From NCBI RefSeq assembly GCF_025290835.2, contig NZ_JAOCQD020000003.1, positions 310,001 through 374,000 on the forward strand: a stretch of 64,000 bases of DNA. The letters run 5' to 3'. A program made the position numbers and the translations under genes. Of the stretch, positions 1 to 64,000 are shown piece after piece; within the stretch, counting starts at the first letter, position 1, and each line of letters begins with the position of its first letter. The notes beneath the pieces were generated by a model that saw only the letters and a list, made by a program, of their open reading frames with translations, had not been told where the DNA came from and searched no databases. Source of the stretch: Aquabacterium sp. OR-4. Its GTDB lineage: Bacteria > Pseudomonadota > Gammaproteobacteria > Burkholderiales > Burkholderiaceae_C.

Positions 1-555
1 CCGCCGCCAGCGCCGCGCGAGGCGGTGCACACGCGCAGCATCGTCTGCCGCAGCTTTCGCCGCGACGACGGGCTGCTGGAAATCGACGCCCGCTTCATCG
101 ACACCCGGCCGTTCGACTACCACAGCGACTTCCGCGGCGATTGCCGGGCCGGCTCGGCCCTGCACAACCTGCAGCTGCGCGTCACGATGGACCGCCAGCG
201 CCACATCGTGGCCATGGCCTCGGCCTTCAAGAGCACGCCCTACGACAGCTGTGCCGGCGTGCAGCCGAACTTTCAGGCGCTGGTGGGCTTGTCGCTGGGC
301 AAGGGCTTCAAGAAGGCGCTGTACGAGCGCCTGGGCGGCACCCAGGGCTGCACCCATGTGATCGCGATGATGGAGGCGGTGGCCGGCGCCGCGGTGCAGT
401 GCTTTGCTTCCAACGTCTACGCACCGCGCCGGGCGGGCGAGCCGGCGCCGCCGCGCGTGTTCCGCATCGAGGCGCTGATCGGCACCTGCCATTCCTACCA
501 CCCTGACGGTCCGGTGATCGCCCAGCTGAACGCCGGTGCCGCGCGCCAGGGTTGA
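1..555 (+). CDS. DUF2889 family protein (5' end cut by window)
   Basis: The reading frame is open to the first base of the window, so the true start lies outside. The visible part begins PPAPREAVHTRSIVCRSFRR, which matches the usual N-terminal region of DUF2889 proteins (PRE-x-HTR-x-I-x-C-x-G/SFRR-x-DGL). An internal GTG at base 25 would remove the conserved PRE segment and is not a credible start. A mid-region with GCTHVIAMMEAVAGAAVQCF is also typical. The family has no assigned reaction. The stop lies 19 nt before the first acyl-CoA dehydrogenase, so co-transcription is likely and a role alongside acyl-CoA catabolism is inferred from position only. Confidence 0.75.
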   Translation, partial: PPPAPREAVHTRSIVCRSFRRDDGLLEIDARFIDTRPFDYHSDFRGDCRAGSALHNLQLRVTMDRQRHIVAMASAFKSTPYDSCAGVQPNFQALVGLSLGKGFKKALYERLGGTQGCTHVIAMMEAVAGAAVQCFASNVYAPRRAGEPAPPRVFRIEALIGTCHSYHPDGPVIAQLNAGAARQG

Positions 556-574
556 ACACCCCCGAGGAGACGAC

Positions 575-1765
<1,191 letters not shown>

Positions 1766-1776
1766 GGAGTTTGGTC

Positions 1777-2910
1777 ATGGATTTCAACTACTCCGACGAG
1801 CAGCAGCAACTGGCCGAATCGCTGCGCAAGTTTCTCGGCGCGCACTATGGCTTTGACCAGCGCAAGGCCATCGTGCATTCGGCCACCGGCCTCAGCGAGC
1901 CGGTGTGGGCCACCCTGGCCGAGATGGGCCTCACCGCCATCGCGCTGCCTGAAGAAGACGGTGGCTTTGGCGGTGGCGCGGTCGACCTGATGGCCGCCAT
2001 GGAAGCCTGCGGCGAAGCCCTGGTGGTGGAGCCCCTGCTCGACAACGTGGGCCTGGCCGGCCGCCTGGTGGCGCGCACCGGCACGCCGGCCCAGCGCGCC
2101 GCGCTGCTGCCTGGCCTGGCCGATGGCACGCGGCGCCTGGCCCTGGCCTACCTCGAGCCGGGCCGCCGCTACGACGCGGCGCCGCGCAACACCCGCGCCG
2201 AGCGCCGCGCCGAGGGCTGGGTGCTGAGCGGCGCCAAGAGCGTGGTCATCGGCGCGCCGCAGGCCCACACGCTGATCGTCAGCGCGGCCACGGCCGAAGG
2301 CACGCGGCTGTTCATCGTCGACCCCGCCACGCCGGGCGTGGCCTTGAGCCCCTGCCGCACGGTGGACGGCCAGCGCGCCGCCGACATCGGGTTCAGCGAC
2401 GTGGCGCTGGGCGCCGACGCCCTGCTGGGCGGCAGCGCCGGCCAGGCCCAGCCGGCACTCGACGAGGCGCTGGACTTTGCCACCGCGCTGCTGTGCGCCG
2501 AGGCCGTGGGCGCCATGCGTTATGCGGTGGACGCCACGCTCGAGTACACCAAGACGCGCAAGCAGTTCGGCGTGGCCCTTGCCTCGTTCCAGGTGCTGCA
2601 GCACCGCATGGTGGAGATGCACATCCACACCGAAACCGCGCGCTCGATGGCCATCCTGGCCGCCAGCCGTGTGGACGGCACCGATACCAGCCCGGCCGCG
2701 GTGCGCGAGCGCCAGCGCGCCGTGTCGGCCGCCAAGCTCAAGATCGCCGACGCGGCGCGCCTGGTCAGCCAGGAGGCCGTGCAACTGCATGGCGGCATGG
2801 GCATGACCGAGGAGATGAAGGTCTCGCACACCTTCCGCCGCCTCACCATGCTGGCGCAGCGCTTTGGTGATGCCGATCACCACCTGGCGCGGTTTGCGCG
2901 GGTGAGCTGA
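1777..2910 (+). CDS. Acyl-CoA dehydrogenase, possible non-catalytic partner subunit
   Basis: A 377-residue acyl-CoA dehydrogenase family protein. The ATG at 1777 is chosen over the TTG at 1771 because AAGGAG at 1764-1769 sits at normal spacing and the product starts MDFNYSDEQQQLAESL as in relatives. C-terminal features include EYTKTRKQFGVALASFQ and QLHGGMGMTEE. By my alignment by eye both usual Glu positions are missing: the helix site reads LDFATALL where catalytic enzymes have an FER/HER motif, and no YEG motif follows. Together with the preceding gene this resembles the two-gene heterotetrameric (alpha2beta2) dehydrogenases described in actinobacterial steroid catabolism; that analogy is inference. 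Confidence 0.9.
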   Translation: MDFNYSDEQQQLAESLRKFLGAHYGFDQRKAIVHSATGLSEPVWATLAEMGLTAIALPEEDGGFGGGAVDLMAAMEACGEALVVEPLLDNVGLAGRLVARTGTPAQRAALLPGLADGTRRLALAYLEPGRRYDAAPRNTRAERRAEGWVLSGAKSVVIGAPQAHTLIVSAATAEGTRLFIVDPATPGVALSPCRTVDGQRAADIGFSDVALGADALLGGSAGQAQPALDEALDFATALLCAEAVGAMRYAVDATLEYTKTRKQFGVALASFQVLQHRMVEMHIHTETARSMAILAASRVDGTDTSPAAVRERQRAVSAAKLKIADAARLVSQEAVQLHGGMGMTEEMKVSHTFRRLTMLAQRFGDADHHLARFARVS

Positions 2911-2918
2911 GCAGCCTC

Positions 2919-3208
2919 CTAGACGCCAGACCGCACGCAGTCGATGGCCGAGGCCAGCGCGCTGGCCTGCGCCGCCACGTTGTCCACGGGCCGGCGCAGC
3001 AGCCTGGCCGGCAGCGGCGCCGCATAGTGCGCCAGCGCGTGCAGGCGCTGGCCCTGCACCACGATCACCGGGCACAGCACGGCGGGCGCCTTGCCGGCAA
3101 AGTCACGGTGTCCACCCGGCCCGCCTTCTCGACGAACACGGGCTCGCGCTTGGCCTGGGCGCTGACCTGGCCGAACCGGTTCTTGGCGTCGGTGGCCGTG
3201 ATGCGCAT
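2919..3208 (-). pseudogene. Decayed Phd/YefM-type antitoxin
   Basis: Read on the minus strand from ATG at 3208, the first 36 residues (MRITATDAKNRFGQVSAQAK followed by REPVFVEKAGRVDTVT) match the DNA-binding N-terminus of Phd/YefM antitoxins. The frame then runs into LPARRPPCCAR and a stop at 3065-3067, giving 47 residues in place of about 80. A second minus-strand frame continues from about base 3100 with VIVVQGQRLHALAHYAAP, which looks like the usual middle strand and helix, and stops at 2919. This suggests a frameshift plus a small insertion. No PIN or RelE partner lies next to it. The rest of the gap to the MoxR gene (3209-3367) shows nothing I can name. Confidence 0.55.
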
Positions 3209-3367
3209 GGCGAGCTCCTATCGGCAGTGGATTGGCCATTCTGGCCATTCCGAGAAACGGCGGTCGGCCACGGCCACCGGGCGGGCCCGCCGTCTCGTGG
3301 AAAGCCCGCAGTCTGGGGTGTCGCCCAGGCAATAGCGCCGCCCGCCTGTCTTGCGCAAACTGGGTGC

Positions 3368-4354
3368 ATGAATGCACCCGTTGCCCCGGCCGCCATCGCC
3401 GGCATCCCTGCCACCGCCCCGGCCGCGCTGTCGTCCATCGAGGCCATCACCGCCGCGCTGGGCAGCGTGGGCTACATCGCCAACCGCCAGGTGGCCACGG
3501 CCGTGTACCTGGCCCACCATCTGCGCAAGCCGGTGCTGATCGAAGGCCCGGCTGGCGTGGGCAAGACCGAGCTGGCGGTGTCGGCCGCCAAGGCGCTGGG
3601 CCATGCGCTGATCCGCCTGCAGTGCTACGAGGGCCTGGACGACAGCCGCGCGCTGTACGAGTGGCAGTACGGCAAGCAACTGCTCTACACCCAGATCCTG
3701 AAGGAAAAGATCGGCCAGCTGATGGCCGATGCCGACACGCTGGCCCAGGCCTACACCAAGCTCACCGGGTTTCAAGACCTGTTCTTCTCGCGCGATTTTC
3801 TGCAGCCCCGCCCGCTGCTGCAGGCCATGGAGCAGGCTGGCGGCAGCGTGCTGCTGATCGACGAGATCGACAAGAGCGAAGAATCCTTCGAGGCCCTGCT
3901 GCTGGAGGTGCTGGCCGACTACCAGGTCACCGTGCCCGAGATCGGCACCATCCGCGCCCAGGTGCCGCCGCTGGTCATCCTGACCAGCAACAACACGCGC
4001 GAGCTGGGCGATGCGCTCAAGCGCCGCTGCCTGCACCTGCACATCGGCTTTCCCGAGCCGGCGTTCGAGCAGCAGGTGCTGCGCGCCCGCGTGCCGGGCA
4101 TTGATGAAGCGCTGCTCAGGCAGCTGGTGGCCTTTGTGCAGGCGCTGCGCCAGGAGCACATCCGCAAGCCGCCCAGCGTGGCCGAGAGCATGGACTGGGC
4201 GCGCACCCTGCTGCTGCTGCATGCCGGCGCGCTGGATGAAACCCTGGTTCGCGACACGCTGAACGTGCTGCTCAAGCGCGAGAGCGACATCCAGGCCGTG
4301 CAGGCCCGGCTGCCGCAGCTCACCCGCGACGCCCTGGCCGCGAGCCGGGCCTGA
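3368..4354 (+). CDS. MoxR-family AAA+ ATPase
   Basis: A 328-residue MoxR-type AAA+ ATPase, the chaperone class that remodels metalloenzymes or membrane complexes together with a von Willebrand A partner. Walker A is GPAGVGKT (residues 60-67) and Walker B is VLLIDEIDK with the Asp-Glu at 165-166; a sensor-1 region follows in VILTSNNTREL, and RRCLHLHIGFP fits the arginine-finger region. ATG 3368 starts MNAPVAPAAIAGIP; the frame stays open 47 codons upstream but that part is not family-like. The VWA gene starts 41 nt downstream, giving the CoxD-CoxE type pair. No CO dehydrogenase genes are in view, so the client is unknown. Confidence 0.9.
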   Translation: MNAPVAPAAIAGIPATAPAALSSIEAITAALGSVGYIANRQVATAVYLAHHLRKPVLIEGPAGVGKTELAVSAAKALGHALIRLQCYEGLDDSRALYEWQYGKQLLYTQILKEKIGQLMADADTLAQAYTKLTGFQDLFFSRDFLQPRPLLQAMEQAGGSVLLIDEIDKSEESFEALLLEVLADYQVTVPEIGTIRAQVPPLVILTSNNTRELGDALKRRCLHLHIGFPEPAFEQQVLRARVPGIDEALLRQLVAFVQALRQEHIRKPPSVAESMDWARTLLLLHAGALDETLVRDTLNVLLKRESDIQAVQARLPQLTRDALAASRA

Positions 4355-4395
4355 GGCGCGCCAGCCCGCCGCGCCAGACCGCCGCGCCACCTGCC

Positions 4396-5916
4396 ATGGA
4401 CCGCACCCTGGTCAACTACGTCCGCGCGCTGCGCGCGGCCGGGGCCGACGCGTCGATCGCCGAAAGCATCGACGCTGCGCGTGCCGTGGCCCTGCTGGGT
4501 TATGCCGACCGCCGCCAGCTGAAAGACGGCCTGGGCGTGGTGCTGGCCAAGACTCCGGCCGAGAAGCTGATCCACGCGCGCGTGTTCGACCAGTTCTTCG
4601 GCGCCGTGGAGGCCTCGGCCGAAATGCGCCAGACAGGCGATGGCGCTTCGGCCAACCCGCCCGATGCAAGGCCCCAGCCGGCCGGTGAGGCACCCGGCCA
4701 GCCCGGCCAGCCCGGACAGGATGCCGGCGGCGGCCCGCACGCCGATCGCCCGGCCGCGCCCACCGCGCCCACCGCGGCCAGCGCGGCCACCGCGGCCAGC
4801 GGCGGCGACGCGCTGCAGCAGTTGATCGTGATGGCCGCCGAGGCGCGCGGTGGCGCCTCATCGGCCGAGGGGCGCGAACGCATGCCCAGCCTCGGCCCGG
4901 CCCTGCACCGCGCCGCCGAGGCCGCCCAGGTCGACGACATCCAGTTCCACACCCAGGTCGGCCCGCTGACCCGCCGCCTGCTCGAGGCACTGGGCATCGC
5001 GCCGCTGGATGCCCGCATCCGCCAGCTGCTGCTGGAGCCCCAGGCCAGCGGCTCGCCCGACCCGCAGGCCGAGCTGTCCACGCTGCAGGCCGCGCGCGAG
5101 ACGCTGCGCCGTGCCGCCCGCGCGCTGGTGGAGCAGCGCTTCGAGCTCTACGGCCGCCCGGCCACCGAGGCCTTCATGCAGGACGTGGTGGCCCAGCGCA
5201 GCCTGGGCCGCCTGGCGCCGCACGACATGGAGCGCATGCGCGTGGTGGTGGCCCGCATGGCCCGGCGCATGGCCGTGAAGCACTCGCGCCGCCGCCGCGT
5301 GCAGCTGCGCGGCCAGCTCGACTTTCGCCGCATGATCCGCGCCAGCGCCGGCCACGACAGCGTGCCGCACCGCCTGCACTTCAAGTACCGCCGCAAAGAC
5401 AAGCCCAGGTTCGTGGCCCTCTGCGATGTCTCGGGCTCGGTGGCCGCGCATGTGCGCTTCCTGCTGCTGTTTCTGTATGCGCTGCACGGCTCGGTGGCCG
5501 ATCTGCGCAGCTTTGCCTTCGCCAACCAGCTGGGCGATGTGGGCCCGCTGCTCGAGAACCTGCCCTTCGACGAAGCCTTCGAGCGCATCCTGCACACCCA
5601 CAGCGGCAGCACCGACTACGGCCAGGCCTTCACCGACCTGCAAGACCAGTTCTGGGACGTGATCGACCGCCGCACCACGGTGATCATCCTGGGCGACGGG
5701 CGCAGCAACCATGCCGAGCCGCGCGTGGACATCCTGGCCGAGATCGCCAGCCGCGCCAAGCGCGTGCTGTGGCTGTGCCCCGAGCCCAAGAGCCGCTGGG
5801 GCAGCGGCGACAGCGTGATGCCGAAGTACGCCCCGTTCTGCACGCTGGCCACGCATGTGGCAAGCGCAGCCGACCTGGAGCGCGCCATCGACGAAGCCCT
5901 GGCAGCCTACGGTTGA
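4396..5916 (+). CDS. CoxE-like VWA-domain protein
   Basis: A 506-residue protein of the CoxE-like VWA family, the usual partner of the MoxR ATPase just upstream. The N-terminal 90 residues are helical, followed by a low-complexity Pro/Ala/Gly linker (about 90-135). The C-terminal VWA domain begins near residue 340 and has the metal-ion-dependent adhesion site DVSGS (Asp344, Ser346, Ser348) in FVALCDVSGSVAAHVRF, then HSGSTDYGQAF and VIILGDGRSN. An Arg/Lys-rich stretch (RRMAVKHSRRRR) precedes it, as usual in this family. It is predicted to be a soluble substrate adaptor for the AAA+ ring. The client complex is not identifiable here. Confidence 0.88.
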   Translation: MDRTLVNYVRALRAAGADASIAESIDAARAVALLGYADRRQLKDGLGVVLAKTPAEKLIHARVFDQFFGAVEASAEMRQTGDGASANPPDARPQPAGEAPGQPGQPGQDAGGGPHADRPAAPTAPTAASAATAASGGDALQQLIVMAAEARGGASSAEGRERMPSLGPALHRAAEAAQVDDIQFHTQVGPLTRRLLEALGIAPLDARIRQLLLEPQASGSPDPQAELSTLQAARETLRRAARALVEQRFELYGRPATEAFMQDVVAQRSLGRLAPHDMERMRVVVARMARRMAVKHSRRRRVQLRGQLDFRRMIRASAGHDSVPHRLHFKYRRKDKPRFVALCDVSGSVAAHVRFLLLFLYALHGSVADLRSFAFANQLGDVGPLLENLPFDEAFERILHTHSGSTDYGQAFTDLQDQFWDVIDRRTTVIILGDGRSNHAEPRVDILAEIASRAKRVLWLCPEPKSRWGSGDSVMPKYAPFCTLATHVASAADLERAIDEALAAYG

Positions 5917-5947
5917 CCGTCCCCGAACAACCCACGAGAGGAGACCC

Positions 5948-6766
5948 ATGAGCACGAACTTCCAAGACCTGTTCTCGGTGCGCGGCAAGGTGGCGCTGGT
6001 CACCGGCGGCTCGCGCGGCATCGGCGAGATGATCGCCGCCGGCCTGCTGGCCCACGGCGCCAAGGTCTACATCTCCTCGCGCAAGGCCGATGCATGCGCA
6101 GCCACCGCCAGGCGCCTGAGTGAACTGGGTGAGGGCCGCGGCGGCACCTGCATCGCGCTGCCGGCCGACCTGTCCACGGTGGAAGGCTGCACGCATCTGG
6201 CGGCCGAACTGGCCAAGCGGGAAGCCAGGCTCGACATCCTGGTCAACAACGCCGGCGCGGCCTGGGGCGCGCCGATCGAGAGCTTTCCCGAGGTGGGCTG
6301 GGACAAGGTGATGGACACCAACGTCAAGGGCGTGTTCTTTCTCACCCAGCAATGCCTGCCGCTGCTGCGCGCGGCGGCGCAAGGGCCGAGCCCGGCGCGC
6401 GTGATCAACATCGGCTCGGTCGACGGCATCAAGTCGGCCAGCTTCGACAGCTACAGCTACGGCGCCTCGAAGGCCGCCGTGCACCACCTCACCCGCTTTC
6501 TGGCCAAGCGGCTGACGCCCGAGCGCATCCTGGTCAATGCCATTGCGCCGGGGCCGTACCCCACCTGGATGCTGTCCACCGGCGTGGGCCATGGCGGTGC
6601 CACCGATGGCGTCGACTGGAGCGCCGTCACCGCCAGCAACCCCAGCGGCCGTGTCGGCACACCCGAAGACATTGCCGGCCTGGCCATCTTTCTCAGCTCG
6701 CGCGCCGGTGAGTACGTGGTCGGCCAGACCATTGCCAGCGATGGCGGCGTGGTGGCCTCGTTATGA
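5948..6766 (+). CDS. SDR-family oxidoreductase
   Basis: A classical short-chain dehydrogenase/reductase of 272 residues. The Rossmann motif TGGSRGIG (19-26), NNAG (100-103) and the catalytic Ser157-Tyr171-Lys175 set (GSVDG, YGASK) are all present, so it should be active with NAD(P)H. A GAGAGGAGA stretch lies before ATG 5948; the longer frame upstream overlaps the VWA gene and is rejected. The C-terminal half has an extended loop (GVGHGGATDGVDWSAV). Its place between acyl-CoA dehydrogenase genes suggests action on a hydroxy- or ketoacyl intermediate, but the substrate cannot be read from the sequence. Confidence 0.9.
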   Translation: MSTNFQDLFSVRGKVALVTGGSRGIGEMIAAGLLAHGAKVYISSRKADACAATARRLSELGEGRGGTCIALPADLSTVEGCTHLAAELAKREARLDILVNNAGAAWGAPIESFPEVGWDKVMDTNVKGVFFLTQQCLPLLRAAAQGPSPARVINIGSVDGIKSASFDSYSYGASKAAVHHLTRFLAKRLTPERILVNAIAPGPYPTWMLSTGVGHGGATDGVDWSAVTASNPSGRVGTPEDIAGLAIFLSSRAGEYVVGQTIASDGGVVASL

Positions 6767-6786
6767 GTCCCCCCCGGAGCGCCTGC

Positions 6787-6813
6787 GGCGCCGCCCCCCG
6801 AGGGGGCGCCGCC
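6787..6813. terminator. GC-rich intergenic hairpin
   Basis: Just after the SDR stop, CGCCCCC and GGGGGCG form a 7-bp stem around a CGA loop, flanked by GGCGCC-like arms. A CCCCCCGAGGGGGCGC element of this sort is common between genes in Burkholderiales. It has no T-run, so a role as an intrinsic terminator is uncertain; it may be a dispersed repeat. Confidence 0.4.
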
Positions 6814-6913
6814 AGCGGCCCGGCAAAGCCGGCTCCGCGGCGGCCGCCGGGTTCGCTTCGTTCACTGTTTCAATCCTGCCTGCCACCACAGGCCTTCTAG
6901 GAGACCCCCGACC

Positions 6914-8230
<1,317 letters not shown>

Positions 8231-8249
8231 TCGCAGGCGCTGCCTGCGA

Positions 8250-8669
8250 TCAGGTTTGCCAGGGATTGATCACCGCGACGCCGGCCGCTTCGAAGGGGCT
8301 GGTGTCGCGCGTGGCCACGGCCAGGCCATGGGTGGCGGCAATGGCGGCAATGCACGCGTCGGCCGACGCGATGGCCAGCCCGGCGGCCCGTGCCCGTGTG
8401 GTCAGGGCGGCATAGGCCGGTGTGCAGTCCAGGTCGAACGGCAACACACGGCCCTCAAACAGCGGCAGCACACGGTCTTCAAGGCTCTCTTGCAGGCCTG
8501 TGCGGCGCTTGCCTGCAGGCAGCAGCGCCACCCCGGCGCGCAACTCGGCCACGGTGATGGCTGACAGGAACAGGGTCTGCACCGCCTGAGCGTCCAGCCA
8601 GGCCACCACGCGTGGCTCTGGTGTCGGTCGCAACGGTTCCGACACCACGTTGGTGTCGAGCAGGATCAT
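8250..8669 (-). CDS. fitB: PIN-domain toxin of FitB/VapC type
   Basis: A 139-residue PIN-domain ribonuclease, the toxin half of a type II toxin-antitoxin pair. The start MILLDTNVVSEPLRP is characteristic of the FitB/VapC group. Acidic residues expected to bind Mg2+ are all present: Asp5, Glu42 (ITVAEL), Asp104 (ASADACIAAIA) and Asp122 (TRD). Its start codon overlaps the antitoxin stop as ATGA, so translation is coupled. Likely RNA targets are structured or tRNA-like RNAs, by family. The gene is intact and sits convergent to the upstream dehydrogenase, ending 19 nt past it. Confidence 0.88.
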   Translation of the reverse strand: MILLDTNVVSEPLRPTPEPRVVAWLDAQAVQTLFLSAITVAELRAGVALLPAGKRRTGLQESLEDRVLPLFEGRVLPFDLDCTPAYAALTTRARAAGLAIASADACIAAIAATHGLAVATRDTSPFEAAGVAVINPWQT

Positions 8670-8920
8670 TCAAAGCTCGGCAGGCGGGCAGGTGACTTGT
8701 CACGCAGTGGCGCGAACACCTGGCTTGCATCCTCGTCCAGGCGCGCTTGGCGCCCCACCTCGACCAGCAGCGAACCCAGTTTCACCTGCATCTGCGGCCG
8801 GATCGCGGCCTCAAGAATTTCGCGCACCTCGGCTTCCATGCTCTGGCCACGGCCGGCTGCACGAGCCCTCAGCGCGCGGTGCACCTCGTCGGGCAAATTG
8901 CGAATGGTCAGCATGGCCAT
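8666..8920 (-). CDS. fitA: FitA/VapB-type ribbon-helix-helix antitoxin
   Basis: An 84-residue antitoxin. The N-terminus (MAMLTIRNLPDEVHRALRAR) is a ribbon-helix-helix DNA-binding region, followed by a helix (GRGQSMEAEVREILEAAI) and an acidic, toxin-binding tail ending DKSPARLPSFE. The first ATG is preferred over the one two codons later because AGGAG lies 9 nt upstream. It overlaps the toxin start by 4 bp. By family it should neutralise the PIN toxin and repress its own promoter as a complex with it; an inverted repeat 35 bp upstream is a candidate operator. Confidence 0.87.
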   Translation of the reverse strand: MAMLTIRNLPDEVHRALRARAAGRGQSMEAEVREILEAAIRPQMQVKLGSLLVEVGRQARLDEDASQVFAPLRDKSPARLPSFE

Positions 8921-8954
8921 GATGGGCAACTCCTGTGGCTCGGATCTGTGCCGC

Positions 8955-8979
8955 GCATGCATTCTATCGATTTGCATGC
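8955..8979 (-). promoter_or_regulatory. Candidate operator/promoter of the FitAB pair
   Basis: An inverted repeat, GCATGCA and TGCATGC with an 11-nt AT-rich spacer, lies 35 bp upstream of the antitoxin start. On the minus strand the spacer contains TAGAAT, a fair -10 match, so the repeat would flank the promoter core. Ribbon-helix-helix antitoxins of this family bind paired inverted repeats. No convincing -35 was found. Confidence 0.4.
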
Positions 8980-9173
8980 AGTGGGCAGAGAATGGGCATG
9001 GGGCGGCGTGACGCGAATCCGAAACCTCGGCGGGGCCACCGTGATGACGTTGGACTGCCTGCGCGCTGAGGCGGCCAAGGGCCGACGATCGGATGTCCTG
9101 GCGGTGCTGGACCGTGCGCCGATGGCGCCAGCCCTGCCTGGCGCCGAACAGCGCTGCCGCCGCGGCCCGGCGT

Positions 9174-10772
9174 CTACAGCCCCGCCGCCACCCCGTCCGA
9201 TCGCGGATCGGCCGCGCCTTCGATGCGGCCGTCGGCATGCCGCACCAGCGCGCCGGCATGGCCCATGGTGTCGCTGTAGGCCTCGTCCAGCAGTTCCACC
9301 TGGTGGCCGGCCGCGCGCAGGGCCTGCACCAGCGCGGGGTCGAATCGCGGCTCCAGCTTCAGCGTGGTGCTGTCATCGCCCCAGGTGCGGCCCAGCAGCC
9401 AGCGCGGTGCGGCCACGGCCTGGGCCAGCGGCATGCCAAAGCGCGCGTGGCGCGTGAACACCGCCGCCTGGGTTTGCGGCTGGCCCTCGCCGCCCATGGT
9501 GCCGAAGGGCATCACGCGGCCATCGTCGAACAGCGCCATCGACGGGTTCAGCGTGTGGAAGGGGTGGCGCCCCGGCGCCAGGTGGTTCAGCGCCGTGGGC
9601 GACAGCGAAAAGCTCATGCCGCGGTTCTGCCAGCAGATGCCGCTGCCCTGCAGCACCGTGCCCGAGCCGAACTCCCAGTACACGCTCTGGATGAAGCTCA
9701 CCGCGCGGCCCTGGCGGTCGATGGCGCCCATCCAGATGGTGTCGCCCGGCGCGGTGGGTTCGGGCCAGGGCAGGGCGGCGGCGGGGTCGATCTCGGCGGC
9801 CAGGCGGTCCAGTGCCTCGGGCGTCAGGAAGCTGGCCGGATCGGCCGGCAGGCGGCCGCGGTCGGTGACGATGCGGTCACGCACGCGAAAGGCGCGCTTG
9901 GTGGCCTCGACCAGGCCGTGCACATGCGCAAAACCTTCGCCGTGCGCGATGCCGTGGCGCTCGATCAGGCGCTCGAAGAGGCCCAGGATCATCAGCGTGG
10001 CCAGGCCTTGGGTGGGCGGCGGCAGGTTGTAGACGCTGGCGTCGTTCAAGCGCACCGACAGCGGCGCCAGCACCTGCGCGCGGTAGGCGGCCAGGTCGCT
10101 GGTGCGCACGGGGCTGCCCAGGCGCGCCAGCTCGGCGCCGATGCGCTGGCCCAGCTCGCCGCGGTAGAAATCGTCCAGGCCGCGGCGGGCCAGTTCGTCC
10201 AGCGTGCGCGCCAGCGCAGGGTAGCGCAGGCGCTGGCCCAGGGCCGGTGGCTCGCCGTTGACGAGGTAGGTTTCGGCAAAACCCGGCTGGTCTTTCAGGC
10301 CGGCCAGCTTGGCGCGGGTGAGGGCGGCCTGGCTGGCGGTCACGGCCACGCCATCGGCGGCATGGCCGATGGCGTCACGCAGCAGGCGGGCCAGCGGCAG
10401 CGCGCGGCCCCAGGGTGCGGCCTGCTCCAGCGCGGCGGCCCAGCCACCCACCGTGCCGGCCACGGTGAGCGCGGCGCGCGGGCCACGCGCCGGAATTGCC
10501 GTCTCGCCGGCATAGAAGGCCGGCGTGGCGGCGGCAGCAGCCGGGCCGCAGGCATCGATGGCCACCGGCGCGCGGCCGGGCTCGTGGATCAGCCAGAAGC
10601 CATCGCCGCCGATGGCGTTCATGTGGGGGTAGACCACGGCGATGGCGGCAGCCGCCGCCACCATGGCCTCGACCGCATTGCCGCCGTCGCCCAGCACATC
10701 GCGGCCAGCCTGGGCGGCCAGGTGATGGGGCGCCACCAGCATGCCGCCATAGGCCTGGGGGGTGTGGATCAT
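9174..10772 (-). CDS. ggt: Gamma-glutamyltransferase family protein
   Basis: A 532-residue member of the gamma-glutamyltransferase (Ntn-hydrolase) family. The autoprocessing and catalytic threonine is Thr345 in APGDTIWMGAIDRQG, which would split the precursor into large and small subunits. NLPPPTQGLATL and FGTMGGEGQPQ are typical of the YwrD-like bacterial branch. There is no signal peptide, so it would be cytoplasmic, unlike the periplasmic Ggt of enteric bacteria. It is the last gene of the TRAP/TauE operon (25-nt gap), suggesting hydrolysis of an imported gamma-glutamyl or N-acyl compound; that link is inference. The 190 bp between it and the FitAB operator show nothing recognisable. Confidence 0.88.
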   Translation of the reverse strand: MIHTPQAYGGMLVAPHHLAAQAGRDVLGDGGNAVEAMVAAAAAIAVVYPHMNAIGGDGFWLIHEPGRAPVAIDACGPAAAAATPAFYAGETAIPARGPRAALTVAGTVGGWAAALEQAAPWGRALPLARLLRDAIGHAADGVAVTASQAALTRAKLAGLKDQPGFAETYLVNGEPPALGQRLRYPALARTLDELARRGLDDFYRGELGQRIGAELARLGSPVRTSDLAAYRAQVLAPLSVRLNDASVYNLPPPTQGLATLMILGLFERLIERHGIAHGEGFAHVHGLVEATKRAFRVRDRIVTDRGRLPADPASFLTPEALDRLAAEIDPAAALPWPEPTAPGDTIWMGAIDRQGRAVSFIQSVYWEFGSGTVLQGSGICWQNRGMSFSLSPTALNHLAPGRHPFHTLNPSMALFDDGRVMPFGTMGGEGQPQTQAAVFTRHARFGMPLAQAVAAPRWLLGRTWGDDSTTLKLEPRFDPALVQALRAAGHQVELLDEAYSDTMGHAGALVRHADGRIEGAADPRSDGVAAGL

Positions 10773-10797
10773 GGTCGTGTCTCTTCGGGTGTGTTCT

Positions 10798-11634
10798 TCA
10801 GTGCCACAGGCTCAGCAGCATGCGCGCGGCCGTCAGTGCCAGAAAGGCCGCGAACACCTGGCGCAGGCGCCGGGCGTCGATGCGGTGGGCCAGCGCCGCG
10901 CCCCATTTGGTGCTGAGCATCGTGGCCGGCACGATCAGCGCAGCGCCCAGCAGGTTCACATGGCCCAGGCTGAAGGGCGGGCGCAGCGGCACGCCCAGGC
11001 CATTGACCAGGAAGGCCGCTGCACCGGGAATGCTGATCACCGTGCCCAGCAGCGCGCCGGTGCCCACCGCCGTGTGCATGGGCACCTTCAGGTTGGCCAG
11101 GATGGGCACGCCCAGCGTGCCGCCGCCAATGCCCATCAGCGTGGACAGCCCGCCAATGCCCGCACCGATGCCGGCAGTGGCTGCCGGGCCGGGCAGGCCG
11201 TCGCGCCAGGCCGAACCCTCGCGCTTGAAGCCCATCTGCACCGCCACCACCAGTGCCACGACGCCGAACACCGCGGTCAGCCAGGGCCCGGCCAGGTAGC
11301 GGCTGGCCACCGCGCCGGTGGCCACGCCCAGCAACACGCCGGGCAGCAGGCGGCGGATCAGCGCCGGATCCAGGCTGCCGCGGCGGCGGTGCGCGCGGCT
11401 GCTCATCAGCGAGGTGGGGATGATGGTGGCCAGCGAGGTGCCCACCGCCACATGCATGCGGACCGACGGGTCCACCCCCAGCAGGCTGAACAGGTGGAAC
11501 AGCACCGGCACGATGACGATGCCGCCGCCCACGCCCAGCAGGCCGGCCAGCACCCCGGCCAGCAGGCCGGTGGCCACCAGGGCCACGGCCAGGCCGGCCA
11601 GCCACCACGGCCCATGCGATGTCAACAGATCCAT
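10798..11634 (-). CDS. Sulfite exporter TauE/SafE family permease
   Basis: A 278-residue inner-membrane protein of the TauE/SafE family with about eight hydrophobic segments. The family repeat is visible as LAGLLGVGGGIVIVPVLFHL near the N-terminus and GIGGGTLGVPILANL in the second half, separated by RRRGSLDPALIRRLLPGV. Members export sulfite or organosulfonate breakdown products, or import small organic acids. It starts 4 nt after the dctM stop, so it belongs to the TRAP operon, and may remove a sulfur or carboxylate by-product of the imported compound (inference). Confidence 0.88.
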   Translation of the reverse strand: MDLLTSHGPWWLAGLAVALVATGLLAGVLAGLLGVGGGIVIVPVLFHLFSLLGVDPSVRMHVAVGTSLATIIPTSLMSSRAHRRRGSLDPALIRRLLPGVLLGVATGAVASRYLAGPWLTAVFGVVALVVAVQMGFKREGSAWRDGLPGPAATAGIGAGIGGLSTLMGIGGGTLGVPILANLKVPMHTAVGTGALLGTVISIPGAAAFLVNGLGVPLRPPFSLGHVNLLGAALIVPATMLSTKWGAALAHRIDARRLRQVFAAFLALTAARMLLSLWH

Positions 11635-11638
11635 GGCC

Positions 11639-12964
11639 TTACCACCCGATCGCCTTGGGCAGCCACAGTGCGATCTGCGGGAAGCAGTACACGAGTGTCA
11701 ACGCCAGGGCCTGCAGGCCGATGAAGGGCACCACCCCCTTGTAGATGTCGGCAATGGTCACGCCGGGTGGCGCCACGCCCTTCAGGTAAAACAGCGCCCA
11801 GCCAAAGGGTGGCGTGAGAAAGCTGCTCTGCAGGTTCACGGTGATGAGCATGGCCAACCAGATCGGATCGACGCCCATGTTCAGCAGGATGGGCAGGAAC
11901 AGCGGCACGGCGATGTAGCTGATCTCGATCCACTCGACAAAGAAGCCCAGCACGAAGATCACGGCCATCAGGAACCAGATGGCCGTGCCGGTGCCGCCGG
12001 GCAGGCGGTCGAACAGATGGGCGATCAGTTCCTCGCCCTGCAGGCCGCGGAAGGCCAGCGCAAACACCTGGGCGGCCATCAGGATCAGCATCATGCCGGC
12101 GGTGATCTTGCTGGTCTCGATGGCGGTGTCGCGCAGCACGGACCAGCGCAGGCGCCCGCCCAGCGCGGTGACCAGCACTGAACCCACTGCGCCCATGCTG
12201 GCCGCCTCGGTGGGTGCGGCCACGCCGCCTACGATGCTGCCCAGCACCGCCACCACCAGCATCACCGGCGGCACCAGCACCTTGACGAAGCGCGTCCACA
12301 GTTCCTGGCGCGACACCGCATCGCGCTCGGCCTGCGGCAGCGGCGGCATCAGCCCCGGCTTGAGCCAGCCCAGCAGCAGCAGGAACACGATGTAGATGCC
12401 CGCCAGCAACAGCCCCGGGCCCACCGCCGCGGCGAACAGCGTGCCCACCGACAGCTGCATGATGTCGCCCAGCAGGATCAGGATCAGGCTGGGTGGGATG
12501 ATCTGCCCCAGCGTGCCCGAGGCGCAGATGGTGCCGCAGGCAATGGCCTTGTTGTAGCCGCGGCGGATCAGCGTGGGCAGGGTCAGCAGGCCCAGCGTGA
12601 TGATGGTGGCGCCCACGATGCCGGTGGTGGCGCCCATCAGCACGCCGAACAGCACGATGCCCACCGCCATGCCGCCGCGCACACGGCCGGCCAGGTGGCC
12701 CATCACGTCCAGCAGGTCGTCGGCCAGGCGTGATTTCTCCAGCATCACGCCCATGAACACGAACAGCGGAATGGCCATCCACTGGTAGCCACCCACGACG
12801 CCGAAAAAGCGCGCCGGCAGCAGGTTGAACAGGCTCATGCCGAAGCCCAGCCAGCCGAACACGAAACCGCTGACCGCCAGGCTGATGGCTACCGGAATGC
12901 CGATGATCAGCAGCACGAAAAAGCCCGCCAGCAGCAGCAGGGCCAGGGTGGTGGGCTCAAGCAT
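11639..12964 (-). CDS. dctM: TRAP transporter large permease DctM
   Basis: A 441-residue large membrane subunit of a tripartite ATP-independent periplasmic transporter, with about 12 hydrophobic segments. DctM hallmarks are VAISLAVSGFVFGWLG, QWMAIPLFVFMG, GATTGIVGATIITLG and the second-half FFVEWIEISYIAVPLFLPIL with INLQ-like VNLQSSFLTPPFG. It would couple Na+ or proton flow to solute import. Its start overlaps the end of dctQ by 8 bp, so translation is probably coupled. Confidence 0.95.
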   Translation of the reverse strand: MLEPTTLALLLLAGFFVLLIIGIPVAISLAVSGFVFGWLGFGMSLFNLLPARFFGVVGGYQWMAIPLFVFMGVMLEKSRLADDLLDVMGHLAGRVRGGMAVGIVLFGVLMGATTGIVGATIITLGLLTLPTLIRRGYNKAIACGTICASGTLGQIIPPSLILILLGDIMQLSVGTLFAAAVGPGLLLAGIYIVFLLLLGWLKPGLMPPLPQAERDAVSRQELWTRFVKVLVPPVMLVVAVLGSIVGGVAAPTEAASMGAVGSVLVTALGGRLRWSVLRDTAIETSKITAGMMLILMAAQVFALAFRGLQGEELIAHLFDRLPGGTGTAIWFLMAVIFVLGFFVEWIEISYIAVPLFLPILLNMGVDPIWLAMLITVNLQSSFLTPPFGWALFYLKGVAPPGVTIADIYKGVVPFIGLQALALTLVYCFPQIALWLPKAIGW

Positions 12965-13508
12965 GGCCGCCCTCCTGCGCCGTGGCCTTGGCTGCGGCGC
13001 CGTGGCCCGGCGTGGCCGGGTCCAGCAGGCGCACCAGCAGCCCCAGCTGCTGCAGCAGCACCAGGCCGAAGCCCAGCGGGATCAGCGCCTTCACCAGCCA
13101 GCGCTGCGGCAGGCCGCCGGGGTCGGACGAGGCCTCGCCGATGGCCCGGGCCTGCTCCACATAACCCAGCGACAGCGCGACGAAGAGCACGCACACGCCC
13201 ACCATCAGCAGCGCCGCCACCACATCCACCGCGCGCTTGGCCGCCGGCGGGTAGTGCTGGTAGAACAGGTCAACCCGCACCTCGCCGCCGCGCAGCAGCG
13301 CATGGGCCATGCCCAGCTGGATCAGCGCGGCCAGCAGGTGCCACTCCAGTTCTTGCGCCCACACCGAGCCCAGGCTCAGGCTGTAGCGCAGCACCACATT
13401 CACCGCCACCAGCAGGATCATCGCCAGGCCGGTCAGGGCGGCCAATTTGCCGATGTCGTCGGTGCGGCGCTCGATGAAGGCGGCCGCGGCGCGCAAGAGG
13501 TTCCACAT
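12957..13508 (-). CDS. dctQ: TRAP transporter small permease DctQ
   Basis: A 183-residue small membrane subunit with four hydrophobic segments: near 22-44 (GKLAALTGLAMILLVAVNVV), 55-75, 94-116 and 132-155. The RYSLSLGSVWAQELEWHLL segment fits the DctQ family signature in which a Trp-Ala/Gly-x-Glu-x-E motif follows the first helix. It forms the membrane part of the TRAP transporter with DctM. It is 24 nt from dctP and overlaps dctM. Confidence 0.93.
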   Translation of the reverse strand: MWNLLRAAAAFIERRTDDIGKLAALTGLAMILLVAVNVVLRYSLSLGSVWAQELEWHLLAALIQLGMAHALLRGGEVRVDLFYQHYPPAAKRAVDVVAALLMVGVCVLFVALSLGYVEQARAIGEASSDPGGLPQRWLVKALIPLGFGLVLLQQLGLLVRLLDPATPGHGAAAKATAQEGGHA

Positions 13509-13532
13509 GACCAGGGTGCTCCGGTGGCCGCG

Positions 13533-14615
13533 TCAACCGCGCACGGTGACGTGGAAGGCCTCTTCACTGACCTCGGCCCAGCGGTCGAACTTGGCCTTGA
13601 AGCCGAAGTACGAGTCGTGCACCTTCTTGGTCAGCGCGTCCTTGGCCACGGCATCGGCCAGCACCTTCTGGGTTTCGGCGCGCAGCGCCTTGATCACCTC
13701 GTCGGGCAGCGGCCGGGCAATCACGCCCTGCTTCTTCAGGTCTTCCATGGCCTCGGAGTTGTTGCGCTGGCACCAGCCTTCGCTGATCACGTTGCAGGCC
13801 GCGGCGGCGTTCTGCACGATGGCCTGCAGGTCCTTGGGCAGCTTGGCCCAGGCGGCCTTGTTGATCATCAGCTCCGACACCGTGGACGACTCGTGCCAGC
13901 CGGTGGTGTAGTAGTACTTGGCCGCCTTGTGCAGGCCCAGGCGGCGATCCTGGAACGGGCCGACGAACTCGGCCGCATCGATCACACCGCGTTCGAGCGC
14001 CGGAAAGATCTCCCCGCCGGGCAGCACCTTCACATCCACGCCCAGATTGGCCAGCACCTTGCCGGCCAGGCCCGGAATGCGCATCTTCATGCCCTTCAGG
14101 TCGGCCACGGTCTTGATCTCCTTCTTGAACCAGCCAGTCATCTGCACGCCGGTGTTGCCGCAGGGCATGGCCACCAGGCCGAAGGGCTCGTAGACCTCGT
14201 TCCACAGATCGATGCCGCCGCCGTCGTACAGCCAGCCGTTCATGCCCTGGAAGTTCATGCCGAAGGGCACGGCGGTGAAGTACTGCGCGGCAAAGGTCTT
14301 GCCGGTCCAGAAGTAGCTGTTGGCGTGGTTCATCTCCACGGTGCCGGCGCGCACCGCGTCAAAGCCCTCGAAGGCCGGGATCAATTCGCCGGCACCGAAG
14401 ACCTGGATGATCAGCCGCCCGTCGCTCATCTCGCGGATGCGCTTGGCCAGATCGGTGGCGCTGCCCGGGCCGTCCATGTAGAAGGGCGAGCCCTTGGGGT
14501 AGGCGCTGGTCATCTTCCAGTTGAGCTTGGTCTGTGCGCTGACGATGGCGGGCGCGGCAAGCACGCTGCCACCCACGGCGGCACGGGACAGGAACTGGCG
14601 GCGGATCAGGGACAT
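13533..14615 (-). CDS. dctP: TRAP transporter solute-binding protein DctP
   Basis: A 360-residue periplasmic solute receptor. The leader MSLIRRQFLSRAAVGGSVLA ends in a likely cleavage after AIVSAQ and carries an RRQF stretch that resembles a Tat signal. The mature part has typical DctP features: GRLIIQVFGAGELIPAFEGFDAVRAGTVEMNHANSYFW is present in consecutive pieces, and a MRIPGLAGKVLANLG segment contains the arginine that normally contacts the ligand carboxylate. The sequence is closest in feel to TakP-like 2-oxoacid binders, but the ligand cannot be assigned. First gene of the dctPQM-tauE-ggt operon. Confidence 0.93.
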   Translation of the reverse strand: MSLIRRQFLSRAAVGGSVLAAPAIVSAQTKLNWKMTSAYPKGSPFYMDGPGSATDLAKRIREMSDGRLIIQVFGAGELIPAFEGFDAVRAGTVEMNHANSYFWTGKTFAAQYFTAVPFGMNFQGMNGWLYDGGGIDLWNEVYEPFGLVAMPCGNTGVQMTGWFKKEIKTVADLKGMKMRIPGLAGKVLANLGVDVKVLPGGEIFPALERGVIDAAEFVGPFQDRRLGLHKAAKYYYTTGWHESSTVSELMINKAAWAKLPKDLQAIVQNAAAACNVISEGWCQRNNSEAMEDLKKQGVIARPLPDEVIKALRAETQKVLADAVAKDALTKKVHDSYFGFKAKFDRWAEVSEEAFHVTVRG

Positions 14616-14650
14616 GGCGAGGCTCCGGGTGCGTGGGGAAGAAAAGCGCT

Positions 14651-14886
14651 GCCGTTTGTGCAGCGCGCATCACCCCCTCTTTCGCAACCGCCATGCCATG
14701 CCGGCCGGCAAGCGCAAGTGACTGTCATTGAACAGGTTTTCACCATACGGCCGGCTGTTCTGGCGCGCTGTGCGGGCCGTCAGGTGCCCTGTTCCGGGCC
14801 GGCGCACGGCCCGACCCGGATGCCGTTTGTGCAGTGATCGCGCGCCAGGCTGACGTTTGTTGCCGCGCCGCTGCCGTTTGCTGCGG
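14651..14886. promoter_or_regulatory. Cluster of GCCGTTTG sites upstream of the TRAP operon
   Basis: The 374-bp gap between dctP and the Lrp/AsnC gene holds two exact copies of GCCGTTTGTGCAG (14651-14663 and 14822-14834) and two variants (GACGTTTGTTGCCG near 14852 and GCCGTTTGCTGCGG at 14873). In the first copy the flanks make an inverted repeat GCTGC...GCAGC. Two lie close together, two are about 170 bp apart. This spacing would suit a multimeric regulator such as the adjacent Lrp/AsnC protein, but which protein binds is unknown. Confidence 0.45.
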
Positions 14887-14989
14887 GCCTGTCAGGCGAC
14901 GGGGGCTGGCGCCGGCCGGGCGCTGAACAATCGGTCACCGCGCACGCGGCCGGTGCGGCGCACCAGAACGGACGGCCGCCCGCCAGCGC

Positions 14990-15520
14990 TCACAGCCGCG
15001 CGCCGCCGCGCCGGTTTTTCACGCGCGAGAGCAGGTTCTTGCAGTCGAGCGCCAGGATCTCGGGGCGGTTGAACAGGTGGCGCCGCGCAAAGTCCTCGAA
15101 GGCCGGCACGCCGTCGGTCAGCGCATGCACGTGCAGGCTGCGCAGGTCGCTCATGATGTAGAGGCTGACCACCTCGGGGCAGTCAGCCAGCTCCTGGGCC
15201 ATGGCCTGCAGGGCTGCCGGCGCCACTTGGATGTCCAGGAAGGTGCTGTGCGCCTGCCCCAGCTTCTCGGGGTTGATGACCGCCGTGAACAGCTCGATCA
15301 CGCCCGCGGCCTGCAGGGCCTGCACGCGCGCGCGGGCATGGGCACGCGAGATGCCCAGCGTGCGCGCCAGGTCGGCAAACGAGGCACGCCCGTCCTTGAC
15401 CAGCAGGTTCAGCAAGGACTTGTCGAGCCGGCTCAGGCCGGCATCCAGCGGCAGCGGGCGGATCGGGTCGGTGACAACGGCGGTGAGGGTGGCGGCAGGT
15501 GTGGAAGGCATGGCCGCCAT
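14990..15520 (-). CDS. Lrp/AsnC family transcriptional regulator
   Basis: A regulator of about 176 residues with an N-terminal winged helix (LSRLDKSLLNLLVKDGRASF, then ADLARTLGISRAHARARVQALQ) and a C-terminal RAM-type ligand domain (VINPEKLGQAHSTFLDIQV ... ELADCPEVVSLYIMSDLRSLHVHAL). Three ATG codons at 15553, 15520 and 15511 are possible and none has a clear ribosome site; the middle one is taken. It points in the same direction as the TRAP operon, 374 bp upstream of dctP, and is the natural candidate to regulate it in response to an amino acid or the transported ligand. The last residues are basic (RVKNRRGGARL). Confidence 0.85.
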   Translation of the reverse strand: MAAMPSTPAATLTAVVTDPIRPLPLDAGLSRLDKSLLNLLVKDGRASFADLARTLGISRAHARARVQALQAAGVIELFTAVINPEKLGQAHSTFLDIQVAPAALQAMAQELADCPEVVSLYIMSDLRSLHVHALTDGVPAFEDFARRHLFNRPEILALDCKNLLSRVKNRRGGARL

Positions 15521-15678
15521 GTCGCAAGGCGTGGGCCAGCGCCGGCGCTGCATCGGCCCGCAGTGCCCCGCAGCGTTGCCGCGCAGTGGGGTTTCAGCCC
15601 GGCGCCGCCTGGGCTGCCGGCTGGGCCCTCAGCGCAGGCGGCAGGCCCGGCCGGCGCACCAGCGTGCTTCCGTGCTTG

Positions 15679-16434
15679 TCAGCCAAACGGCCGCAGCACG
15701 CGCCCGAACAGCCGGTGCATGCGCTCGAAATGCCGCTCGGAGGCCGCCCGCTCGTACACCGCACGCTGCGGAAACGAGAAGCCGTGCTGCGCGCCGGCGT
15801 ACCACTCGATGCGGTACGGGGCACCGCTGGCCTGCAGGCCGGCGTCCAGCTGGGCGATGTGCTCGGGCGGCGCCCACTGGTCGATCTCGGCGCAGGCGTA
15901 GTAGCCCTCGCAGCGCAGGCCGGCGGCCACGCGGTGTGGCGAGTCAGGCGAGTCGGTGACCCAGTTGGCGCCGTGGATGGCGGCGATGGCGCGGATGCGC
16001 TCGGCAAAGTCGAGCGCAGCCCACACCACGAAGGGGCCGCTCATGCAGTAGCCCAGGGCGCCGATGCGCTGCGCATCGGCCACCTGCGGGTGGGCGTCCA
16101 CCCAGGTGAGCAGGGCTTGCGTGTCGGCGCGGGTGGTGGCGCGGTTCAGTGACTGCATCAGGCCGAACATCTCGGCCAGCGGCGCCTCGCTGCGGTCCTT
16201 GAGCTCGTATTCGTAGCGCTGGCGGTGGTACAGGTTGGGCAGCAGCACGCAGTAGCCGGCGCTGGCCAGGCGGCGGGCAAAGCCGTGCAGCTCTTCGCGC
16301 TTGCCGGGGGCGTCCATGTAGAACAGCAGCACCGGGTGCGGGCCGCCTTCTGCAGGACTGTCGGGGTGCACCACGAAGGTGGCCATGGGGCTGCCGTCGC
16401 TGACGAGGTCGAGATGGTGTTCGATCATCGCCAC
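15679..16434 (-). CDS. Dienelactone hydrolase family protein
   Basis: A 251-residue alpha/beta hydrolase of the dienelactone hydrolase family. The cysteine nucleophile is Cys130 in GALGYCMSG, with Asp185 (CAEIDQ) and His217 (YAGAQHGFS) completing the Cys-Asp-His triad. No signal peptide is seen, so it is cytoplasmic. Classical members open dienelactone in chloroaromatic degradation, but many homologues have other ester or lactone substrates; no aromatic pathway genes are next to it, so the substrate is open. It stands alone, transcribed in the same direction as its neighbours. Confidence 0.9.
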   Translation of the reverse strand: MAMIEHHLDLVSDGSPMATFVVHPDSPAEGGPHPVLLFYMDAPGKREELHGFARRLASAGYCVLLPNLYHRQRYEYELKDRSEAPLAEMFGLMQSLNRATTRADTQALLTWVDAHPQVADAQRIGALGYCMSGPFVVWAALDFAERIRAIAAIHGANWVTDSPDSPHRVAAGLRCEGYYACAEIDQWAPPEHIAQLDAGLQASGAPYRIEWYAGAQHGFSFPQRAVYERAASERHFERMHRLFGRVLRPFG

Positions 16435-16497
16435 ATCATCGCCGCAGGCCGGTGCGGTGGCCAGGGGGATTTGCCGGTGCCCGGGCCTGGCCCCCGA

Positions 16498-17520
16498 TCA
16501 GTGCTTGACGACGATCTTGTCGAACACGCCGCCGTCGGCGAAGTGGGTCTTCTGCGCCTCGCGCCAGCTGCCGAACACGCTGTTCAGGGTGAAGAGTTCA
16601 AGCTTCGGAAACTGGCCGGCAAACTGTGCCGCCACCTTGGCGTCGATCGGGCGGTAGTAGTTCTCCGCGGCGATCTTCTGGCCTTCGGCACCGTACAGGT
16701 ATTCCAGATAGGCCTGGGCCAGCGGGCGCGTGCCCTTCTTGTCGACCACCTTGTCGACCAGTGCCACCGGCGGCTCGGCCAGGATCGACAGCGGCGGCGC
16801 CACGATGTCGAACTTGCCCGGGCCCAGCTCCTTTTGCGCCAGCAGGGCCTCGTTCTCCCAGGCCAGCAGCACGTCGCCGATGCCACGCTCGACAAAGGTG
16901 ACGGTGCTGCCGCGCGCGCCGGTGTCGAGCACCGGCACGTTGGCGAACAGCTTGCCCACAAAGGCCTGGGCCTGGGCATCGCTGCCGTACTTGCGCTTGG
17001 CAAAGCCCCAGGCGGCCAGGTAGTTCCAGCGCGCACCGCCGCTGGTCTTGGGGTTGGGCGTGATCACGCCGATGCCGGGCTTGACCAGGTCGTCCCAGTC
17101 CTTGATGCCCTTGGGGTTGCCCTTGCGCACCAGGAACACGATGGTGCTGGTGTAGGGCGAACTGGCATGCGGCAGGCGCTTTTGCCAGTCGGTCGGCAGC
17201 AGCCTGGCCTTGTCGGCGATCTCGTCGATGTCATAGGCCAGTGCCAGGGTCACCACGTCGGCATCCAGGCCGTCGATCACGGTGCGCGCCTGCTTGCCCG
17301 AGCCGCCATGGCTTTGCCGGACGCTGACGTTGTCGCCGGTCCGGGCCTTCCAGTGCGCGGCAAAGGCCTTGTTGAAGTCCTGGTACAGCTCGCGCGTGGG
17401 GTCGTAGCTCACGTTCAGCAGGGTCAGGTCCTTGGCCAGGGCCGGTGCGGTGGTGGTGGCGGCCACGGCGGCCAGGGTGGCGGCGATCAGGGTGCGGCGG
17501 AGCAGGCTGGGAGTGGGCAT
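16498..17520 (-). CDS. sbp: Sulfate ABC transporter substrate-binding protein
   Basis: A 340-residue periplasmic sulfate/thiosulfate-binding protein with a Sec signal (residues 1-29, cleavage after APALA). Family signatures are [35 protein letters not shown] and the AYDIDEIA / [15 protein letters not shown] segments that form the anion site. Length fits Sbp. No cysT, cysW or cysA genes flank it, so it must serve permeases encoded elsewhere. A sulfur theme could connect it to the TauE-type exporter 5 kb away, but there is no direct evidence. Confidence 0.92.
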
Positions 17521-17607
17521 GGGGGTGGGGCCTCAAGGCATGTGGTGCAGTCAGCCGCATGCTAGGCAGGCCTGCAGCGCGAGAAAACGAAGCGATGGGC
17601 GCATCGA

Positions 17608-18342
17608 TCATCGCCAATCGCATAAGCCGCCAAGCGCGGGTGCGGCCGCCGGGGCCGGGGCCTGCGCACCATGGCGCCGCTCGCGCACCAGGCGGTGCTC
17701 CATCGCCAGCACCCAGCGCCGGGCCAGTGGCAGCGGGCCATGGCCCGACTCGGCATTGACATGGCCGGCGTCACCCAGGTTCACGAAGTGGCTGCCCCAG
17801 CGCCGCGCCCACTGGTGGGCGCTGTCGATGCGCATCCAGGGGTCGGTCTGGCTGCCCACCACGGTGGTGAGTGTTGCCAGCGGGCTGTGCGGCAGCTGCC
17901 CGGCCAGGCCGAACTTGGCCGGATCGGCCGGCGCCACCAGCAGCGCCGCGGCAATGCGGCCGGTGGCTGCGCCGCAGCCGGCCGGGCGCGTGGCCAGGTG
18001 ATGCACCAGCGCCAGCACGCCGAAGCTGTGTGCCGCCACCAGCCAGGGCCCCGGGTCGGCCTGCGCCAGCGTGCTGGCGATGCGCGCGCTCCAGCGCGCC
18101 AGATCGGGCGTGTGCCAGTCGGCCTGCTCCACGCGCACGCTGCGCCGGTGCAGGGCCTGCAGCCAGCTCTGCCAATGGGCCGGGCTGCTGTTGTGCAGGC
18201 CCGGCGCGATCAGCAGGCGCGGCGCCACATCGCCACACGGCCGGGCCGGCGGGCGATGGGCCGCCAAGCGCGCGCGTGGCAGGGCGTCGGCGTCGGCGTC
18301 GGCATCGGCATCGGCATCGGCATCGGGGATGGTGAGGGTCAT
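17608..18342 (-). CDS. RBBP9/YdeN-family serine hydrolase
   Basis: A 244-residue alpha/beta hydrolase of the RBBP9/YdeN family. The nucleophile is Ser106 in VAAHSFGVLAL; the Asp lies in VGSQTDPWM and the His in LGDAGHVN. The family start LLIAPGLHNSSPAHWQSWLQ is clear. ATG 18342 gives an N-terminal extension that contains seven Asp-Ala dipeptides in a row, encoded by a hexanucleotide repeat; this stretch is absent from typical members and may be disordered. Substrate unknown. It follows no obvious operon. Confidence 0.85.
   Translation of the reverse strand: MTLTIPDADADADADADADALPRARLAAHRPPARPCGDVAPRLLIAPGLHNSSPAHWQSWLQALHRRSVRVEQADWHTPDLARWSARIASTLAQADPGPWLVAAHSFGVLALVHHLATRPAGCGAATGRIAAALLVAPADPAKFGLAGQLPHSPLATLTTVVGSQTDPWMRIDSAHQWARRWGSHFVNLGDAGHVNAESGHGPLPLARRWVLAMEHRLVRERRHGAQAPAPAAAPALGGLCDWR
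18284..18325 (-). repeat. Hexanucleotide tandem tract, 7 units
   Basis: Three GCGTCG and four GCATCG units in a row (plus-strand reading) inside the start of the RBBP9-type hydrolase gene. On the coding strand they give (Asp-Ala)7. Length change by slippage would add or remove whole dipeptides without shifting the frame. Confidence 0.9.
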
Positions 18343-18603
18343 GGTGTGGATCGCCGGGTGGGGCGCCGTGCAGGTCGGCGTTGCGGCCGGCAGCGCCGGC
18401 CCCGCAGCGCGCAGTAAACGCCCGGACGGGCGCCGCGTGAACGAAGGCTTTCGATGCAGCTCATGCGCCCGGCGCATGCCCGCGTTCTGCGGCTGACCGG
18501 CGCCTGACCGGCGGCCGATCTGTCGCTGGCCTGCCACCCGCCCGCCCCTGGATGCGGGTCGGGCCCGGCGCGCGCCGGCCGGGATCGCTTACCCTCGCGC
18601 GCC

Positions 18604-21390
18604 ATGACCCAGGCGTCCGATCCCCCGCGCGGCCCGCTCGAGCCCGGCGGTCAGCCCGACTCTGCGGGCTGGCCCGTCCCCACCCGCCTGTCCGGCACCA
18701 CGCAGCTGCTGCCGGGCGGCGAGGCGGGCACGGCGCCACGCGCCAGCCCCGAGCCCGAGCCCGAGCCCGAGACCCGGCCATCGCATGCCGGCGATCGCCT
18801 GGGGCCCTGGTTGCTGGACGCCAAGATCGGCGAGGGTGGCATGGGCGAGGTGTGGCTGGCGCGCCGCGCCGATGGCCTGTACCAGGCCGATGCGGCGATC
18901 AAGCTGCTGCGCAGCGATCTGCCACGCGCCCGCCTGGCAGCGCGTTTTGCGCGCGAGCGCCGCGTGCTGGCGCGGCTCAACCATCCCGGCATCGCCAAGC
19001 TGCTGGACGCCGGCATCACCGACGACCACCAGGCCTGGCTGGTGCTGGAGTACGTGCAGGGCTGGACGCTGAACACCCATGTGCGCCGGCGCTGCCCCAC
19101 GGTGGCCCAGCGCGTGGCGCTGCTGATCGAGGTGGCCGAGGCGGTGGCCCACGCCCATGCGCAGCTGATCGTGCACCGCGACCTCAAGCCCAACAATGTG
19201 CTGGTCACGCCCGAGGGCGCGCCCAAGCTGCTCGACTTCGGCATTGCCGCGCTGCTGGACGACGACGACGAGCAGAGCAGCCAGCTCACCCGCATGACCG
19301 GCCGCGGCCACACGCTGGGCTATGCGCCGCCCGAGCAGATCACCGGTGGCGCGGTGGGCGTGGCCGGCGATGTGTTCTCGCTGGGCGTGATGCTGCACGA
19401 GCTGCTGTCGGGCGAGCTGCCGTTCTCGCACGTGGATGCGCCGCGCACCGAGCTTGAGCATGCGGTGCTGCACGAGCCGCCGCGCCGTGCCAGCCACAGC
19501 CGCGCCCAGCCGCCCGAGCGGCCCACCGATGCGCGCCTGGTGCGTGGCGATCTCGATGCCATCGTCGCCAAGGCCTTGCGCAAGAAGCCCGAAGAGCGCT
19601 ACGAGAGCGTGCGGGCGCTGATCGACGACCTGCAGCGCTGGCGCGAGCACCTGCCGGTGCGCGCTCGCCGCGACGACTGGCGCCACCGCGCCCGGCTGTG
19701 GCTGAAGCGCAATGCGCTGATCGCCGGCCTGTCGCTGGCCACCGTGGTGGCGCTGGGCAGCGGCCTGGCGCTCAGCCTGCAGCAGTGGCGGCGCGCCGAG
19801 GCCGCGGCCCAGCTGTCGGACCAGGTCACCGGCTACCTCACCGAGCTGCTGGCCAGCGCCGGCCCCGAGGCGCACGGTGGCCAGTGGCCCAACGTGCTGC
19901 AGCTGCTTGAAAAGAGCCGCACCGACATCGACACCCAGTTTGCCGCGGCGCCCGACACGCGCCTGCGCCTGCTGGACGTGCTGGTCGACACCTACATCGC
20001 CTTGAACCGCTACGACCAGGCCCTGCCGCTGGCCGAGCAGGCGCTGGCCCTGGCACGCCAGCACCATGGCGCACTGGGCCGGCCCACGCTGCGGGCGCAG
20101 CTGATGCTGGCGCGCGTGTATGCGCCGCTGGGTCCGTGGGACAAGGTGGTGAACCTGCTCGAGCCCATCCGCGAGCCGGTGATCGCCGAGTTCGGCCTCA
20201 ACACCCAGCCCACGCGCCAGCTGCTGTACGCGCTGAATGCGGCCTATGTGAAGATGGGCCGCCTGGCCGAGGCCGAGGCCACGCTGCTGCAGGCCGGCCG
20301 CGTGACCGCCGCGATCTACGGCAACGACAGTCACGAGGCCGCCGAGCACCACAACCACCTGTCGGTGCTGTACTCCGAGCTGGGCCGCACGCGCGAATCG
20401 CTGGGCGAGCTGCGCAAGACCGCCACCTTCCAGCGCAGCACCGCCGCCGATGACCGCCGCCTGGCGCTGGTGCTCCAGCGCAACACGCTGGCCATGCAGC
20501 AGCGCCTGGGCGAGATCGACGACAACGAGGCCCGCGCCGCCCGGCTGTTCACGCAGATCGACCAGCTGCTGGGCCCGCGCAGCGGTCTGCGCCTGAGCCT
20601 GCACAACGAGATGGCGCGCTGGCACACCGACCGCGGCGAGTACGCCAAGGCCTTGATCCACCGCGACGCGGTGCTCGACAGCGGCGGCCCCGATGCCACG
20701 GCCGCGCGCACCGGCCAGCTGCCGGCACGCGCGGCACGCCTGCTCACCCGGGCACTGGCCGGCGCGGCGCCGGCCGCCGCGCTGGGCGCCGAGGCCACGC
20801 AACTGGCCGCCCAGGCCGAGCAGCAGCACGAGACCCTGGGCGCGCTGGCGGTGGACACCTGGCTGGCACTGGGCCGCGCCGGCCTGCTGCTGGGCCAGCC
20901 GGCGCTGGCCGAGCAGGCGGTGCGGCGCCTGCGTGGCGCCACCACGCTGAACCTGCGCGACGGCGAATCGCGCGGCAGCCGCCTGAACCAGCTGGAAGGC
21001 GAACTGCTGCGCCAGCGTGGTGACCTGCCCGGCAGCGCCGCGCTGCTGGCCAAGCGCGTGCAGTGGCTGGCGCGCGATGCCGATCAGGCCCTGCCCGCCA
21101 CCTGGCATGCCCGCCTGAGCCTGGCCGCCACGCTGGTGCAGCAGGGCTCACCGGCGGCGGCCCAGGCGCTCGAGCAGGCGCGGGCGGCGCGGCCGGCGGG
21201 ATGGCCACCGGGGCATCCGATGGACGCGGTGGCGGGCTTGCTGCACGCGCGGCTGGCGGGGGGTGGGGCTGCGACTGCGACTGGTGCCGAGTCGGCGTCT
21301 GCGGCTGCTGCTGCTGCTGCTGCTGCTGCCAAGGTGGATGCGGCGTTTGGGTGGGCGGTGCCTTGGCCGGTGGTGGGGGTGTTTCAGTAG
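18604..21390 (+). CDS. Membrane-anchored Ser/Thr protein kinase with TPR-like tail
   Basis: A 928-residue Hanks-type kinase. The kinase domain spans about 65-345: glycine loop IGEGGMGEVW (75-84), Lys100, HRDLKPNN (191-198, Asp193) and DFG (211-213), so it should be active. A proline/glutamate-rich leader (35-60) precedes it. A single membrane segment lies near 376-400 (ALIAGLSLATVVALGSGLAL), followed by about 500 residues of TPR-like helical repeats (for example NRYDQALPLAEQALALARQH) predicted to be periplasmic. The tail ends in an alanine run encoded by GCT repeats. Family knowledge suggests sensing by the repeat part; target proteins are unknown. It is a single-gene unit. Confidence 0.9.
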   Translation: MTQASDPPRGPLEPGGQPDSAGWPVPTRLSGTTQLLPGGEAGTAPRASPEPEPEPETRPSHAGDRLGPWLLDAKIGEGGMGEVWLARRADGLYQADAAIKLLRSDLPRARLAARFARERRVLARLNHPGIAKLLDAGITDDHQAWLVLEYVQGWTLNTHVRRRCPTVAQRVALLIEVAEAVAHAHAQLIVHRDLKPNNVLVTPEGAPKLLDFGIAALLDDDDEQSSQLTRMTGRGHTLGYAPPEQITGGAVGVAGDVFSLGVMLHELLSGELPFSHVDAPRTELEHAVLHEPPRRASHSRAQPPERPTDARLVRGDLDAIVAKALRKKPEERYESVRALIDDLQRWREHLPVRARRDDWRHRARLWLKRNALIAGLSLATVVALGSGLALSLQQWRRAEAAAQLSDQVTGYLTELLASAGPEAHGGQWPNVLQLLEKSRTDIDTQFAAAPDTRLRLLDVLVDTYIALNRYDQALPLAEQALALARQHHGALGRPTLRAQLMLARVYAPLGPWDKVVNLLEPIREPVIAEFGLNTQPTRQLLYALNAAYVKMGRLAEAEATLLQAGRVTAAIYGNDSHEAAEHHNHLSVLYSELGRTRESLGELRKTATFQRSTAADDRRLALVLQRNTLAMQQRLGEIDDNEARAARLFTQIDQLLGPRSGLRLSLHNEMARWHTDRGEYAKALIHRDAVLDSGGPDATAARTGQLPARAARLLTRALAGAAPAAALGAEATQLAAQAEQQHETLGALAVDTWLALGRAGLLLGQPALAEQAVRRLRGATTLNLRDGESRGSRLNQLEGELLRQRGDLPGSAALLAKRVQWLARDADQALPATWHARLSLAATLVQQGSPAAAQALEQARAARPAGWPPGHPMDAVAGLLHARLAGGGAATATGAESASAAAAAAAAAAKVDAAFGWAVPWPVVGVFQ
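21304..21330 (+). repeat. GCT trinucleotide tract in the kinase gene
   Basis: Eight GCT codons then GCC encode a run of alanines near the kinase C-terminus. GCT is rare in this GC-rich sequence, where alanine is nearly always GCC or GCG, so the tract looks like a recent slippage expansion. Confidence 0.85.
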
Positions 21391-21423
21391 GCCGGCGGCT
21401 TGGCTTGGCCTTGCAGTTGAGGC

Positions 21424-21602
21424 GTTCCCATGGCTCTTTGCAGCGCGCCGGGGTTTCGCCCCGGCGGGCGACCTACTTTCTTTTCGCGAAAAGAAAGTAG
21501 GCAAAGAAGGCGCATTGAACTTTCCGACACCGCCGTGCCGCTTGTCCAGCATCGGGGCGGGCGCCTCGCCCGCCCGGCGGGCTCGAACAGGCTGCCGACA
21601 TG
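21424..21602. repeat. Hairpin-bearing intergenic repeat, left copy
   Basis: About 180 bp running from CCCATGGCTCTTTGCAGCGC to GGCTCGAACAGGCTGCCGAC. A second copy in opposite orientation lies at 21846-22036. Shared blocks are GCAGCGCGCCGGG, CGCCCCGGCGGGCGACCTAC, an internal perfect hairpin, AACTTTCCGACACC, GGCGGGCGCCTCGCCCGCC and GCGGGCTCGAACA. No open reading frame spans it. Such CTTTC-hairpin repeats are widespread between genes in related bacteria. Confidence 0.8.
21472..21501. terminator. Perfect 30-bp palindrome, bidirectional terminator-like
   Basis: CCTACTTTCTTTTCG followed by its exact reverse complement. It sits 82 bp after the kinase stop within the left repeat copy and could end transcription from either side, though it lacks a clean T-tract after the stem. 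Confidence 0.55.
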
Positions 21603-21845
21603 GGGCTTGGCAAGGGATACGTTGCCGCCGATGGCATGGCCGCTCATCTGTGAAGGCTCCGGCTGCTCGCCGCAAGTGGGCAGGCCGTGCCACCGGCAGA
21701 GTGCCTGGGCCATAAATTGGGCGTTGGCCTGGCCTGACCTTGGCACTGGCACTGGCACCGTCACTGACCAAAACCAAGACCTGCCCACACCACCCTGCGC
21801 CCGCAAGTCTTGACCGGGGGGCCCGCGCACGTGGATCGGCTACAT

Positions 21846-22036
21846 GCATGTCCGGCTGGCTATGTTCGAGCCCGCGGGGCGGGCGAGGCGCCCGCCTCGA
21901 TGCACCCAACAAAATGCTCAGTGGTGTCGGAAAGTTTGGAAGGCGCTTCTCTTTGCCTACTTTCTCTTTCGCCTGAAAGAGAAAGTAGGTCGCCCGCCGG
22001 GGCGAACACCCGGCGCGCTGCAAGGAGCCATGCGAA
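21846..22036. repeat. Hairpin-bearing intergenic repeat, right (inverted) copy
   Basis: Reverse-complement copy of the element at 21424-21602, about 190 bp, ending GGCGCGCTGCAAGGAGCCAT. Similarity covers the whole length with scattered differences, including a changed hairpin stem. The roughly 240 bp between the two copies contains no gene or recognisable motif. Confidence 0.8.
21956..21989. terminator. 34-bp hairpin with 15-bp stem
   Basis: CCTACTTTCTCTTTC pairs with GAAAGAGAAAGTAGG around a GCCT loop. Relative to the left copy, the changes inside the stem are matched on both arms, so pairing is preserved. It lies downstream of the MarR-type gene, which is transcribed towards it. Confidence 0.55.
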
Positions 22037-22103
22037 ACCCCGCGCAGCAAGGGCAACCAGCCCATCCGGCCCAACAGGCAGGAGACGCGGCAAACGCAGC
22101 GGT

Positions 22104-22637
22104 TCAAGCCAGATCGCTTGGCGCCCGGCTCAGCTCGTTGTTCGCCGTCACCAGCACCCGCAGCATGCGCATGAACTCCAGCCGCTGCGCCACCGGCAAG
22201 GGGGCCAGCATGCGCTGCTGGGCGCGTTGCATGTCGGGCTGCACGGCCGCCAGCAGCGCCAGGCCGGCATCGGTGATGGTCAGCAGCCGCACCCGCCGGT
22301 CGGTGGCCGAGGCATTGCGCTGCACCCAGCCGCGGGCCTCGAGCCGGTCAACCACCCCGGCGATGGTGGAGGTGTCGAAGCCGATCGCGCGCGCCAGCGA
22401 GCGCTGGTCGAGCCCCGGCGCGGCCTGCACCGTCTGCAAGGCGGCGTACTGCACCGGCGTGATGCCGTGGGCCTCGGTCTCCTGCAGAAAGATGGCCACC
22501 GCGATCTGCTGCAGCCGGCGGATGTGAAAACCGGGCAGCGCGTCGAGACTCACCTCGGGGGCGGCGGGCGCCACCACGGCAGCGGCAGCGGGCGCGTCGG
22601 CAACAGGCGCAGGGGCGGCGGTGCGGGCCTTCTTCAT
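22104..22637 (-). CDS. MarR-family transcriptional regulator
   Basis: A 177-residue winged-helix repressor. After an Ala/Pro-rich leader (residues 1-28), helix one is FHIRRLQQIAVAIFLQETE, the reading head is GLDQRSLARAIGFDTSTIAGVVDRLEARG, and the wing is VQRNASATDRRVRLLTITDAG, the classical MarR DR-x-R motif. ATG 22637 (MKKARTAAP) is chosen; a longer frame with MGQAVVISRL upstream is hydrophobic and not family-like. By family it would respond to a small phenolic or lipophilic ligand. The adjacent gene in the same direction is a lipase-like hydrolase ending 137 bp upstream. Confidence 0.88.
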   Translation of the reverse strand: MKKARTAAPAPVADAPAAAAVVAPAAPEVSLDALPGFHIRRLQQIAVAIFLQETEAHGITPVQYAALQTVQAAPGLDQRSLARAIGFDTSTIAGVVDRLEARGWVQRNASATDRRVRLLTITDAGLALLAAVQPDMQRAQQRMLAPLPVAQRLEFMRMLRVLVTANNELSRAPSDLA

Positions 22638-22773
22638 GGCGGCAGGGGCGGGCAGGGCGCCGGATGCTAGCACCATGCTGATCATCAGCCTGCTGATGAC
22701 CACCGCCTGGCCCACCCGGCGCCTTGCGGCGCTGCGTGGCGCTGCAACGCGTGGCCTGGCGCGGCCCGATTCG

Positions 22774-24060
22774 CTACGCTGGCGGCGTCAGCGGCTCGGC
22801 CAGCCAGCTGCGCAGCAGCGCATAGGCCTCGGGGCGGCTCAGCAGGTCGAAGTGGTTGGCGCGGGTGATCAAGGCGCAGCGTGCGGCCGGCACGTCCAGC
22901 GCCATGCCGGCGCGGCTGTGCTCACCCCAGGCGCTGGCCACCGACACCAGGCCGTCGCCCAGCAGCGCATGGCGCAGGCCGCTGGGCTGCCCGGCGGTGG
23001 TGGCGGCCATCAGGAACACGGCCAGGCCCGCGGGCAGCGGCACGGCCTGGCGGTTGTCGTGGTGCTGGGCGTGGCGGTGGTCGTCGCCTTGCGGGCCCTG
23101 CCAGTCGGTGTCGAGCAGGTTGCCGTAGCGCAGGTCGGTGATGCCGGCGCTGCGGGCCTTGCCCAGGCGCGCAAAGGGCGCCACGTAGGGGCTGAGCGTG
23201 AGCAGCGTGTCCACCCAGCGGCCGCCCCGCTCGAGCGCGGCGCCGTGGTGCGGGGTGCCCAGGCACACCAGGCGTGTCAGGCGGGCTGGCCAGGCCATGC
23301 CGGCCTGGGTGGCGGCGTGAATGGCGCTGCGCGCCACCAGGCCGCCCATGCTGTGGCCCACCACCACCAGCTCGTCCACCGGCTGGGGCCATTCGGCCAG
23401 CAACTGCTCGATCAGGGCGGCGAGGCTGCGGCCGTTCTGCGAGACATGCAGGCCGCTGTTGTAGTGCAGCCAGAGCGGCGTGAAGCCCAGGTCGCGCGCC
23501 AGCGCGGCGCCATGCTCATGGCTCTGGCCGGTGGTCTTGTCGAGCCGCTGCCACTGCAGGTCGTTCATGCACAGGCCGTGCGCCAGCACCACGATGCGCC
23601 GGCCGGCACCGGGCAGGGCCGTGGCCAGCGCCGCGCGGGTCAGCGTGAGCCGCTGCCCGCCCACGCGCAACGCCATCGGGGTGGCCAGCGGGTTGCCGGT
23701 GGCGGCCAGGTGATCGCCCCACACGCCGTTGAGCGCGGCCAGCGCGGCCTCGCGCTCGGGCGAGGGGGCGGCCGTGTCGCTGCCGGCCTCGGGCCACACG
23801 CGCAGCAGCGCATCGGCGGCGCGGCCGGCCAGCTGCATGCTGCCGCGCACCGCACCGTAGACCAGGCCGGTGATGCCGCCGGGCCGGCCGGCCGGCATGG
23901 CCGACACGATGCCGGTGCGCCGGGCGATGGTGTGGTGCAGCGCCTCGACCAGGCCGGTCACGCCCAGCGCGGCATCCACGCCCAGCTGCGACAGGCCGCG
24001 CACATCGCGCGCCAGCAGTCGAAAACGCACCGGCCGTGCCGGCACCTCGGGTTCACCCAT
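22774..24060 (-). CDS. Lipase-like alpha/beta hydrolase
   Basis: A 428-residue alpha/beta hydrolase with no signal peptide. The oxyanion region is VVLAHGLCMNDLQWQR, the nucleophile elbow GHSMGG in LVVVGHSMGGLVARSAIH, and a likely histidine lies in TRANHFDLLSRPEAY. An Asp/His-rich insertion (WQGPQGDDHRHAQHHDNRQA) precedes the last third. The N-terminal 100 residues (ARDVRGLSQLGVDAALGVTG, then LVEALHHTIARR) match a domain seen before such hydrolases in proteobacteria, possibly related to polyhydroxyalkanoate or lipid turnover. Substrate not assigned. Confidence 0.82.
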   Translation of the reverse strand: MGEPEVPARPVRFRLLARDVRGLSQLGVDAALGVTGLVEALHHTIARRTGIVSAMPAGRPGGITGLVYGAVRGSMQLAGRAADALLRVWPEAGSDTAAPSPEREAALAALNGVWGDHLAATGNPLATPMALRVGGQRLTLTRAALATALPGAGRRIVVLAHGLCMNDLQWQRLDKTTGQSHEHGAALARDLGFTPLWLHYNSGLHVSQNGRSLAALIEQLLAEWPQPVDELVVVGHSMGGLVARSAIHAATQAGMAWPARLTRLVCLGTPHHGAALERGGRWVDTLLTLSPYVAPFARLGKARSAGITDLRYGNLLDTDWQGPQGDDHRHAQHHDNRQAVPLPAGLAVFLMAATTAGQPSGLRHALLGDGLVSVASAWGEHSRAGMALDVPAARCALITRANHFDLLSRPEAYALLRSWLAEPLTPPA

Positions 24061-24186
24061 GCATCCACCTCGGCCCCGTCAGGGGGCGGCACCATGATGC
24101 GCGCGGCCAGCGCCGTGGAGCAAGCGCGCGATTGGTGGCGGCTCCCGGGCAGGGCCGGGTGCCCCCAGCGGGCCGGGCGCCCCAGC

Positions 24187-26366
24187 TCACGCCACCAGGC
24201 GCACCAGCGGCAGCAGGTCGCGGCTCAGCAGTTCGGCAAACTCGTCGGGTGCCACGGCGCGGCTGGTCAGGAAGCCCTGGTACTCGTCGCAGCGCTGGCT
24301 TTGCAGAAAGGCCAGCTGCTCGCGTGTTTCCACGCCCTCGGCCACCACCTTGAGCTTCAGGCTGTGGGCCAGCGCGATGATGGCGCTGACGATGGCCTCG
24401 TCGTCGGGGTCGTTGACCAGGTCGCGCACGAAGCTGCGGTCGATCTTCAGCGCCGCGATCGGCAGGCGCTTGAGGTAGCCCAGCGAGGAGTAGCCGGTGC
24501 CGAAGTCGTCGATCGACAGCTGCACACCCATGTCGGCCAGCTGGGTGGCGATGGTGCAGCTGAGCTCGGGCTCGGCCAGCAGGATGGATTCGGTGACCTC
24601 GATCTCGAGCATCGGTGCCTCCACCTCGTGCTCGCGCAGCGCATGCGCCACCAGCAGCGGCAGGCCGCGTTCGCGCAGGTGGGTGGAGGCCAGGTTGACG
24701 GCCACCGGCACCGGCTTGAGCCCGGCCGCGCGCCAGGCGGCGATCTGGCGGCAGGTCTCGGCGATGACCCATTCGCCCACGGTGATCTCGAGGCCGGCGT
24801 CTTCCACCAGCGGGATGAATTCGCCCGGCGGCACGATGCCGCGCTCGGGGTGCTGCCAGCGGATCAGGGCCTCGGCGCCGACGATGCGGCCGCTGACCAC
24901 GTCCACCCGCGGCTGGTAGTGCAGCACGAACTCCTGGCGTTCGATGGCGCGGCGCAGCCGCGTCTCCATGCGCAGGCGGTCCAGCGCACGGGCGTTCATC
25001 GAGCGGTCGTAGAGCTGGAAGCCGCCCCGGCCGGCCGCCTTGGCGCGGTACATCGCGGTGTCGGCGTTCATCAGCAGGGTGTCGATGTCGGCGCCGTCGT
25101 CGGGGTAGGTGGCCACGCCCACGCTGGCGCCGACGAAGACCTCGGTGCCCATCACCGACACCGGCTCGCTCATCTGCGCCACCAGGCGCTGGGCCACGGC
25201 GCCGGCGTCCTCGGGCCGCGCCACGTCGGTGAGCAGCACGATGAACTCGTCGCCGCCCAGTCGCGCCAGCGTGTGGCCGCCGGCCGGCTGGCCCAGATCC
25301 AGCGGCGCCGGGCGCAGGTCCAGCGGCGCGGGCCGCGTGTCGCCACTGCGGGCCACCACGTCGTGGCCGCGCAGCGCGCCGGCCAGGCGCGCGCTGGCGG
25401 TCTTGAGCAGCTCGTCGCCGGCCTTGTGGCCCAGCGTGTCGTTGACGCGCTTGAAGTTGTCGAGGTCGACAAACATGATCGCGATGCGCCGGCCGTGGCG
25501 CTCGGCCTGGGCCAGGGCCCTGGCCAGCTGCTCGGTGAACAGCAGGCGGTTGGGCAGGCCGGTCAGCGGATCGAAGTAGGCCAGGCGGCGGATCTGCTCC
25601 TCGGCGTCCTTCGATCGCGTGACGTCGTGCACCGCACCGGCCAGGCGCCGCGCCGGGCCGCCGGGAATGCGCTCGATCACCTCCACCTGCTGGTGCAGAT
25701 GGCGCACCGCGCCGTCCCAGGTGAGCACGCGGTGGTCGATGGCAAAGCCCTCGCCCTGCTCGACCGCGCGTTCGCAGGCGCGCTGCAGGCGTTCGGCATC
25801 GTCGGCGTGCACGGTGGCAAAAAAGCCCGGCAGGCCGGTGTGCGCGGCGTCGCCCGGATGGCCAAACAGGCGCCAGGCCTGCATCGAGGGTTCCAGCCGG
25901 TCGCTGCCCACGTCCCACTCCCAGTCGCCCATCTCGCCGATGCGCTGGGCATTGGACAGGCGGCGCTGGTTCTGCTGCAGCTCGTTGATGGCGATGCTGG
26001 CGCGCAGCATGTAGCGCACGCGGTGCGGCAGCACGCTCCAGTTGATCGGCTTGGTGATGAAGTCGGTGGCGCCCACCTCGAAGGCGCGGTCGATCGAGGG
26101 TGTGTCGTCCAGGCCGGTCATCATGGCCACCGGCACGCGGTTGCCGCCGGGCATGGCGCGCAGCGCGGCGCAGGCCTCGAAGCCGTCCATGCGCGGCATG
26201 TTCACGTCCATCAGCACCAGGTCGGGCAATTGCACGGCCATGGCCTCCAGCGCGGCCTGGCCATCGGCCGCCTCGACGATGCTGAAGCCGGCGCGCGACA
26301 GCGTGGCGCGGGCCAGGCGGCGGGCGCCGGCATCGTCGTCGACCACCAGAATGCGGGCATTGCTGA

Positions 26367-26370
<4 letters not shown>
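24187..26370 (-). CDS. Response regulator with REC-PAS-GGDEF-EAL
   Basis: A 727-residue cyclic-di-GMP signalling protein. Domains: REC (5-120, phosphoacceptor Asp in LVLMDVNMPRMDG), coiled linker, PAS (about 145-265), GGDEF (about 270-460) and EAL (about 470-715). The A-site is intact (GGDEF, 372-376) and the EAL domain has EALIRWQHP, DDFGTGYSS and VVAEGVET, so both synthesis and hydrolysis look possible. A 29-residue insertion lies directly before the A-site loop. Its ATG overlaps the stop of the hybrid kinase gene as ATGA, so it is probably the cognate output of that kinase. Cytoplasmic; no membrane segment. Confidence 0.93.
25261..25347 (-). other. 87-bp insertion between c-di-GMP I-site and GGDEF loop
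   Basis: Removing these codons leaves RGHDVVAR-LGGDEF, the exact canonical spacing of I-site RxxD, five residues, then GGDEF. The insert (residues 342-370) begins SGDT, contains a tandem RPAPLDL duplication and ends GGHTLAR, so an AR dipeptide occurs on both sides. It therefore looks like an in-frame insertion with a short target-side duplication. Confidence 0.7.
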
Positions 26371-29341
<2,971 letters not shown>

Positions 29342-29345
<4 letters not shown>

Positions 29346-29953
29346 GGCTGGTCTCCTGATGCTGCGCAGCACGGCGCGGTCACGGCCTGGGCGGGTGCCG
29401 CCGGCGCGGCCGGCAGCTGGAAGCTCACGAACTCGGCATTGCCCAGGTCCAGGCGCTGGGCGCGGCCTTCCAGCAGCGCCAGCACCCGGGCCACGCCCTT
29501 GCTGCCCACCACCAGCGGATGCGCCGCGCGGTGCGCGGCGATCGAGGCCACGGCCAGCGCGATGCGGGCCACGAAGTCGGCCTCGGCCTCGCCACCCGGC
29601 GGGGTCTGGCCCGACGCCAGCCAGGCCTGGGTCTCGGCGATCGGGCGCAGGTTCCAGTCACCCAGGCGGCGCTCGCCGAAGCCCGGCACCACCAGCATCG
29701 GCACGCCACCCAGCGCGGCGGCCAGGATGGCGGCGGTCTCGCGGGTGCGCTTCAGGTCGCTGCTGATCACCAGGCCCACGCGGGGGCGCAGCGCGCACAC
29801 CTGGGCGGCGGCGTCCAGCGCCTGCTGGCGGCCGGGCTCGGTGAGCGGCAGGTCGAGATCGCCGCCGCAGCGCAGGCCGGCGGCGTTGGCGGCCGTGGCG
29901 CCGTGCCGCACGAAGTACAGCGGCGGCATGCCTTGGGCAGGGGTGTACTGCAT
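29342..29953 (-). CDS. Histidine phosphatase family protein
   Basis: A 203-residue member of the phosphoglycerate-mutase-like histidine phosphatases. The phosphohistidine motif is FVRHGAT near residue 15, with SDLKRTRETA and FGERRLGDWN as the further active-site parts. The second catalytic His that normally occurs in a late GHG motif is replaced by VVGSKGVARVL (Ser-Lys-Gly), so activity may be altered. It is the first gene of a three-gene unit coupled by 4-bp overlaps to the hybrid kinase and the GGDEF-EAL protein, an unusual partner; a SixA-like phosphohistidine phosphatase role on the relay is conceivable but unproven. Confidence 0.85.
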
Positions 29954-30036
29954 GAGAAAACGCTTTCAGGCAGGAGCGACCGAGGGTCGGTGGTTGGCAC
30001 AAGCCGGCGCTGGCGGACGCCCGGTGCGGCAGGGCA

Positions 30037-31188
30037 TCAGCGCAGCGCGTTGAGCGGTGCAAACGGGATCGGGCTGCCCGGGTAGGCCTCGCGCAGCGGG
30101 GCGTGCAGCACGCTCCACTCGCCCTGCGGCCCGCCGTCGCCCTCGAGCCACCGCCGGATGAACCAGATGTGGTTGCGGTCGGCCAGCAGCGGCGCATGGC
30201 CGGTGTCGGGGATGTGCATCAGCGTGATCTGCCGGCGCCGCGACATGCGTGCGATGGTGGTGTCGAACAGCGCGTCCGACTGCATGCCGTGGATCAGCAT
30301 CACCGGGCAATCCACATGCTGCCACTCGCCCCACTGCAGCAGGCTGCGCTGGGCATCGCGGCGGTAGGCCTGCATGGCGCGCACGTCGTGGCGGTAGATG
30401 CGGCCGTTCTCCACGTCGCACCACTTGGTCTGGTGGAAGGTGAGGTTGAAGCGGATGTCCTCGCTCACCGGGCCGTCGTTCTTCTGCGAGGCCCCCACCT
30501 TGCGCAGCAGGTCCGACGGCTGGCGAAAGACATAGTGCCGGGCAATGGTGTCGGCGCGGCGGCGGCGGCGGCGCGCCGGGATGTGCGGGCCCACGTCGTT
30601 GAGGATCAGCCGCTCCACCAGGCCGGGATGCTTGGCCATCATCGCGATGGTGGCGCTGCCGCCCATCGACGAGCCCAGCACCGTGACCGGCCGGTCGCCC
30701 AGGTGGGCGATCATCTGGCGGATCTGCTCGGCATAGGTGGCCAGCGAGTAGTCGCCCTCGGCCGCCAGCCAGCCCGAGCGGCCGCGGCCCAGCCAGTCCA
30801 TGCACACCACGCGCCAGCGGTCGCTCAGATCGCTGGCCAGGTAGCTGAAGCGCATGGCCACGTTGGCCACGCCGCCGCAGCACAGCAGCACCGGCGCATC
30901 GGCCGGGCCCCAGGCGGTGTAGGCCACGTTCACCGGGTAGGGCTTGCGCAGCCGCCGCGGCGTGGCCGGCTGCAGCTTGACCGGATGCACATATTCGAAC
31001 TGCTCGAGCGCGAACTGGCCATGGAAGCGGCCGACCACCCGGCTGGCCAGCGCCATGTAGTCGTTCCAGTCCGACAGCTCGCGGGCACGCTGGCGCACCG
31101 GCGGCTCCCAGGCCACGTCGATCAGCTCGCCGGGCACGGTGTCGCCGGCGCTGTCATCGCGCGGAACAATGGAGAACGCGTGTTTCAT
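30037..31188 (-). CDS. Alpha/beta hydrolase
   Basis: A 383-residue alpha/beta-fold hydrolase. Features: CCGGVANVAMRFSYLASDLS with the oxyanion region, VVCMDWLGRGRSGW, the nucleophile elbow GSSMGG in VTVLGSSMGGSATIAMMA, Asp candidates in LIHGMQSDALFD and His in IPDTGHAPLLADRNH. An arginine run (ARRRRRRADT) follows the elbow. The N-terminal 90 residues are an extension without a clear domain. No signal peptide. It lies 83 bp upstream of the histidine phosphatase on the same strand and may be part of that transcription unit. Substrate unknown. Confidence 0.83.
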   Translation of the reverse strand: MKHAFSIVPRDDSAGDTVPGELIDVAWEPPVRQRARELSDWNDYMALASRVVGRFHGQFALEQFEYVHPVKLQPATPRRLRKPYPVNVAYTAWGPADAPVLLCCGGVANVAMRFSYLASDLSDRWRVVCMDWLGRGRSGWLAAEGDYSLATYAEQIRQMIAHLGDRPVTVLGSSMGGSATIAMMAKHPGLVERLILNDVGPHIPARRRRRRADTIARHYVFRQPSDLLRKVGASQKNDGPVSEDIRFNLTFHQTKWCDVENGRIYRHDVRAMQAYRRDAQRSLLQWGEWQHVDCPVMLIHGMQSDALFDTTIARMSRRRQITLMHIPDTGHAPLLADRNHIWFIRRWLEGDGGPQGEWSVLHAPLREAYPGSPIPFAPLNALR

Positions 31189-31632
31189 GTCAGGCGATCT
31201 CCGGCGCCTGGTCAGGCGTGCAAGGGTTGAAGGAGGCGAGGGTGCCGCCGGTGTTCAGGTGGCTGGCACCTGAGGGCGTGCAGGGGCGAGCCAAGGCACC
31301 AGCCCTGGACAAGCCGTGTGGAGGGCAAGACGGCAGCAGTTGCGGCATGTGGACGACAGCAGGTACGGCAGGGTGCTGCAGCGGGCTGCAGGGGGTGGGG
31401 AAGGCCTGGCGGATGACGCCGGGGCCGTCCGAGGTCGTCATTTCTGACAGCCTGTGTGGCGCATATCGGCCGGCGTTGGCCGCTTCTTTAGCGGTTTCAG
31501 CCCTGCTTTTCAGTGCATCGGCCCATTCGTGACGGTGTTCAAGTTGCTGTTGCGGGCGTCGATAACCTCGCACCGAGGCTTTGCCCTTTCTGCCCCGGGC
31601 CCCGGGCCTGGTCGTGGAGATGTAGGAATCAC
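31189..31632. other. Gene-free interval before the sensor-MFS operon
   Basis: 444 bp between divergent genes. I see no convincing coding frame, RNA gene or strong hairpin. It must contain promoters for the hydrolase on one side and the sensor operon on the other; the relatively AT-richer stretch around 31480-31560 is the likeliest place, without a clear -35/-10 pair. Confidence 0.5.
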
Positions 31633-32400
31633 ATGGAATCAACCCAACGCCGGATGTTCGTGGTGGCTGTGCTGGTCTGCGGCTTTGCCGTCGGCATGGC
31701 CGGGCTGCTGAACTTCTTCAAGTACCGCAGCACGGCGCTGAACATCGTCAAGGAGCGCCTGCTGGTCACCGGCCGCAGCGTGGAGAACAGCGTCAACTCC
31801 TCGCTGGCGCTGGGCATGCAGTTCGGCGACATCGGCACGCTGCAGGCCACGCTGGAGCGCGAACGCGCCACCGACGACCTGATCGAGGGCATCGACGTGT
31901 TCGACACCGATGGCCGCATGCTCTACAGCACCGACCGCCTGCGGGCCAACCGGCCGGTGCCCGCCGCCTGGCTGCGCACTGCGCGCAAGTCGGGCGCGGT
32001 GGACTGGTTTGTCGACGATGACCGCGCCGCCGCGGCCGGCATGTCGATCGAGAACTCCTTCGGCCTGACGCTGGGCTATCTGGCGGTGCGCTTCGACGCC
32101 GACCGCGTGCGCGACGGCGCCTGGTCGGTGGGCCGCGACATCGCGCTGGCCTCGCTGGGCGTGTTTGTGGTGGCCGCCGCGCTGGCCTCGGCGCTGCTGA
32201 TGCGGGTGATGCGCGGCCTGGGCCGCGATGTCGAGGGTGTGGAGGCGGCACTGCGCTCGGGCGACGCCGGCCGGGCCTCGGCCAGTGCGGCGCGCGGGCA
32301 TTTCGGGCCGGCGCTGCGCAAGTTCTTCGACACCGTGCGCCACGCCGAAACCGAGATTGCCGACCTGCAGGCCCGCTTGCAGCGCGGGAGCCAGCCATGA
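31633..32400 (+). CDS. Two-TM membrane sensor protein
   Basis: A 255-residue protein not matched to a named family. Membrane segments lie at about 8-30 and 172-197, flanking a periplasmic domain of about 140 residues (LLVTGRSVENSVNSSLALGM, then IEGIDVFDTDGRMLYSTDRL), which reads like a PAS/Cache-type sensor. After the second segment comes a HAMP-like linker (MRGLGRDVEGVEAALRSGD) and a short helical tail (VRHAETEIADLQARLQ). There is no kinase or methyl-accepting part. It starts at ATG 31633 and overlaps the next gene by ATGA, so the two sensors are made together and may pair. Confidence 0.75.
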   Translation: MESTQRRMFVVAVLVCGFAVGMAGLLNFFKYRSTALNIVKERLLVTGRSVENSVNSSLALGMQFGDIGTLQATLERERATDDLIEGIDVFDTDGRMLYSTDRLRANRPVPAAWLRTARKSGAVDWFVDDDRAAAAGMSIENSFGLTLGYLAVRFDADRVRDGAWSVGRDIALASLGVFVVAAALASALLMRVMRGLGRDVEGVEAALRSGDAGRASASAARGHFGPALRKFFDTVRHAETEIADLQARLQRGSQP

Positions 32401-34499
32401 ACGCGACCTACCTGCGGCGCATCTACCTCAAGCTGGCCGGCGTGGTGACGCTGGTGGTGCTGCTGGCCCTGCTGGCCAATGCCGCACTCACCCAGCGCAC
32501 CTTCGAGCAGGCCCTGGCGCCCGAGGTGGCCAAGAAGGCCATGAGCGTGGGCGCCTCGATCCGCGCCCTGGTGCTCAAGGCGGCCGAGAACGGCATCGGC
32601 TTTGCCGAGCTGTATGGCGTGGAGCAGCGCTTTGCCGACGTCAAGAACGAGGCCCCCGAGGTGGCCTACCTGGCGCTGACCGATGCCAGCGGCCAGGTGC
32701 TGTACCAGCATGCCCGCGCGCCCGAGGGCGCCGAGCGCTACTTCAGCAGCCCGGCTGTGCTGCGCCTGCTGGCCGCGCCCGAGGGCAATTCGCCGCCGAT
32801 GCGCCTGGGCAACCAGTACATGGTGTCGCTGCCCATCGTGGGCCAGGACGGGCCGCTGGGCCTGCTGCACCTGGGCGTGGACGCGCGCTTCGTCAACGAT
32901 CTGGTGCTGGACATGCTGTTCGATGTGCTGGTGGTGCTGGTGGTCTCGCTGTTCTTCACGCTGGAGCTGCTGCACTTCATGGCCGGCGCACGCCTGGACG
33001 CATCGCTGAAGGCGCTGGGCGAGGCCTTCGAGCGCGGTGCGTCGGGCAACTTCCTGACCCGCCGCGACCGCCGCAACGAGCTGGCCTTTGGCGGCCTGCT
33101 GCGCCTGATGGACGCCACGCTGGAGCGCGTCAACGGCGCCTATGCCGCGCTGGGCCGTGCGGTGGACGCCGGCCGCCGCGTGCCGGCACACGAGCGCCAG
33201 CCCGGCCTGGCCAAGGCCCAGGCCGGCCTGCAGGCACTGGGCGAGCGCTACCGCTTCGGCACCGAGCCGCCCAGCAACCGGCTGGAAGAGGGCGACCTGG
33301 CCAAGATCCGCGCGCCGCTGTTCATGTTCATCCTGGCCGAGGAGCTCACGCGGCCCTTCCTGCCGGGCTATGTGAAAGAGCTGCTGGTGCCGGTGTCGTG
33401 GATCTCGCCGCAGATGATGGTGGGCCTGCCGATCGCGCTGTTCATGCTGATCGTGGCCATCGGCCAGCCCTTCTTCGGCGTGTACTGCGAGCGCGTGGGC
33501 CACCGCCGCACCATGATGCTGGGCGCCGGCATTGCCGCGGCCGGCTTCGTGGCCAGCGCCATGGCCCACAACGTGCTGGATCTGCTGCTGTGGCGCAGCC
33601 TGTGCGCGCTGGGCTACGGCCTGGTGTTCGTGGCCGGCCAGGCCTTCGTGCTCGACCACGCCACCTCGGCCAACCGGGCGCGCAGCTTTGCGCTGTTTGT
33701 CGGCGCGATCATGGCCGCCACGGTGTGCGGGCCGTCGATCGGCGGCATCCTGGCCGACAACGTGGGCACGCGCGCGTCCTTCGTGGTGGCCGCGGTGCTG
33801 GCGGCGGCCTCGATGATGGTGATCCGCCTGCTGCCCGACTCGCGCGAGGTGCCCAGCAACCGCGGCCCGGCGCGCCTGCCCAGGCTGGTGGACATTGCGG
33901 CCCTGGCCACCAATCGCCGCTTCATGACCGTCACCGGCCTGGCCGCGATGCCGGCCAAGATCCTGCTGACCGGCCTGTGCTTCTACCTGGTGCCGCTGTA
34001 TGTGCTGTCGATCGGCGACAGCCAGGCCATGGCCGGGCGCATCGTCATGATCTACGGCGTGGTGATGGTGGTGATGGCGCCGGTGACGGCCGCGCTGGCC
34101 AGCTCGCGCGATCGCATGAACTGGCTGGTGGGTGGCGGCCTGGTGCTGTCGGGCCTGGGCGGCACGCTGATGCTGGCCGGCCAGGACGTGGGCTGGGTGT
34201 TTGCCGCCGTGATCCTGGTGGGCCTGGGCCAGTCGCTGTCGATCTCGGCGCAAAGCGCGCTGGTCACCGAGAACTGCGAGGCCGAGATCGAGCGCCTGGG
34301 CGACGGCACCGTGTACGGCGTCTACCGCCTGCTCGAACGCCTGGGCAATGCGCTGGGCCCGCTGATCGCCGCCGCGCTGGTCTCCAGCATCGGCTTCCGC
34401 CACAGCTTCGTGGCCATCGGTGCCGGCGTGCTGCTGTGCGGCCTGGTGTTTCTGGTGGCCACCCGCCGCAGCCCGCAGCCGCAGCTGGTGCCGGCCTGA
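32397..34499 (+). CDS. Sensor domain fused to MFS transporter
   Basis: A 700-residue fusion. Residues 1-200 repeat the plan of the upstream protein: membrane segment 11-31, a periplasmic region (VAYLALTDASGQVLYQHARA ... NQYMVSLPIVGQDGPLGLLHLGV, Cache-like) and membrane segment about 172-195. A HAMP-like linker (205-255) and a polar stretch follow. From about 308 to the end is a complete major facilitator transporter of about 12 segments with motif A as GVYCERVGHRRTM and AFVLDHATSANRARSFALFVG. A transporter carrying its own extracytoplasmic sensor is unusual. Direction and substrate are unknown. The partner genes are a separate sensor and a periplasmic binding protein. Confidence 0.85.
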   Translation: MNATYLRRIYLKLAGVVTLVVLLALLANAALTQRTFEQALAPEVAKKAMSVGASIRALVLKAAENGIGFAELYGVEQRFADVKNEAPEVAYLALTDASGQVLYQHARAPEGAERYFSSPAVLRLLAAPEGNSPPMRLGNQYMVSLPIVGQDGPLGLLHLGVDARFVNDLVLDMLFDVLVVLVVSLFFTLELLHFMAGARLDASLKALGEAFERGASGNFLTRRDRRNELAFGGLLRLMDATLERVNGAYAALGRAVDAGRRVPAHERQPGLAKAQAGLQALGERYRFGTEPPSNRLEEGDLAKIRAPLFMFILAEELTRPFLPGYVKELLVPVSWISPQMMVGLPIALFMLIVAIGQPFFGVYCERVGHRRTMMLGAGIAAAGFVASAMAHNVLDLLLWRSLCALGYGLVFVAGQAFVLDHATSANRARSFALFVGAIMAATVCGPSIGGILADNVGTRASFVVAAVLAAASMMVIRLLPDSREVPSNRGPARLPRLVDIAALATNRRFMTVTGLAAMPAKILLTGLCFYLVPLYVLSIGDSQAMAGRIVMIYGVVMVVMAPVTAALASSRDRMNWLVGGGLVLSGLGGTLMLAGQDVGWVFAAVILVGLGQSLSISAQSALVTENCEAEIERLGDGTVYGVYRLLERLGNALGPLIAAALVSSIGFRHSFVAIGAGVLLCGLVFLVATRRSPQPQLVPA

Positions 34500-34524
34500 C
34501 CGTCACCCGATCAAGGAGTTTTTC

Positions 34525-35571
34525 GTGTCGCTCAACAACACCCGCCGCCAATGGCTGACCACCGCGGCCGGCAGCGCCGGCGCGCTGGCCCTGCCGGCCT
34601 GGGCCAAGCCGGCCGCCAACCAGGCGCGGCCCTTGCGCATCTACGCCATCACCTTTCGCGGCATGACCGACGTGGAAAAGGGCTTCGAAGACTACTTCGC
34701 CACGCGCAAGGTGCCGGTCGACATCACCTACCGCGACCTCAACCGCGAGGCCGGCCGCATGCCGGGCTTTCTGGACGAGATCCGCAGCACCCGGCCCGAC
34801 CTGGTGTACGCCTGGGGCACCTCGGTCACGCTGGGCGTGGTGGGGCCTTTCGACGCACCCGCGCGCGGGTCGTTCATCCACGACATCCCGGTGGTGTTCA
34901 CGCTGGTGGCCGCGCCGGTGCTGGCCAAGATCGTGGCCGACACCAAGCTGCCGGGGCGCAACGTCACCGGCGTCACCCATGTGGCGCCCACCGAGGCGCA
35001 GATCCGCGCGATGGCCGCGTACCGGCCGTTCCAGACCCTGGGCGTGCTGTACACGCCCACCGAGAAGAACTCGGTGGTGGTGCTGGAAGAAATCCGCCGC
35101 CTGGGCCGCGAGCGCGGCTTCCACACGGTGGAGCGCACCTTCCGGCTCGACGCGGGCCGCAAGCCCACGCCCGATGGCGCAGCCGAGCTGGTGCACGAGC
35201 TCAAGGAGGCCGGCGCGCAATGGCTGTACCTGCCGCCCGACAGCTTTCTGGGCACGCTGGCCGAGGGGGTGATCATCCCCGCGGCCATGGAGGCCGGCCT
35301 GCCCACCTTTGCCTCCACCGAGCAGCTGATGCAGGCTGGTGCCTTGTCGGGCCTGGTCAGCCGCTACTACAACGTGGGCCAGTTCACCGCCTACAAGGCC
35401 GAGCAGATCCTGGTGGGCAAGCAGTCGGCCGGCAGCGTGCCGGTGGAAACGCTCAAGCGCTTCTCGTACCAGATCCGCATGCCCGCCGCCCGCCGCCTGA
35501 AGCTGCCACCGCCGCTGCCGATGATGGCCTACGCCGAGCTGATCGGGTCGGACACGATCGTTTCGCAGTAG
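34525..35571 (+). CDS. ABC-type substrate-binding protein (PF04392/DUF534 family)
   Basis: A 348-residue periplasmic binding protein of the ABC_sub_bind (PF04392) family. GTG 34525 is chosen for AAGGAG at 34513-34518 and for the leader VSLNNTRRQWLTTAAGSAGA, a Tat-like twin-arginine signal with cleavage after AWA. Typical features are LRIYAITFRGMTDVEKGFED, DLVYAWGTSVTLGVVG and GVLYTPTEKNSVVVLEEIRR. No ABC permease or ATPase is nearby; it follows the sensor-MFS gene by 25 nt. It may present a ligand to the two Cache-like sensors, rather than feed an ABC pump; this is inference. Confidence 0.87.
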   Translation: MSLNNTRRQWLTTAAGSAGALALPAWAKPAANQARPLRIYAITFRGMTDVEKGFEDYFATRKVPVDITYRDLNREAGRMPGFLDEIRSTRPDLVYAWGTSVTLGVVGPFDAPARGSFIHDIPVVFTLVAAPVLAKIVADTKLPGRNVTGVTHVAPTEAQIRAMAAYRPFQTLGVLYTPTEKNSVVVLEEIRRLGRERGFHTVERTFRLDAGRKPTPDGAAELVHELKEAGAQWLYLPPDSFLGTLAEGVIIPAAMEAGLPTFASTEQLMQAGALSGLVSRYYNVGQFTAYKAEQILVGKQSAGSVPVETLKRFSYQIRMPAARRLKLPPPLPMMAYAELIGSDTIVSQ

Positions 35572-35573
35572 CT

Positions 35574-35880
35574 GGGGCACCCGGCCTCGCGGGTACGCGA
35601 GACCACCCGCCGGGCGGGTTGGCGGGCCGGCTTGGGAGCGGCCCGGCGCTCGGCCCGCTGGGCACCCGGCCTTGCGGGACCGCAGGGCCACCCGCCGGGC
35701 GGGTACAGGCCCGCTTAGGAGCGGCCCGGCGCTCGGCCCGCTGGGCACCCGGCCCTGCTGAATCGCAGGTCCACCCGCCGGGCGGGTACGGGCCGGCTTG
35801 GGAGCGGCCCGGCGCTCGGCCCGCTGGGCACCCGGACCTGCGGAACCGCAGGGCTGCCCGCCCAGCACAGGCGCGGGCCG
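35574..35880. repeat. 83-bp tandem repeat array
   Basis: About 3.6 direct copies of an 83-85-bp unit between two convergent genes. Each starts GGGCACCCGG, has a CGCAGG-type small inverted repeat, the palindrome CCACCCGCCGGGCGGGT, then GAGCGGCCCGGCGCTCGGCC. Unit starts are near 35575, 35660, 35743 and 35826. Copies differ at a few sites, mostly in the loop next to CACCCGG. No spacer structure as in CRISPR. The gap carries no gene. Confidence 0.9.
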
Positions 35881-35890
35881 GCCAGCCGCA

Positions 35891-36943
35891 TCAATCGGCC
35901 AGGTTGACGACGATCTTGCCGGCCACGGTGCGGTCGCGCATGGCCTTCAGCGCAGCCACCGCCTGATCGAAGGCAAACACCGCGCCCACCGGCGGGCGCA
36001 GCACACCGGCCTCGGCCAGGCGGGTGACGGCCTGGCGGTGCTGCAGCGCATGTTCGGGGTGCTGGCGGCCGTATTCGCCGGCGCGCACACCGTGCAGCGT
36101 GAGGCCCTTGTTCAGCACGCGCTGCAGCTTGACCCGCGGCAACTGGCCGCTGGCAAAGCCCAGTACCAGCAGGCGCGCGCCATAGGCACAGCAGCGCAGC
36201 GAGGCGTCGAACACATCGCCGCCCACTGGATCGGCCACCGCATCCACGCCGCGGCCCGCGGTGGCGGCCAGCACGGCCTCGGCCATCGTGTCGTCGCTGC
36301 GCAGCACGGTCACGCCTTGCGCTGCCAGGTCGCCCAGGCGCTCAGGCTGGCTGGCACTGGCGATCACCCGCGCGCCCAGGTGCAGGCCCAGCTGCACGCA
36401 GGCCATGCCCACGCCGCCGCGTGCGCCGTGCACCAGCAGGGTTTCGCCTGGCAGCAGCCGGCCCACGCGGGCCAGCGCCACCCAGGCGGTGAGGCCGGTG
36501 ACCATGTGCGCGGCCGCCTCGTCCAGCGACAGGCCGGCCGGGCAGGGCGCCAGTGCGCTGGCCGGCAGCACGGTTTCCTGCGCCAGGCCGCCGGTCTTGC
36601 TGCCAAAGCACAGGCGCTGGCCGGGCTGCAGGCCGGGCGCGCCGGGGCCGGTTTCCAGCACCTCGGCCACGCCCTCCATGCCGGGCACGAAGGGCAGGGG
36701 CGGGCGCAGGTGGTACAGGCCCTGAGTCATCAGCAGATCAGGAAAGTTCAGCGCCACGCGCAGCACGCGCAGGCGCACCTCGCCCGGCGCCAGTGGCCGG
36801 CGCGGCTGCGGCGCCAGGCTCAGGCCCGACAGATCGTCGGCCAGTTGGTGGCACACCAGGGCCTGCGGCAGGCCGGCACCGGCATGGGCGGCGGCAACGG
36901 CGGTGGGGCTTGCAGCAGCAGGGGCGGTGGGCTCGGCGGGCAT
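35891..36943 (-). CDS. NADPH:quinone oxidoreductase family protein
   Basis: A 350-residue medium-chain dehydrogenase/reductase without structural zinc, of the quinone oxidoreductase group. GEVRLRVLRVALNFPDLLMTQGLYHLRPPLPFVPGMEGVAEV is present in consecutive segments; the nucleotide motif is LVHGARGGVGMACVQLG and the C-terminal AFDQAVAALKAMRDRTVAGKI is typical. ATG 36943 (MPAEPTAPAAAS) is chosen; the frame is open 53 codons further but that part is Arg/Cys-rich. It is divergent from the acyl-CoA ligase, separated by about 200 bp. It may reduce an enoyl or quinone substrate with NADPH. Confidence 0.9.
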   Translation of the reverse strand: MPAEPTAPAAASPTAVAAAHAGAGLPQALVCHQLADDLSGLSLAPQPRRPLAPGEVRLRVLRVALNFPDLLMTQGLYHLRPPLPFVPGMEGVAEVLETGPGAPGLQPGQRLCFGSKTGGLAQETVLPASALAPCPAGLSLDEAAAHMVTGLTAWVALARVGRLLPGETLLVHGARGGVGMACVQLGLHLGARVIASASQPERLGDLAAQGVTVLRSDDTMAEAVLAATAGRGVDAVADPVGGDVFDASLRCCAYGARLLVLGFASGQLPRVKLQRVLNKGLTLHGVRAGEYGRQHPEHALQHRQAVTRLAEAGVLRPPVGAVFAFDQAVAALKAMRDRTVAGKIVVNLAD

Positions 36944-37140
36944 GGGCCAGTCTAGCCAGCCCCCCTGGCCCGGCCTGCGACACCTGCGCGACACCCGGCC
37001 TGGGCACTTGCCCCATGGCGGGCAACACCCGGGCCGCGCAGTATCGCGAGCGCTGTCTCGCGTCACTGCCACGCCTGCCCGGCGCCGCACGCACAACCGC
37101 ACCGCCCACGCCGCCCACGCCGCTCACGCCGCCCACCCCC

Positions 37141-38757
37141 ATGACCCCACCGCCCGCCCTGGCCGCCACCGATCTGCATCCGTTCACCGGCATGGACGTG
37201 CCCACGCTGCTGGCCCAGCGCGCGGCCACCCGCGGTGAGCATGCGTTCATCGTCTGGGAGCCCTTCACCGACCAGGGCGCGCTACCCGGCGAGACCTGGA
37301 GCTACCGCCGCTTCCACGACCAGGTGGGCCGCATCGCCGGCGGCCTGGCGCGGCGCGGCGTGGTGGCCGGCGAGCGTGTGCTGATCCACCTGGACAACGG
37401 CCCCGAGGCCCTGCTGGCCTGGTATGCCTGCACCTGGCTGGGCGCGGTGGCCGTGACCACCAATGCCCGCGCAGCCGACGACGAGCTGGCCTACTACGCC
37501 GCGCACTGCGGCGCGGTGGCGGCCATCACCCAGCCGAAATTTGCCGAGCGCGTGGCGGCGAACTGCCGCGCCATCCGCTGGATGGTGGTGACGGCCACCG
37601 ACAACGGCCTGCCGCCCGCGCAGCCGGTGGAGCCCGGCCAGCGCTTCGACACCCTGATCGCCGCCGAGCCCGCGCCGCGCCGCGCGCCCGACCCGCTCAG
37701 CGCCTGCAGCGTGCAGTACACCAGCGGCACCACCAGCCGGCCCAAGGCCGTGCTGTGGACGCATGCCAATGCGCTGTGGGGTGCGCGCATCAACGCCGTG
37801 CACGAGGATCTGCAGCCCGGTGACGTGCACCTGGTGCATCTGCCGCTGTTCCACACCAATGCCCAGGCCTACTCGGTGCTGGCCACGCTGTGGGCCGGCG
37901 GCACGGCGGTGGTGCTGCCGCGCTTCTCGGCCAGCCGCTTCTGGCCCGTCAGCCTGAAATACCGCTGCACCTGGGTGTCGATGATCCCGTTCTGCATCAA
38001 GGCGCTGATGGCGCACGAGGTGCCGGCCGCACACGCCTATCGCCTGTGGGGCGCGGCCGCCAACGAGCTGCCAACCGACCCGCACTTTCGCGTCAAGACC
38101 ATGGGCTGGTGGGGCATGACCGAGACCATCAGCCACGGCATCGTCAGCAGCCTGCATGTGCCCAGCCCGCCGCCGGCCATCGGCCGCCCGGCGCCCGAGT
38201 ACGGCATCGCCATCGTCGATGACGATGAAAAGCCGATGGCCCAGGCCCAAGCCATCGGCCCCGGCGGCTCGGGCCAGCTGCTGGTGCGTGGCATCCGGGG
38301 CTTGAGCCTGTTCCAGGCATACCTGGGCAATGACGCGGCCACGGCCGCCAGCTACACCGCCGACGGCTGGTTTCGCACCGGCGACCGGGTGGATCTGCTG
38401 GAAGACGGCTCGATCCGCTTTGGCGATCGCAGCAAAGGCATGCTGAAGGTTGGCGGCGAAAACGTGGCCGCCAGCGAGATCGAGCGCGTGATCGCCGCCG
38501 TGCCCGGCGTGCATGAATGCGCCGTGGTGGCGCAGCGCCACCGCATGCTGGATGAGGTGCCGGTGGCCTTCGTCATCGCCACCGGCCAGGTGCCGCCCGA
38601 TGCGCTGCGCGCCGCCATCACCGCCGCCTGCACCGCCCAGCTGGCCGACTTCAAGCGCCCGCACGGGCTGCGCCTGGTCGACAGCCTGCCGCGCAGCACG
38701 CTGGAGAAGGTGGCCAAGGCGCAGCTGCGGGCGCTGCTGGAAGGCGAGGGGGCTTGA
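37141..38757 (+). CDS. AMP-dependent acyl-CoA ligase
   Basis: A 538-residue adenylate-forming ligase of the acyl-CoA synthetase group. The P-loop is YTSGTTSRPKAVLWTHAN, the A5 motif GWWGMTETISHG, the A7 motif GWFRTGDRVDLLEDGSIRF and A8 GDRSKGMLKVGGENVAASEI; the catalytic lysine is in RSTLEKVAKAQLR. The ATG at 37141 is preferred; a frame with Pro/Thr repeats (TPPTPPTPLTPPTP) extends upstream, and a later ATG at 37192 is also possible. It would activate a carboxylic acid to its CoA thioester, matching the acyl-CoA dehydrogenases elsewhere in the window. Substrate unknown. Confidence 0.9.
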   Translation: MTPPPALAATDLHPFTGMDVPTLLAQRAATRGEHAFIVWEPFTDQGALPGETWSYRRFHDQVGRIAGGLARRGVVAGERVLIHLDNGPEALLAWYACTWLGAVAVTTNARAADDELAYYAAHCGAVAAITQPKFAERVAANCRAIRWMVVTATDNGLPPAQPVEPGQRFDTLIAAEPAPRRAPDPLSACSVQYTSGTTSRPKAVLWTHANALWGARINAVHEDLQPGDVHLVHLPLFHTNAQAYSVLATLWAGGTAVVLPRFSASRFWPVSLKYRCTWVSMIPFCIKALMAHEVPAAHAYRLWGAAANELPTDPHFRVKTMGWWGMTETISHGIVSSLHVPSPPPAIGRPAPEYGIAIVDDDEKPMAQAQAIGPGGSGQLLVRGIRGLSLFQAYLGNDAATAASYTADGWFRTGDRVDLLEDGSIRFGDRSKGMLKVGGENVAASEIERVIAAVPGVHECAVVAQRHRMLDEVPVAFVIATGQVPPDALRAAITAACTAQLADFKRPHGLRLVDSLPRSTLEKVAKAQLRALLEGEGA

Positions 38758-38877
38758 GGACCGCCCCAGCGGGTCACGTGCCCCCCCTACTTGCTCGGTC
38801 CTGGCGGCTGGCGCCCGGCATCGGGCAGTGACATGCTGCCGCTCCTTCAGGGGTGACGCGAAGAAGGCGGGGATGCC

Positions 38878-39759
38878 ATGGCTTATGGAAAGATCACATC
38901 CGACCGACAAGGCGGCCGCGCTGTGTTGGCCCTGGTGGTGACGGTGATATTGGGCGTGCTGGCTGCGGTTTGCCTGGACCAGTTGCCCAGCCCCGCGTTG
39001 GGCATCATCTTCTTGTTCGCCACGTGCTCACAGGCCTTTACCGTGGTGCGCTGCCTCAAGCGTCGCAGCGCCCACCAGTTCAGCGACGAAGATCTGGATC
39101 AGGACACGCGTCCGCCCATCCTGTACCTGCGCCCGTTCACGCAGGACAGTGCCGTGCTCAGTTCGGGCCCGCGCATCTTCAACATCATGAACCCCTTTTC
39201 GTGGGGCAAGGTGCGGCGCTGGCGCGGGCTGCTGTCGTCCTGGGGCGCGTTCTGGCGCTTCAAGTGGACCTTCGAGCAACTGCTGGAAGACAGGACGCGC
39301 GAACTGGGCCCCTTGGTGGCCATCGGCCAGCCCGGCACGCCACCCATCCTGGGTGCGCACAACCTGTTCGTGGGTGACGAGTGGCAGGAGCGCGTGGCCG
39401 ACCTGGCACGCCGGTCCCAGTTGGTGGTGCTGGCCGCGGGCGACACGCCCGGCATCCTGTGGGAGGTGAAGTTCATGCTCGAGCACCTGGACCCCAGCAA
39501 GTGCCTCATCTACGTGGAGAGCGGCCGCTACCGCCTGTGGTGGCCCATGTGGCGCAAGGGCAGCCGCGCCAAGCTGTGGAAGCAGTTTCGCGCGCTCAGC
39601 CAGGACCTGTTTCCCGTGCCTTTGCCGGCAGCCCTGGGCCGCGCCTCCTTCGTCGCCTTCGAGGCCGGCTGGGTGCCCAAGCTGATGGACCCTCCGCCAC
39701 CACCGCCCGAGGCGGCGCCCCGCGAGCGCGTGGCATACCAGCTGACGCAGATGATGTGA
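38878..39759 (+). CDS. Membrane protein with TIR/SLOG-like cytosolic domain (uncharacterised)
   Basis: A 293-residue protein that I cannot place in a named family. Two adjacent membrane segments (about 14-34 and 40-58) are followed by a cytosolic alpha/beta region: RPPILYLRPFTQD (78-90), FEQLLEDRTRELGPLVAIGQ (132-151), LGAHNLFVGDEWQERVADLA, and SQLVVLAAGDTPGILWEVKFML with Glu196 after Trp. The order strand-helix-strand and the late Glu in a WE motif recall TIR, SLOG and deoxyribosyltransferase-like NAD/nucleotide-binding folds. The tail has PPPPPP. A possible membrane-attached nucleotide-processing effector; low certainty. Confidence 0.7.
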   Translation: MAYGKITSDRQGGRAVLALVVTVILGVLAAVCLDQLPSPALGIIFLFATCSQAFTVVRCLKRRSAHQFSDEDLDQDTRPPILYLRPFTQDSAVLSSGPRIFNIMNPFSWGKVRRWRGLLSSWGAFWRFKWTFEQLLEDRTRELGPLVAIGQPGTPPILGAHNLFVGDEWQERVADLARRSQLVVLAAGDTPGILWEVKFMLEHLDPSKCLIYVESGRYRLWWPMWRKGSRAKLWKQFRALSQDLFPVPLPAALGRASFVAFEAGWVPKLMDPPPPPPEAAPRERVAYQLTQMM

Positions 39760-39847
39760 GCTGCGCCGCGGCAGCAAGCCGGGCCCGCCGCCACCGCATC
39801 CACATGGGTGCCAGCCAGCGCCAGCGGCACCGCGGCCACATGCCAGG

Positions 39848-40867
39848 CTAGAAGCCTTCGAGCACGATCTTGCCGCGCGCCTTGCCGCTTTCCAGTAGCG
39901 CATGGGCGCGGCGCAGATTGGCGGCATTGATGCGCCCGAAGTGCTCGCCCTGGGTGCTGCGCAGGCGGCGGGCATCGACCAGGCGAGCCACCTTGCTGAG
40001 CAGCAGGTGCTGCTCGATCATGTCAGGCGTCTCGTACATCGAGCGCGTGAACATCAGCTCCCAGTGCAGCGACACGCTCTTGCGCTTGAGCTTGCCGATG
40101 TCGATGCTGCCGGGCGCGGGGTCGTCGATCAGGCCGTAGCGGCCCTGCGGCGCGATCAGCTCGGCCACCTGCGCAAAGTGCTGCGCGCTCTGGGTCAGGC
40201 TCACCACGTACTGCGGCGGTGCCAGCCCGGCTTGGTGCCAGGCCTCGGCCAGCGGCTGGCCGTGGTCGAGCACATGGTGCGCGCCCATGCTGCGTGCCCA
40301 GGCGGCCGTTTCGGGCCGCGACGCGGTGCCGATCACGGTCAGGCCGGTGAGCTCGCGCGCCAGCTGCGTGAGGATCGAGCCCACGCCGCCGGCCGCGCCG
40401 ATGATCAGCAGCGACTGCTCGCTGGAGCTCTCGCCCAAGCCCACGCCCAGGCGGTGGAACAGCAGCTCCCAGGCGGTGATGGCGGTCAGCGGCAGGGCGG
40501 CCGCATCGGCATTCGACAAGGACTGCGGCGCGTGCGCCGCGATGCGCTCGTCCACCACCTGCTGTTCGGCATTGCTGCCCTGGCGATCGATGGCGCCGGC
40601 GTACCACACGCGGTCGCCGCGCTTGAACAGCGTGACCAGCGAGCCGATCGCGCGCACTGTGCCCACGGCATCCCAGCCCAGCACCCGCCACTGGCCTTCT
40701 GCGGGTTCGGCGTTGGCGCGGATCTTGGTGTCCACCGGGTTCACCGACACAGCCTGCACATCCACCAGCAGATCGTGCGGGCCGAGCTCGGGTGCGGGCA
40801 GCTCCACGTCCTGCAGCGATTCGGTGTGGTGGATCGGCAGGGCCTTGCGGTAGGCAACGGCTTTCAT
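39848..40867 (-). CDS. Zinc-type alcohol dehydrogenase-like oxidoreductase
   Basis: A 339-residue medium-chain dehydrogenase of the zinc-binding alcohol dehydrogenase-like (quinone reductase) branch. Signs are LLVDVQAVSVNPVDTKIRAN, LGWDAVGTVRAIG, the Rossmann segment LLIIGAAGGVGSILTQLAREL and the C-terminal AHALLESGKARGKIVLEGF. Zinc-ligand Cys are not seen, so a metal-free NADPH-dependent reductase is likely. It is divergent from the LysR gene over a 102-bp gap, the classical arrangement for a LysR target, so control by that regulator is plausible. Confidence 0.9.
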   Translation of the reverse strand: MKAVAYRKALPIHHTESLQDVELPAPELGPHDLLVDVQAVSVNPVDTKIRANAEPAEGQWRVLGWDAVGTVRAIGSLVTLFKRGDRVWYAGAIDRQGSNAEQQVVDERIAAHAPQSLSNADAAALPLTAITAWELLFHRLGVGLGESSSEQSLLIIGAAGGVGSILTQLARELTGLTVIGTASRPETAAWARSMGAHHVLDHGQPLAEAWHQAGLAPPQYVVSLTQSAQHFAQVAELIAPQGRYGLIDDPAPGSIDIGKLKRKSVSLHWELMFTRSMYETPDMIEQHLLLSKVARLVDARRLRSTQGEHFGRINAANLRRAHALLESGKARGKIVLEGF

Positions 40868-40949
40868 CGTGAGAATTCAGTCTTTCAGCGGTAGAGCCGG
40901 CAGTGTGCGCAAGCGCTCGCCTGGAAAACAGGCTTTGCCCGGCGAATCT

Positions 40950-40962
40950 TTTTCAAAGAAAA
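40950..40962. promoter_or_regulatory. AT-rich inverted repeat in the adh-lysR divergent region
   Basis: TTTTC-AAA-GAAAA lies 7 bp before the LysR ATG in the gap shared with the divergent dehydrogenase. It may be part of a LysR binding site or of the leader; no clear T-N11-A box was identified beyond it. Confidence 0.35.
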
Positions 40963-40969
40963 TCGAACA

Positions 40970-41905
40970 ATGACCCGGCTGGCCGACCTGGAACTGCTGC
41001 TGCGCACCGCCGATCTGGGCAGCCTCACGGCCGCCGCACGGGCGCTCGACTGGTCACCTGCCGCGGCCAGCGCCGCCGTCAAGCGGCTGGAAGCGCAGTG
41101 GGGTGTGGCGGTGTTCGTGCGCACCACGCGCAGCCTGCGCCTGTCGGCCGAGGGCGAGCGCCTGCTGCCGCATCTGCGCCAGGCGCTGCAGTGCATCGGC
41201 GAGGCGCAGGCCGAGGTGGCGGCCCAGCGCAGCACGCTGCGCGGCGGGCTGCAGGTGGCCATGCCGTCCGACCTGGGGCGCAACGTGCTGCTGCCCTGGC
41301 TCGAGGCTTTCCAGCAGCGCCATCCCGAGCTGGCCTTGCGCGTGCACCTGTCTGACCGCAACACCGATCTGATGCGCGCGCCCATCGATGCCGCCATCCG
41401 CTACGGCACGCCGGCCGATGCCAGCCTGGTGGCGCTGCCGCTGGCACCCGACAGCGCGCGGGTGCTGGTGGCATCGCCGGCCTATGTGGCGGCACATGGT
41501 GCGCCCGAGACGCTGGCGCAGCTGTGCCAGCACGAGGCACTGCGCTTCATGCTCAACGGCGAGGTGCCGCGCTGCTGGCGCTTTTGCATCGATGGCCAGT
41601 GGCACGAGGCACCGGTGTCGGGCCGGCATTCGGCCAACGATGGCGAGGTGGTCAAGCGCTGGGCGCTGGCCGGCCTGGGCATCGCCTACAAGTCGCGGCT
41701 GGATGTGGCCGCCGAGCTTGATTCGGGCCGCCTGCTGCACCTGCGCCCCGACTGGGGCGGCGAGCCTTCGCCGCTGTACATGGTGGTGCCGGGCCGCCGC
41801 CAGCTCACGCCCGCGGCACGGGCCTTGCGTGAGTGCTTGCTGCAGCAGCTGGCACCGCTGCAGCCTGCCGCCACGCCCCGCCGCCACGCACCAGGTCGAT
41901 CATGA
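40970..41905 (+). CDS. LysR-family transcriptional regulator
   Basis: A 311-residue LysR regulator. The N-terminal winged helix is MTRLADLELLLRTADLGSLT followed by AAARALDWSPAAASAAVKRLEAQWG, and the effector domain starts at about residue 90 (LRGGLQVAMPSDLGRNVLLP). It overlaps the start of eutB by 4 bp (ATGA) and is divergent from the alcohol dehydrogenase-like gene, so it may regulate both. Ethanolamine operons in proteobacteria more often use an AraC-type EutR, so a LysR here is notable. The ligand is unknown. Confidence 0.92.
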   Translation: MTRLADLELLLRTADLGSLTAAARALDWSPAAASAAVKRLEAQWGVAVFVRTTRSLRLSAEGERLLPHLRQALQCIGEAQAEVAAQRSTLRGGLQVAMPSDLGRNVLLPWLEAFQQRHPELALRVHLSDRNTDLMRAPIDAAIRYGTPADASLVALPLAPDSARVLVASPAYVAAHGAPETLAQLCQHEALRFMLNGEVPRCWRFCIDGQWHEAPVSGRHSANDGEVVKRWALAGLGIAYKSRLDVAAELDSGRLLHLRPDWGGEPSPLYMVVPGRRQLTPAARALRECLLQQLAPLQPAATPRRHAPGRS

Positions 41906-43341
41906 GCTACCGCGCCACCGTGGGCACCCAGGTGCACCGCTTCGACACGCTGGCCCAGCTGCTGGCCAAGGCCTCGCCCGAGCGCTCGGGCGACCAACTG
42001 GCCGGCCTGGCCGCCAACAGCGCGGCCGAGCGCGTGGCCGCCCGCGCCGCGCTGGCCGATCTGTCGCTGGCCACCTTTGTGCAGCAGCCGCTGCTGCCGG
42101 CCGATACCGACGAGGTCTCGCGCCTGATCGCCGAGAGCCACGCCGCCACGGCCTTCGCGCCGGTGGCCCACCTCACCGTGGGCGCGTTCCGCGACTGGCT
42201 GCTGTCAGATGCCGCCGACGGTGCCACGCTGGCCGCGCTGGCGCCGGGCCTGATGCCCGAGATGGTGGCCGCGGTGAGCAAGCTGATGCGCAATCAAGAC
42301 CTGATGCTGGTGGCGCGCCGCATCAGCGTGGTCACGCGCTTTCGCAACACGCTGGGCCTGCCGGGGCATCTGGCCGTGCGGCTGCAGCCCAACCATCCGG
42401 CCGACAGCCCGGCGGGCATCCTGGCCAGCATCGTGGATGGGCTGATGTACGGTGCCGGCGATGCGGTGATCGGCGTCAACCCGGCCGGTGACAACGTCGA
42501 CGCGCTGGTGCGCCTGCTGGCCGAGCTGGACGGCCTGATCCAGCAGCACGCCATCCCCACCCAGGCCTGCGTATTGACCCACGTGACCAACACGCTGCAG
42601 GCCATGGCACGTGGCGCGCCGGTGGATCTGGTGTTCCAGTCGATCGCCGGCACCGAGGCCGCCAACCGCAGCTTCGGCATCAGCCTGGCGCTGCTCGATG
42701 AAGCCCATGCTGCCGCACTGGCACTGCGCCGCGGCACGCTGGGCGACAACGTGATGTATTTCGAGACCGGGCAGGGCAGTGCGCTGTCGGCCAACGCCCA
42801 CCATGGCGTGGATCAGCAGACGCTCGAGGCCCGCGCCTACGCCGTGGCGCGCCGCTACCGGCCGCTGCTGGTCAACACCGTGGTCGGCTTCATCGGCCCC
42901 GAGTACCTGGCCGATGGCAAGCAGATCATCCGCGCCGGGCTCGAAGACCATTTCTGCGGCAAGCTGCTGGGCCTGCCGATGGGCTGCGACATCTGCTACA
43001 CCAACCATGCCGACGCCGACAGCGACGACATGGACAACCTGATGGTGCTGCTGGCCACCGCCGGCCTGAACTTCATGATGGGCGTGCCCGGCGCCGATGA
43101 CGTGATGCTCAACTACCAGAGCACCTCGTTCCACGACGCGCTGGTGCTGCGCCAGCTGCTGGGCCTGAAGCGTGCGCCCGAGTTCGAGGCCTGGCTGCGC
43201 CGCCAGCGCATCACCGGCGCCAAGGGCGCGCTGCGCCCGGTAGGCCCCGAGGGGCTGCTGGGGGCCGGTGCACCCGCGCTGGCCCGCGCCATCGGCCTGC
43301 GGCTGGGGGCGTCAACCGGCGCGTCGGGTTCGGGGCACTGA
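41902..43341 (+). CDS. eutB: Ethanolamine ammonia-lyase large subunit EutB
   Basis: A 479-residue large subunit of adenosylcobalamin-dependent ethanolamine ammonia-lyase, which splits ethanolamine into acetaldehyde and ammonia. Typical stretches are LMRNQDLMLVARRISVVTRF, GDAVIGVNPAGDN, FQSIAGTEAANRSFGISLAL, YFETGQGSALSANAHHGVDQQT and LGLPMGCDICYTNHADADSDD, which contain the substrate-site residues. It starts within the LysR stop and ends 41 nt before eutC. No microcompartment, reactivase (eutA) or aldehyde dehydrogenase genes are visible here, so this is the short, microcompartment-free form of the pathway. Confidence 0.96.
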   Translation: MSYRATVGTQVHRFDTLAQLLAKASPERSGDQLAGLAANSAAERVAARAALADLSLATFVQQPLLPADTDEVSRLIAESHAATAFAPVAHLTVGAFRDWLLSDAADGATLAALAPGLMPEMVAAVSKLMRNQDLMLVARRISVVTRFRNTLGLPGHLAVRLQPNHPADSPAGILASIVDGLMYGAGDAVIGVNPAGDNVDALVRLLAELDGLIQQHAIPTQACVLTHVTNTLQAMARGAPVDLVFQSIAGTEAANRSFGISLALLDEAHAAALALRRGTLGDNVMYFETGQGSALSANAHHGVDQQTLEARAYAVARRYRPLLVNTVVGFIGPEYLADGKQIIRAGLEDHFCGKLLGLPMGCDICYTNHADADSDDMDNLMVLLATAGLNFMMGVPGADDVMLNYQSTSFHDALVLRQLLGLKRAPEFEAWLRRQRITGAKGALRPVGPEGLLGAGAPALARAIGLRLGASTGASGSGH

Positions 43342-43382
43342 CGGGCGGGCAGCCGCGGCGATCCACCGAAAACGAGCCCAAC

Positions 43383-44492
43383 ATGCCAGATACGCGACCA
43401 TCCGACCTATCCGCCAGACCTGCGCCGCCCGCGGATGCCGCTGCGGGCACCGCTGCGAAAGCCGCGGTGGACATCGCCGCAGACCACGCCGTAGACCAGG
43501 CCGCTCAGCACGCCGCGCAGGTGCCGGTGGTGCCGGTGGTGCCGGTGGTGCCGGCCGGCGCGGGTTCCACCATGGCGGCGGCGGTGCCGGCCGATCCCTG
43601 GTTGGCCCTGCGTGCGCACACGCCGGCCCGCATTGCCCTGGGCCGTAGCGGCGCCAGCCTGCCCACACGCGAATGGCTGGGCTTTGCCGCCGCACATGCG
43701 CTGGCGCGCGACGCGGTGCAGGTGCCGCTCGACACCGCCGCACTGCGCCGCCAATTGAGTGCCGATGGCTGGCCGCTGCTGCCCACGCTGCGCAGCCGCG
43801 CCCCCGACCGCGCCAGCTACCTGCGACGGCCCGACTGGGGCCGCCGGCTGCAGCCAGACAGTGCCGCGCTGCTGCAGCCGGCGCCGGCCCGGGCTGGCGA
43901 CCCGGCGGCGCTGCCGCCCGCGCCCGATCTGGCCATCGTGCTGGGTGACGGGCCGTCGGCTCTGGCCCTGCAAAGCCACGCGGCGCCCTTGCTGGCGGCG
44001 TTGCGCGAGGCCCTGGGGGTCATGCCCGGCCGGCCGGCGCCGGTGCTGGCGCCGCTGGCCATTGCCGAGCAGGCACGGGTGGCGCTGGCCGACGAAGTGG
44101 GCGCCCTGCTGAACGCCCGCCTGGTGCTGATGCTGCTGGGTGAGCGACCGGGGCTGAGCTCACCCGACAGCCTGGGCGCCTACCTGACCCACGCCCCGGC
44201 CATCGGCTGCACCGACGCGCAGCGCAACTGCGTCAGCAACATCCGGCCCGAGGGCCTGGCCATCGGGCCCGCCGCGCAGCGCATCGCCTGGCTGGTGCAC
44301 GAGGCACTGCGCCGCCGCGTCACCGGCATCGCGCTGAAGGACGACAGCGGCACCCCGCTGCTGGCGCCCGACGTGGCGGCAGGTGGGCCGGCTGGTGATG
44401 CGGGTGCTGCGGGTGCTGCAGTGTCAGGCGCCGACGCGGTTGCGGGCGTTGATGGCGCTGGGGCCATGCCAGGCCAGAACGGCAACGCGTGA
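43383..44492 (+). CDS. eutC: Ethanolamine ammonia-lyase small subunit EutC, with extensions
   Basis: The 369-residue small subunit that, with EutB, binds adenosylcobalamin. The core begins near residue 70 (DPWLALRAHTPARIALGRSG) and includes LAIVLGDGPSALALQSHAAP, the LADEVGALLNARLVLMLLGERPGLS region and GCTDAQRNCVSNIRPEGL. Both ends carry non-core sequence: about 65 N-terminal residues with Asp/Ala-rich helices and a VPVVPVVPVVP run coded by a 9-bp repeat, and about 45 C-terminal Gly/Ala/Val-rich residues. N-terminal extensions of EutC are known to affect solubility or targeting, but these look like local repeat expansion. Confidence 0.93.
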   Translation: MPDTRPSDLSARPAPPADAAAGTAAKAAVDIAADHAVDQAAQHAAQVPVVPVVPVVPAGAGSTMAAAVPADPWLALRAHTPARIALGRSGASLPTREWLGFAAAHALARDAVQVPLDTAALRRQLSADGWPLLPTLRSRAPDRASYLRRPDWGRRLQPDSAALLQPAPARAGDPAALPPAPDLAIVLGDGPSALALQSHAAPLLAALREALGVMPGRPAPVLAPLAIAEQARVALADEVGALLNARLVLMLLGERPGLSSPDSLGAYLTHAPAIGCTDAQRNCVSNIRPEGLAIGPAAQRIAWLVHEALRRRVTGIALKDDSGTPLLAPDVAAGGPAGDAGAAGAAVSGADAVAGVDGAGAMPGQNGNA

Positions 44493-44542
44493 GTCGTTTC
44501 GGGTAACGGGCATGGGGCATCGGGCATCCGCTCGAGCGCGCA

Positions 44543-44586
44543 GCATGGCGCCCGCATGGCGCCCGCATGGCGCCCGCGTGGCGCAC
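44543..44586. repeat. 11-bp tandem repeat, 4 units
   Basis: GCATGGCGCCC repeated three times and once with changes, in the 265-bp gap between eutC and the TIR-like gene. Nothing suggests it is translated. Confidence 0.85.
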
Positions 44587-44625
44587 CTGCTGCCGCGCTG
44601 CGCTGCTGTTTGCAGCCGTGACGAC

Positions 44626-44652
44626 ATCTATTATGTAAACAATAAGACGAGC
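44626..44652 (+). promoter_or_regulatory. AT-rich candidate promoter of the TIR/TPR-S gene
   Basis: ATCTATTATGTAAACAATAA stands out in very GC-rich DNA, about 105 bp before the start codon. It contains TATTAT (44629-44634) as a possible -10 and a near-palindrome TTATGT...CAATAA. A TTTGCA upstream is too close (14 bp) to be a normal -35, so the assignment is weak. Confidence 0.35.
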
Positions 44653-44757
44653 CGAGCCCGCACCGGCATCGGCTGTCACTAGGTGTATCCAAGACCCAGT
44701 GCGTTTGTTAGCGTGCCGCCACGGCCCGATCACAGGGCGATGACCAGGAGATCCTGC

Positions 44758-46425
44758 ATGGCCACCCAGACCGGCAAGCGCGGCACGCCCACGGCACGCA
44801 CGTCCAAGCCAGGCCCGTCCGGGCGGGCGCCGTCAGCGCGGCAGCTGACCTGTTTTGTCGTCACCGGCTTCGGCAACAAGACCGACTACGCCACCGGGCG
44901 CGTGCTGAACCTGGACAAGACCTTCGAGCTGCTGGTGCGGCCAGCCTGCGACCTGGCCCAGGTGAACGGCTTCCGGGCCATCGATGCCAATCTCACCGGC
45001 AGCATCGACTCGATCATGTACCGCTGGATCTACCACGCGGACATCGTCATCGCCGACCTGTCGACGCTGAACGCCAATGTCTTCTACGAGCTGGGCGTGC
45101 GCCATGCGCAGCGGCCCAACACCACCATCATCATCGCCGAGTCGGTGCTGGTGCAGCGCATACCGTTCGACCTGGGCTCGTTCGTGGTGCACAAGTACGA
45201 GCACGGCGGCGAGTCGATCAGCGAGTCCGAGCAGCAGCGGTTTGTGGCCCACCTGGCCGCCGTGCTGCGCAAGCTGGGTGCCATCGAGCAGCGGCGCCAG
45301 CACGACGCGCCGCAGCTGATGGCCGAGTCCGACAGCCCGGTCTACAAGCACCTGCAGGGCATGCTGCCGCCGGCCTACCAGGCGCCAAGCTACATCGAGC
45401 CACCGGCCTACATTGCGCCGGCCGACCGGCACCCGCCCGATGCGCCCAGCGGCGACACGCTGGCCAGCATCATCGACGCGGCCGAGGCGGCCAAGAAGAC
45501 CAAGGACTTCGGCGAGGCGATCCGCCTGTTCAGGCTGGCCATCGAGCGCCAGACCGGTGGCGAGCCGGGCCGCAAGGCCGACCTGTTTCTGGCCCAGCGT
45601 CTGGCCCTGGTGACCTACAAGCACGGCGAGCGCAAGGGCGCCGATGGCCGGCTCGACCCGGCGCAGGCCACCGAGGCGCTGCTGGCAGCCGAGGAGATCC
45701 TGGCCCGGCACTGCGAGCCCAAGATCTCGAACTGCCCCGAGACACTGGGCCTGTCGGGCGCCATCAACAAGCGCCTGTTCGAGCTGAGCGCCGACCGCGC
45801 CTACCTCGACCGCGCCATCCGCTTCTACGAGCGCGGCTTCTACGTCAAGCGCGACTACTACAACGGCATCAACGTGGCCTACATGTACACGCTGCGCGCC
45901 AATCTGGCCGAAGACCGCTTCGAGGCCATCGTCAACCACGGCCACGCCAACATGATCCGCCGGCTGGTGGTCGAGATCTGCGAGGAGCTGATGGCCGACG
46001 AGGCGGCCTTTGCCCGCCGCGGCGACCAGGAGTGGGTGCTGCTGAGCCTGGCCGAGGCCTTTCATGGCCTGGGCCGCAATGCCGACGAGTTGCGACTGGC
46101 GCCGCAGATCGAGCGGGTGGCCAGCGCCTTTGGCAAGGCTGCCTACCAGGACCAGCGCGCCAAGCTGCAGGCGGCGATGGACCGCTTCAGGCAGCAGGTG
46201 CGGCCCGAAGAACTGGGCTCGGCGCCACCGGCGGCAAGCCCTGCGGCAGGCCCCGCCGCGCCGCAGGCACCGGGCGCTCCCGGCCCGGTCATGCCTGGCC
46301 AGCCAGCCGACGCAACGGCCGGCGCCCGGCCCGGCGGCCGGCGGCCGATCGTCATCGATGCCGACATCATTGAAGGCCGTCAGGTCAAGTCGGTGGAGGT
46401 GAGCTGCCGCATCGAGTACTTCTGA
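44758..46425 (+). CDS. TIR/deoxyribosyltransferase-like domain fused to TPR-S (TRAFs-binding) region
   Basis: A 555-residue soluble protein. ATG 44758 has AGGAGA 7 nt upstream; the first 28 residues are a basic, Ser/Thr/Pro-rich tail. Residues 30-165 form an alpha/beta nucleotide-binding domain: TCFVVTGFGNKTD, VNGFRAIDANLTGSI, HADIVIADLSTLNANVFYELG (Glu101) and IIIAES. This is the deoxyribosyltransferase/TIR-like type found in predicted conflict systems. Residues about 215-440 match the TPR-S or TRAFs-binding domain (LGLSGAINKRLFELSADRAY, GFYVKRDYYNGINVAYMYTL). A Pro/Ala linker and a short C-terminal strand follow. Likely an NAD- or nucleotide-linked sensor/effector of defence; not proven. 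Confidence 0.82.
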   Translation: MATQTGKRGTPTARTSKPGPSGRAPSARQLTCFVVTGFGNKTDYATGRVLNLDKTFELLVRPACDLAQVNGFRAIDANLTGSIDSIMYRWIYHADIVIADLSTLNANVFYELGVRHAQRPNTTIIIAESVLVQRIPFDLGSFVVHKYEHGGESISESEQQRFVAHLAAVLRKLGAIEQRRQHDAPQLMAESDSPVYKHLQGMLPPAYQAPSYIEPPAYIAPADRHPPDAPSGDTLASIIDAAEAAKKTKDFGEAIRLFRLAIERQTGGEPGRKADLFLAQRLALVTYKHGERKGADGRLDPAQATEALLAAEEILARHCEPKISNCPETLGLSGAINKRLFELSADRAYLDRAIRFYERGFYVKRDYYNGINVAYMYTLRANLAEDRFEAIVNHGHANMIRRLVVEICEELMADEAAFARRGDQEWVLLSLAEAFHGLGRNADELRLAPQIERVASAFGKAAYQDQRAKLQAAMDRFRQQVRPEELGSAPPAASPAAGPAAPQAPGAPGPVMPGQPADATAGARPGGRRPIVIDADIIEGRQVKSVEVSCRIEYF

Positions 46426-46465
46426 GCGGGTACTTCTGAGCGGGTACGTTCGAGCGAGTACTTCT
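46414..46465. repeat. 14-bp tandem repeat spanning the stop codon
   Basis: Units GAGCGGGTACTTCT recur at 14-bp steps (last four units, first one partial). The TIR/TPR-S gene ends inside the first unit (GAG TAC TTC TGA), and the repeats continue into the intergenic DNA, so the array probably expanded from the gene's last codons. Confidence 0.85.
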
Positions 46466-46522
46466 GAGCCGCGCCCTGCCCTGGCCGCGGTTCGCCATCG
46501 AAGCCCCGCTACGATCCGGGGC

Positions 46523-47014
46523 ATGCACAGCGAACTGAACCCCGACGATGACAACGCGCCCATCTGCGAGCCGCGCCTGTGGCGCGACGATGGCTGGACG
46601 GCGCGGGTGATCAAGAACAACGACGACGAGGGCTGGGCCGTCGAGATGACGCGCCACGGCGACGCCGAACCCGCCCTGACCGGCCCCTGGACCATGGGCC
46701 GCGACAAGAAGAACCCCAAGCCGCTGGACACCAGCGCCTTTCACACCCTGGTGAAGACCGCCTCCGAGGTGCTGCGCCGGCACGAGCAGCAACTGCATGC
46801 CCGCCTGCACAAGAGCCTGGCGGTCTTGACGCCCGGCGGGCGCATCACCGTCACGCTGGACATCGTGCCCGACGACGACGACCCGCACGCCCTGCTGACC
46901 GCCACCGACGCCGGCAGCGAGCGCCTGGCCCAGGTGCGCGTCAATGCCGACTTTCGTTTCACCAGCGCCAGTGCCGAGGCCTGGGTCGAGAACGGCTTTC
47001 GGCGCTTTGGCTGA
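46523..47014 (+). CDS. Conserved hypothetical protein, 163 residues
   Basis: I do not recognise a named domain. The acidic start (MHSELNPDDDNAPICEPRLW) is followed by RVIKNNDDEGWAVEMTRHGD, GPWTMGRDKKNPKPLDTSAF, a helix HTLVKTASEVLRRHEQQLHA, and beta-like segments ITVTLDIVPDDDDPHALLTA and AQVRVNADFRFTSASAEAWV. The codon use is normal for the window and the pattern of alternating strands and helix makes it a plausible real gene; it has no signal peptide or membrane segment. It lies 97 bp after the TIR/TPR-S gene on the same strand. Confidence 0.75.
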   Translation: MHSELNPDDDNAPICEPRLWRDDGWTARVIKNNDDEGWAVEMTRHGDAEPALTGPWTMGRDKKNPKPLDTSAFHTLVKTASEVLRRHEQQLHARLHKSLAVLTPGGRITVTLDIVPDDDDPHALLTATDAGSERLAQVRVNADFRFTSASAEAWVENGFRRFG

Positions 47015-47029
47015 CCCGGGCCGGCGGAC

Positions 47030-47052
47030 GGCCTGATGGCCTGATGGCCTGA
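47030..47052. repeat. 8-bp tandem repeat (GGCCTGAT)
   Basis: Three copies (the last lacking one base) just after the hypothetical gene and before the end of the convergent glyoxalase-type gene. GGCC sites in each unit. Confidence 0.7.
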
Positions 47053-47067
47053 ACGTTGTCGCGGGCT

Positions 47068-47463
47068 TCAGTCTGGCGCGTGGTGGCAGGCCACGCACAG
47101 CTTGTTGCCGTCGGGGTCGCGAAAGTAGGCGCCGTAGTAGTGCGCGTGGTAGTGGGGCCGCAGGCCCGGCGCACCTTCGCAGCGGCCGCCATGGGCCAGC
47201 GCCGCCGCGTGGGCCCGGTTCACCGTGGCCCGGTCGCCGGCCGCAAAGGCCACCATCTGGCCATTGCCGGGCGCATGGGCCTGGCCGTCGAAGGGCCGGC
47301 CGATCAAAAACAGCGGCCGGGGATCGGGGGCCGACTGCCAGCCCGCCCAGGGCTTGGTGTCGTCGCAAAAACGGGCCTGCACGCCCAGCGCGTCCATCAG
47401 TGGGCGGTAGAAGGACAAAGCCCGCTCAAAGTCACTGGCGCCGACGAAGATGTGGGAAAACAT
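47068..47463 (-). CDS. VOC-family (glyoxalase-like) protein
   Basis: A 131-residue vicinal-oxygen-chelate protein, MFSHIFVGASDFERALSFYR at the start. Two beta-alpha-beta-beta-beta modules are recognisable and the C-terminal module has YHAHYYGAYFRDPDGNKLCV, the common end motif of this family. Metal ligands would be His3 or His4 and a Glu/His in module two; only some are clear. The family covers glyoxalase, bleomycin resistance and dioxygenase roles, so function is open. ATG 47463 is the start; the frame upstream is not family-like. The 223-bp gap beyond it to the PEP-CTERM gene shows nothing notable. Confidence 0.87.
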   Translation of the reverse strand: MFSHIFVGASDFERALSFYRPLMDALGVQARFCDDTKPWAGWQSAPDPRPLFLIGRPFDGQAHAPGNGQMVAFAAGDRATVNRAHAAALAHGGRCEGAPGLRPHYHAHYYGAYFRDPDGNKLCVACHHAPD

Positions 47464-47686
47464 GGCGGTGGATGGTGTGGGTTGACGGCACAGGCGAACC
47501 AGGCGGCGCACCCGGCCCATGGGCCAAGCCCGCCTTGATCGAGTGTAGGCCCGCGTCGCGCCGCCCGCCGCTCCAGCGGCGCCGGCCGCCTATCGGCCGA
47601 TGCGGGCGGTCGCCACGGATGCGCGTGTCGGCCTGGTGCTGCAGATGGCCACGGTCTGGCAGTGCCCCCGGACCGGCCGCGTCACG

Positions 47687-48331
47687 TCAGGCCTCCGCGG
47701 GGCCTGGCGCCGCCGCCGAACCGCGCTGCCGGCGTGCCAGCACCACCCCCAGGCCCATCAGCAGCAGGCCCAGGCTGGCCGGCTCGGGCACCGCCGAGGT
47801 GAGTGCGAAGTTGCCGGCCGTGAAGCTGCCCAGGCCCTGCAGCGCCTGGGCGCCAAACGGCGACTCGATGCGCGCCAGCACCGCCAGGTCGGCCGTGTTC
47901 AGGTTCAGGTTGGTCGAGTAGACGAGGCGGTTCAGGCCCAGCAGTGCGTTGTGATAAACGAAGAAGCCCGCGCCATCGGTGCTCACGGCATTGGCAATCG
48001 CGTTGGCGGCCTGGCCGGCATTGAAGCTGGCGCTGGTGTCGTGCACGACGATGAGGTTGGCGCCGCTGCCGGGCAGGCTGCTCGACAGGCCGCTGGCAAA
48101 GCTGAGCCCGCCGCCGCCCAGCGCGAAGGCGCTGGGGTCGAAGACGAAGCGGTCGCTGTTGACATCGAAGGCCGGCAGGCTGAGCTGCTGGCTGCTGACG
48201 ATGGTGCGGATGCCGTCGTTGGCGTTGGCGCTCGAGCCGGCGAAGGGGTTGGTGCTGAACGTGGTGTCGGTGGCCGATGCGGCCAGCGGGGCCAGCAGCA
48301 GGGCCAGCGCGAGGGGGTGGTGGCGGGACAT
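47687..48331 (-). CDS. PEP-CTERM sorting domain protein
   Basis: A 214-residue exported protein with a Sec signal (MSRHHPLALALLLAPLAASA) and a C-terminal PEP-CTERM signal: SAVPEPASLGLLLMGLGVVL then ARRQR. ATG 48331 has AGGAG five nt upstream. The mature part is Ser/Asn/Gly-rich (FSTNPFAGSSANANDGIRTI, LNLNTADLAVLARIE) and has no catalytic motif. PEP-CTERM proteins are processed by an exosortase (EpsH/XrtA type) and end up in the extracellular polysaccharide; no exosortase gene is in this window, so it must be elsewhere. Confidence 0.88.
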   Translation of the reverse strand: MSRHHPLALALLLAPLAASATDTTFSTNPFAGSSANANDGIRTIVSSQQLSLPAFDVNSDRFVFDPSAFALGGGGLSFASGLSSSLPGSGANLIVVHDTSASFNAGQAANAIANAVSTDGAGFFVYHNALLGLNRLVYSTNLNLNTADLAVLARIESPFGAQALQGLGSFTAGNFALTSAVPEPASLGLLLMGLGVVLARRQRGSAAAPGPAEA

Positions 48332-48419
48332 GGGAACTCCTTGAAGAACACGGGTTGACGAACGCAATGGCAGTGCGCCGCGGCGCAGGCCCCAGGGCCG
48401 GCCGCAGCACCGGCGGCCA

Positions 48420-48941
48420 TCAGCCCAGCAGGCAGCCGTCAAAGGCCTTGCGATCGCCGTTGGCCCGGACGAAGATCTTTTCCGTCATGCGGCCGTCGTT
48501 CTTCCAGTTCGCCTCGGTCATGTGATGGGCCTTGATGCACATCTTCTCGACCTGGGCAGGGTCGAAGTTGATGCGCCAGATGACGCGGCCGTTCTGCGCA
48601 TGCGCGTCCCGCGGCGGGTTGCCGCCGGTGTTCTCCACGGCGGGGGCGAACTTCTTCGCCAGCACCGAGTAGCGCACCGAGCAGTTGGTGATCTCGACGA
48701 TGGTGCCGGGCTGGCCGCGCAGTTGCAGGAAGGGGTAGTCGCCATTGTTGCGGCCGAGCTCGATCTGGCGGTCGGGGCCGCCAAAGTGGTCGATCAGCGC
48801 CTTCTCGATCTGGGTGCGGTGGTCGGCGATGAAACTCTTGCAGGCGTTGTCGGCAGCCGAGGCAGCCGAGGCGCTGCCGGCAGAGGCCAGCAAGACCGTG
48901 GCGGCCACGGCGGCCAGGCGGTGTTGGGTGAGGCGGTTCAT
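48420..48941 (-). CDS. Small secreted protein, unknown function
   Basis: A 173-residue protein with a Sec signal ending near residue 30 (TVLLASAGSASAASA). The mature part has four cysteines (NACKSF, ITNCSVRY, EKMCIKAH, DGCLLG), compatible with two disulfides in the periplasm. Segments FGGPDRQIELGRNNGDYPFL and GRVIWRINFDPAQVEKMCIK have no match I know. It sits near the PEP-CTERM gene on the same strand, 88 bp upstream of it. Codon use is normal, and the exported cysteine-paired architecture supports a real gene. Confidence 0.75.
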   Translation of the reverse strand: MNRLTQHRLAAVAATVLLASAGSASAASAADNACKSFIADHRTQIEKALIDHFGGPDRQIELGRNNGDYPFLQLRGQPGTIVEITNCSVRYSVLAKKFAPAVENTGGNPPRDAHAQNGRVIWRINFDPAQVEKMCIKAHHMTEANWKNDGRMTEKIFVRANGDRKAFDGCLLG

Positions 48942-49138
48942 GGTGGTTTCCTTGGTTTCGGGTCAGGCCCGGTGGGTGGCGAGGTGGGTTGAAGCAGCTT
49001 TCCTGCTGGCTTCACTGGTTTGGTCGTTTGAGCCGGGGTGCCGGTTCAAACGAGCCGTCGAAAACTTCGCTGTCGGGATCGCGGCGCTGAACAGGGCGCT
49101 GAACACGGCACAGCACTGGGCGCGGCACTGGGCGCGGC

Positions 49139-50908
49139 TCACGGCTGCTCGGCGCCCAGGATGGCGCCGGCAAACTGCTGCGGCTGCTGCTGCGGCGCAG
49201 GCCAGGCCAGGCCCACATCGCCGGCCTGCATGCGCGAGAACAGCCGCATCTGCGACAGGCGCTGCACCACGCTGCCGGCATTGGTGGCGGGGTCGACCAC
49301 CTTCTCCCACAGCGCGATGAGCTGCTGCAGCTTGTCGCTGCGCACCCAGCTGGCGCTCTGGAAGCTGGTGGTGCGCGAGGGCGTCACCAGGATCAGCACG
49401 GCGTCGCGGCGCTGATCGGTGCTGCGCTGGTTGAAGGCCAGGCCCAGCACCGGGGCGTCGCCGAGCAGCGGCGTCGATGAGCTGGTGGTGTTGGACACCG
49501 TCTCCGACAGGCCCGACAGCAGCAGCGTCTGCCCGAACTCCACACGCGCCGTGGCCGAGACCGACTGGCGGAAGGTGGAGATCGACTGCTTGAAGGTGCC
49601 GGCGCTGGCGTCCTGCAGAAAGGAGCGCTCGGCAGTGATCTGGATCTTGGCGCCCGACTCGTCGATCTCCAGCGGCAGGGCCTTCAGCCGCACGCCCACA
49701 TCGATGTCCTTCAGCTCGCCCGAATTGATGCCGCTCACTTCCACCGATAAGGAGCGTCCGACAAAAAACTCCGAAGGCTCGTTGAGCAGCGCCGACAGCG
49801 TGGGTCGCGCCGCGACCTCGTAGTAGTCGCCCTGGCGATTGAAGAGGTTGAGGTTGTAGCTCAGGTCGGGCAGCGAGATGGCGCGCGTGATGGTGCGCAC
49901 GAAGTCGCTGCTGCCGCTGTCGCTGCGCGTGCCGTTGCTGGTGCGCGTGGCGCTGTACTGCAGTCGCAGCCCGTCGAGCAGGTTCAGGCCGACGCGGTCG
50001 CTGCGCTTGTATTGGGCCAGCAGAATGGCCACGTCCACCGTGACCTGGCGGTTCTCGCCGGCGGAAGATCGCGCGCGGGGCGCGTCTTCGTCGTCCTCCC
50101 GGCTGTCGGCGGCCGGTGACTTCGCATCGTCGATGGGGGCCGTGCGCAGCAACTGCCTGGTGCGGCCGCGCACGGCCTCGGCGCCCTTGCTGTCGGCAAC
50201 GGCCAGGCGTTGCAGCGTGCCTTCGGCTGCTGCCTGCTCGCCCAGTGCGGCATGCGCCAGCGCGCTCACCCGCAGCGCCGTGGCCAGGGTCAGCGCCGCG
50301 GGGGGCAGGCTGGCGCCCGGCGTTGCATTCAAGCCCGGTGACGGGGGCGGGCCGGCGCTGTCGGCCGGTGCGTCGCGCACCAGCACTTCGGCCCGCTGGG
50401 CGGCCAGCAGTGCCAGGCCCGGGTCGCCCGCGTGGTAGGCCGCCACCGCCAGCGCGGCCAAGGCTTCGGCGCGGTGCGGGTGGTGCAGCACCAGCCTGCC
50501 GAAGTGGTTGCTGGCGCCCTGGTAGTCGCCCAGATCAAAGGCGGCGCGGCCGGCCAAGGCACCGGCCCAGAAGTCGTGCGGCGCGGCACGCAACGCCGCC
50601 TCGTAGCCCACACGCGCCATGCGCACGCCGTCGGGGCCACCGCCGGCTTCGGCGTGGTAGGCCAGGCCCAGCAGGGTCTGCCGCCTGGGGTCGGTGACGT
50701 CTTGCGCGGCGGCGTCGGCAAACACCTCGCGCGCGGCCCTGGCCTCACCCTGGCCGAGCAGTTGTGCGCCGGCCTGCAGGCGCTGCATCAGCGGCGTGCC
50801 CGCCGCGGCCTGCGGCGCCAAGGGGCTGGCGGCAGGGTGGATCGATGCGCAGCCGCTGAGGCCGCAGATGGCGGCCAGTGCGACGGCAGACAGGGCAAGG
50901 CGTTTCAA
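49139..50908 (-). CDS. Secretin-like lipoprotein with TPR-like N-terminal region
   Basis: A 589-residue protein starting at TTG 50908, supported by AAGGA with a 6-nt spacer; longer upstream frames are Arg/Pro-rich and lack family likeness. The signal peptide ends in the lipobox LSGCAS (Cys about 20). Residues 35-230 are helical repeats (ARAAREVFADAAAQ, FDLGDYQGASNHFGRLVLHH). From about 290 onward is a secretin/type II-III secretion homology region: VTVDVAILLAQYKRS, the channel-like FFVGRSLSVEVSGINSGELK and VEFGQTLLLSGLSETVSN, then AVLILVTPSRT. It is probably an outer-membrane pore-like or assembly component. No other secretion-machine genes flank it. Confidence 0.8.
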   Translation of the reverse strand: MKRLALSAVALAAICGLSGCASIHPAASPLAPQAAAGTPLMQRLQAGAQLLGQGEARAAREVFADAAAQDVTDPRRQTLLGLAYHAEAGGGPDGVRMARVGYEAALRAAPHDFWAGALAGRAAFDLGDYQGASNHFGRLVLHHPHRAEALAALAVAAYHAGDPGLALLAAQRAEVLVRDAPADSAGPPPSPGLNATPGASLPPAALTLATALRVSALAHAALGEQAAAEGTLQRLAVADSKGAEAVRGRTRQLLRTAPIDDAKSPAADSREDDEDAPRARSSAGENRQVTVDVAILLAQYKRSDRVGLNLLDGLRLQYSATRTSNGTRSDSGSSDFVRTITRAISLPDLSYNLNLFNRQGDYYEVAARPTLSALLNEPSEFFVGRSLSVEVSGINSGELKDIDVGVRLKALPLEIDESGAKIQITAERSFLQDASAGTFKQSISTFRQSVSATARVEFGQTLLLSGLSETVSNTTSSSTPLLGDAPVLGLAFNQRSTDQRRDAVLILVTPSRTTSFQSASWVRSDKLQQLIALWEKVVDPATNAGSVVQRLSQMRLFSRMQAGDVGLAWPAPQQQPQQFAGAILGAEQP

Positions 50909-51333
50909 GAGCGTTCCTTCAGGCACGAGGCGGTGGCGGGCAGCGCTGGTCATCTGGCCCACCGCGTTGGCCGCAGTGTTGGCCGCCGGGGGGCCGGCTG
51001 TCGTGGGGCCTGGGCCCCGGCACGGGCGGCCGAGGCCGGCTGCGCCGGGCGGCGCGCTGGGGCCGCCGCCCCAGTGCCGGCCGCAGCCCGTGCCGCCAAG
51101 ATCGGGCCTGTGCCGCAAGCCAGGCCGAGCGGGCCATGTGCACGCGCTGGTGCGTGTCGGGGTGAAAGGTTTTGAACCAGCGCAGGCCCGTGGCCGACCA
51201 AGCCTCGGACGGCCACGCCTCGGATGGCCGCACCCCGGATGGCCACGCCTTGGCGGCCTTGGCGGCCATGGCGCGCCGGTGGGCGGCGCGCCGGGCCTGG
51301 CTTTTTGTCCTTCACCCCACCGGCAGCAGCACC
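50909..51333. other. Divergent promoter region with a 15-bp repeat
   Basis: 425 bp between the secretin-like gene and the anti-sigma-like gene. At 51203-51247 three 15-bp units of the type CCTCGGATGGCCACG follow each other. Frames through this stretch are open but low-complexity and are not taken as genes. No clear ECF-type promoter was recognised. Confidence 0.5.
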
Positions 51334-51957
51334 ATGTCCCGTGACGACGCGCAGATCGAAACACGCATCCAGGCCCATGCCCTGGGCCGGCTCTCGGCCC
51401 AAGACAGCGCCGATCTCGCGGCCCAGGCGCGCGACGACCCGCCGCTGCACGCCGAACTGGCGCTGGCCGAGGCGCTGGTGCGGGCCCGGGCCGACGACCC
51501 GGCACGCCAGCAGTCTGTGGCGTTTGGCTGGGCGCGCCTGTCGCGGGCCATTGACGCCGACCGCGCGACGCTGCCGCGCGCCGGGCGCTGGCCCACACCG
51601 CTCACGCGCTGGCAGGCCGCGGCGGCGGCGCTGCTGGCCGTGGCGGTGTGGCAGTTCGCGGCCGAGAGGCCGTGGCCGGGCGATGCCGGTTACGGCATGG
51701 CCGGCGCGCCCGCGGCGCAGGCCTTTGTCGCGCAGGTGGCCTTCAAGCCCCAGGCCACTGAGCTGCAGAGGCGCGCGGCCCTGCTCGCCGCGGGTGCCCG
51801 TGTGGTGGGCGGGCCCAGCGCGCTGGGCCTGTACCGGCTGGCCTTTGCCGATGCCGCTGCGCTGCAGGCCGGTGTGGCGCGGCTGCGTGCCGAAACGGCG
51901 GTGGTCGAGAGCATCCAGGCCGACGAGCCGGCCGCCGGCCGCGCCGTGCCGCCCTGA
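51334..51957 (+). CDS. Single-TM anti-sigma-factor-like protein
   Basis: A 207-residue protein with an N-terminal helical region (MSRDDAQIETRIQAHALGRL, then SAQDSADLAAQARDDPPLHA) that resembles the start of ECF anti-sigma factors, a single membrane segment near 90-110 (WQAAAAALLAVAVWQFA) and an extracytoplasmic part of about 95 residues (AFVAQVAFKPQATELQRRAA). It lacks a zinc-binding HxxxCxxC motif. It is about 12 kb from the only ECF sigma gene in view, which is unusual, so the pairing is a guess. It is the first gene of the plus-strand surface-protein block. Confidence 0.65.
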   Translation: MSRDDAQIETRIQAHALGRLSAQDSADLAAQARDDPPLHAELALAEALVRARADDPARQQSVAFGWARLSRAIDADRATLPRAGRWPTPLTRWQAAAAALLAVAVWQFAAERPWPGDAGYGMAGAPAAQAFVAQVAFKPQATELQRRAALLAAGARVVGGPSALGLYRLAFADAAALQAGVARLRAETAVVESIQADEPAAGRAVPP

Positions 51958-52224
51958 TGCGCGGCCGCGTGGCCCCAAATTTGGGGCTACAGCAAAACCC
52001 GGCCGAACCGAAGAATGCAGCGAGCGTCAGAGCAGGGCCGCATCGCTGTGCGCACCCCCTGCGCGGACATTCAGCAGCCCTACCGATGCAGGAACCACCA
52101 CCATGTCCAGGGGGAACGAGGGCGCTGCGCCGTCCCGGCCGCCGCCGCCGCGGCCATGCCACGGGGGCGTCGCCAGGCGGGATCGGCCAGCGTGCCGGTG
52201 TGCCATCGCCGGCCCGCGCGTCGC

Positions 52225-53304
52225 ATGAGCAGCCTGACCCAATCCATCCGCTTTGCGCGCAGCCAGGAAGGCGTGCGCCTGGCCTACGCCAGCAGCGGGC
52301 ACGGACACACCCTGGTCAAGACGGCAACCTGGCTGTCGCACCTGGAGTACGACTGGGAAAGCCCGGTCTGGCGGCACTGGCTCGAGGAGCTGTCGGCGCG
52401 CTATCGCCTGCTGCGCTATGACGAGCGCGGCTGCGGCCTGTCGGACTGGAACGTGGCCGACCTCAGCTTCGAGAGCTGGCTGCGCGACTTCGAGTCGCTG
52501 GTCGACGCCGCCGGTCTCGAGCGCTTTGCCATCCTCGGCATCTCGCAGGGCGCACCGGTGGCCATTGCCTATGCGGCCCGGCACCCCGAGCGGGTCAGCC
52601 ACCTGGTGCTGCATGGCGGCTATGCACGCGGCCGCCTGGTGCGCGCCGCCCGGCCCGAGCAGGTGGAAGAGGCCGAGATGATGTGCCGCCTGGCCGAGAT
52701 CGGCTGGGGCAAGACCGACCCGTCCTTCCGGCAGTTCTTCACCACCCAGTTCATCCCGGGCGGGTCGCCGCAGCAGCACGCCTGGTTCAACGAGCTGGAG
52801 CGCATCTCCACCTCGCCAGGCAATGCCGCGCGCTTCATGCAGGCGTTCAACACCATCGATGTCACCGCCCTGCTGCCCCGGGTGCGCTGCCCCACGCTGG
52901 TCTTGCACAGCCAGCGCGACGCGCGCGTGCCCTTCGACGAGGGTCGCCTGATTGCCGGTGGCATCCCCAACGCCCAGTTCGTCTCCATCGACAGCGACAA
53001 CCACCTGCTGCTGGACCACGAGCCGGGCTGGCGGCGGGCGCTGGCGGCCATCCAGGCCTTCCTGCCCGCGGCCAAGGCGTCGGGCACCGATCCCCGCATC
53101 GGCGCCCTCACCTCGCGCCTGCTGGGCTTGCTGGACCTGATGGCACAGGGCCGCGACAACGCGCAGATTGCTGCCGTGTTGGGCTTGTCGGAAAAGACGG
53201 TGCGCAACCACATCACCCAGCTGTTCGACCGGCTGGAAGTGGACTCACGCGCACGCGCCATCGTGCTGGCGCGCGAGAACGGGCTGGGCCAGGCCGGGCG
53301 CTGA
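52225..53304 (+). CDS. Alpha/beta hydrolase fused to LuxR-type HTH
   Basis: A 359-residue fusion. Residues 1-285 are an alpha/beta hydrolase: LRYDERGCGLSDWN, nucleophile elbow GISQGAPVAIAYAARHP, Asp in LVLHSQRDARVPFDEGR and His in SDNHLLLDHEP. Residues 295-355 are a LuxR/FixJ helix-turn-helix (LLDLMAQGRDNAQIAAVLGL followed by SEKTVRNHITQLFDRLEV). A hydrolase used as sensor of a transcription factor suggests it binds or cleaves an acyl-type ligand. ATG 52225 is chosen. The 267 bp before it show no clear gene. Confidence 0.88.
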   Translation: MSSLTQSIRFARSQEGVRLAYASSGHGHTLVKTATWLSHLEYDWESPVWRHWLEELSARYRLLRYDERGCGLSDWNVADLSFESWLRDFESLVDAAGLERFAILGISQGAPVAIAYAARHPERVSHLVLHGGYARGRLVRAARPEQVEEAEMMCRLAEIGWGKTDPSFRQFFTTQFIPGGSPQQHAWFNELERISTSPGNAARFMQAFNTIDVTALLPRVRCPTLVLHSQRDARVPFDEGRLIAGGIPNAQFVSIDSDNHLLLDHEPGWRRALAAIQAFLPAAKASGTDPRIGALTSRLLGLLDLMAQGRDNAQIAAVLGLSEKTVRNHITQLFDRLEVDSRARAIVLARENGLGQAGR

Positions 53305-53433
53305 GCCTGCAGCACCGGGGCACCGGGGCACTGGGGCACAGGCCCCAGCCATCCGCCCAAGCCGGGCCGGCCGGGGCCGCGACTGGGGCCGCAGACCGCT
53401 GCGGCGAAACGGCCCGCGCGACACACTGGCCGC

Positions 53434-54207
53434 ATGCCGTCAGCCACACACCTGCAGTTCTGCCGCTTCGCCACCGCCATCGCTGCCAGCTGGGGCGGTA
53501 CGCTGCTGCTGTGGCCGGCTGCGAGCACCTGGCTGCCCACCGGCGAGTTGCCGGCGCTGCATGCGCGCTGTGTTGGCGTGCTGCACCTGGCCCTGGCCAG
53601 TGGCCTGTGGTCGGCGCTGCGGCTTCTGGACGAGGCCGCCGCGCGCTTGCCGCTGCTGCTGCTCAGCACCTGGGGGGCGGCGGCCGTTGCCGCGGCACTG
53701 ATGGGCCCGCCAAGCGGCGCCGGCCGGGCCTGGTTGGTCTGCCTGGCGCTGGCCGCTGCCGGCGCGGTCTGGCTGCTGGCCAGCGACGAGGCTGTGCTGG
53801 CACCGGCCGAACGCCTGGCCCTGGGCTGGGCCGCCCTGGGCCTGGGCGCGGGCGCGCTGGGTGCCACGCTGCTGCTGCTGCCCGACCTGGCCGCGAGCCA
53901 GTGGCCCTGGCGCATGAACCCGACCCAAGCCAGCGCCTACGGGCCGCCGCTGCTGGGCTTTGGCATTGCGGCGTGCGCCGCCGCCCGGGAGCGCCGCCGC
54001 TATGCGCGCGCACCCGCCATGCAGGCGTGGCTGGCGCTGAGCGCGGGCTTGCTGCTCGTGTCGCTGCTGCACCTGGAGCTGTTTGCGGCGCAGCGCAGCG
54101 CCACGTGGATCTGGTTCGGGCTCCTGGCGGTGATCGCCACCTGGGCGGTGGCGCACCAAGGCGGCCTGCAAAGGCCTTCGCGCGCCGCGGCGGCTGGCCG
54201 ATCTTGA
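53434..54207 (+). CDS. Polytopic membrane protein, unknown function
   Basis: A 257-residue protein with about seven hydrophobic segments (for example 12-33, 69-89, 97-116, 128-150, 176-186, 198-214 and 222-240). No conserved motif was recognised; charged residues are few, with a short basic stretch AARERRRYARAP. It lies between the hydrolase-LuxR gene and the S8 protease on the plus strand. Segment content and normal codon use support a real gene, but the function is unknown. Confidence 0.7.
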   Translation: MPSATHLQFCRFATAIAASWGGTLLLWPAASTWLPTGELPALHARCVGVLHLALASGLWSALRLLDEAAARLPLLLLSTWGAAAVAAALMGPPSGAGRAWLVCLALAAAGAVWLLASDEAVLAPAERLALGWAALGLGAGALGATLLLLPDLAASQWPWRMNPTQASAYGPPLLGFGIAACAAARERRRYARAPAMQAWLALSAGLLLVSLLHLELFAAQRSATWIWFGLLAVIATWAVAHQGGLQRPSRAAAAGRS

Positions 54208-54270
54208 TCGCCTGCGTGCGGCCAGGCAGCGGGACCACGGCCCCGCGACAGCTGGCCACCACGCAGGCAC

Positions 54271-54315
54271 AGTGGCCACAGTGGCCACAGTGGCCACAGT
54301 GGCCACGGTGGCCAC
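54271..54315. repeat. 9-bp tandem repeat of the palindrome GTGGCCAC
   Basis: Five copies of AGTGGCCAC/GGTGGCCAC in a row, each containing the perfect palindrome GTGGCCAC. It lies in the 376-bp gap before the S8 protease, about 270 bp upstream of its ATG. Confidence 0.9.
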
Positions 54316-54404
54316 GGTGGCTGCCTGGCGCGCAAGCGGGGCGTCCACGCGCCAGGCTGAGCCCGGATCGGCCGTGCGCCCAAGCCGCATGCCCATGCCC
54401 CGGC

Positions 54405-54460
54405 AAGCACCCATCAACAAGCACCCATCGACAAGCACCCATCGACAAGCACCCATCGAC
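54405..54460. repeat. 14-bp tandem repeat AAGCACCCATCGAC, 4 units
   Basis: Four head-to-tail units, the first with CAAC in place of CGAC. The array ends about 120 bp before the S8 protease ATG and is the second repeat array in the same gap. Apart from the two arrays the gap holds no recognisable feature. Confidence 0.9.
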
Positions 54461-54583
54461 AAGCACTTTGAACCCGCCGCCGAGCCCGGCCGACCCACTG
54501 TGTGCCGCCCGCAGCCAGGCGGCTGCAAAGCGCTGATCACCCCAACGGCGGCCACCGGGCCGCCATTCAACCGGACCTATCCC

Positions 54584-55825
54584 ATGTCGACAACCGAGCG
54601 GCGACTGTGGCGCCTGGCCGCCTGGCTGCTGGCCACGCTGACACCGGCCATCGGGCCGGCGCAGCCCTTGCGGCTGCAGCTGCCGCCCGCAGCGCAGATC
54701 CAGGCCGACGCCAACGAGGTGGTTGATGCGCGGCAGATCGTGGTGCTGGCCTTGTCGGCCGCCGATGCGGACCGGCTGCTCGCGCAGGCGCTGCCCAGGT
54801 CCTACCGGCTGCAACGGCGCGAAACGCTGCAGGCCCTGAGCCTGCACCTGCTGGTGCTGCAGATGCCGCCCGGCATGGGCGGCGCCGCGGCCATCCGCGA
54901 GCTGGAGCAGCTGGTGCCCGGCGTCACCGCCGGCGTCAACCATGCGTTCACGCCCGCGCCCATCGCCGTGACGCCCAGGGGCCGCAGCTATGCCAACGCC
55001 ATGATCGGCTGGCCGGCGCAGGGTTGCCAGGCCGAGCTGGCCGTCGGCGTGATCGACGCCGCCCTGGGCCCGTCGGGCAGCGGGCTGGCGGGGGCCGATC
55101 TGGTGGTCAAGGATTTCACCGGCGGCCGCCAGGCGCAGACCGGCCATGCGCGCATGCTGGCGCAGCTCATCGCCGGGCCGGGGCGCCTGGGCGGTGTGCG
55201 CATGTTCCATGCCGCGGTGGTGGCCGACCATGCCGACCGGCCGGCCGTGGCCAGTGCCGATGCCATGGTCAGTGCCCTGAACTGGCTGGCGGCATCGGCC
55301 GTGCGCCTGGTCAACGTCTCGCTCGCCGGCCCCTACAACAAGCTGCTCGACCAGGCCCTGCAGGGCGCCGTGGCGCAGGGCATGGTCGTGGTCGCATCGG
55401 CCGGCAATGACGGGGCCGACAGCCCGCCGCGCTACCCGGCCGCGTTTGCGGGCGTGCTGGCCGTCACCGCGGTGGATGCCGCCGGCCAGGTGTATGCCAA
55501 CGCCGTGCGCGGCACCCACATCGACTACGCCGCACCCGGCGTGGAGGTGCTGATCGACCAGGGGGCGCGGTCGATCTATGTCTCCGGCACCTCGGTGGCC
55601 GCACCGTTCGTCACGGCGCGGCTGGCCGCCGACCCCGGCATTCGCCGCGCCCGAACCGTGGACGACGCCAGGGCCCTGCTGGATCTGTCGGTGCGCGACC
55701 TGGGCCTGGCCGGGCCCGACCCGGTGTTTGGCGCCGGCCTGATCCACATGGCCGAACCCTGCCGGCCGGCGCCCCGCCAGCCGGCCACCCCCGCGCCCAC
55801 CCCCGCGGCCCGCGCGCCGGGCTGA
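54584..55825 (+). CDS. S8 (subtilisin-like) serine protease, exported
   Basis: A 413-residue exported protease. The signal (RLWRLAAWLLATLTPAIGPA) ends near residue 27. The catalytic triad is readable: Asp in LAVGVIDAALG, His in TGHARMLAQLIAG, Ser in GTSVAAPFVTARL, with the oxyanion Asn in VVASAGNDGADS. A propeptide-like stretch (28-140) precedes the catalytic part. ATG 54584 is chosen; the open frame upstream includes repeat DNA. The C-terminus is Pro/Ala-rich (PRQPATPAPTPAARAPG). It is 84 nt upstream of the TpsB gene on the same strand, so maturation of the TpsA exoprotein is a reasonable role. Confidence 0.88.
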   Translation: MSTTERRLWRLAAWLLATLTPAIGPAQPLRLQLPPAAQIQADANEVVDARQIVVLALSAADADRLLAQALPRSYRLQRRETLQALSLHLLVLQMPPGMGGAAAIRELEQLVPGVTAGVNHAFTPAPIAVTPRGRSYANAMIGWPAQGCQAELAVGVIDAALGPSGSGLAGADLVVKDFTGGRQAQTGHARMLAQLIAGPGRLGGVRMFHAAVVADHADRPAVASADAMVSALNWLAASAVRLVNVSLAGPYNKLLDQALQGAVAQGMVVVASAGNDGADSPPRYPAAFAGVLAVTAVDAAGQVYANAVRGTHIDYAAPGVEVLIDQGARSIYVSGTSVAAPFVTARLAADPGIRRARTVDDARALLDLSVRDLGLAGPDPVFGAGLIHMAEPCRPAPRQPATPAPTPAARAPG

Positions 55826-55909
55826 CCCCCTGCTCATTTGAAACCGCGACGCCGGGCGCCGCAGCGCAAGCCTGCGCGCGCGCATTCGCTCACTGAAGGC
55901 CAGAACCCC

Positions 55910-57655
55910 ATGAACCATCGATCTGCACACCCCACCCCGCCCATCGGCGCCCGACACCGCGGCCGCCGGCCCCGTGGCGCGACCGCCCGGCTGTCGGCTG
56001 CCATCGGCCTGCTGCTGTCGGGCATGGGCGCCGCGCAGGCGCAGGACGCCGGGCAGCTGCTGCGGCAAAGCCAGGGCGCCCCGACGCCCGCACTGCCCGA
56101 GCGCGCTGATTCGAAGACCGTGGTGCCGGCGCCTGCCGCCCTGGGCCTGCCGGGGGATGCCCGCGTCAGGGTCCAGCGCTTCGAGCTGCGGGGGCAGCAG
56201 CTGATCGACGAGGCCACGCTGCAGGCGGTGCTCAACAGCTACCTGGGCCGTGAGCTGCGCTACCAGGATCTGCAGGACGCGATGGCCGCGCTGATGCGCC
56301 AGTACCGCGATGCCGGCCGCCTGGCGCGCGCCTACCTGCCCGCGCAGGACGTCACCGCCGGCGTGGTGAAGGTGGTGATCGTCGAGGCACGCTACGGCGG
56401 CACGCGGGTCGAGCAGCGTGGCGAGCGCCTGAACGCCGCCCTGCCCCAGGCCATGGTCGAGGCCGGCCAGACCCTTGGCGAGGCGATCGACCTGGTGGCG
56501 CTGGACCGCGCGCTGCTGCTGGTGGCCGATCTGCCCGGCGTGCGCGCCAGCGCCAGCCTGACGCCGGGCGATGTGGCCGGCCAGACCCGTGTGGCCCTGC
56601 GCCTGCAGGACGCGCCGCGGCTGACCGGCCAGGCCGGCCTGGCCAATGCGGGCAGCCGTGCCACGGGCGAGGCGCAAGCGCAGGCCGCGCTGTCGCTGCC
56701 GGGCCTGTTCGGGCGCGGTGATCTGCTCACGGCCCAGTGGAGCCAGAGCCGGGGCAGCAGCATTCTGGGCGCCAGTGCCGGGCTGCCGTTGGGGCCGCAT
56801 GGCCTGCGCATGGGCGCCCATGTCTCGGCGCTGCGCTACCGGCTGGTGGCCGACGAGTTCCAGGCGCTGCAGGCGCGCGGCAGCTCGTCGGTGCTGGGCG
56901 CAGACCTCCACTACCCGCTGCTGCGCAGCCGGGATGCCAACCTGCTGGTCAGCGGCAGTGCCGAGCACAAGCGTTTCGAGAACGAGGCCAACGGCGCCAC
57001 GGTGTCCGACTACAGCACGCAGACGCTGGCACTCACGCTGGCCGGCAACCGCCACGACGCGCTGGGCGGTGTCAACACCGGGTCGGTCGACCTGGTTGCC
57101 GGGCGGCTGAAGCTGGGTGGCTCGCCCCACCGCGAGGCCGATGCGGCAGGCCCCGGCACCGAAGGCCGATTCACGCTGCTGCGCCTGGCGGCGGCGCGCG
57201 AGCAAGGCCTGGCGGCGGGCTGGTCGGCACGGGCCGCGCTGCGCGGGCAGTGGTCCAGCCGCAACCTCGACAGCTCGGAAAAGTTCTACCTGGGCGGCAT
57301 GCAGGGTGTGCGCGCCTATCCCAGTGGCGAGGCCGGGGGCAGCCAGGGCCAGCTGCTGAGCCTGGAGCTGCGCCAGCGCCTGGGCGCCTGGCGCTGGGCC
57401 GGCTTTGTGGATTGGGGCCAGGTGCGCATCCACGTCGACAACGGCTTTGCCGGTGCCGCGGCGGTCAACGGCGTCACGCTCAAGGGGCTCGGCCTGTCCC
57501 TGGGCTATGCCGCGCCCGCCGGCCTGGATCTGGCCCTGATCTGGGCGCGGCGCATCGGCCACAACCCCCTGGCCGATGCGCAAGGCCGCGACCTCGACGG
57601 CTCGCGCCGCGCCAACCGCCTGTGGCTGCAGGCCACGCTGCCGTTCCAGCTCTGA
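55910..57655 (+). CDS. ShlB/FhaC/HecB-family TpsB transporter
   Basis: A 581-residue outer-membrane transporter of two-partner secretion. The signal ends near residue 44 (GMGAAQAQ). POTRA domains span about 75-235 (VRVQRFELRGQQLIDEATLQ, then LVADLPGVRASASLTPGDVA), followed by a 16-strand barrel with the conserved LGGMQGVRAYPSGEAGG, a G-x-R-(A/G)-Y motif of the Omp85/TpsB group. The C-terminus LWLQATLPFQL ends in an aromatic-x-Leu. It is separated by 43 bp from the large TpsA gene and would export it. Confidence 0.93.
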   Translation: MNHRSAHPTPPIGARHRGRRPRGATARLSAAIGLLLSGMGAAQAQDAGQLLRQSQGAPTPALPERADSKTVVPAPAALGLPGDARVRVQRFELRGQQLIDEATLQAVLNSYLGRELRYQDLQDAMAALMRQYRDAGRLARAYLPAQDVTAGVVKVVIVEARYGGTRVEQRGERLNAALPQAMVEAGQTLGEAIDLVALDRALLLVADLPGVRASASLTPGDVAGQTRVALRLQDAPRLTGQAGLANAGSRATGEAQAQAALSLPGLFGRGDLLTAQWSQSRGSSILGASAGLPLGPHGLRMGAHVSALRYRLVADEFQALQARGSSSVLGADLHYPLLRSRDANLLVSGSAEHKRFENEANGATVSDYSTQTLALTLAGNRHDALGGVNTGSVDLVAGRLKLGGSPHREADAAGPGTEGRFTLLRLAAAREQGLAAGWSARAALRGQWSSRNLDSSEKFYLGGMQGVRAYPSGEAGGSQGQLLSLELRQRLGAWRWAGFVDWGQVRIHVDNGFAGAAAVNGVTLKGLGLSLGYAAPAGLDLALIWARRIGHNPLADAQGRDLDGSRRANRLWLQATLPFQL

Positions 57656-57698
57656 GCGCAGGCCTGACACCCACCACGACCTCATCGGACACCACACC

Positions 57699-60600
57699 AT
57701 GCACGACCACGCCAGCATCAACCGATCCTTCCGCCTTGTCTGGAGCGCCGTGCGGCGCTGCTGGGTGGCGGTGCACGAGCGCGCCCGCGGCCACGGCCGC
57801 GGCGGCGCGGCACGCCGCCGAAGCGCCAGCGCGAGCCGGCCGCAGCTCTTCGCCATGACGCTGCTCGGGGCGGCCCTGGCGGCGGCCCACGCGGCGCCGC
57901 AGCCTGATGCACTGCCCAGCGGCGCCACCCTGGTGGCCGGCCAGGCCAGCTGGCAGCAGCAGGGCAGCACGCTGCAGATCACGCAGGGCAGCGCCCGCGC
58001 CGCGATCGACTGGCAGAGCTTCCACATCGGCAGCGGCGCCAGCGTGGTCTTCCGCCAACCCGACGTGCACAGCGTGGCGCTGAACCGCGTGACCGGCGCG
58101 CAGCCCAGCCAGATCTTCGGCCAGCTGTCGGCCAACGGCCAGGTGTTCCTGCTCAATCCGGCCGGCGTCTACTTCTCACCCACGGCCAGCGCCAACGTGG
58201 GTGCGCTGGTGGCCGGCACCCACGCCATCGCGCTGGACGACTTCATGGCCGGCCGCCTGAACTTCTCGCGCAACGGCAGCACCGCCAGCGTGGTCAACGA
58301 GGGCCGGCTGACGGCGGCCGACGGCGGCTACATCGCGCTGCTGGCGCCCGAGGTGCGCAATGCCGGCGTCATCACCGCGCGGGCCGGCACGGTGGCCCTG
58401 GCCGCCGGCGAGGTGATCGAGCTGCAGTTCACCAACGGCACGCTGGCCGCGCTGCGCGTGAGCCCCTCCGAGCTGGCGGCGCTGGTCGAGAACCGCCAGG
58501 CCGTGCTGGCCCCGGACGGGCAGATCCTGATGTCGGCACGCGCCGCCGAGGCCCTGGCGGGCGGCGTCATCCGCCAGGACGGCCAGGCCGCGGCCAGCAG
58601 CCTGACGGCCCGCGGCGGCCGCATCGTGCTCGAGGCCGACCAGGTGCAGCTGGGCGCCGGCTCGCGCACCGAGGCCACCGGGGCCACCGGCGGCGGCGAG
58701 ATCCACATCGGCGGCAACGCCCAGGGGCAGGGCCCGCTGCACAACGCCAGGCGCACCACGGTGGCCGAGGGCGCCACGCTGGACGCCAGCGCCACCGTGC
58801 AGGGCGATGGCGGCAAGGTCATCGTCTGGGCCGATGAGCGCACGGTCTTTGACGGGCACATCGCCGCACGCGGCGGCGCGCTGGGCGGCAAGGGCGGCTT
58901 TGTCGAGACCTCGGGCAAGCGGCTGCTGCAGGTCAACACCGGCCGCGTGGATGCGGGCGCGGCGGCTGGCCAGGGCGGCACCTGGCTGCTCGATCCGAAC
59001 GACCTGCTCATCTCCAACGGCGCCAGCACGCAGGTTTCTGAACTGGACGGCAGCTTCAACGCCATCGGCACCGGCTCGGTGCTCAATGCGGCGGCGCTGG
59101 CCGCCGCGCTGACCGATGGCAGCCATGTCGAGGTGCTCACCACCACGGCAGGCGCCAACGCCGGCACCGGCAGCATCACGATTGCCAGCGACATCATCGC
59201 CCCGCTGCAGGCCGGGCAGACGGCCACGCTGACGCTGCAGGCGCACGGCGACATCGTGTTGGCCCACAACGCCACCATCGCCGCAGCGAGCAGCGGCGCC
59301 GCGCTCTCGAACCGCGGCCTGAACCTGAACCTGTTCGCGGGCAAGACCAGCGACGTCAGCGGCACGGGCAACCTGCGCTCGCAAGACGGCAGCTTGATCA
59401 ACACCGGCACCGGCCACCTGAACATCGTGGCCGCCGATGTGAACCTGAATGCGCTGGACGTGGGCGGCTCGCTCAACGTGAATGCCAACGCCTTTGTCGT
59501 CAACTCGATCGCCCGGGTGCTGGGCAGCAGCACGCTGAACATGCATGGCGGGCAGGTCAGCACGCCAGACAACAGCGAGAGCAGCCTGGAAGGGCCGATC
59601 CGCATCAGCGGCGCCGGCGCGGTGGATCTGAATCTGCACCAGGACGCCGTGAACATCAGCTTGACCGACATCGGCGACCTGCGCTTGAACGCGCCGTTCT
59701 CGCCCACGAACGCCACGCTGTCCAACACCGGCTCGGCCTTGTTGATCGTCAGCGCTCCGCATCTGCAGGGCAGCAACACGGGCAACCTGAGCCTCTTGGC
59801 CCAGGGCCAGGTGCAGCTGCACGGGCTGCAGGTTGGCGGCGACTTGACGGTGGCTGCGCAGGCCGTCTCGGCCGGCCTGGACGTGACGCAAACCGGCGCG
59901 CTTCTGGTGGGCGGCAACAGCGCGTTCAACCTGAAGAACGGCTCGCTGACCCTGCTGGACGCCGGCAACCGCCTGAGCGGCGCGATCAGCGCCACCGGCA
60001 CCGGCGCCGGCAGCGTCCAGCTGCACAACACGGTCGATACCGTGCTGGGCGGCATGGCGCTGGGTGGCGACCTGAGCCTGACGACGGACAACAAGCCGGT
60101 CCGGCAGACGCAAGCGATCGTTGCGCAGGATGTCACCATCGACGCCGGCAGTGCCGAGGTGACGCTCGACCATGGCGACAACCGCATCCAGGGCCACTTC
60201 GGCTCGCTGGGCAGCGGCGCCGTGTTCGTGCGCAACAGCACCGACCTCCGCTTGCAAAACATCGGCAGCGCGGCCGCGCCTGCAGCCAGTCTGCTGTTGC
60301 AGGTGAGCGACTCCGCCAGCGTGTTCCAGGCCAGCGACAGTGCCTTGTCCGTGAGCGGCAGCACCGTGATCATCGGCACCGACGCCGGCGCCGCCCGCAT
60401 CGACATCGGCCGCAACGAGAACCGCTTCGATGGCCCGGTGCGCCTGCAAAGCGGCGGCCAGATCATCGTCCGGGCCACCGGCAATCTGGACCTGCACATG
60501 AGCGGTGGCGCCGACAACGCCCTGGCACAAAGCGACGGCACGCTCACCGCCACGCTCGACGGTATGGGCACCACCGTGCTCGAGGCACCTGCGGTTCTGG

Positions 60601-63281
60601 CCTCGGGACGCGCGAGCTTCCTGTCGATCACGGCCGGCACCGTGGAACTGGGCCGCGTCGAATTGACCAACGACCTGGCCCTCCATGCCAGCACCGCCGC
60701 CACGCAGATCGGCCCGCTGACCGTGGAGCGACTCACCCTCTCCGGCAACGGCGACTTCACGCTGACGCATGAACAGAACAGCGCGGACAGACTGTCCATC
60801 GCCGGTGGCGAAGGGGCCATTCGCTACGTCAATGCCGGAGAGCTGACGCTGCAAAGCACCGGCGAACGCGGCGGCGTCATCAGCGTGGCGGCGATGGACG
60901 GCGACCTGCTGCTGGCGAACACCCTGAGCACCCGCAGCAGCGCGGCCGACGCCATCACGCTGAATGCGGGTCAGGTCAGCGAGGCCGGTGACGGCGGCGG
61001 CGGCAACATCCAGATCCTCAACGGCAGCCGCCTGCTCACCGGAACCGGCGGCCGCGCCACGCTCTACACCGGTTCGGTGGCCAACAGCAGCGGGCTGACG
61101 GCTCTTGTGGGCAGCGGCAGCGGCCGCTTCCGCTACGGCAGCGACGAAAGCAGCACGGCCTTCACGGCGGCGCTGGGCGAGGGCCTGTTCGCGGTGTACC
61201 GCGAATCGCCCACGCTGACCGGTTTCATCCCCGACCGAACCCAGACCTATGGCGACAACAGCGTCAACAGCGTCGACGTGGTCTCGCTGACCGGCGCGAC
61301 GAACGGCGACCTGCTGGCGCAGATCTATCCGAACGGCCTGAGCGTGGCGGTGGGCGGCGCGCTGTCGAACGCGGGCCACCCGGTGGTGGGCACGCACACG
61401 CAGTCCGTTGGCAGCGCCGGCGAGGCGCTGGGCTACACCATCGACGCCAGCCGCAGCACCACGCTGACGGTCACGCCGGCCACCATCGCGTCGATTGGTG
61501 GCCTGAGCGCCGACAAGGTCTACGACGGCAGCACCATCGCCACGCTGGGCACGGCAGACGCCGTGTTCAGCGGCCTCGTGGCCGGCGACGTGCTCAGCGT
61601 CACCGGCGGCAGCGCCCGCTTTGCCGACAAGAACGCGGGCACAGGCAAGGCCGTGGCGGTCAGCGGGCTCGGCCTGGGCGGCGCCGATGCCGGCAACTAT
61701 GTGCTGGCCGACAGCAGCGCCAACTTCGGCGCCACCATCACGCCGCGCACGCTGGCCGCGATCACCGGCCTGGCGGTGGCCGACAAGGTGTATGACGCAA
61801 CGACCGCGGCCACGCTGAACACCAGCGGCGCGGTGCTTGAAGGCGTTGTCGCCGGTGACGCCGTCGGCGTGGCCAGCGCCAGCGCCAGCTTTGCCGACAA
61901 GAACGTCGGCAGCGGCAAGGCCGTCAGCGTGCTGCTGAGCCTGGGCGGCGCTGATGCCGGCAACTATGTGCTGGCCGACAGCAGCGCCAGCCTTACCGCC
62001 AGCATCACGCCGCGCGCGCTGGGCACCGTGTCGGGCATCGCCGCGGCAGGCAAGGTCTATGACGCCACCACGGCGGTCACGCTGAACACCAGCGCTGCGG
62101 CCTTCAGCGGCGTTCTGGCCGGCGACGTGGTCAACGTGAGCACGGCCAGCGGCAGCTTTGCCGACAAGAACGTGGGCACCGACAAGACGGTCAACGTGGC
62201 GCTCAGTGTGGGCGGCGCAGACGCCGGCAACTACCTGCTGCCTTCAGGCCTGGCCGTCACCGCCAGCATCACACCGGCCAGCATCAGCATCGGGGGCCTC
62301 AGCGCCCAGACCAAGGTGTATGACGCCACAACCGCGGCCACGCTCGACCTCTCGCAGGCGGTGCTGCGCGGCGCTGTTGCCGGCGACGTGCTGGCCCTGG
62401 CAGGCGGCAGCGGCGTGTTCGCGGACAAGAACGTCGGCACCGGCAAGGCCGTGCGGGTCAGCGGCCTGCGCCTGGGCGGCGCCGATGCCGGCAACTACCT
62501 GCTGGCCACCACCACCGGTCAGGCTGCAGCCGACATCACGCCCGCCACGCTGAGCCGGGTGACCGGCATCGTGGCCGCCGACAAGCTTGAAGACGGCACG
62601 GCGACCGCGGTGCTGCGCACCGGCCAGGCAGCGTTCATCGGCATCCTGTCCGGTGACGACTTGCGGGTGGCCGAGGCACAAGGCCGCTTCGACGATGCCC
62701 GGCCGGGTGCAGCCAAGCGGGTGCAGATCTCCGGCATCCGCCTGGGCGGCGCCGACGCCGGCAACTACCAGCTGGCCGACGACAGCGCCCTCGCCCAGGC
62801 CACCATCGCCGCGGCCCAGGCCGACATCGCCGCGCTGCCGGTCACGCTGAGCAGCCTGTTGCGGCCGCGGTCGCCGTTCAGCACGGGGCCGGCGCCACTG
62901 GGCGGTGGCGAGGCCTTGCAAGTGCCGGCTGACGCGGAGGGATTGATCGCCGGCGCGCCACAGGTCCTCGAGGCCGACCGCATCGCGATGGCGCGCGCGC
63001 CCGGCAGCGTGCCGGTGGCGCAGCGTTTGACGCGCTTGCTGACGGCCGACGAACAGCGCCTGGGCCTGCGCCTGCAACTGCCGGCCAGCCTGCGCGAGGC
63101 CATCCTCGGCAGCGGCCAGGCGGCCCGCCTGCGGGTGCCGCAGGGCAGCGACTGCTGCACGGTCGACGCGCAGACCGCCGAGCTGGTCGTTGAGCCCGGC
63201 CTGCACCTGGACACGGGCGGCATCACGCTGGAGATCCGGGTGGGCGGCCAGCTGGCCCTCATCACGCTGCTGCGCGGCTGA
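57699..63281 (+). CDS. TpsA-type filamentous haemagglutinin-like exoprotein with YDG repeats
   Basis: An 1860-residue exoprotein. An extended signal peptide region (SFRLVWSAVRRCWVAVHERARG at about 10-31, in two overlapping pieces) precedes the hydrophobic signal ending AAAHA. The TPS domain follows (residues 70-330), with IFGQLSANGQVFLLNPAGVYF and DGGYIALLAPEVRNAGVITA. The long middle is a Gly/Asn/Ser-rich beta-helix (about 400-1170). Residues from about 1255 carry five YDG-type repeats (DKVYDGSTIATL and variants, each followed by ADKN and GGADAGNY). The last 160 residues lack recognised motifs. It would be exported by the adjacent TpsB. Confidence 0.92.
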   Translation: MHDHASINRSFRLVWSAVRRCWVAVHERARGHGRGGAARRRSASASRPQLFAMTLLGAALAAAHAAPQPDALPSGATLVAGQASWQQQGSTLQITQGSARAAIDWQSFHIGSGASVVFRQPDVHSVALNRVTGAQPSQIFGQLSANGQVFLLNPAGVYFSPTASANVGALVAGTHAIALDDFMAGRLNFSRNGSTASVVNEGRLTAADGGYIALLAPEVRNAGVITARAGTVALAAGEVIELQFTNGTLAALRVSPSELAALVENRQAVLAPDGQILMSARAAEALAGGVIRQDGQAAASSLTARGGRIVLEADQVQLGAGSRTEATGATGGGEIHIGGNAQGQGPLHNARRTTVAEGATLDASATVQGDGGKVIVWADERTVFDGHIAARGGALGGKGGFVETSGKRLLQVNTGRVDAGAAAGQGGTWLLDPNDLLISNGASTQVSELDGSFNAIGTGSVLNAAALAAALTDGSHVEVLTTTAGANAGTGSITIASDIIAPLQAGQTATLTLQAHGDIVLAHNATIAAASSGAALSNRGLNLNLFAGKTSDVSGTGNLRSQDGSLINTGTGHLNIVAADVNLNALDVGGSLNVNANAFVVNSIARVLGSSTLNMHGGQVSTPDNSESSLEGPIRISGAGAVDLNLHQDAVNISLTDIGDLRLNAPFSPTNATLSNTGSALLIVSAPHLQGSNTGNLSLLAQGQVQLHGLQVGGDLTVAAQAVSAGLDVTQTGALLVGGNSAFNLKNGSLTLLDAGNRLSGAISATGTGAGSVQLHNTVDTVLGGMALGGDLSLTTDNKPVRQTQAIVAQDVTIDAGSAEVTLDHGDNRIQGHFGSLGSGAVFVRNSTDLRLQNIGSAAAPAASLLLQVSDSASVFQASDSALSVSGSTVIIGTDAGAARIDIGRNENRFDGPVRLQSGGQIIVRATGNLDLHMSGGADNALAQSDGTLTATLDGMGTTVLEAPAVLASGRASFLSITAGTVELGRVELTNDLALHASTAATQIGPLTVERLTLSGNGDFTLTHEQNSADRLSIAGGEGAIRYVNAGELTLQSTGERGGVISVAAMDGDLLLANTLSTRSSAADAITLNAGQVSEAGDGGGGNIQILNGSRLLTGTGGRATLYTGSVANSSGLTALVGSGSGRFRYGSDESSTAFTAALGEGLFAVYRESPTLTGFIPDRTQTYGDNSVNSVDVVSLTGATNGDLLAQIYPNGLSVAVGGALSNAGHPVVGTHTQSVGSAGEALGYTIDASRSTTLTVTPATIASIGGLSADKVYDGSTIATLGTADAVFSGLVAGDVLSVTGGSARFADKNAGTGKAVAVSGLGLGGADAGNYVLADSSANFGATITPRTLAAITGLAVADKVYDATTAATLNTSGAVLEGVVAGDAVGVASASASFADKNVGSGKAVSVLLSLGGADAGNYVLADSSASLTASITPRALGTVSGIAAAGKVYDATTAVTLNTSAAAFSGVLAGDVVNVSTASGSFADKNVGTDKTVNVALSVGGADAGNYLLPSGLAVTASITPASISIGGLSAQTKVYDATTAATLDLSQAVLRGAVAGDVLALAGGSGVFADKNVGTGKAVRVSGLRLGGADAGNYLLATTTGQAAADITPATLSRVTGIVAADKLEDGTATAVLRTGQAAFIGILSGDDLRVAEAQGRFDDARPGAAKRVQISGIRLGGADAGNYQLADDSALAQATIAAAQADIAALPVTLSSLLRPRSPFSTGPAPLGGGEALQVPADAEGLIAGAPQVLEADRIAMARAPGSVPVAQRLTRLLTADEQRLGLRLQLPASLREAILGSGQAARLRVPQGSDCCTVDAQTAELVVEPGLHLDTGGITLEIRVGGQLALITLLRG

Positions 63282-63297
63282 GCGGCTGAGCGGCCCC

Positions 63298-63326
63298 GGG
63301 CGCCCTGCCGGCCGGGCGGGGCGCCC
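63298..63326. terminator. Convergent-gene hairpin
   Basis: GGGCGCCC at 63298-63305 pairs with an identical self-complementary copy at 63319-63326, between the TpsA stop and the end of the ECF sigma gene. A short CT-rich stretch follows. Probably a shared terminator. Confidence 0.45.
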
Positions 63327-63341
63327 TCTACCCTCTACTCT

Positions 63342-63932
63342 CTACGCAGGGCGCTGGCTGTCGGCGTGCAGCCGCCGGGTGAGGCACTGCGCCAGGATCT
63401 TCTTGGCGTGGAAGATGCGGGTCTTCACCGTGCCTTCGGGGATGTCTTCGACCGCGGCGATCTCGCCGTAACTCAGCTCGTCGTAGAAGGCCAGGCGCAC
63501 GGCCCGCGCCTGTGCACGCGGCAGCTTGTCGATGCACACGCGCACCTGGTGGGCATCGCTGGCGGCCTCGGCCAGGGCCTGTGGCTGTGGCGCGATGTCG
63601 GGGGCCTCGAAGTCTTCGTCCAGCGGCTCCTCGCGGCCGCGTTTGCGCAGGCGGTCGATGTGGTTGAAGCGTGCGATGGCGAAGATCCAGGTCTTCACCG
63701 ACGAGCGCCCTTCGTAGCGGTCTGCCGTGCGCCAGACCGCCATGAAGGCGTCCTGCACCACGTCGGCGGCTTCCGCGGCGTCGTCGGTGCGGGCGCGGAT
63801 GAACTGCAGCAGGCCGGGCGCGACCTGTTCGTACAACTGCTTCATCGCCTGCTTGTCGCCGCCGCGGATGCGGGCCAGCAGGTCACGCAGATGCTGCTCA
63901 TGCGGCGGCACCACGGCGCCGACGCTGTTCAT
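63342..63932 (-). CDS. ECF-type RNA polymerase sigma factor
   Basis: A 196-residue extracytoplasmic-function sigma factor. Region 2 is LYEQVAPGLLQFIRARTDDA, ADVVQDAFMAVWRTADRYEG and VKTWIFAIARFNHIDRLRKR; region 4 is LPRAQARAVRLAFYDELSYG and EIAAVEDIPEGTVKTRIFHA. ATG 63932 (MNSVGAVVPP) is chosen over a GTG three codons earlier. It is convergent with the TpsA gene. The acidic linker between regions (GREEPLDEDFEAPDIAPQ) is long. It may drive the surface-protein locus together with the anti-sigma-like protein at 51.3 kb, though the distance makes this a hypothesis. Nothing is visible in the last 68 bp of the window. Confidence 0.9.
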   Translation of the reverse strand: MNSVGAVVPPHEQHLRDLLARIRGGDKQAMKQLYEQVAPGLLQFIRARTDDAAEAADVVQDAFMAVWRTADRYEGRSSVKTWIFAIARFNHIDRLRKRGREEPLDEDFEAPDIAPQPQALAEAASDAHQVRVCIDKLPRAQARAVRLAFYDELSYGEIAAVEDIPEGTVKTRIFHAKKILAQCLTRRLHADSQRPA

Positions 63933-64000
63933 GGTGGGCACCGCGGCCGGGCCGGGCAGCGTGTGCAGACGGGGCAGCCGTGTGTCATCGGTGGGTCTCG

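Follow-up and report, generated by a model that had tools for sequence, protein, structure and literature searches.

A conserved proteobacterial gene set joining a PF04392 binding protein, Cache-like sensors and a sensor-fused MFS transporter

Three adjoining genes and their products

In the window, that is, the whole 64,000-nucleotide stretch of Aquabacterium sp. OR-4 DNA that was analysed, three closely spaced genes lie on the forward strand. Gene A (31633..32400, 255 aa) encodes a sensor with two transmembrane (TM) segments and one extracytoplasmic Cache/PAS-like domain, in which an output domain was not found. Gene B (32397..34499, 700 aa) encodes a Cache-like sensor fused to a transporter of the MFS type, and gene C (34525..35571, 348 aa) a binding protein (SBP) of Pfam family PF04392 that has a GTG start codon and a twin-arginine-like leader. 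The TGA of A and the ATG of B have ATGA in common, and AAGGAG, which resembles a ribosome-binding site, precedes the GTG of C (34513..34518, forward strand). The gene calls bear out the extent of this set and the A/B overlap as given in an earlier account made from the DNA letters (the sequence-only reading); a promoter scan detected no promoter. On the reverse strand lie a divergent alpha/beta hydrolase gene (30037..31188), a histidine phosphatase gene (29342..29953; named from the Pfam match of its homologue in locus L100) and a hybrid histidine kinase gene of PAS-HisKA-HATPase-REC-REC-Hpt architecture (26367..29372), all of which occupy the same place in the seven close relatives compared.

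A hydropathy scan of A gives two hydrophobic segments, as the sequence-only reading had it. A Cache/PAS-like fold is predicted between them, at about residues 30-169 (31720..32139, forward strand; bounds from the model and alignment ranges), since the AF2 model of A (mean pLDDT 74) matches WalK, KinD, DcuS and CitA in Foldseek and VIA-align. The Cache scan proposed in that reading is thus answered in part: the fold is predicted for A, but the sensor regions of A and B match Pfam dCache_1 only, below threshold (0.17 and 0.18), with 11.8 bits in either case against a gathering score of 45. Neither region has a Pfam HAMP match, and a search of the A profile against PDB sequences gave no matches. 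After TM2, A has some 65 further residues, which match no Pfam family and in which no cytoplasmic signalling output domain was found.

The sensor of B (residues 1-196; 32397..32984, forward strand) comprises TM1, a Cache-like domain and TM2, as assigned from the B model and from its match to the A profile (4.6e-7). In the model the elements follow the same order as in A, at low confidence (blocks at residues 41-170, pLDDT 54-77); the B model as a whole, built from three sequences, is poor (pLDDT 44). Among 32 B relatives, four match Pfam sCache_3_2 when E values up to 0.01 are admitted, the best of them at 1.2e-4. Pfam HAMP matches a single one of 32 B proteins (5e-4), which makes the earlier description of these sensors as HAMP-like a weak one. 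Against PDB sequences the B profile found no Cache relative and gave five matches at E 0.0012-0.0094, including the sensory rhodopsin II transducer. The B sensor is homologous to those of histidine kinases that adjoin PF04392 SBPs (L095-L097), and B itself has no signalling output domain, its C-terminal part being the MFS.

This MFS part spans residues 305-700 (33309..34496, forward strand; from the alignment and solved relatives). Residues 309-627 match Pfam MFS_1 (1.8e-45; 155.8 bits against a gathering score of 33.4), and the hydropathy scan of B gives 11 MFS segments besides the two of the sensor. The full 12-TM carrier of the sequence-only reading is therefore borne out for 11 segments and the MFS_1 match, the putative twelfth helix, charge-bearing and at about residues 309-327, being deduced from that match and the alignment. 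Conservation is high at several positions: R305, an acidic residue in TM1, P519, E647 and R648 are kept in all 48 fusions aligned, R400 and R644 in 47. The motif GPxxGG in TM5, known as motif C, is an antiporter motif; it reads GPSIGG in the window's B, and across the 48 fusions G445 is kept in 47, P446 in 33 and G450 in 44. By sequence match the nearest solved relatives are VAChT, NorA and the VMATs, which are amine or drug H+ antiporters and act as exporters. Because the B structure model is poor, this kinship is taken from the sequence match; among the Foldseek matches listed for the model all are MFS carriers, NorA first, at target TM-scores of 0.23-0.32. The NCBIfam matches of B all fall below cut-off and are mostly to efflux families, with some symporters. 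To judge from the motif and the sequence kinship, the MFS of B belongs most likely to the DHA1 (amine/drug) group of H+ antiporters. Membership of the TRAP or TTT transporters was considered and rejected, as neither A nor B matches a Pfam family of TRAP or TTT subunits at E up to 1.

Recurrence of the gene set and its sister arms

The sensor-MFS arrangement was found in 49 loci from at least two classes of proteobacteria. The loci were collected with profiles that span the sensor and the first MFS helices, which unfused versions escape. The family sample held 44 matching genomes besides that of the window, with regions taken from 22; the first phylum sample held 64, with regions taken from ten, and genome G244 is in both. 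The remaining matching genomes gave weak matches or matched part of a profile only. Genes in the loci were called with in-house scripts, and "in reach" means inside the fetched stretch.

The sensor-MFS junction is a single open frame in 49 of 49 loci, which is partly so by construction because the selecting profile spans the junction. The SBP and A genes near it were no part of that profile. In 48 of the 49 loci there is an SBP, always of one clade, and in 45 it directly follows the sensor-MFS gene; the contig of the 49th stops before that point. An A sensor was seen in 47 loci, encoded separately in 30 and joined to B in a single chain in 17, and contig ends leave its state open in two; in 15 of 15 A-B-MFS chains tested, the first stretch matches the profile of separate A proteins. 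Genes A, B and C are thus a real and widespread module, which answers the question raised in the sequence-only reading of whether the three stay together. A frameshift or assembly merge, which that reading had named as the event that would undo the fusion, is rejected, since B is fused in every relative examined, at 69% identity in L001 and 33% in L002.

A second sensor arm (A'/B') with a signalling enzyme, mostly a SpoIIE phosphatase and in some cases a cyclase, is found in many loci; a SpoIIE gene is out of reach in 16 of 32 loci. None of ten B2 proteins, the copies of B adjoining SpoIIE, matches the MFS profile and no MFS is recognisable in them by Pfam either, which means that the enzyme arm can do without an MFS; five of the ten have 11-13 hydrophobic segments without an MFS match. 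In SpoIIE-linked loci the MFS domains often lack a clean motif A. The position of Glu190 (codon 32964..32966, forward strand), in TM2 of the B sensor and hence in the sensor helix adjoining the MFS, is glutamate in 47 of the 48 aligned fusions (glutamine in L144), in none of four related kinases and in four of ten B2 proteins. A related GNAT acetyltransferase is encoded in 20 of the 49 loci. The window has no GNAT of that kind, and in its genome SpoIIE is represented by one weak match and not by any large protein, so that the hints at amines and at signalling come from the relatives. The sequence-only reading had overlooked the sister SpoIIE and cyclase arms, the GNAT partner and the loss of the TrpX ligand site described below.

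A dedicated clade of PF04392 binding proteins

Gene product C matches PF04392 at 3.1e-22 (79.6 bits against a gathering score of 25.9) and is the sole match to this family in its genome. The sequence-only reading took C to lack an ABC transporter, and named an ABC pair normally following the SBP as evidence to the contrary. None of the 123 PF00005 matches of the genome (E up to 1e-15) falls in the window, and of 53 loci searched with a profile one has an ABC ATPase, located 3.4 kb beyond the SBP; by Pfam, L093 carries one. On this ATPase evidence a missing ABC partner for C is rejected.

The PF04392 protein TrpX binds tryptophan for an ABC importer (3lft; PMC9382623), and its ligand residues are described there as including T108, A127, T129, D152 and N233. 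Placement of T108 in the alignment is uncertain and the comparison rests on the other four, which in C are L, A, H and S. Although C shares its Pfam family with TrpX, the aspartate corresponding to D152 is kept in 0 of 48 MFS-linked SBPs (0 of 32 and 0 of 16), whereas A-D-N occupies three ligand positions in 16 of 16 PF04392 proteins that have an ABC ATPase in reach. The MFS-linked SBPs form a single clade (100/100) apart from the ABC-linked proteins, and C scores below the NCBIfam TrpX equivalog cut-off (93.1 bits against 390). With the ligand residues lost, a TrpX-like amino-acid ligand is rejected; to judge from these residues and the dedicated clade, the ligand of C is unlikely to be tryptophan.

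A binding protein that may control a carrier

The transport module gated by periplasmic ligand sensing that the sequence-only reading proposed, with C delivering the ligand, is supported in part. Synteny, the natural A-B-MFS chains, the dedicated SBP clade and the homologous kinase sensors favour an SBP that acts for the sensors and sensors that act for the transporter; gating by the sensors, a hand-over of ligand by C and the direction of transport are presumed. The reading that we prefer, at roughly even probability, is that A-B-C makes up a transporter under the control of a binding-protein receptor. C would be exported to the periplasm, bind a small ligand and, when loaded, dock on the Cache domains of both sensors; A and B would pair in the membrane. 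A shift in the second helix of B, with Glu190, could then travel via the linker into the MFS and open or close it. The likeliest outcome would be that an amine-bearing compound akin to the ligand of C is exported, because the MFS is most likely a DHA1-type antiporter. In relatives, a second A'/B' pair may read the same SBP for the SpoIIE phosphatase or cyclase, and transport and signalling would then answer one ligand. Such a carrier, switched by a loaded SBP through a fused Cache receptor and with a duplicated arm signalling to a phosphatase or cyclase, is about as probable as not. The co-occurrence of the genes is equally compatible with uptake or sensing, and the sub-cut-off NCBIfam matches, symporters among them, the frequent lack of a clean motif A in SpoIIE-linked loci and the pLDDT of 44 for B likewise count against gated export.

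It is rather unlikely that the module instead serves SBP-dependent uptake, in parallel with TRAP and TTT systems, with C capturing a substrate, A and B forming a docking platform and the MFS importing that same substrate. Such a role would accord with an SBP that is no less constant than the MFS and has a clade to itself, with C being the only PF04392 match of the genome, and with the 16 of 32 loci without SpoIIE in reach, where transport alone may therefore be the purpose; however, the solved relatives of the MFS are exporters and antiporters, its NCBIfam matches, though sub-cut-off and with some symporters, are mostly to efflux families, and motif C is largely kept. To our knowledge, SBP-dependent transporters need no Cache sensors.

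The MFS might also be mainly a sensor or scaffold that performs little transport, the SBP and MFS informing a cytoplasmic SpoIIE, cyclase or kinase of ligand on either side of the membrane. The paralogous A'/B'/enzyme arms, the five B2 proteins that keep 11-13 hydrophobic segments and the hybrid kinase syntenic in the window's clade would fit, but charged transporter positions are kept in 47-48 of 48 fusions, and SpoIIE is out of reach in half of the 32 loci and absent as a large protein from the window's genome, so we regard this as improbable. Least probable by some way is that regulation keeps together independent genes, the SBP and sensors acting elsewhere and the MFS working alone, for SBP and A genes keep their place near the sensor-MFS gene across classes, A-B-MFS chains occur naturally and Glu190 is conserved in the helix adjoining the MFS.

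As with the sequence-only reading, which knew of no characterised system of this composition, no description of an SBP combined with paired sensors and a sensor-fused MFS was found among the open-access papers listed. We know of no earlier Cache sensor with a carrier as its output. In the accessible text of a Cache survey (PMC4822843) the set comprises proteins with signalling output domains, Cache is reported solely in such proteins, ion-channel subunits are among those listed, and neither "MFS" nor "transport" occurs in the main text; the likeness here is the Cache/PAS-like fold predicted for A. SBP-stimulated receptors such as BctC-BctE are an established mechanism, and those named in the accessible part of PMC9602780 are chemoreceptors, sensor kinases, c-di-GMP enzymes and Ser/Thr kinases. 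They likewise join a periplasmic SBP to a membrane protein with an extracytoplasmic sensor domain (PMC9602780), as do, with sensors homologous to that of B, the PF04392-paired kinases of L095-L097, but here the sensor is made up of two paired parts and a transporter forms the output. The SBP-dependent transporters given in the same source are ABC, TRAP and TTT (PMC9602780). In these too a periplasmic SBP is encoded with an inner-membrane transporter; in the present case an MFS protein with a built-in sensor takes that part, the window has no ABC ATPase, and A and B have no TRAP or TTT subunit match. If the preferred reading, control of the carrier by the SBP, is true, the module would be a further class of binding-protein-linked transport, and a carrier would be added to the kinds of output of Cache sensors. 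With receptor and carrier in one protein, SBP coordination of transport with signalling, described as largely unexplored (PMC9602780), would become testable in a three-gene system.

The plant SPX-MFS transporters (VPT1; PMC10392026) also combine a sensory domain and an MFS in one protein, but SPX is unrelated, and the sensor here lies on the periplasmic side and is linked with an SBP. The 20 loci with a GNAT gene show the same pairing of MFS and GNAT as Blt/BltD, with an SBP and sensors in addition. The SPX domain of the plant proteins is cytosolic, and Blt/BltD of Bacillus is a NorA-group MFS exporter adjoining a GNAT acetyltransferase, with neither SBP nor sensors.

Genes A, B and C in the window

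Gene A (255 aa; 31633-32400, + strand) encodes a two-TM Cache-like sensor, in which a domain of about 140 residues is flanked by two hydrophobic segments. Gene B (700 aa; 32397-34499, + strand), which overlaps A by ATGA, repeats this sensor plan and continues into an MFS domain, and gene C (348 aa; 34525-35571, + strand), with a GTG start and AAGGAG upstream, encodes the sole PF04392 match in the 6.6-Mb genome, a solute-binding protein (SBP). The sequence-only reading, of a three-gene set with a PF04392 protein and no ABC ATPase, is borne out, as none of the 123 ABC ATPase matches found genome-wide (E up to 1e-15) falls within the window. Genes for a hybrid kinase, a histidine phosphatase and an alpha/beta hydrolase (26367-31188), divergent from A-B-C, are conserved in the seven relatives compared from the window's clade. 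Immediately 3' of C lies a GC-rich tandem repeat (35575-35862; 83-bp unit, 3.4 copies, 87% matches).

Conservation of the gene set in relatives

Relatives were found with B as query and then with profiles of the B sensor plus the first MFS helices. Full-profile matches were obtained in 9 of the 398 genomes of a phylum sample, every one at 4.1e-49 or below and separated by a clear gap from partial matches (next best, 2.5e-24), and in 4 of 369 genomes of a class sample, the window's own genome being included in both counts. In a sample of a second class 12 of 190 genomes matched (E up to 1e-20), and in 10 of them the match extends to the MFS end of the profile. Three phylum-sample frames of 810, 810 and 1066 aa (G043:C115:7539-7871, G098:C5:238726-239061 and G334:C15:19324-19593) matched only the later, linker-to-MFS part of the B profile (A7), and are perhaps other fused MFS proteins.

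The 49 sensor-MFS loci comprise a first set of 32 (29 of 34 fetched regions, L001, L002 and the window), 15 of 16 later regions (L161, without an MFS match, was left out) and two plasmid loci, from Azospirillum brasilense (Alphaproteobacteria) and Vibrio sp. THAF190c (Gammaproteobacteria). The other five of the 34 regions are the kinase loci L094-L097 and L102, which is truncated within B with its SBP still visible.

A-B-C is a module and not a chance arrangement. The SBP is present in 32/32 first loci, 14/15 later loci and both plasmids; the sequence of the single locus without it (L144) stops 371 bases past B. It directly adjoins the fusion gene in 45 loci, is separated from it by one gene in L074 and L080, and in L092 comes first, followed by A and then B. 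Seventeen of the first 32 loci have A as a gene of its own and 15 have it within an A-B-MFS chain, whose N-terminal stretch matches a profile of separate A proteins in every case (7.8e-11 or better). Among the later loci A is separate in 11 and fused in two, with contig ends preventing judgement in two, and it is separate on both plasmids. The suggested search for genomes keeping all three genes together found the SBP in 48 of 49 loci and A, separate or fused, wherever judged.

Sixteen of the first 32 loci have a gene for a SpoIIE-type phosphatase in reach (truncated by the locus end in one), and in 11 of these (L079-L081, L083-L088, L091 and L098) a second sensor pair, A' and B' (B2), was recognised ahead of it. 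All six SpoIIE proteins scanned, from five of the 16 loci and L152, contain PF07228, and three also HAMP; the window's genome has a single PF07228 match, which is weak and lies in a frame of 348 aa. In L154 a dCache-HAMP-guanylate-cyclase protein stands where the SpoIIE enzyme would be, L075 and L076 have a divergent Ser/Thr kinase with dCache and HAMP, and L074 an anti-sigma-type ATPase. Five of ten collected B2 proteins measure 267-394 aa and the other five 629-666 aa with 11-13 hydrophobic segments; an MFS profile matched none of the ten. A formyltransferase-like gene (PF00551) lies beside the SpoIIE arm on the opposite strand at L091:15281-16111, and a secretin gene adjoins or is near the module at L083:5184-7076, L098:11681-13573 and L099:2883-5588 (identified by Pfam in L083 and L099, and in L098 by 93.7% identity to L083).

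The binding protein and its clade

The SBP belongs to the sensor-MFS module. When 84 PF04392 proteins were placed in a tree, the 48 MFS-linked SBPs shared one branch (support 100/100) with row L222, which was tagged 'other' before the tree yet is the identical gene to L090_C. ABC-labelled rows (16 that have an ATPase in reach, two that carry the same ligand residues but have none in reach, and three PDB chains) form a separate branch (support 100/99). Thirty PF04392 comparison loci came from a fusion-independent search of 190 genomes, 48 of them matching, and 16 of the 30 have an ABC ATPase in reach. All 16 ATPase-linked proteins carry A-D-N at the ligand positions A127, D152 and N233 of TrpX, the tryptophan-binding protein of an ABC importer. 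The aspartate is absent from MFS-linked SBPs, being replaced by His (29), Asn (2) or Ile (1) in the first set (n=32) and, more variably, by His (8), Asn (4), Tyr (2) or Phe (2) in the second (n=16), so that the nearest NCBIfam name, TrpX, is unfit for transfer to C. A twin-arginine-like leader is found in 17 of 32 SBPs, including that of the window.

PF04392 SBPs also occur as partners of histidine kinases with sensors homologous to the B sensor (L095:5761-9728, L096:6178-9242 and L097:4100-8031). L095 and L096 are hybrid kinases with sCache_3_2 by Pfam, and in L097 the sensor homology is by profile only; Tyr occupies the TrpX-aspartate position in all three SBPs.

The MFS domain and a possible mechanism

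From its residue pattern the MFS domain looks functional and coupled. Across 48 fusions (L160 excluded as cut, L144 kept), an acidic TM1 residue, R305, P519, E647 and R648 are each invariant, and R400 and R644 are kept in 47. Glu190, in the second helix of the sensor, is conserved in 47 fusions and replaced by Q in the remaining one; its equivalent occurs in none of four homologous kinases and in 4 of 10 B2 proteins. In SpoIIE-linked loci motif A is frequently degenerate, which counts against an intact coupled MFS and against an antiporter reading. The MFS is intact in B and missing or decayed in the B2 proteins next to SpoIIE, which argues that the domain would be there to transport; a purely sensing role is less likely.

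The simplest explanation for an SBP reserved to this module, a pair of Cache sensors and an apparently live carrier fused to one of them would be that the ligand-loaded SBP switches the carrier. SBP-stimulated receptors are already known; were gating proved, the A-B-C composition would merit a separate class. No account of this composition was found in the open-access literature searched. PMC9602780 names ABC, TRAP and TTT as SBP-using transporters. Cache domains are reported, in PMC4822843, only in proteins with signalling outputs, the table key adding ion channels; since that set was assembled from signalling-output proteins, a carrier fusion would have escaped it.

Among sequences with solved structures, the MFS domain is closest to those of the vesicular acetylcholine transporter (2.5e-11), NorA (2.9e-11) and the VMATs, which are H+ antiporters of amines and drugs. 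Its NCBIfam matches, all below cut-off, include efflux families and also symporters, which counts against the antiporter reading. Of the 55 loci searched, 20 carry GNAT acetyltransferases of one related family, and every one of these is a sensor-MFS locus; the profile was built from 14 of them, the other six being independent, and it found no GNAT of this family in the window. Taken together, MFS kinship and the GNAT partner suggest that a carrier switched by its SBP would most likely export an amine-bearing compound, with uptake after delivery by the SBP as a less likely alternative. An alanine racemase-like gene is present in five loci, and its pairing with GNAT is a hint of an amine or amino-acid-like ligand in the L077-L081 branch. 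In L079 (6155-7965), and also in L077, L078, L080 and L081, the GNAT and racemase-like genes separate the SBP from the A'/B' arm.
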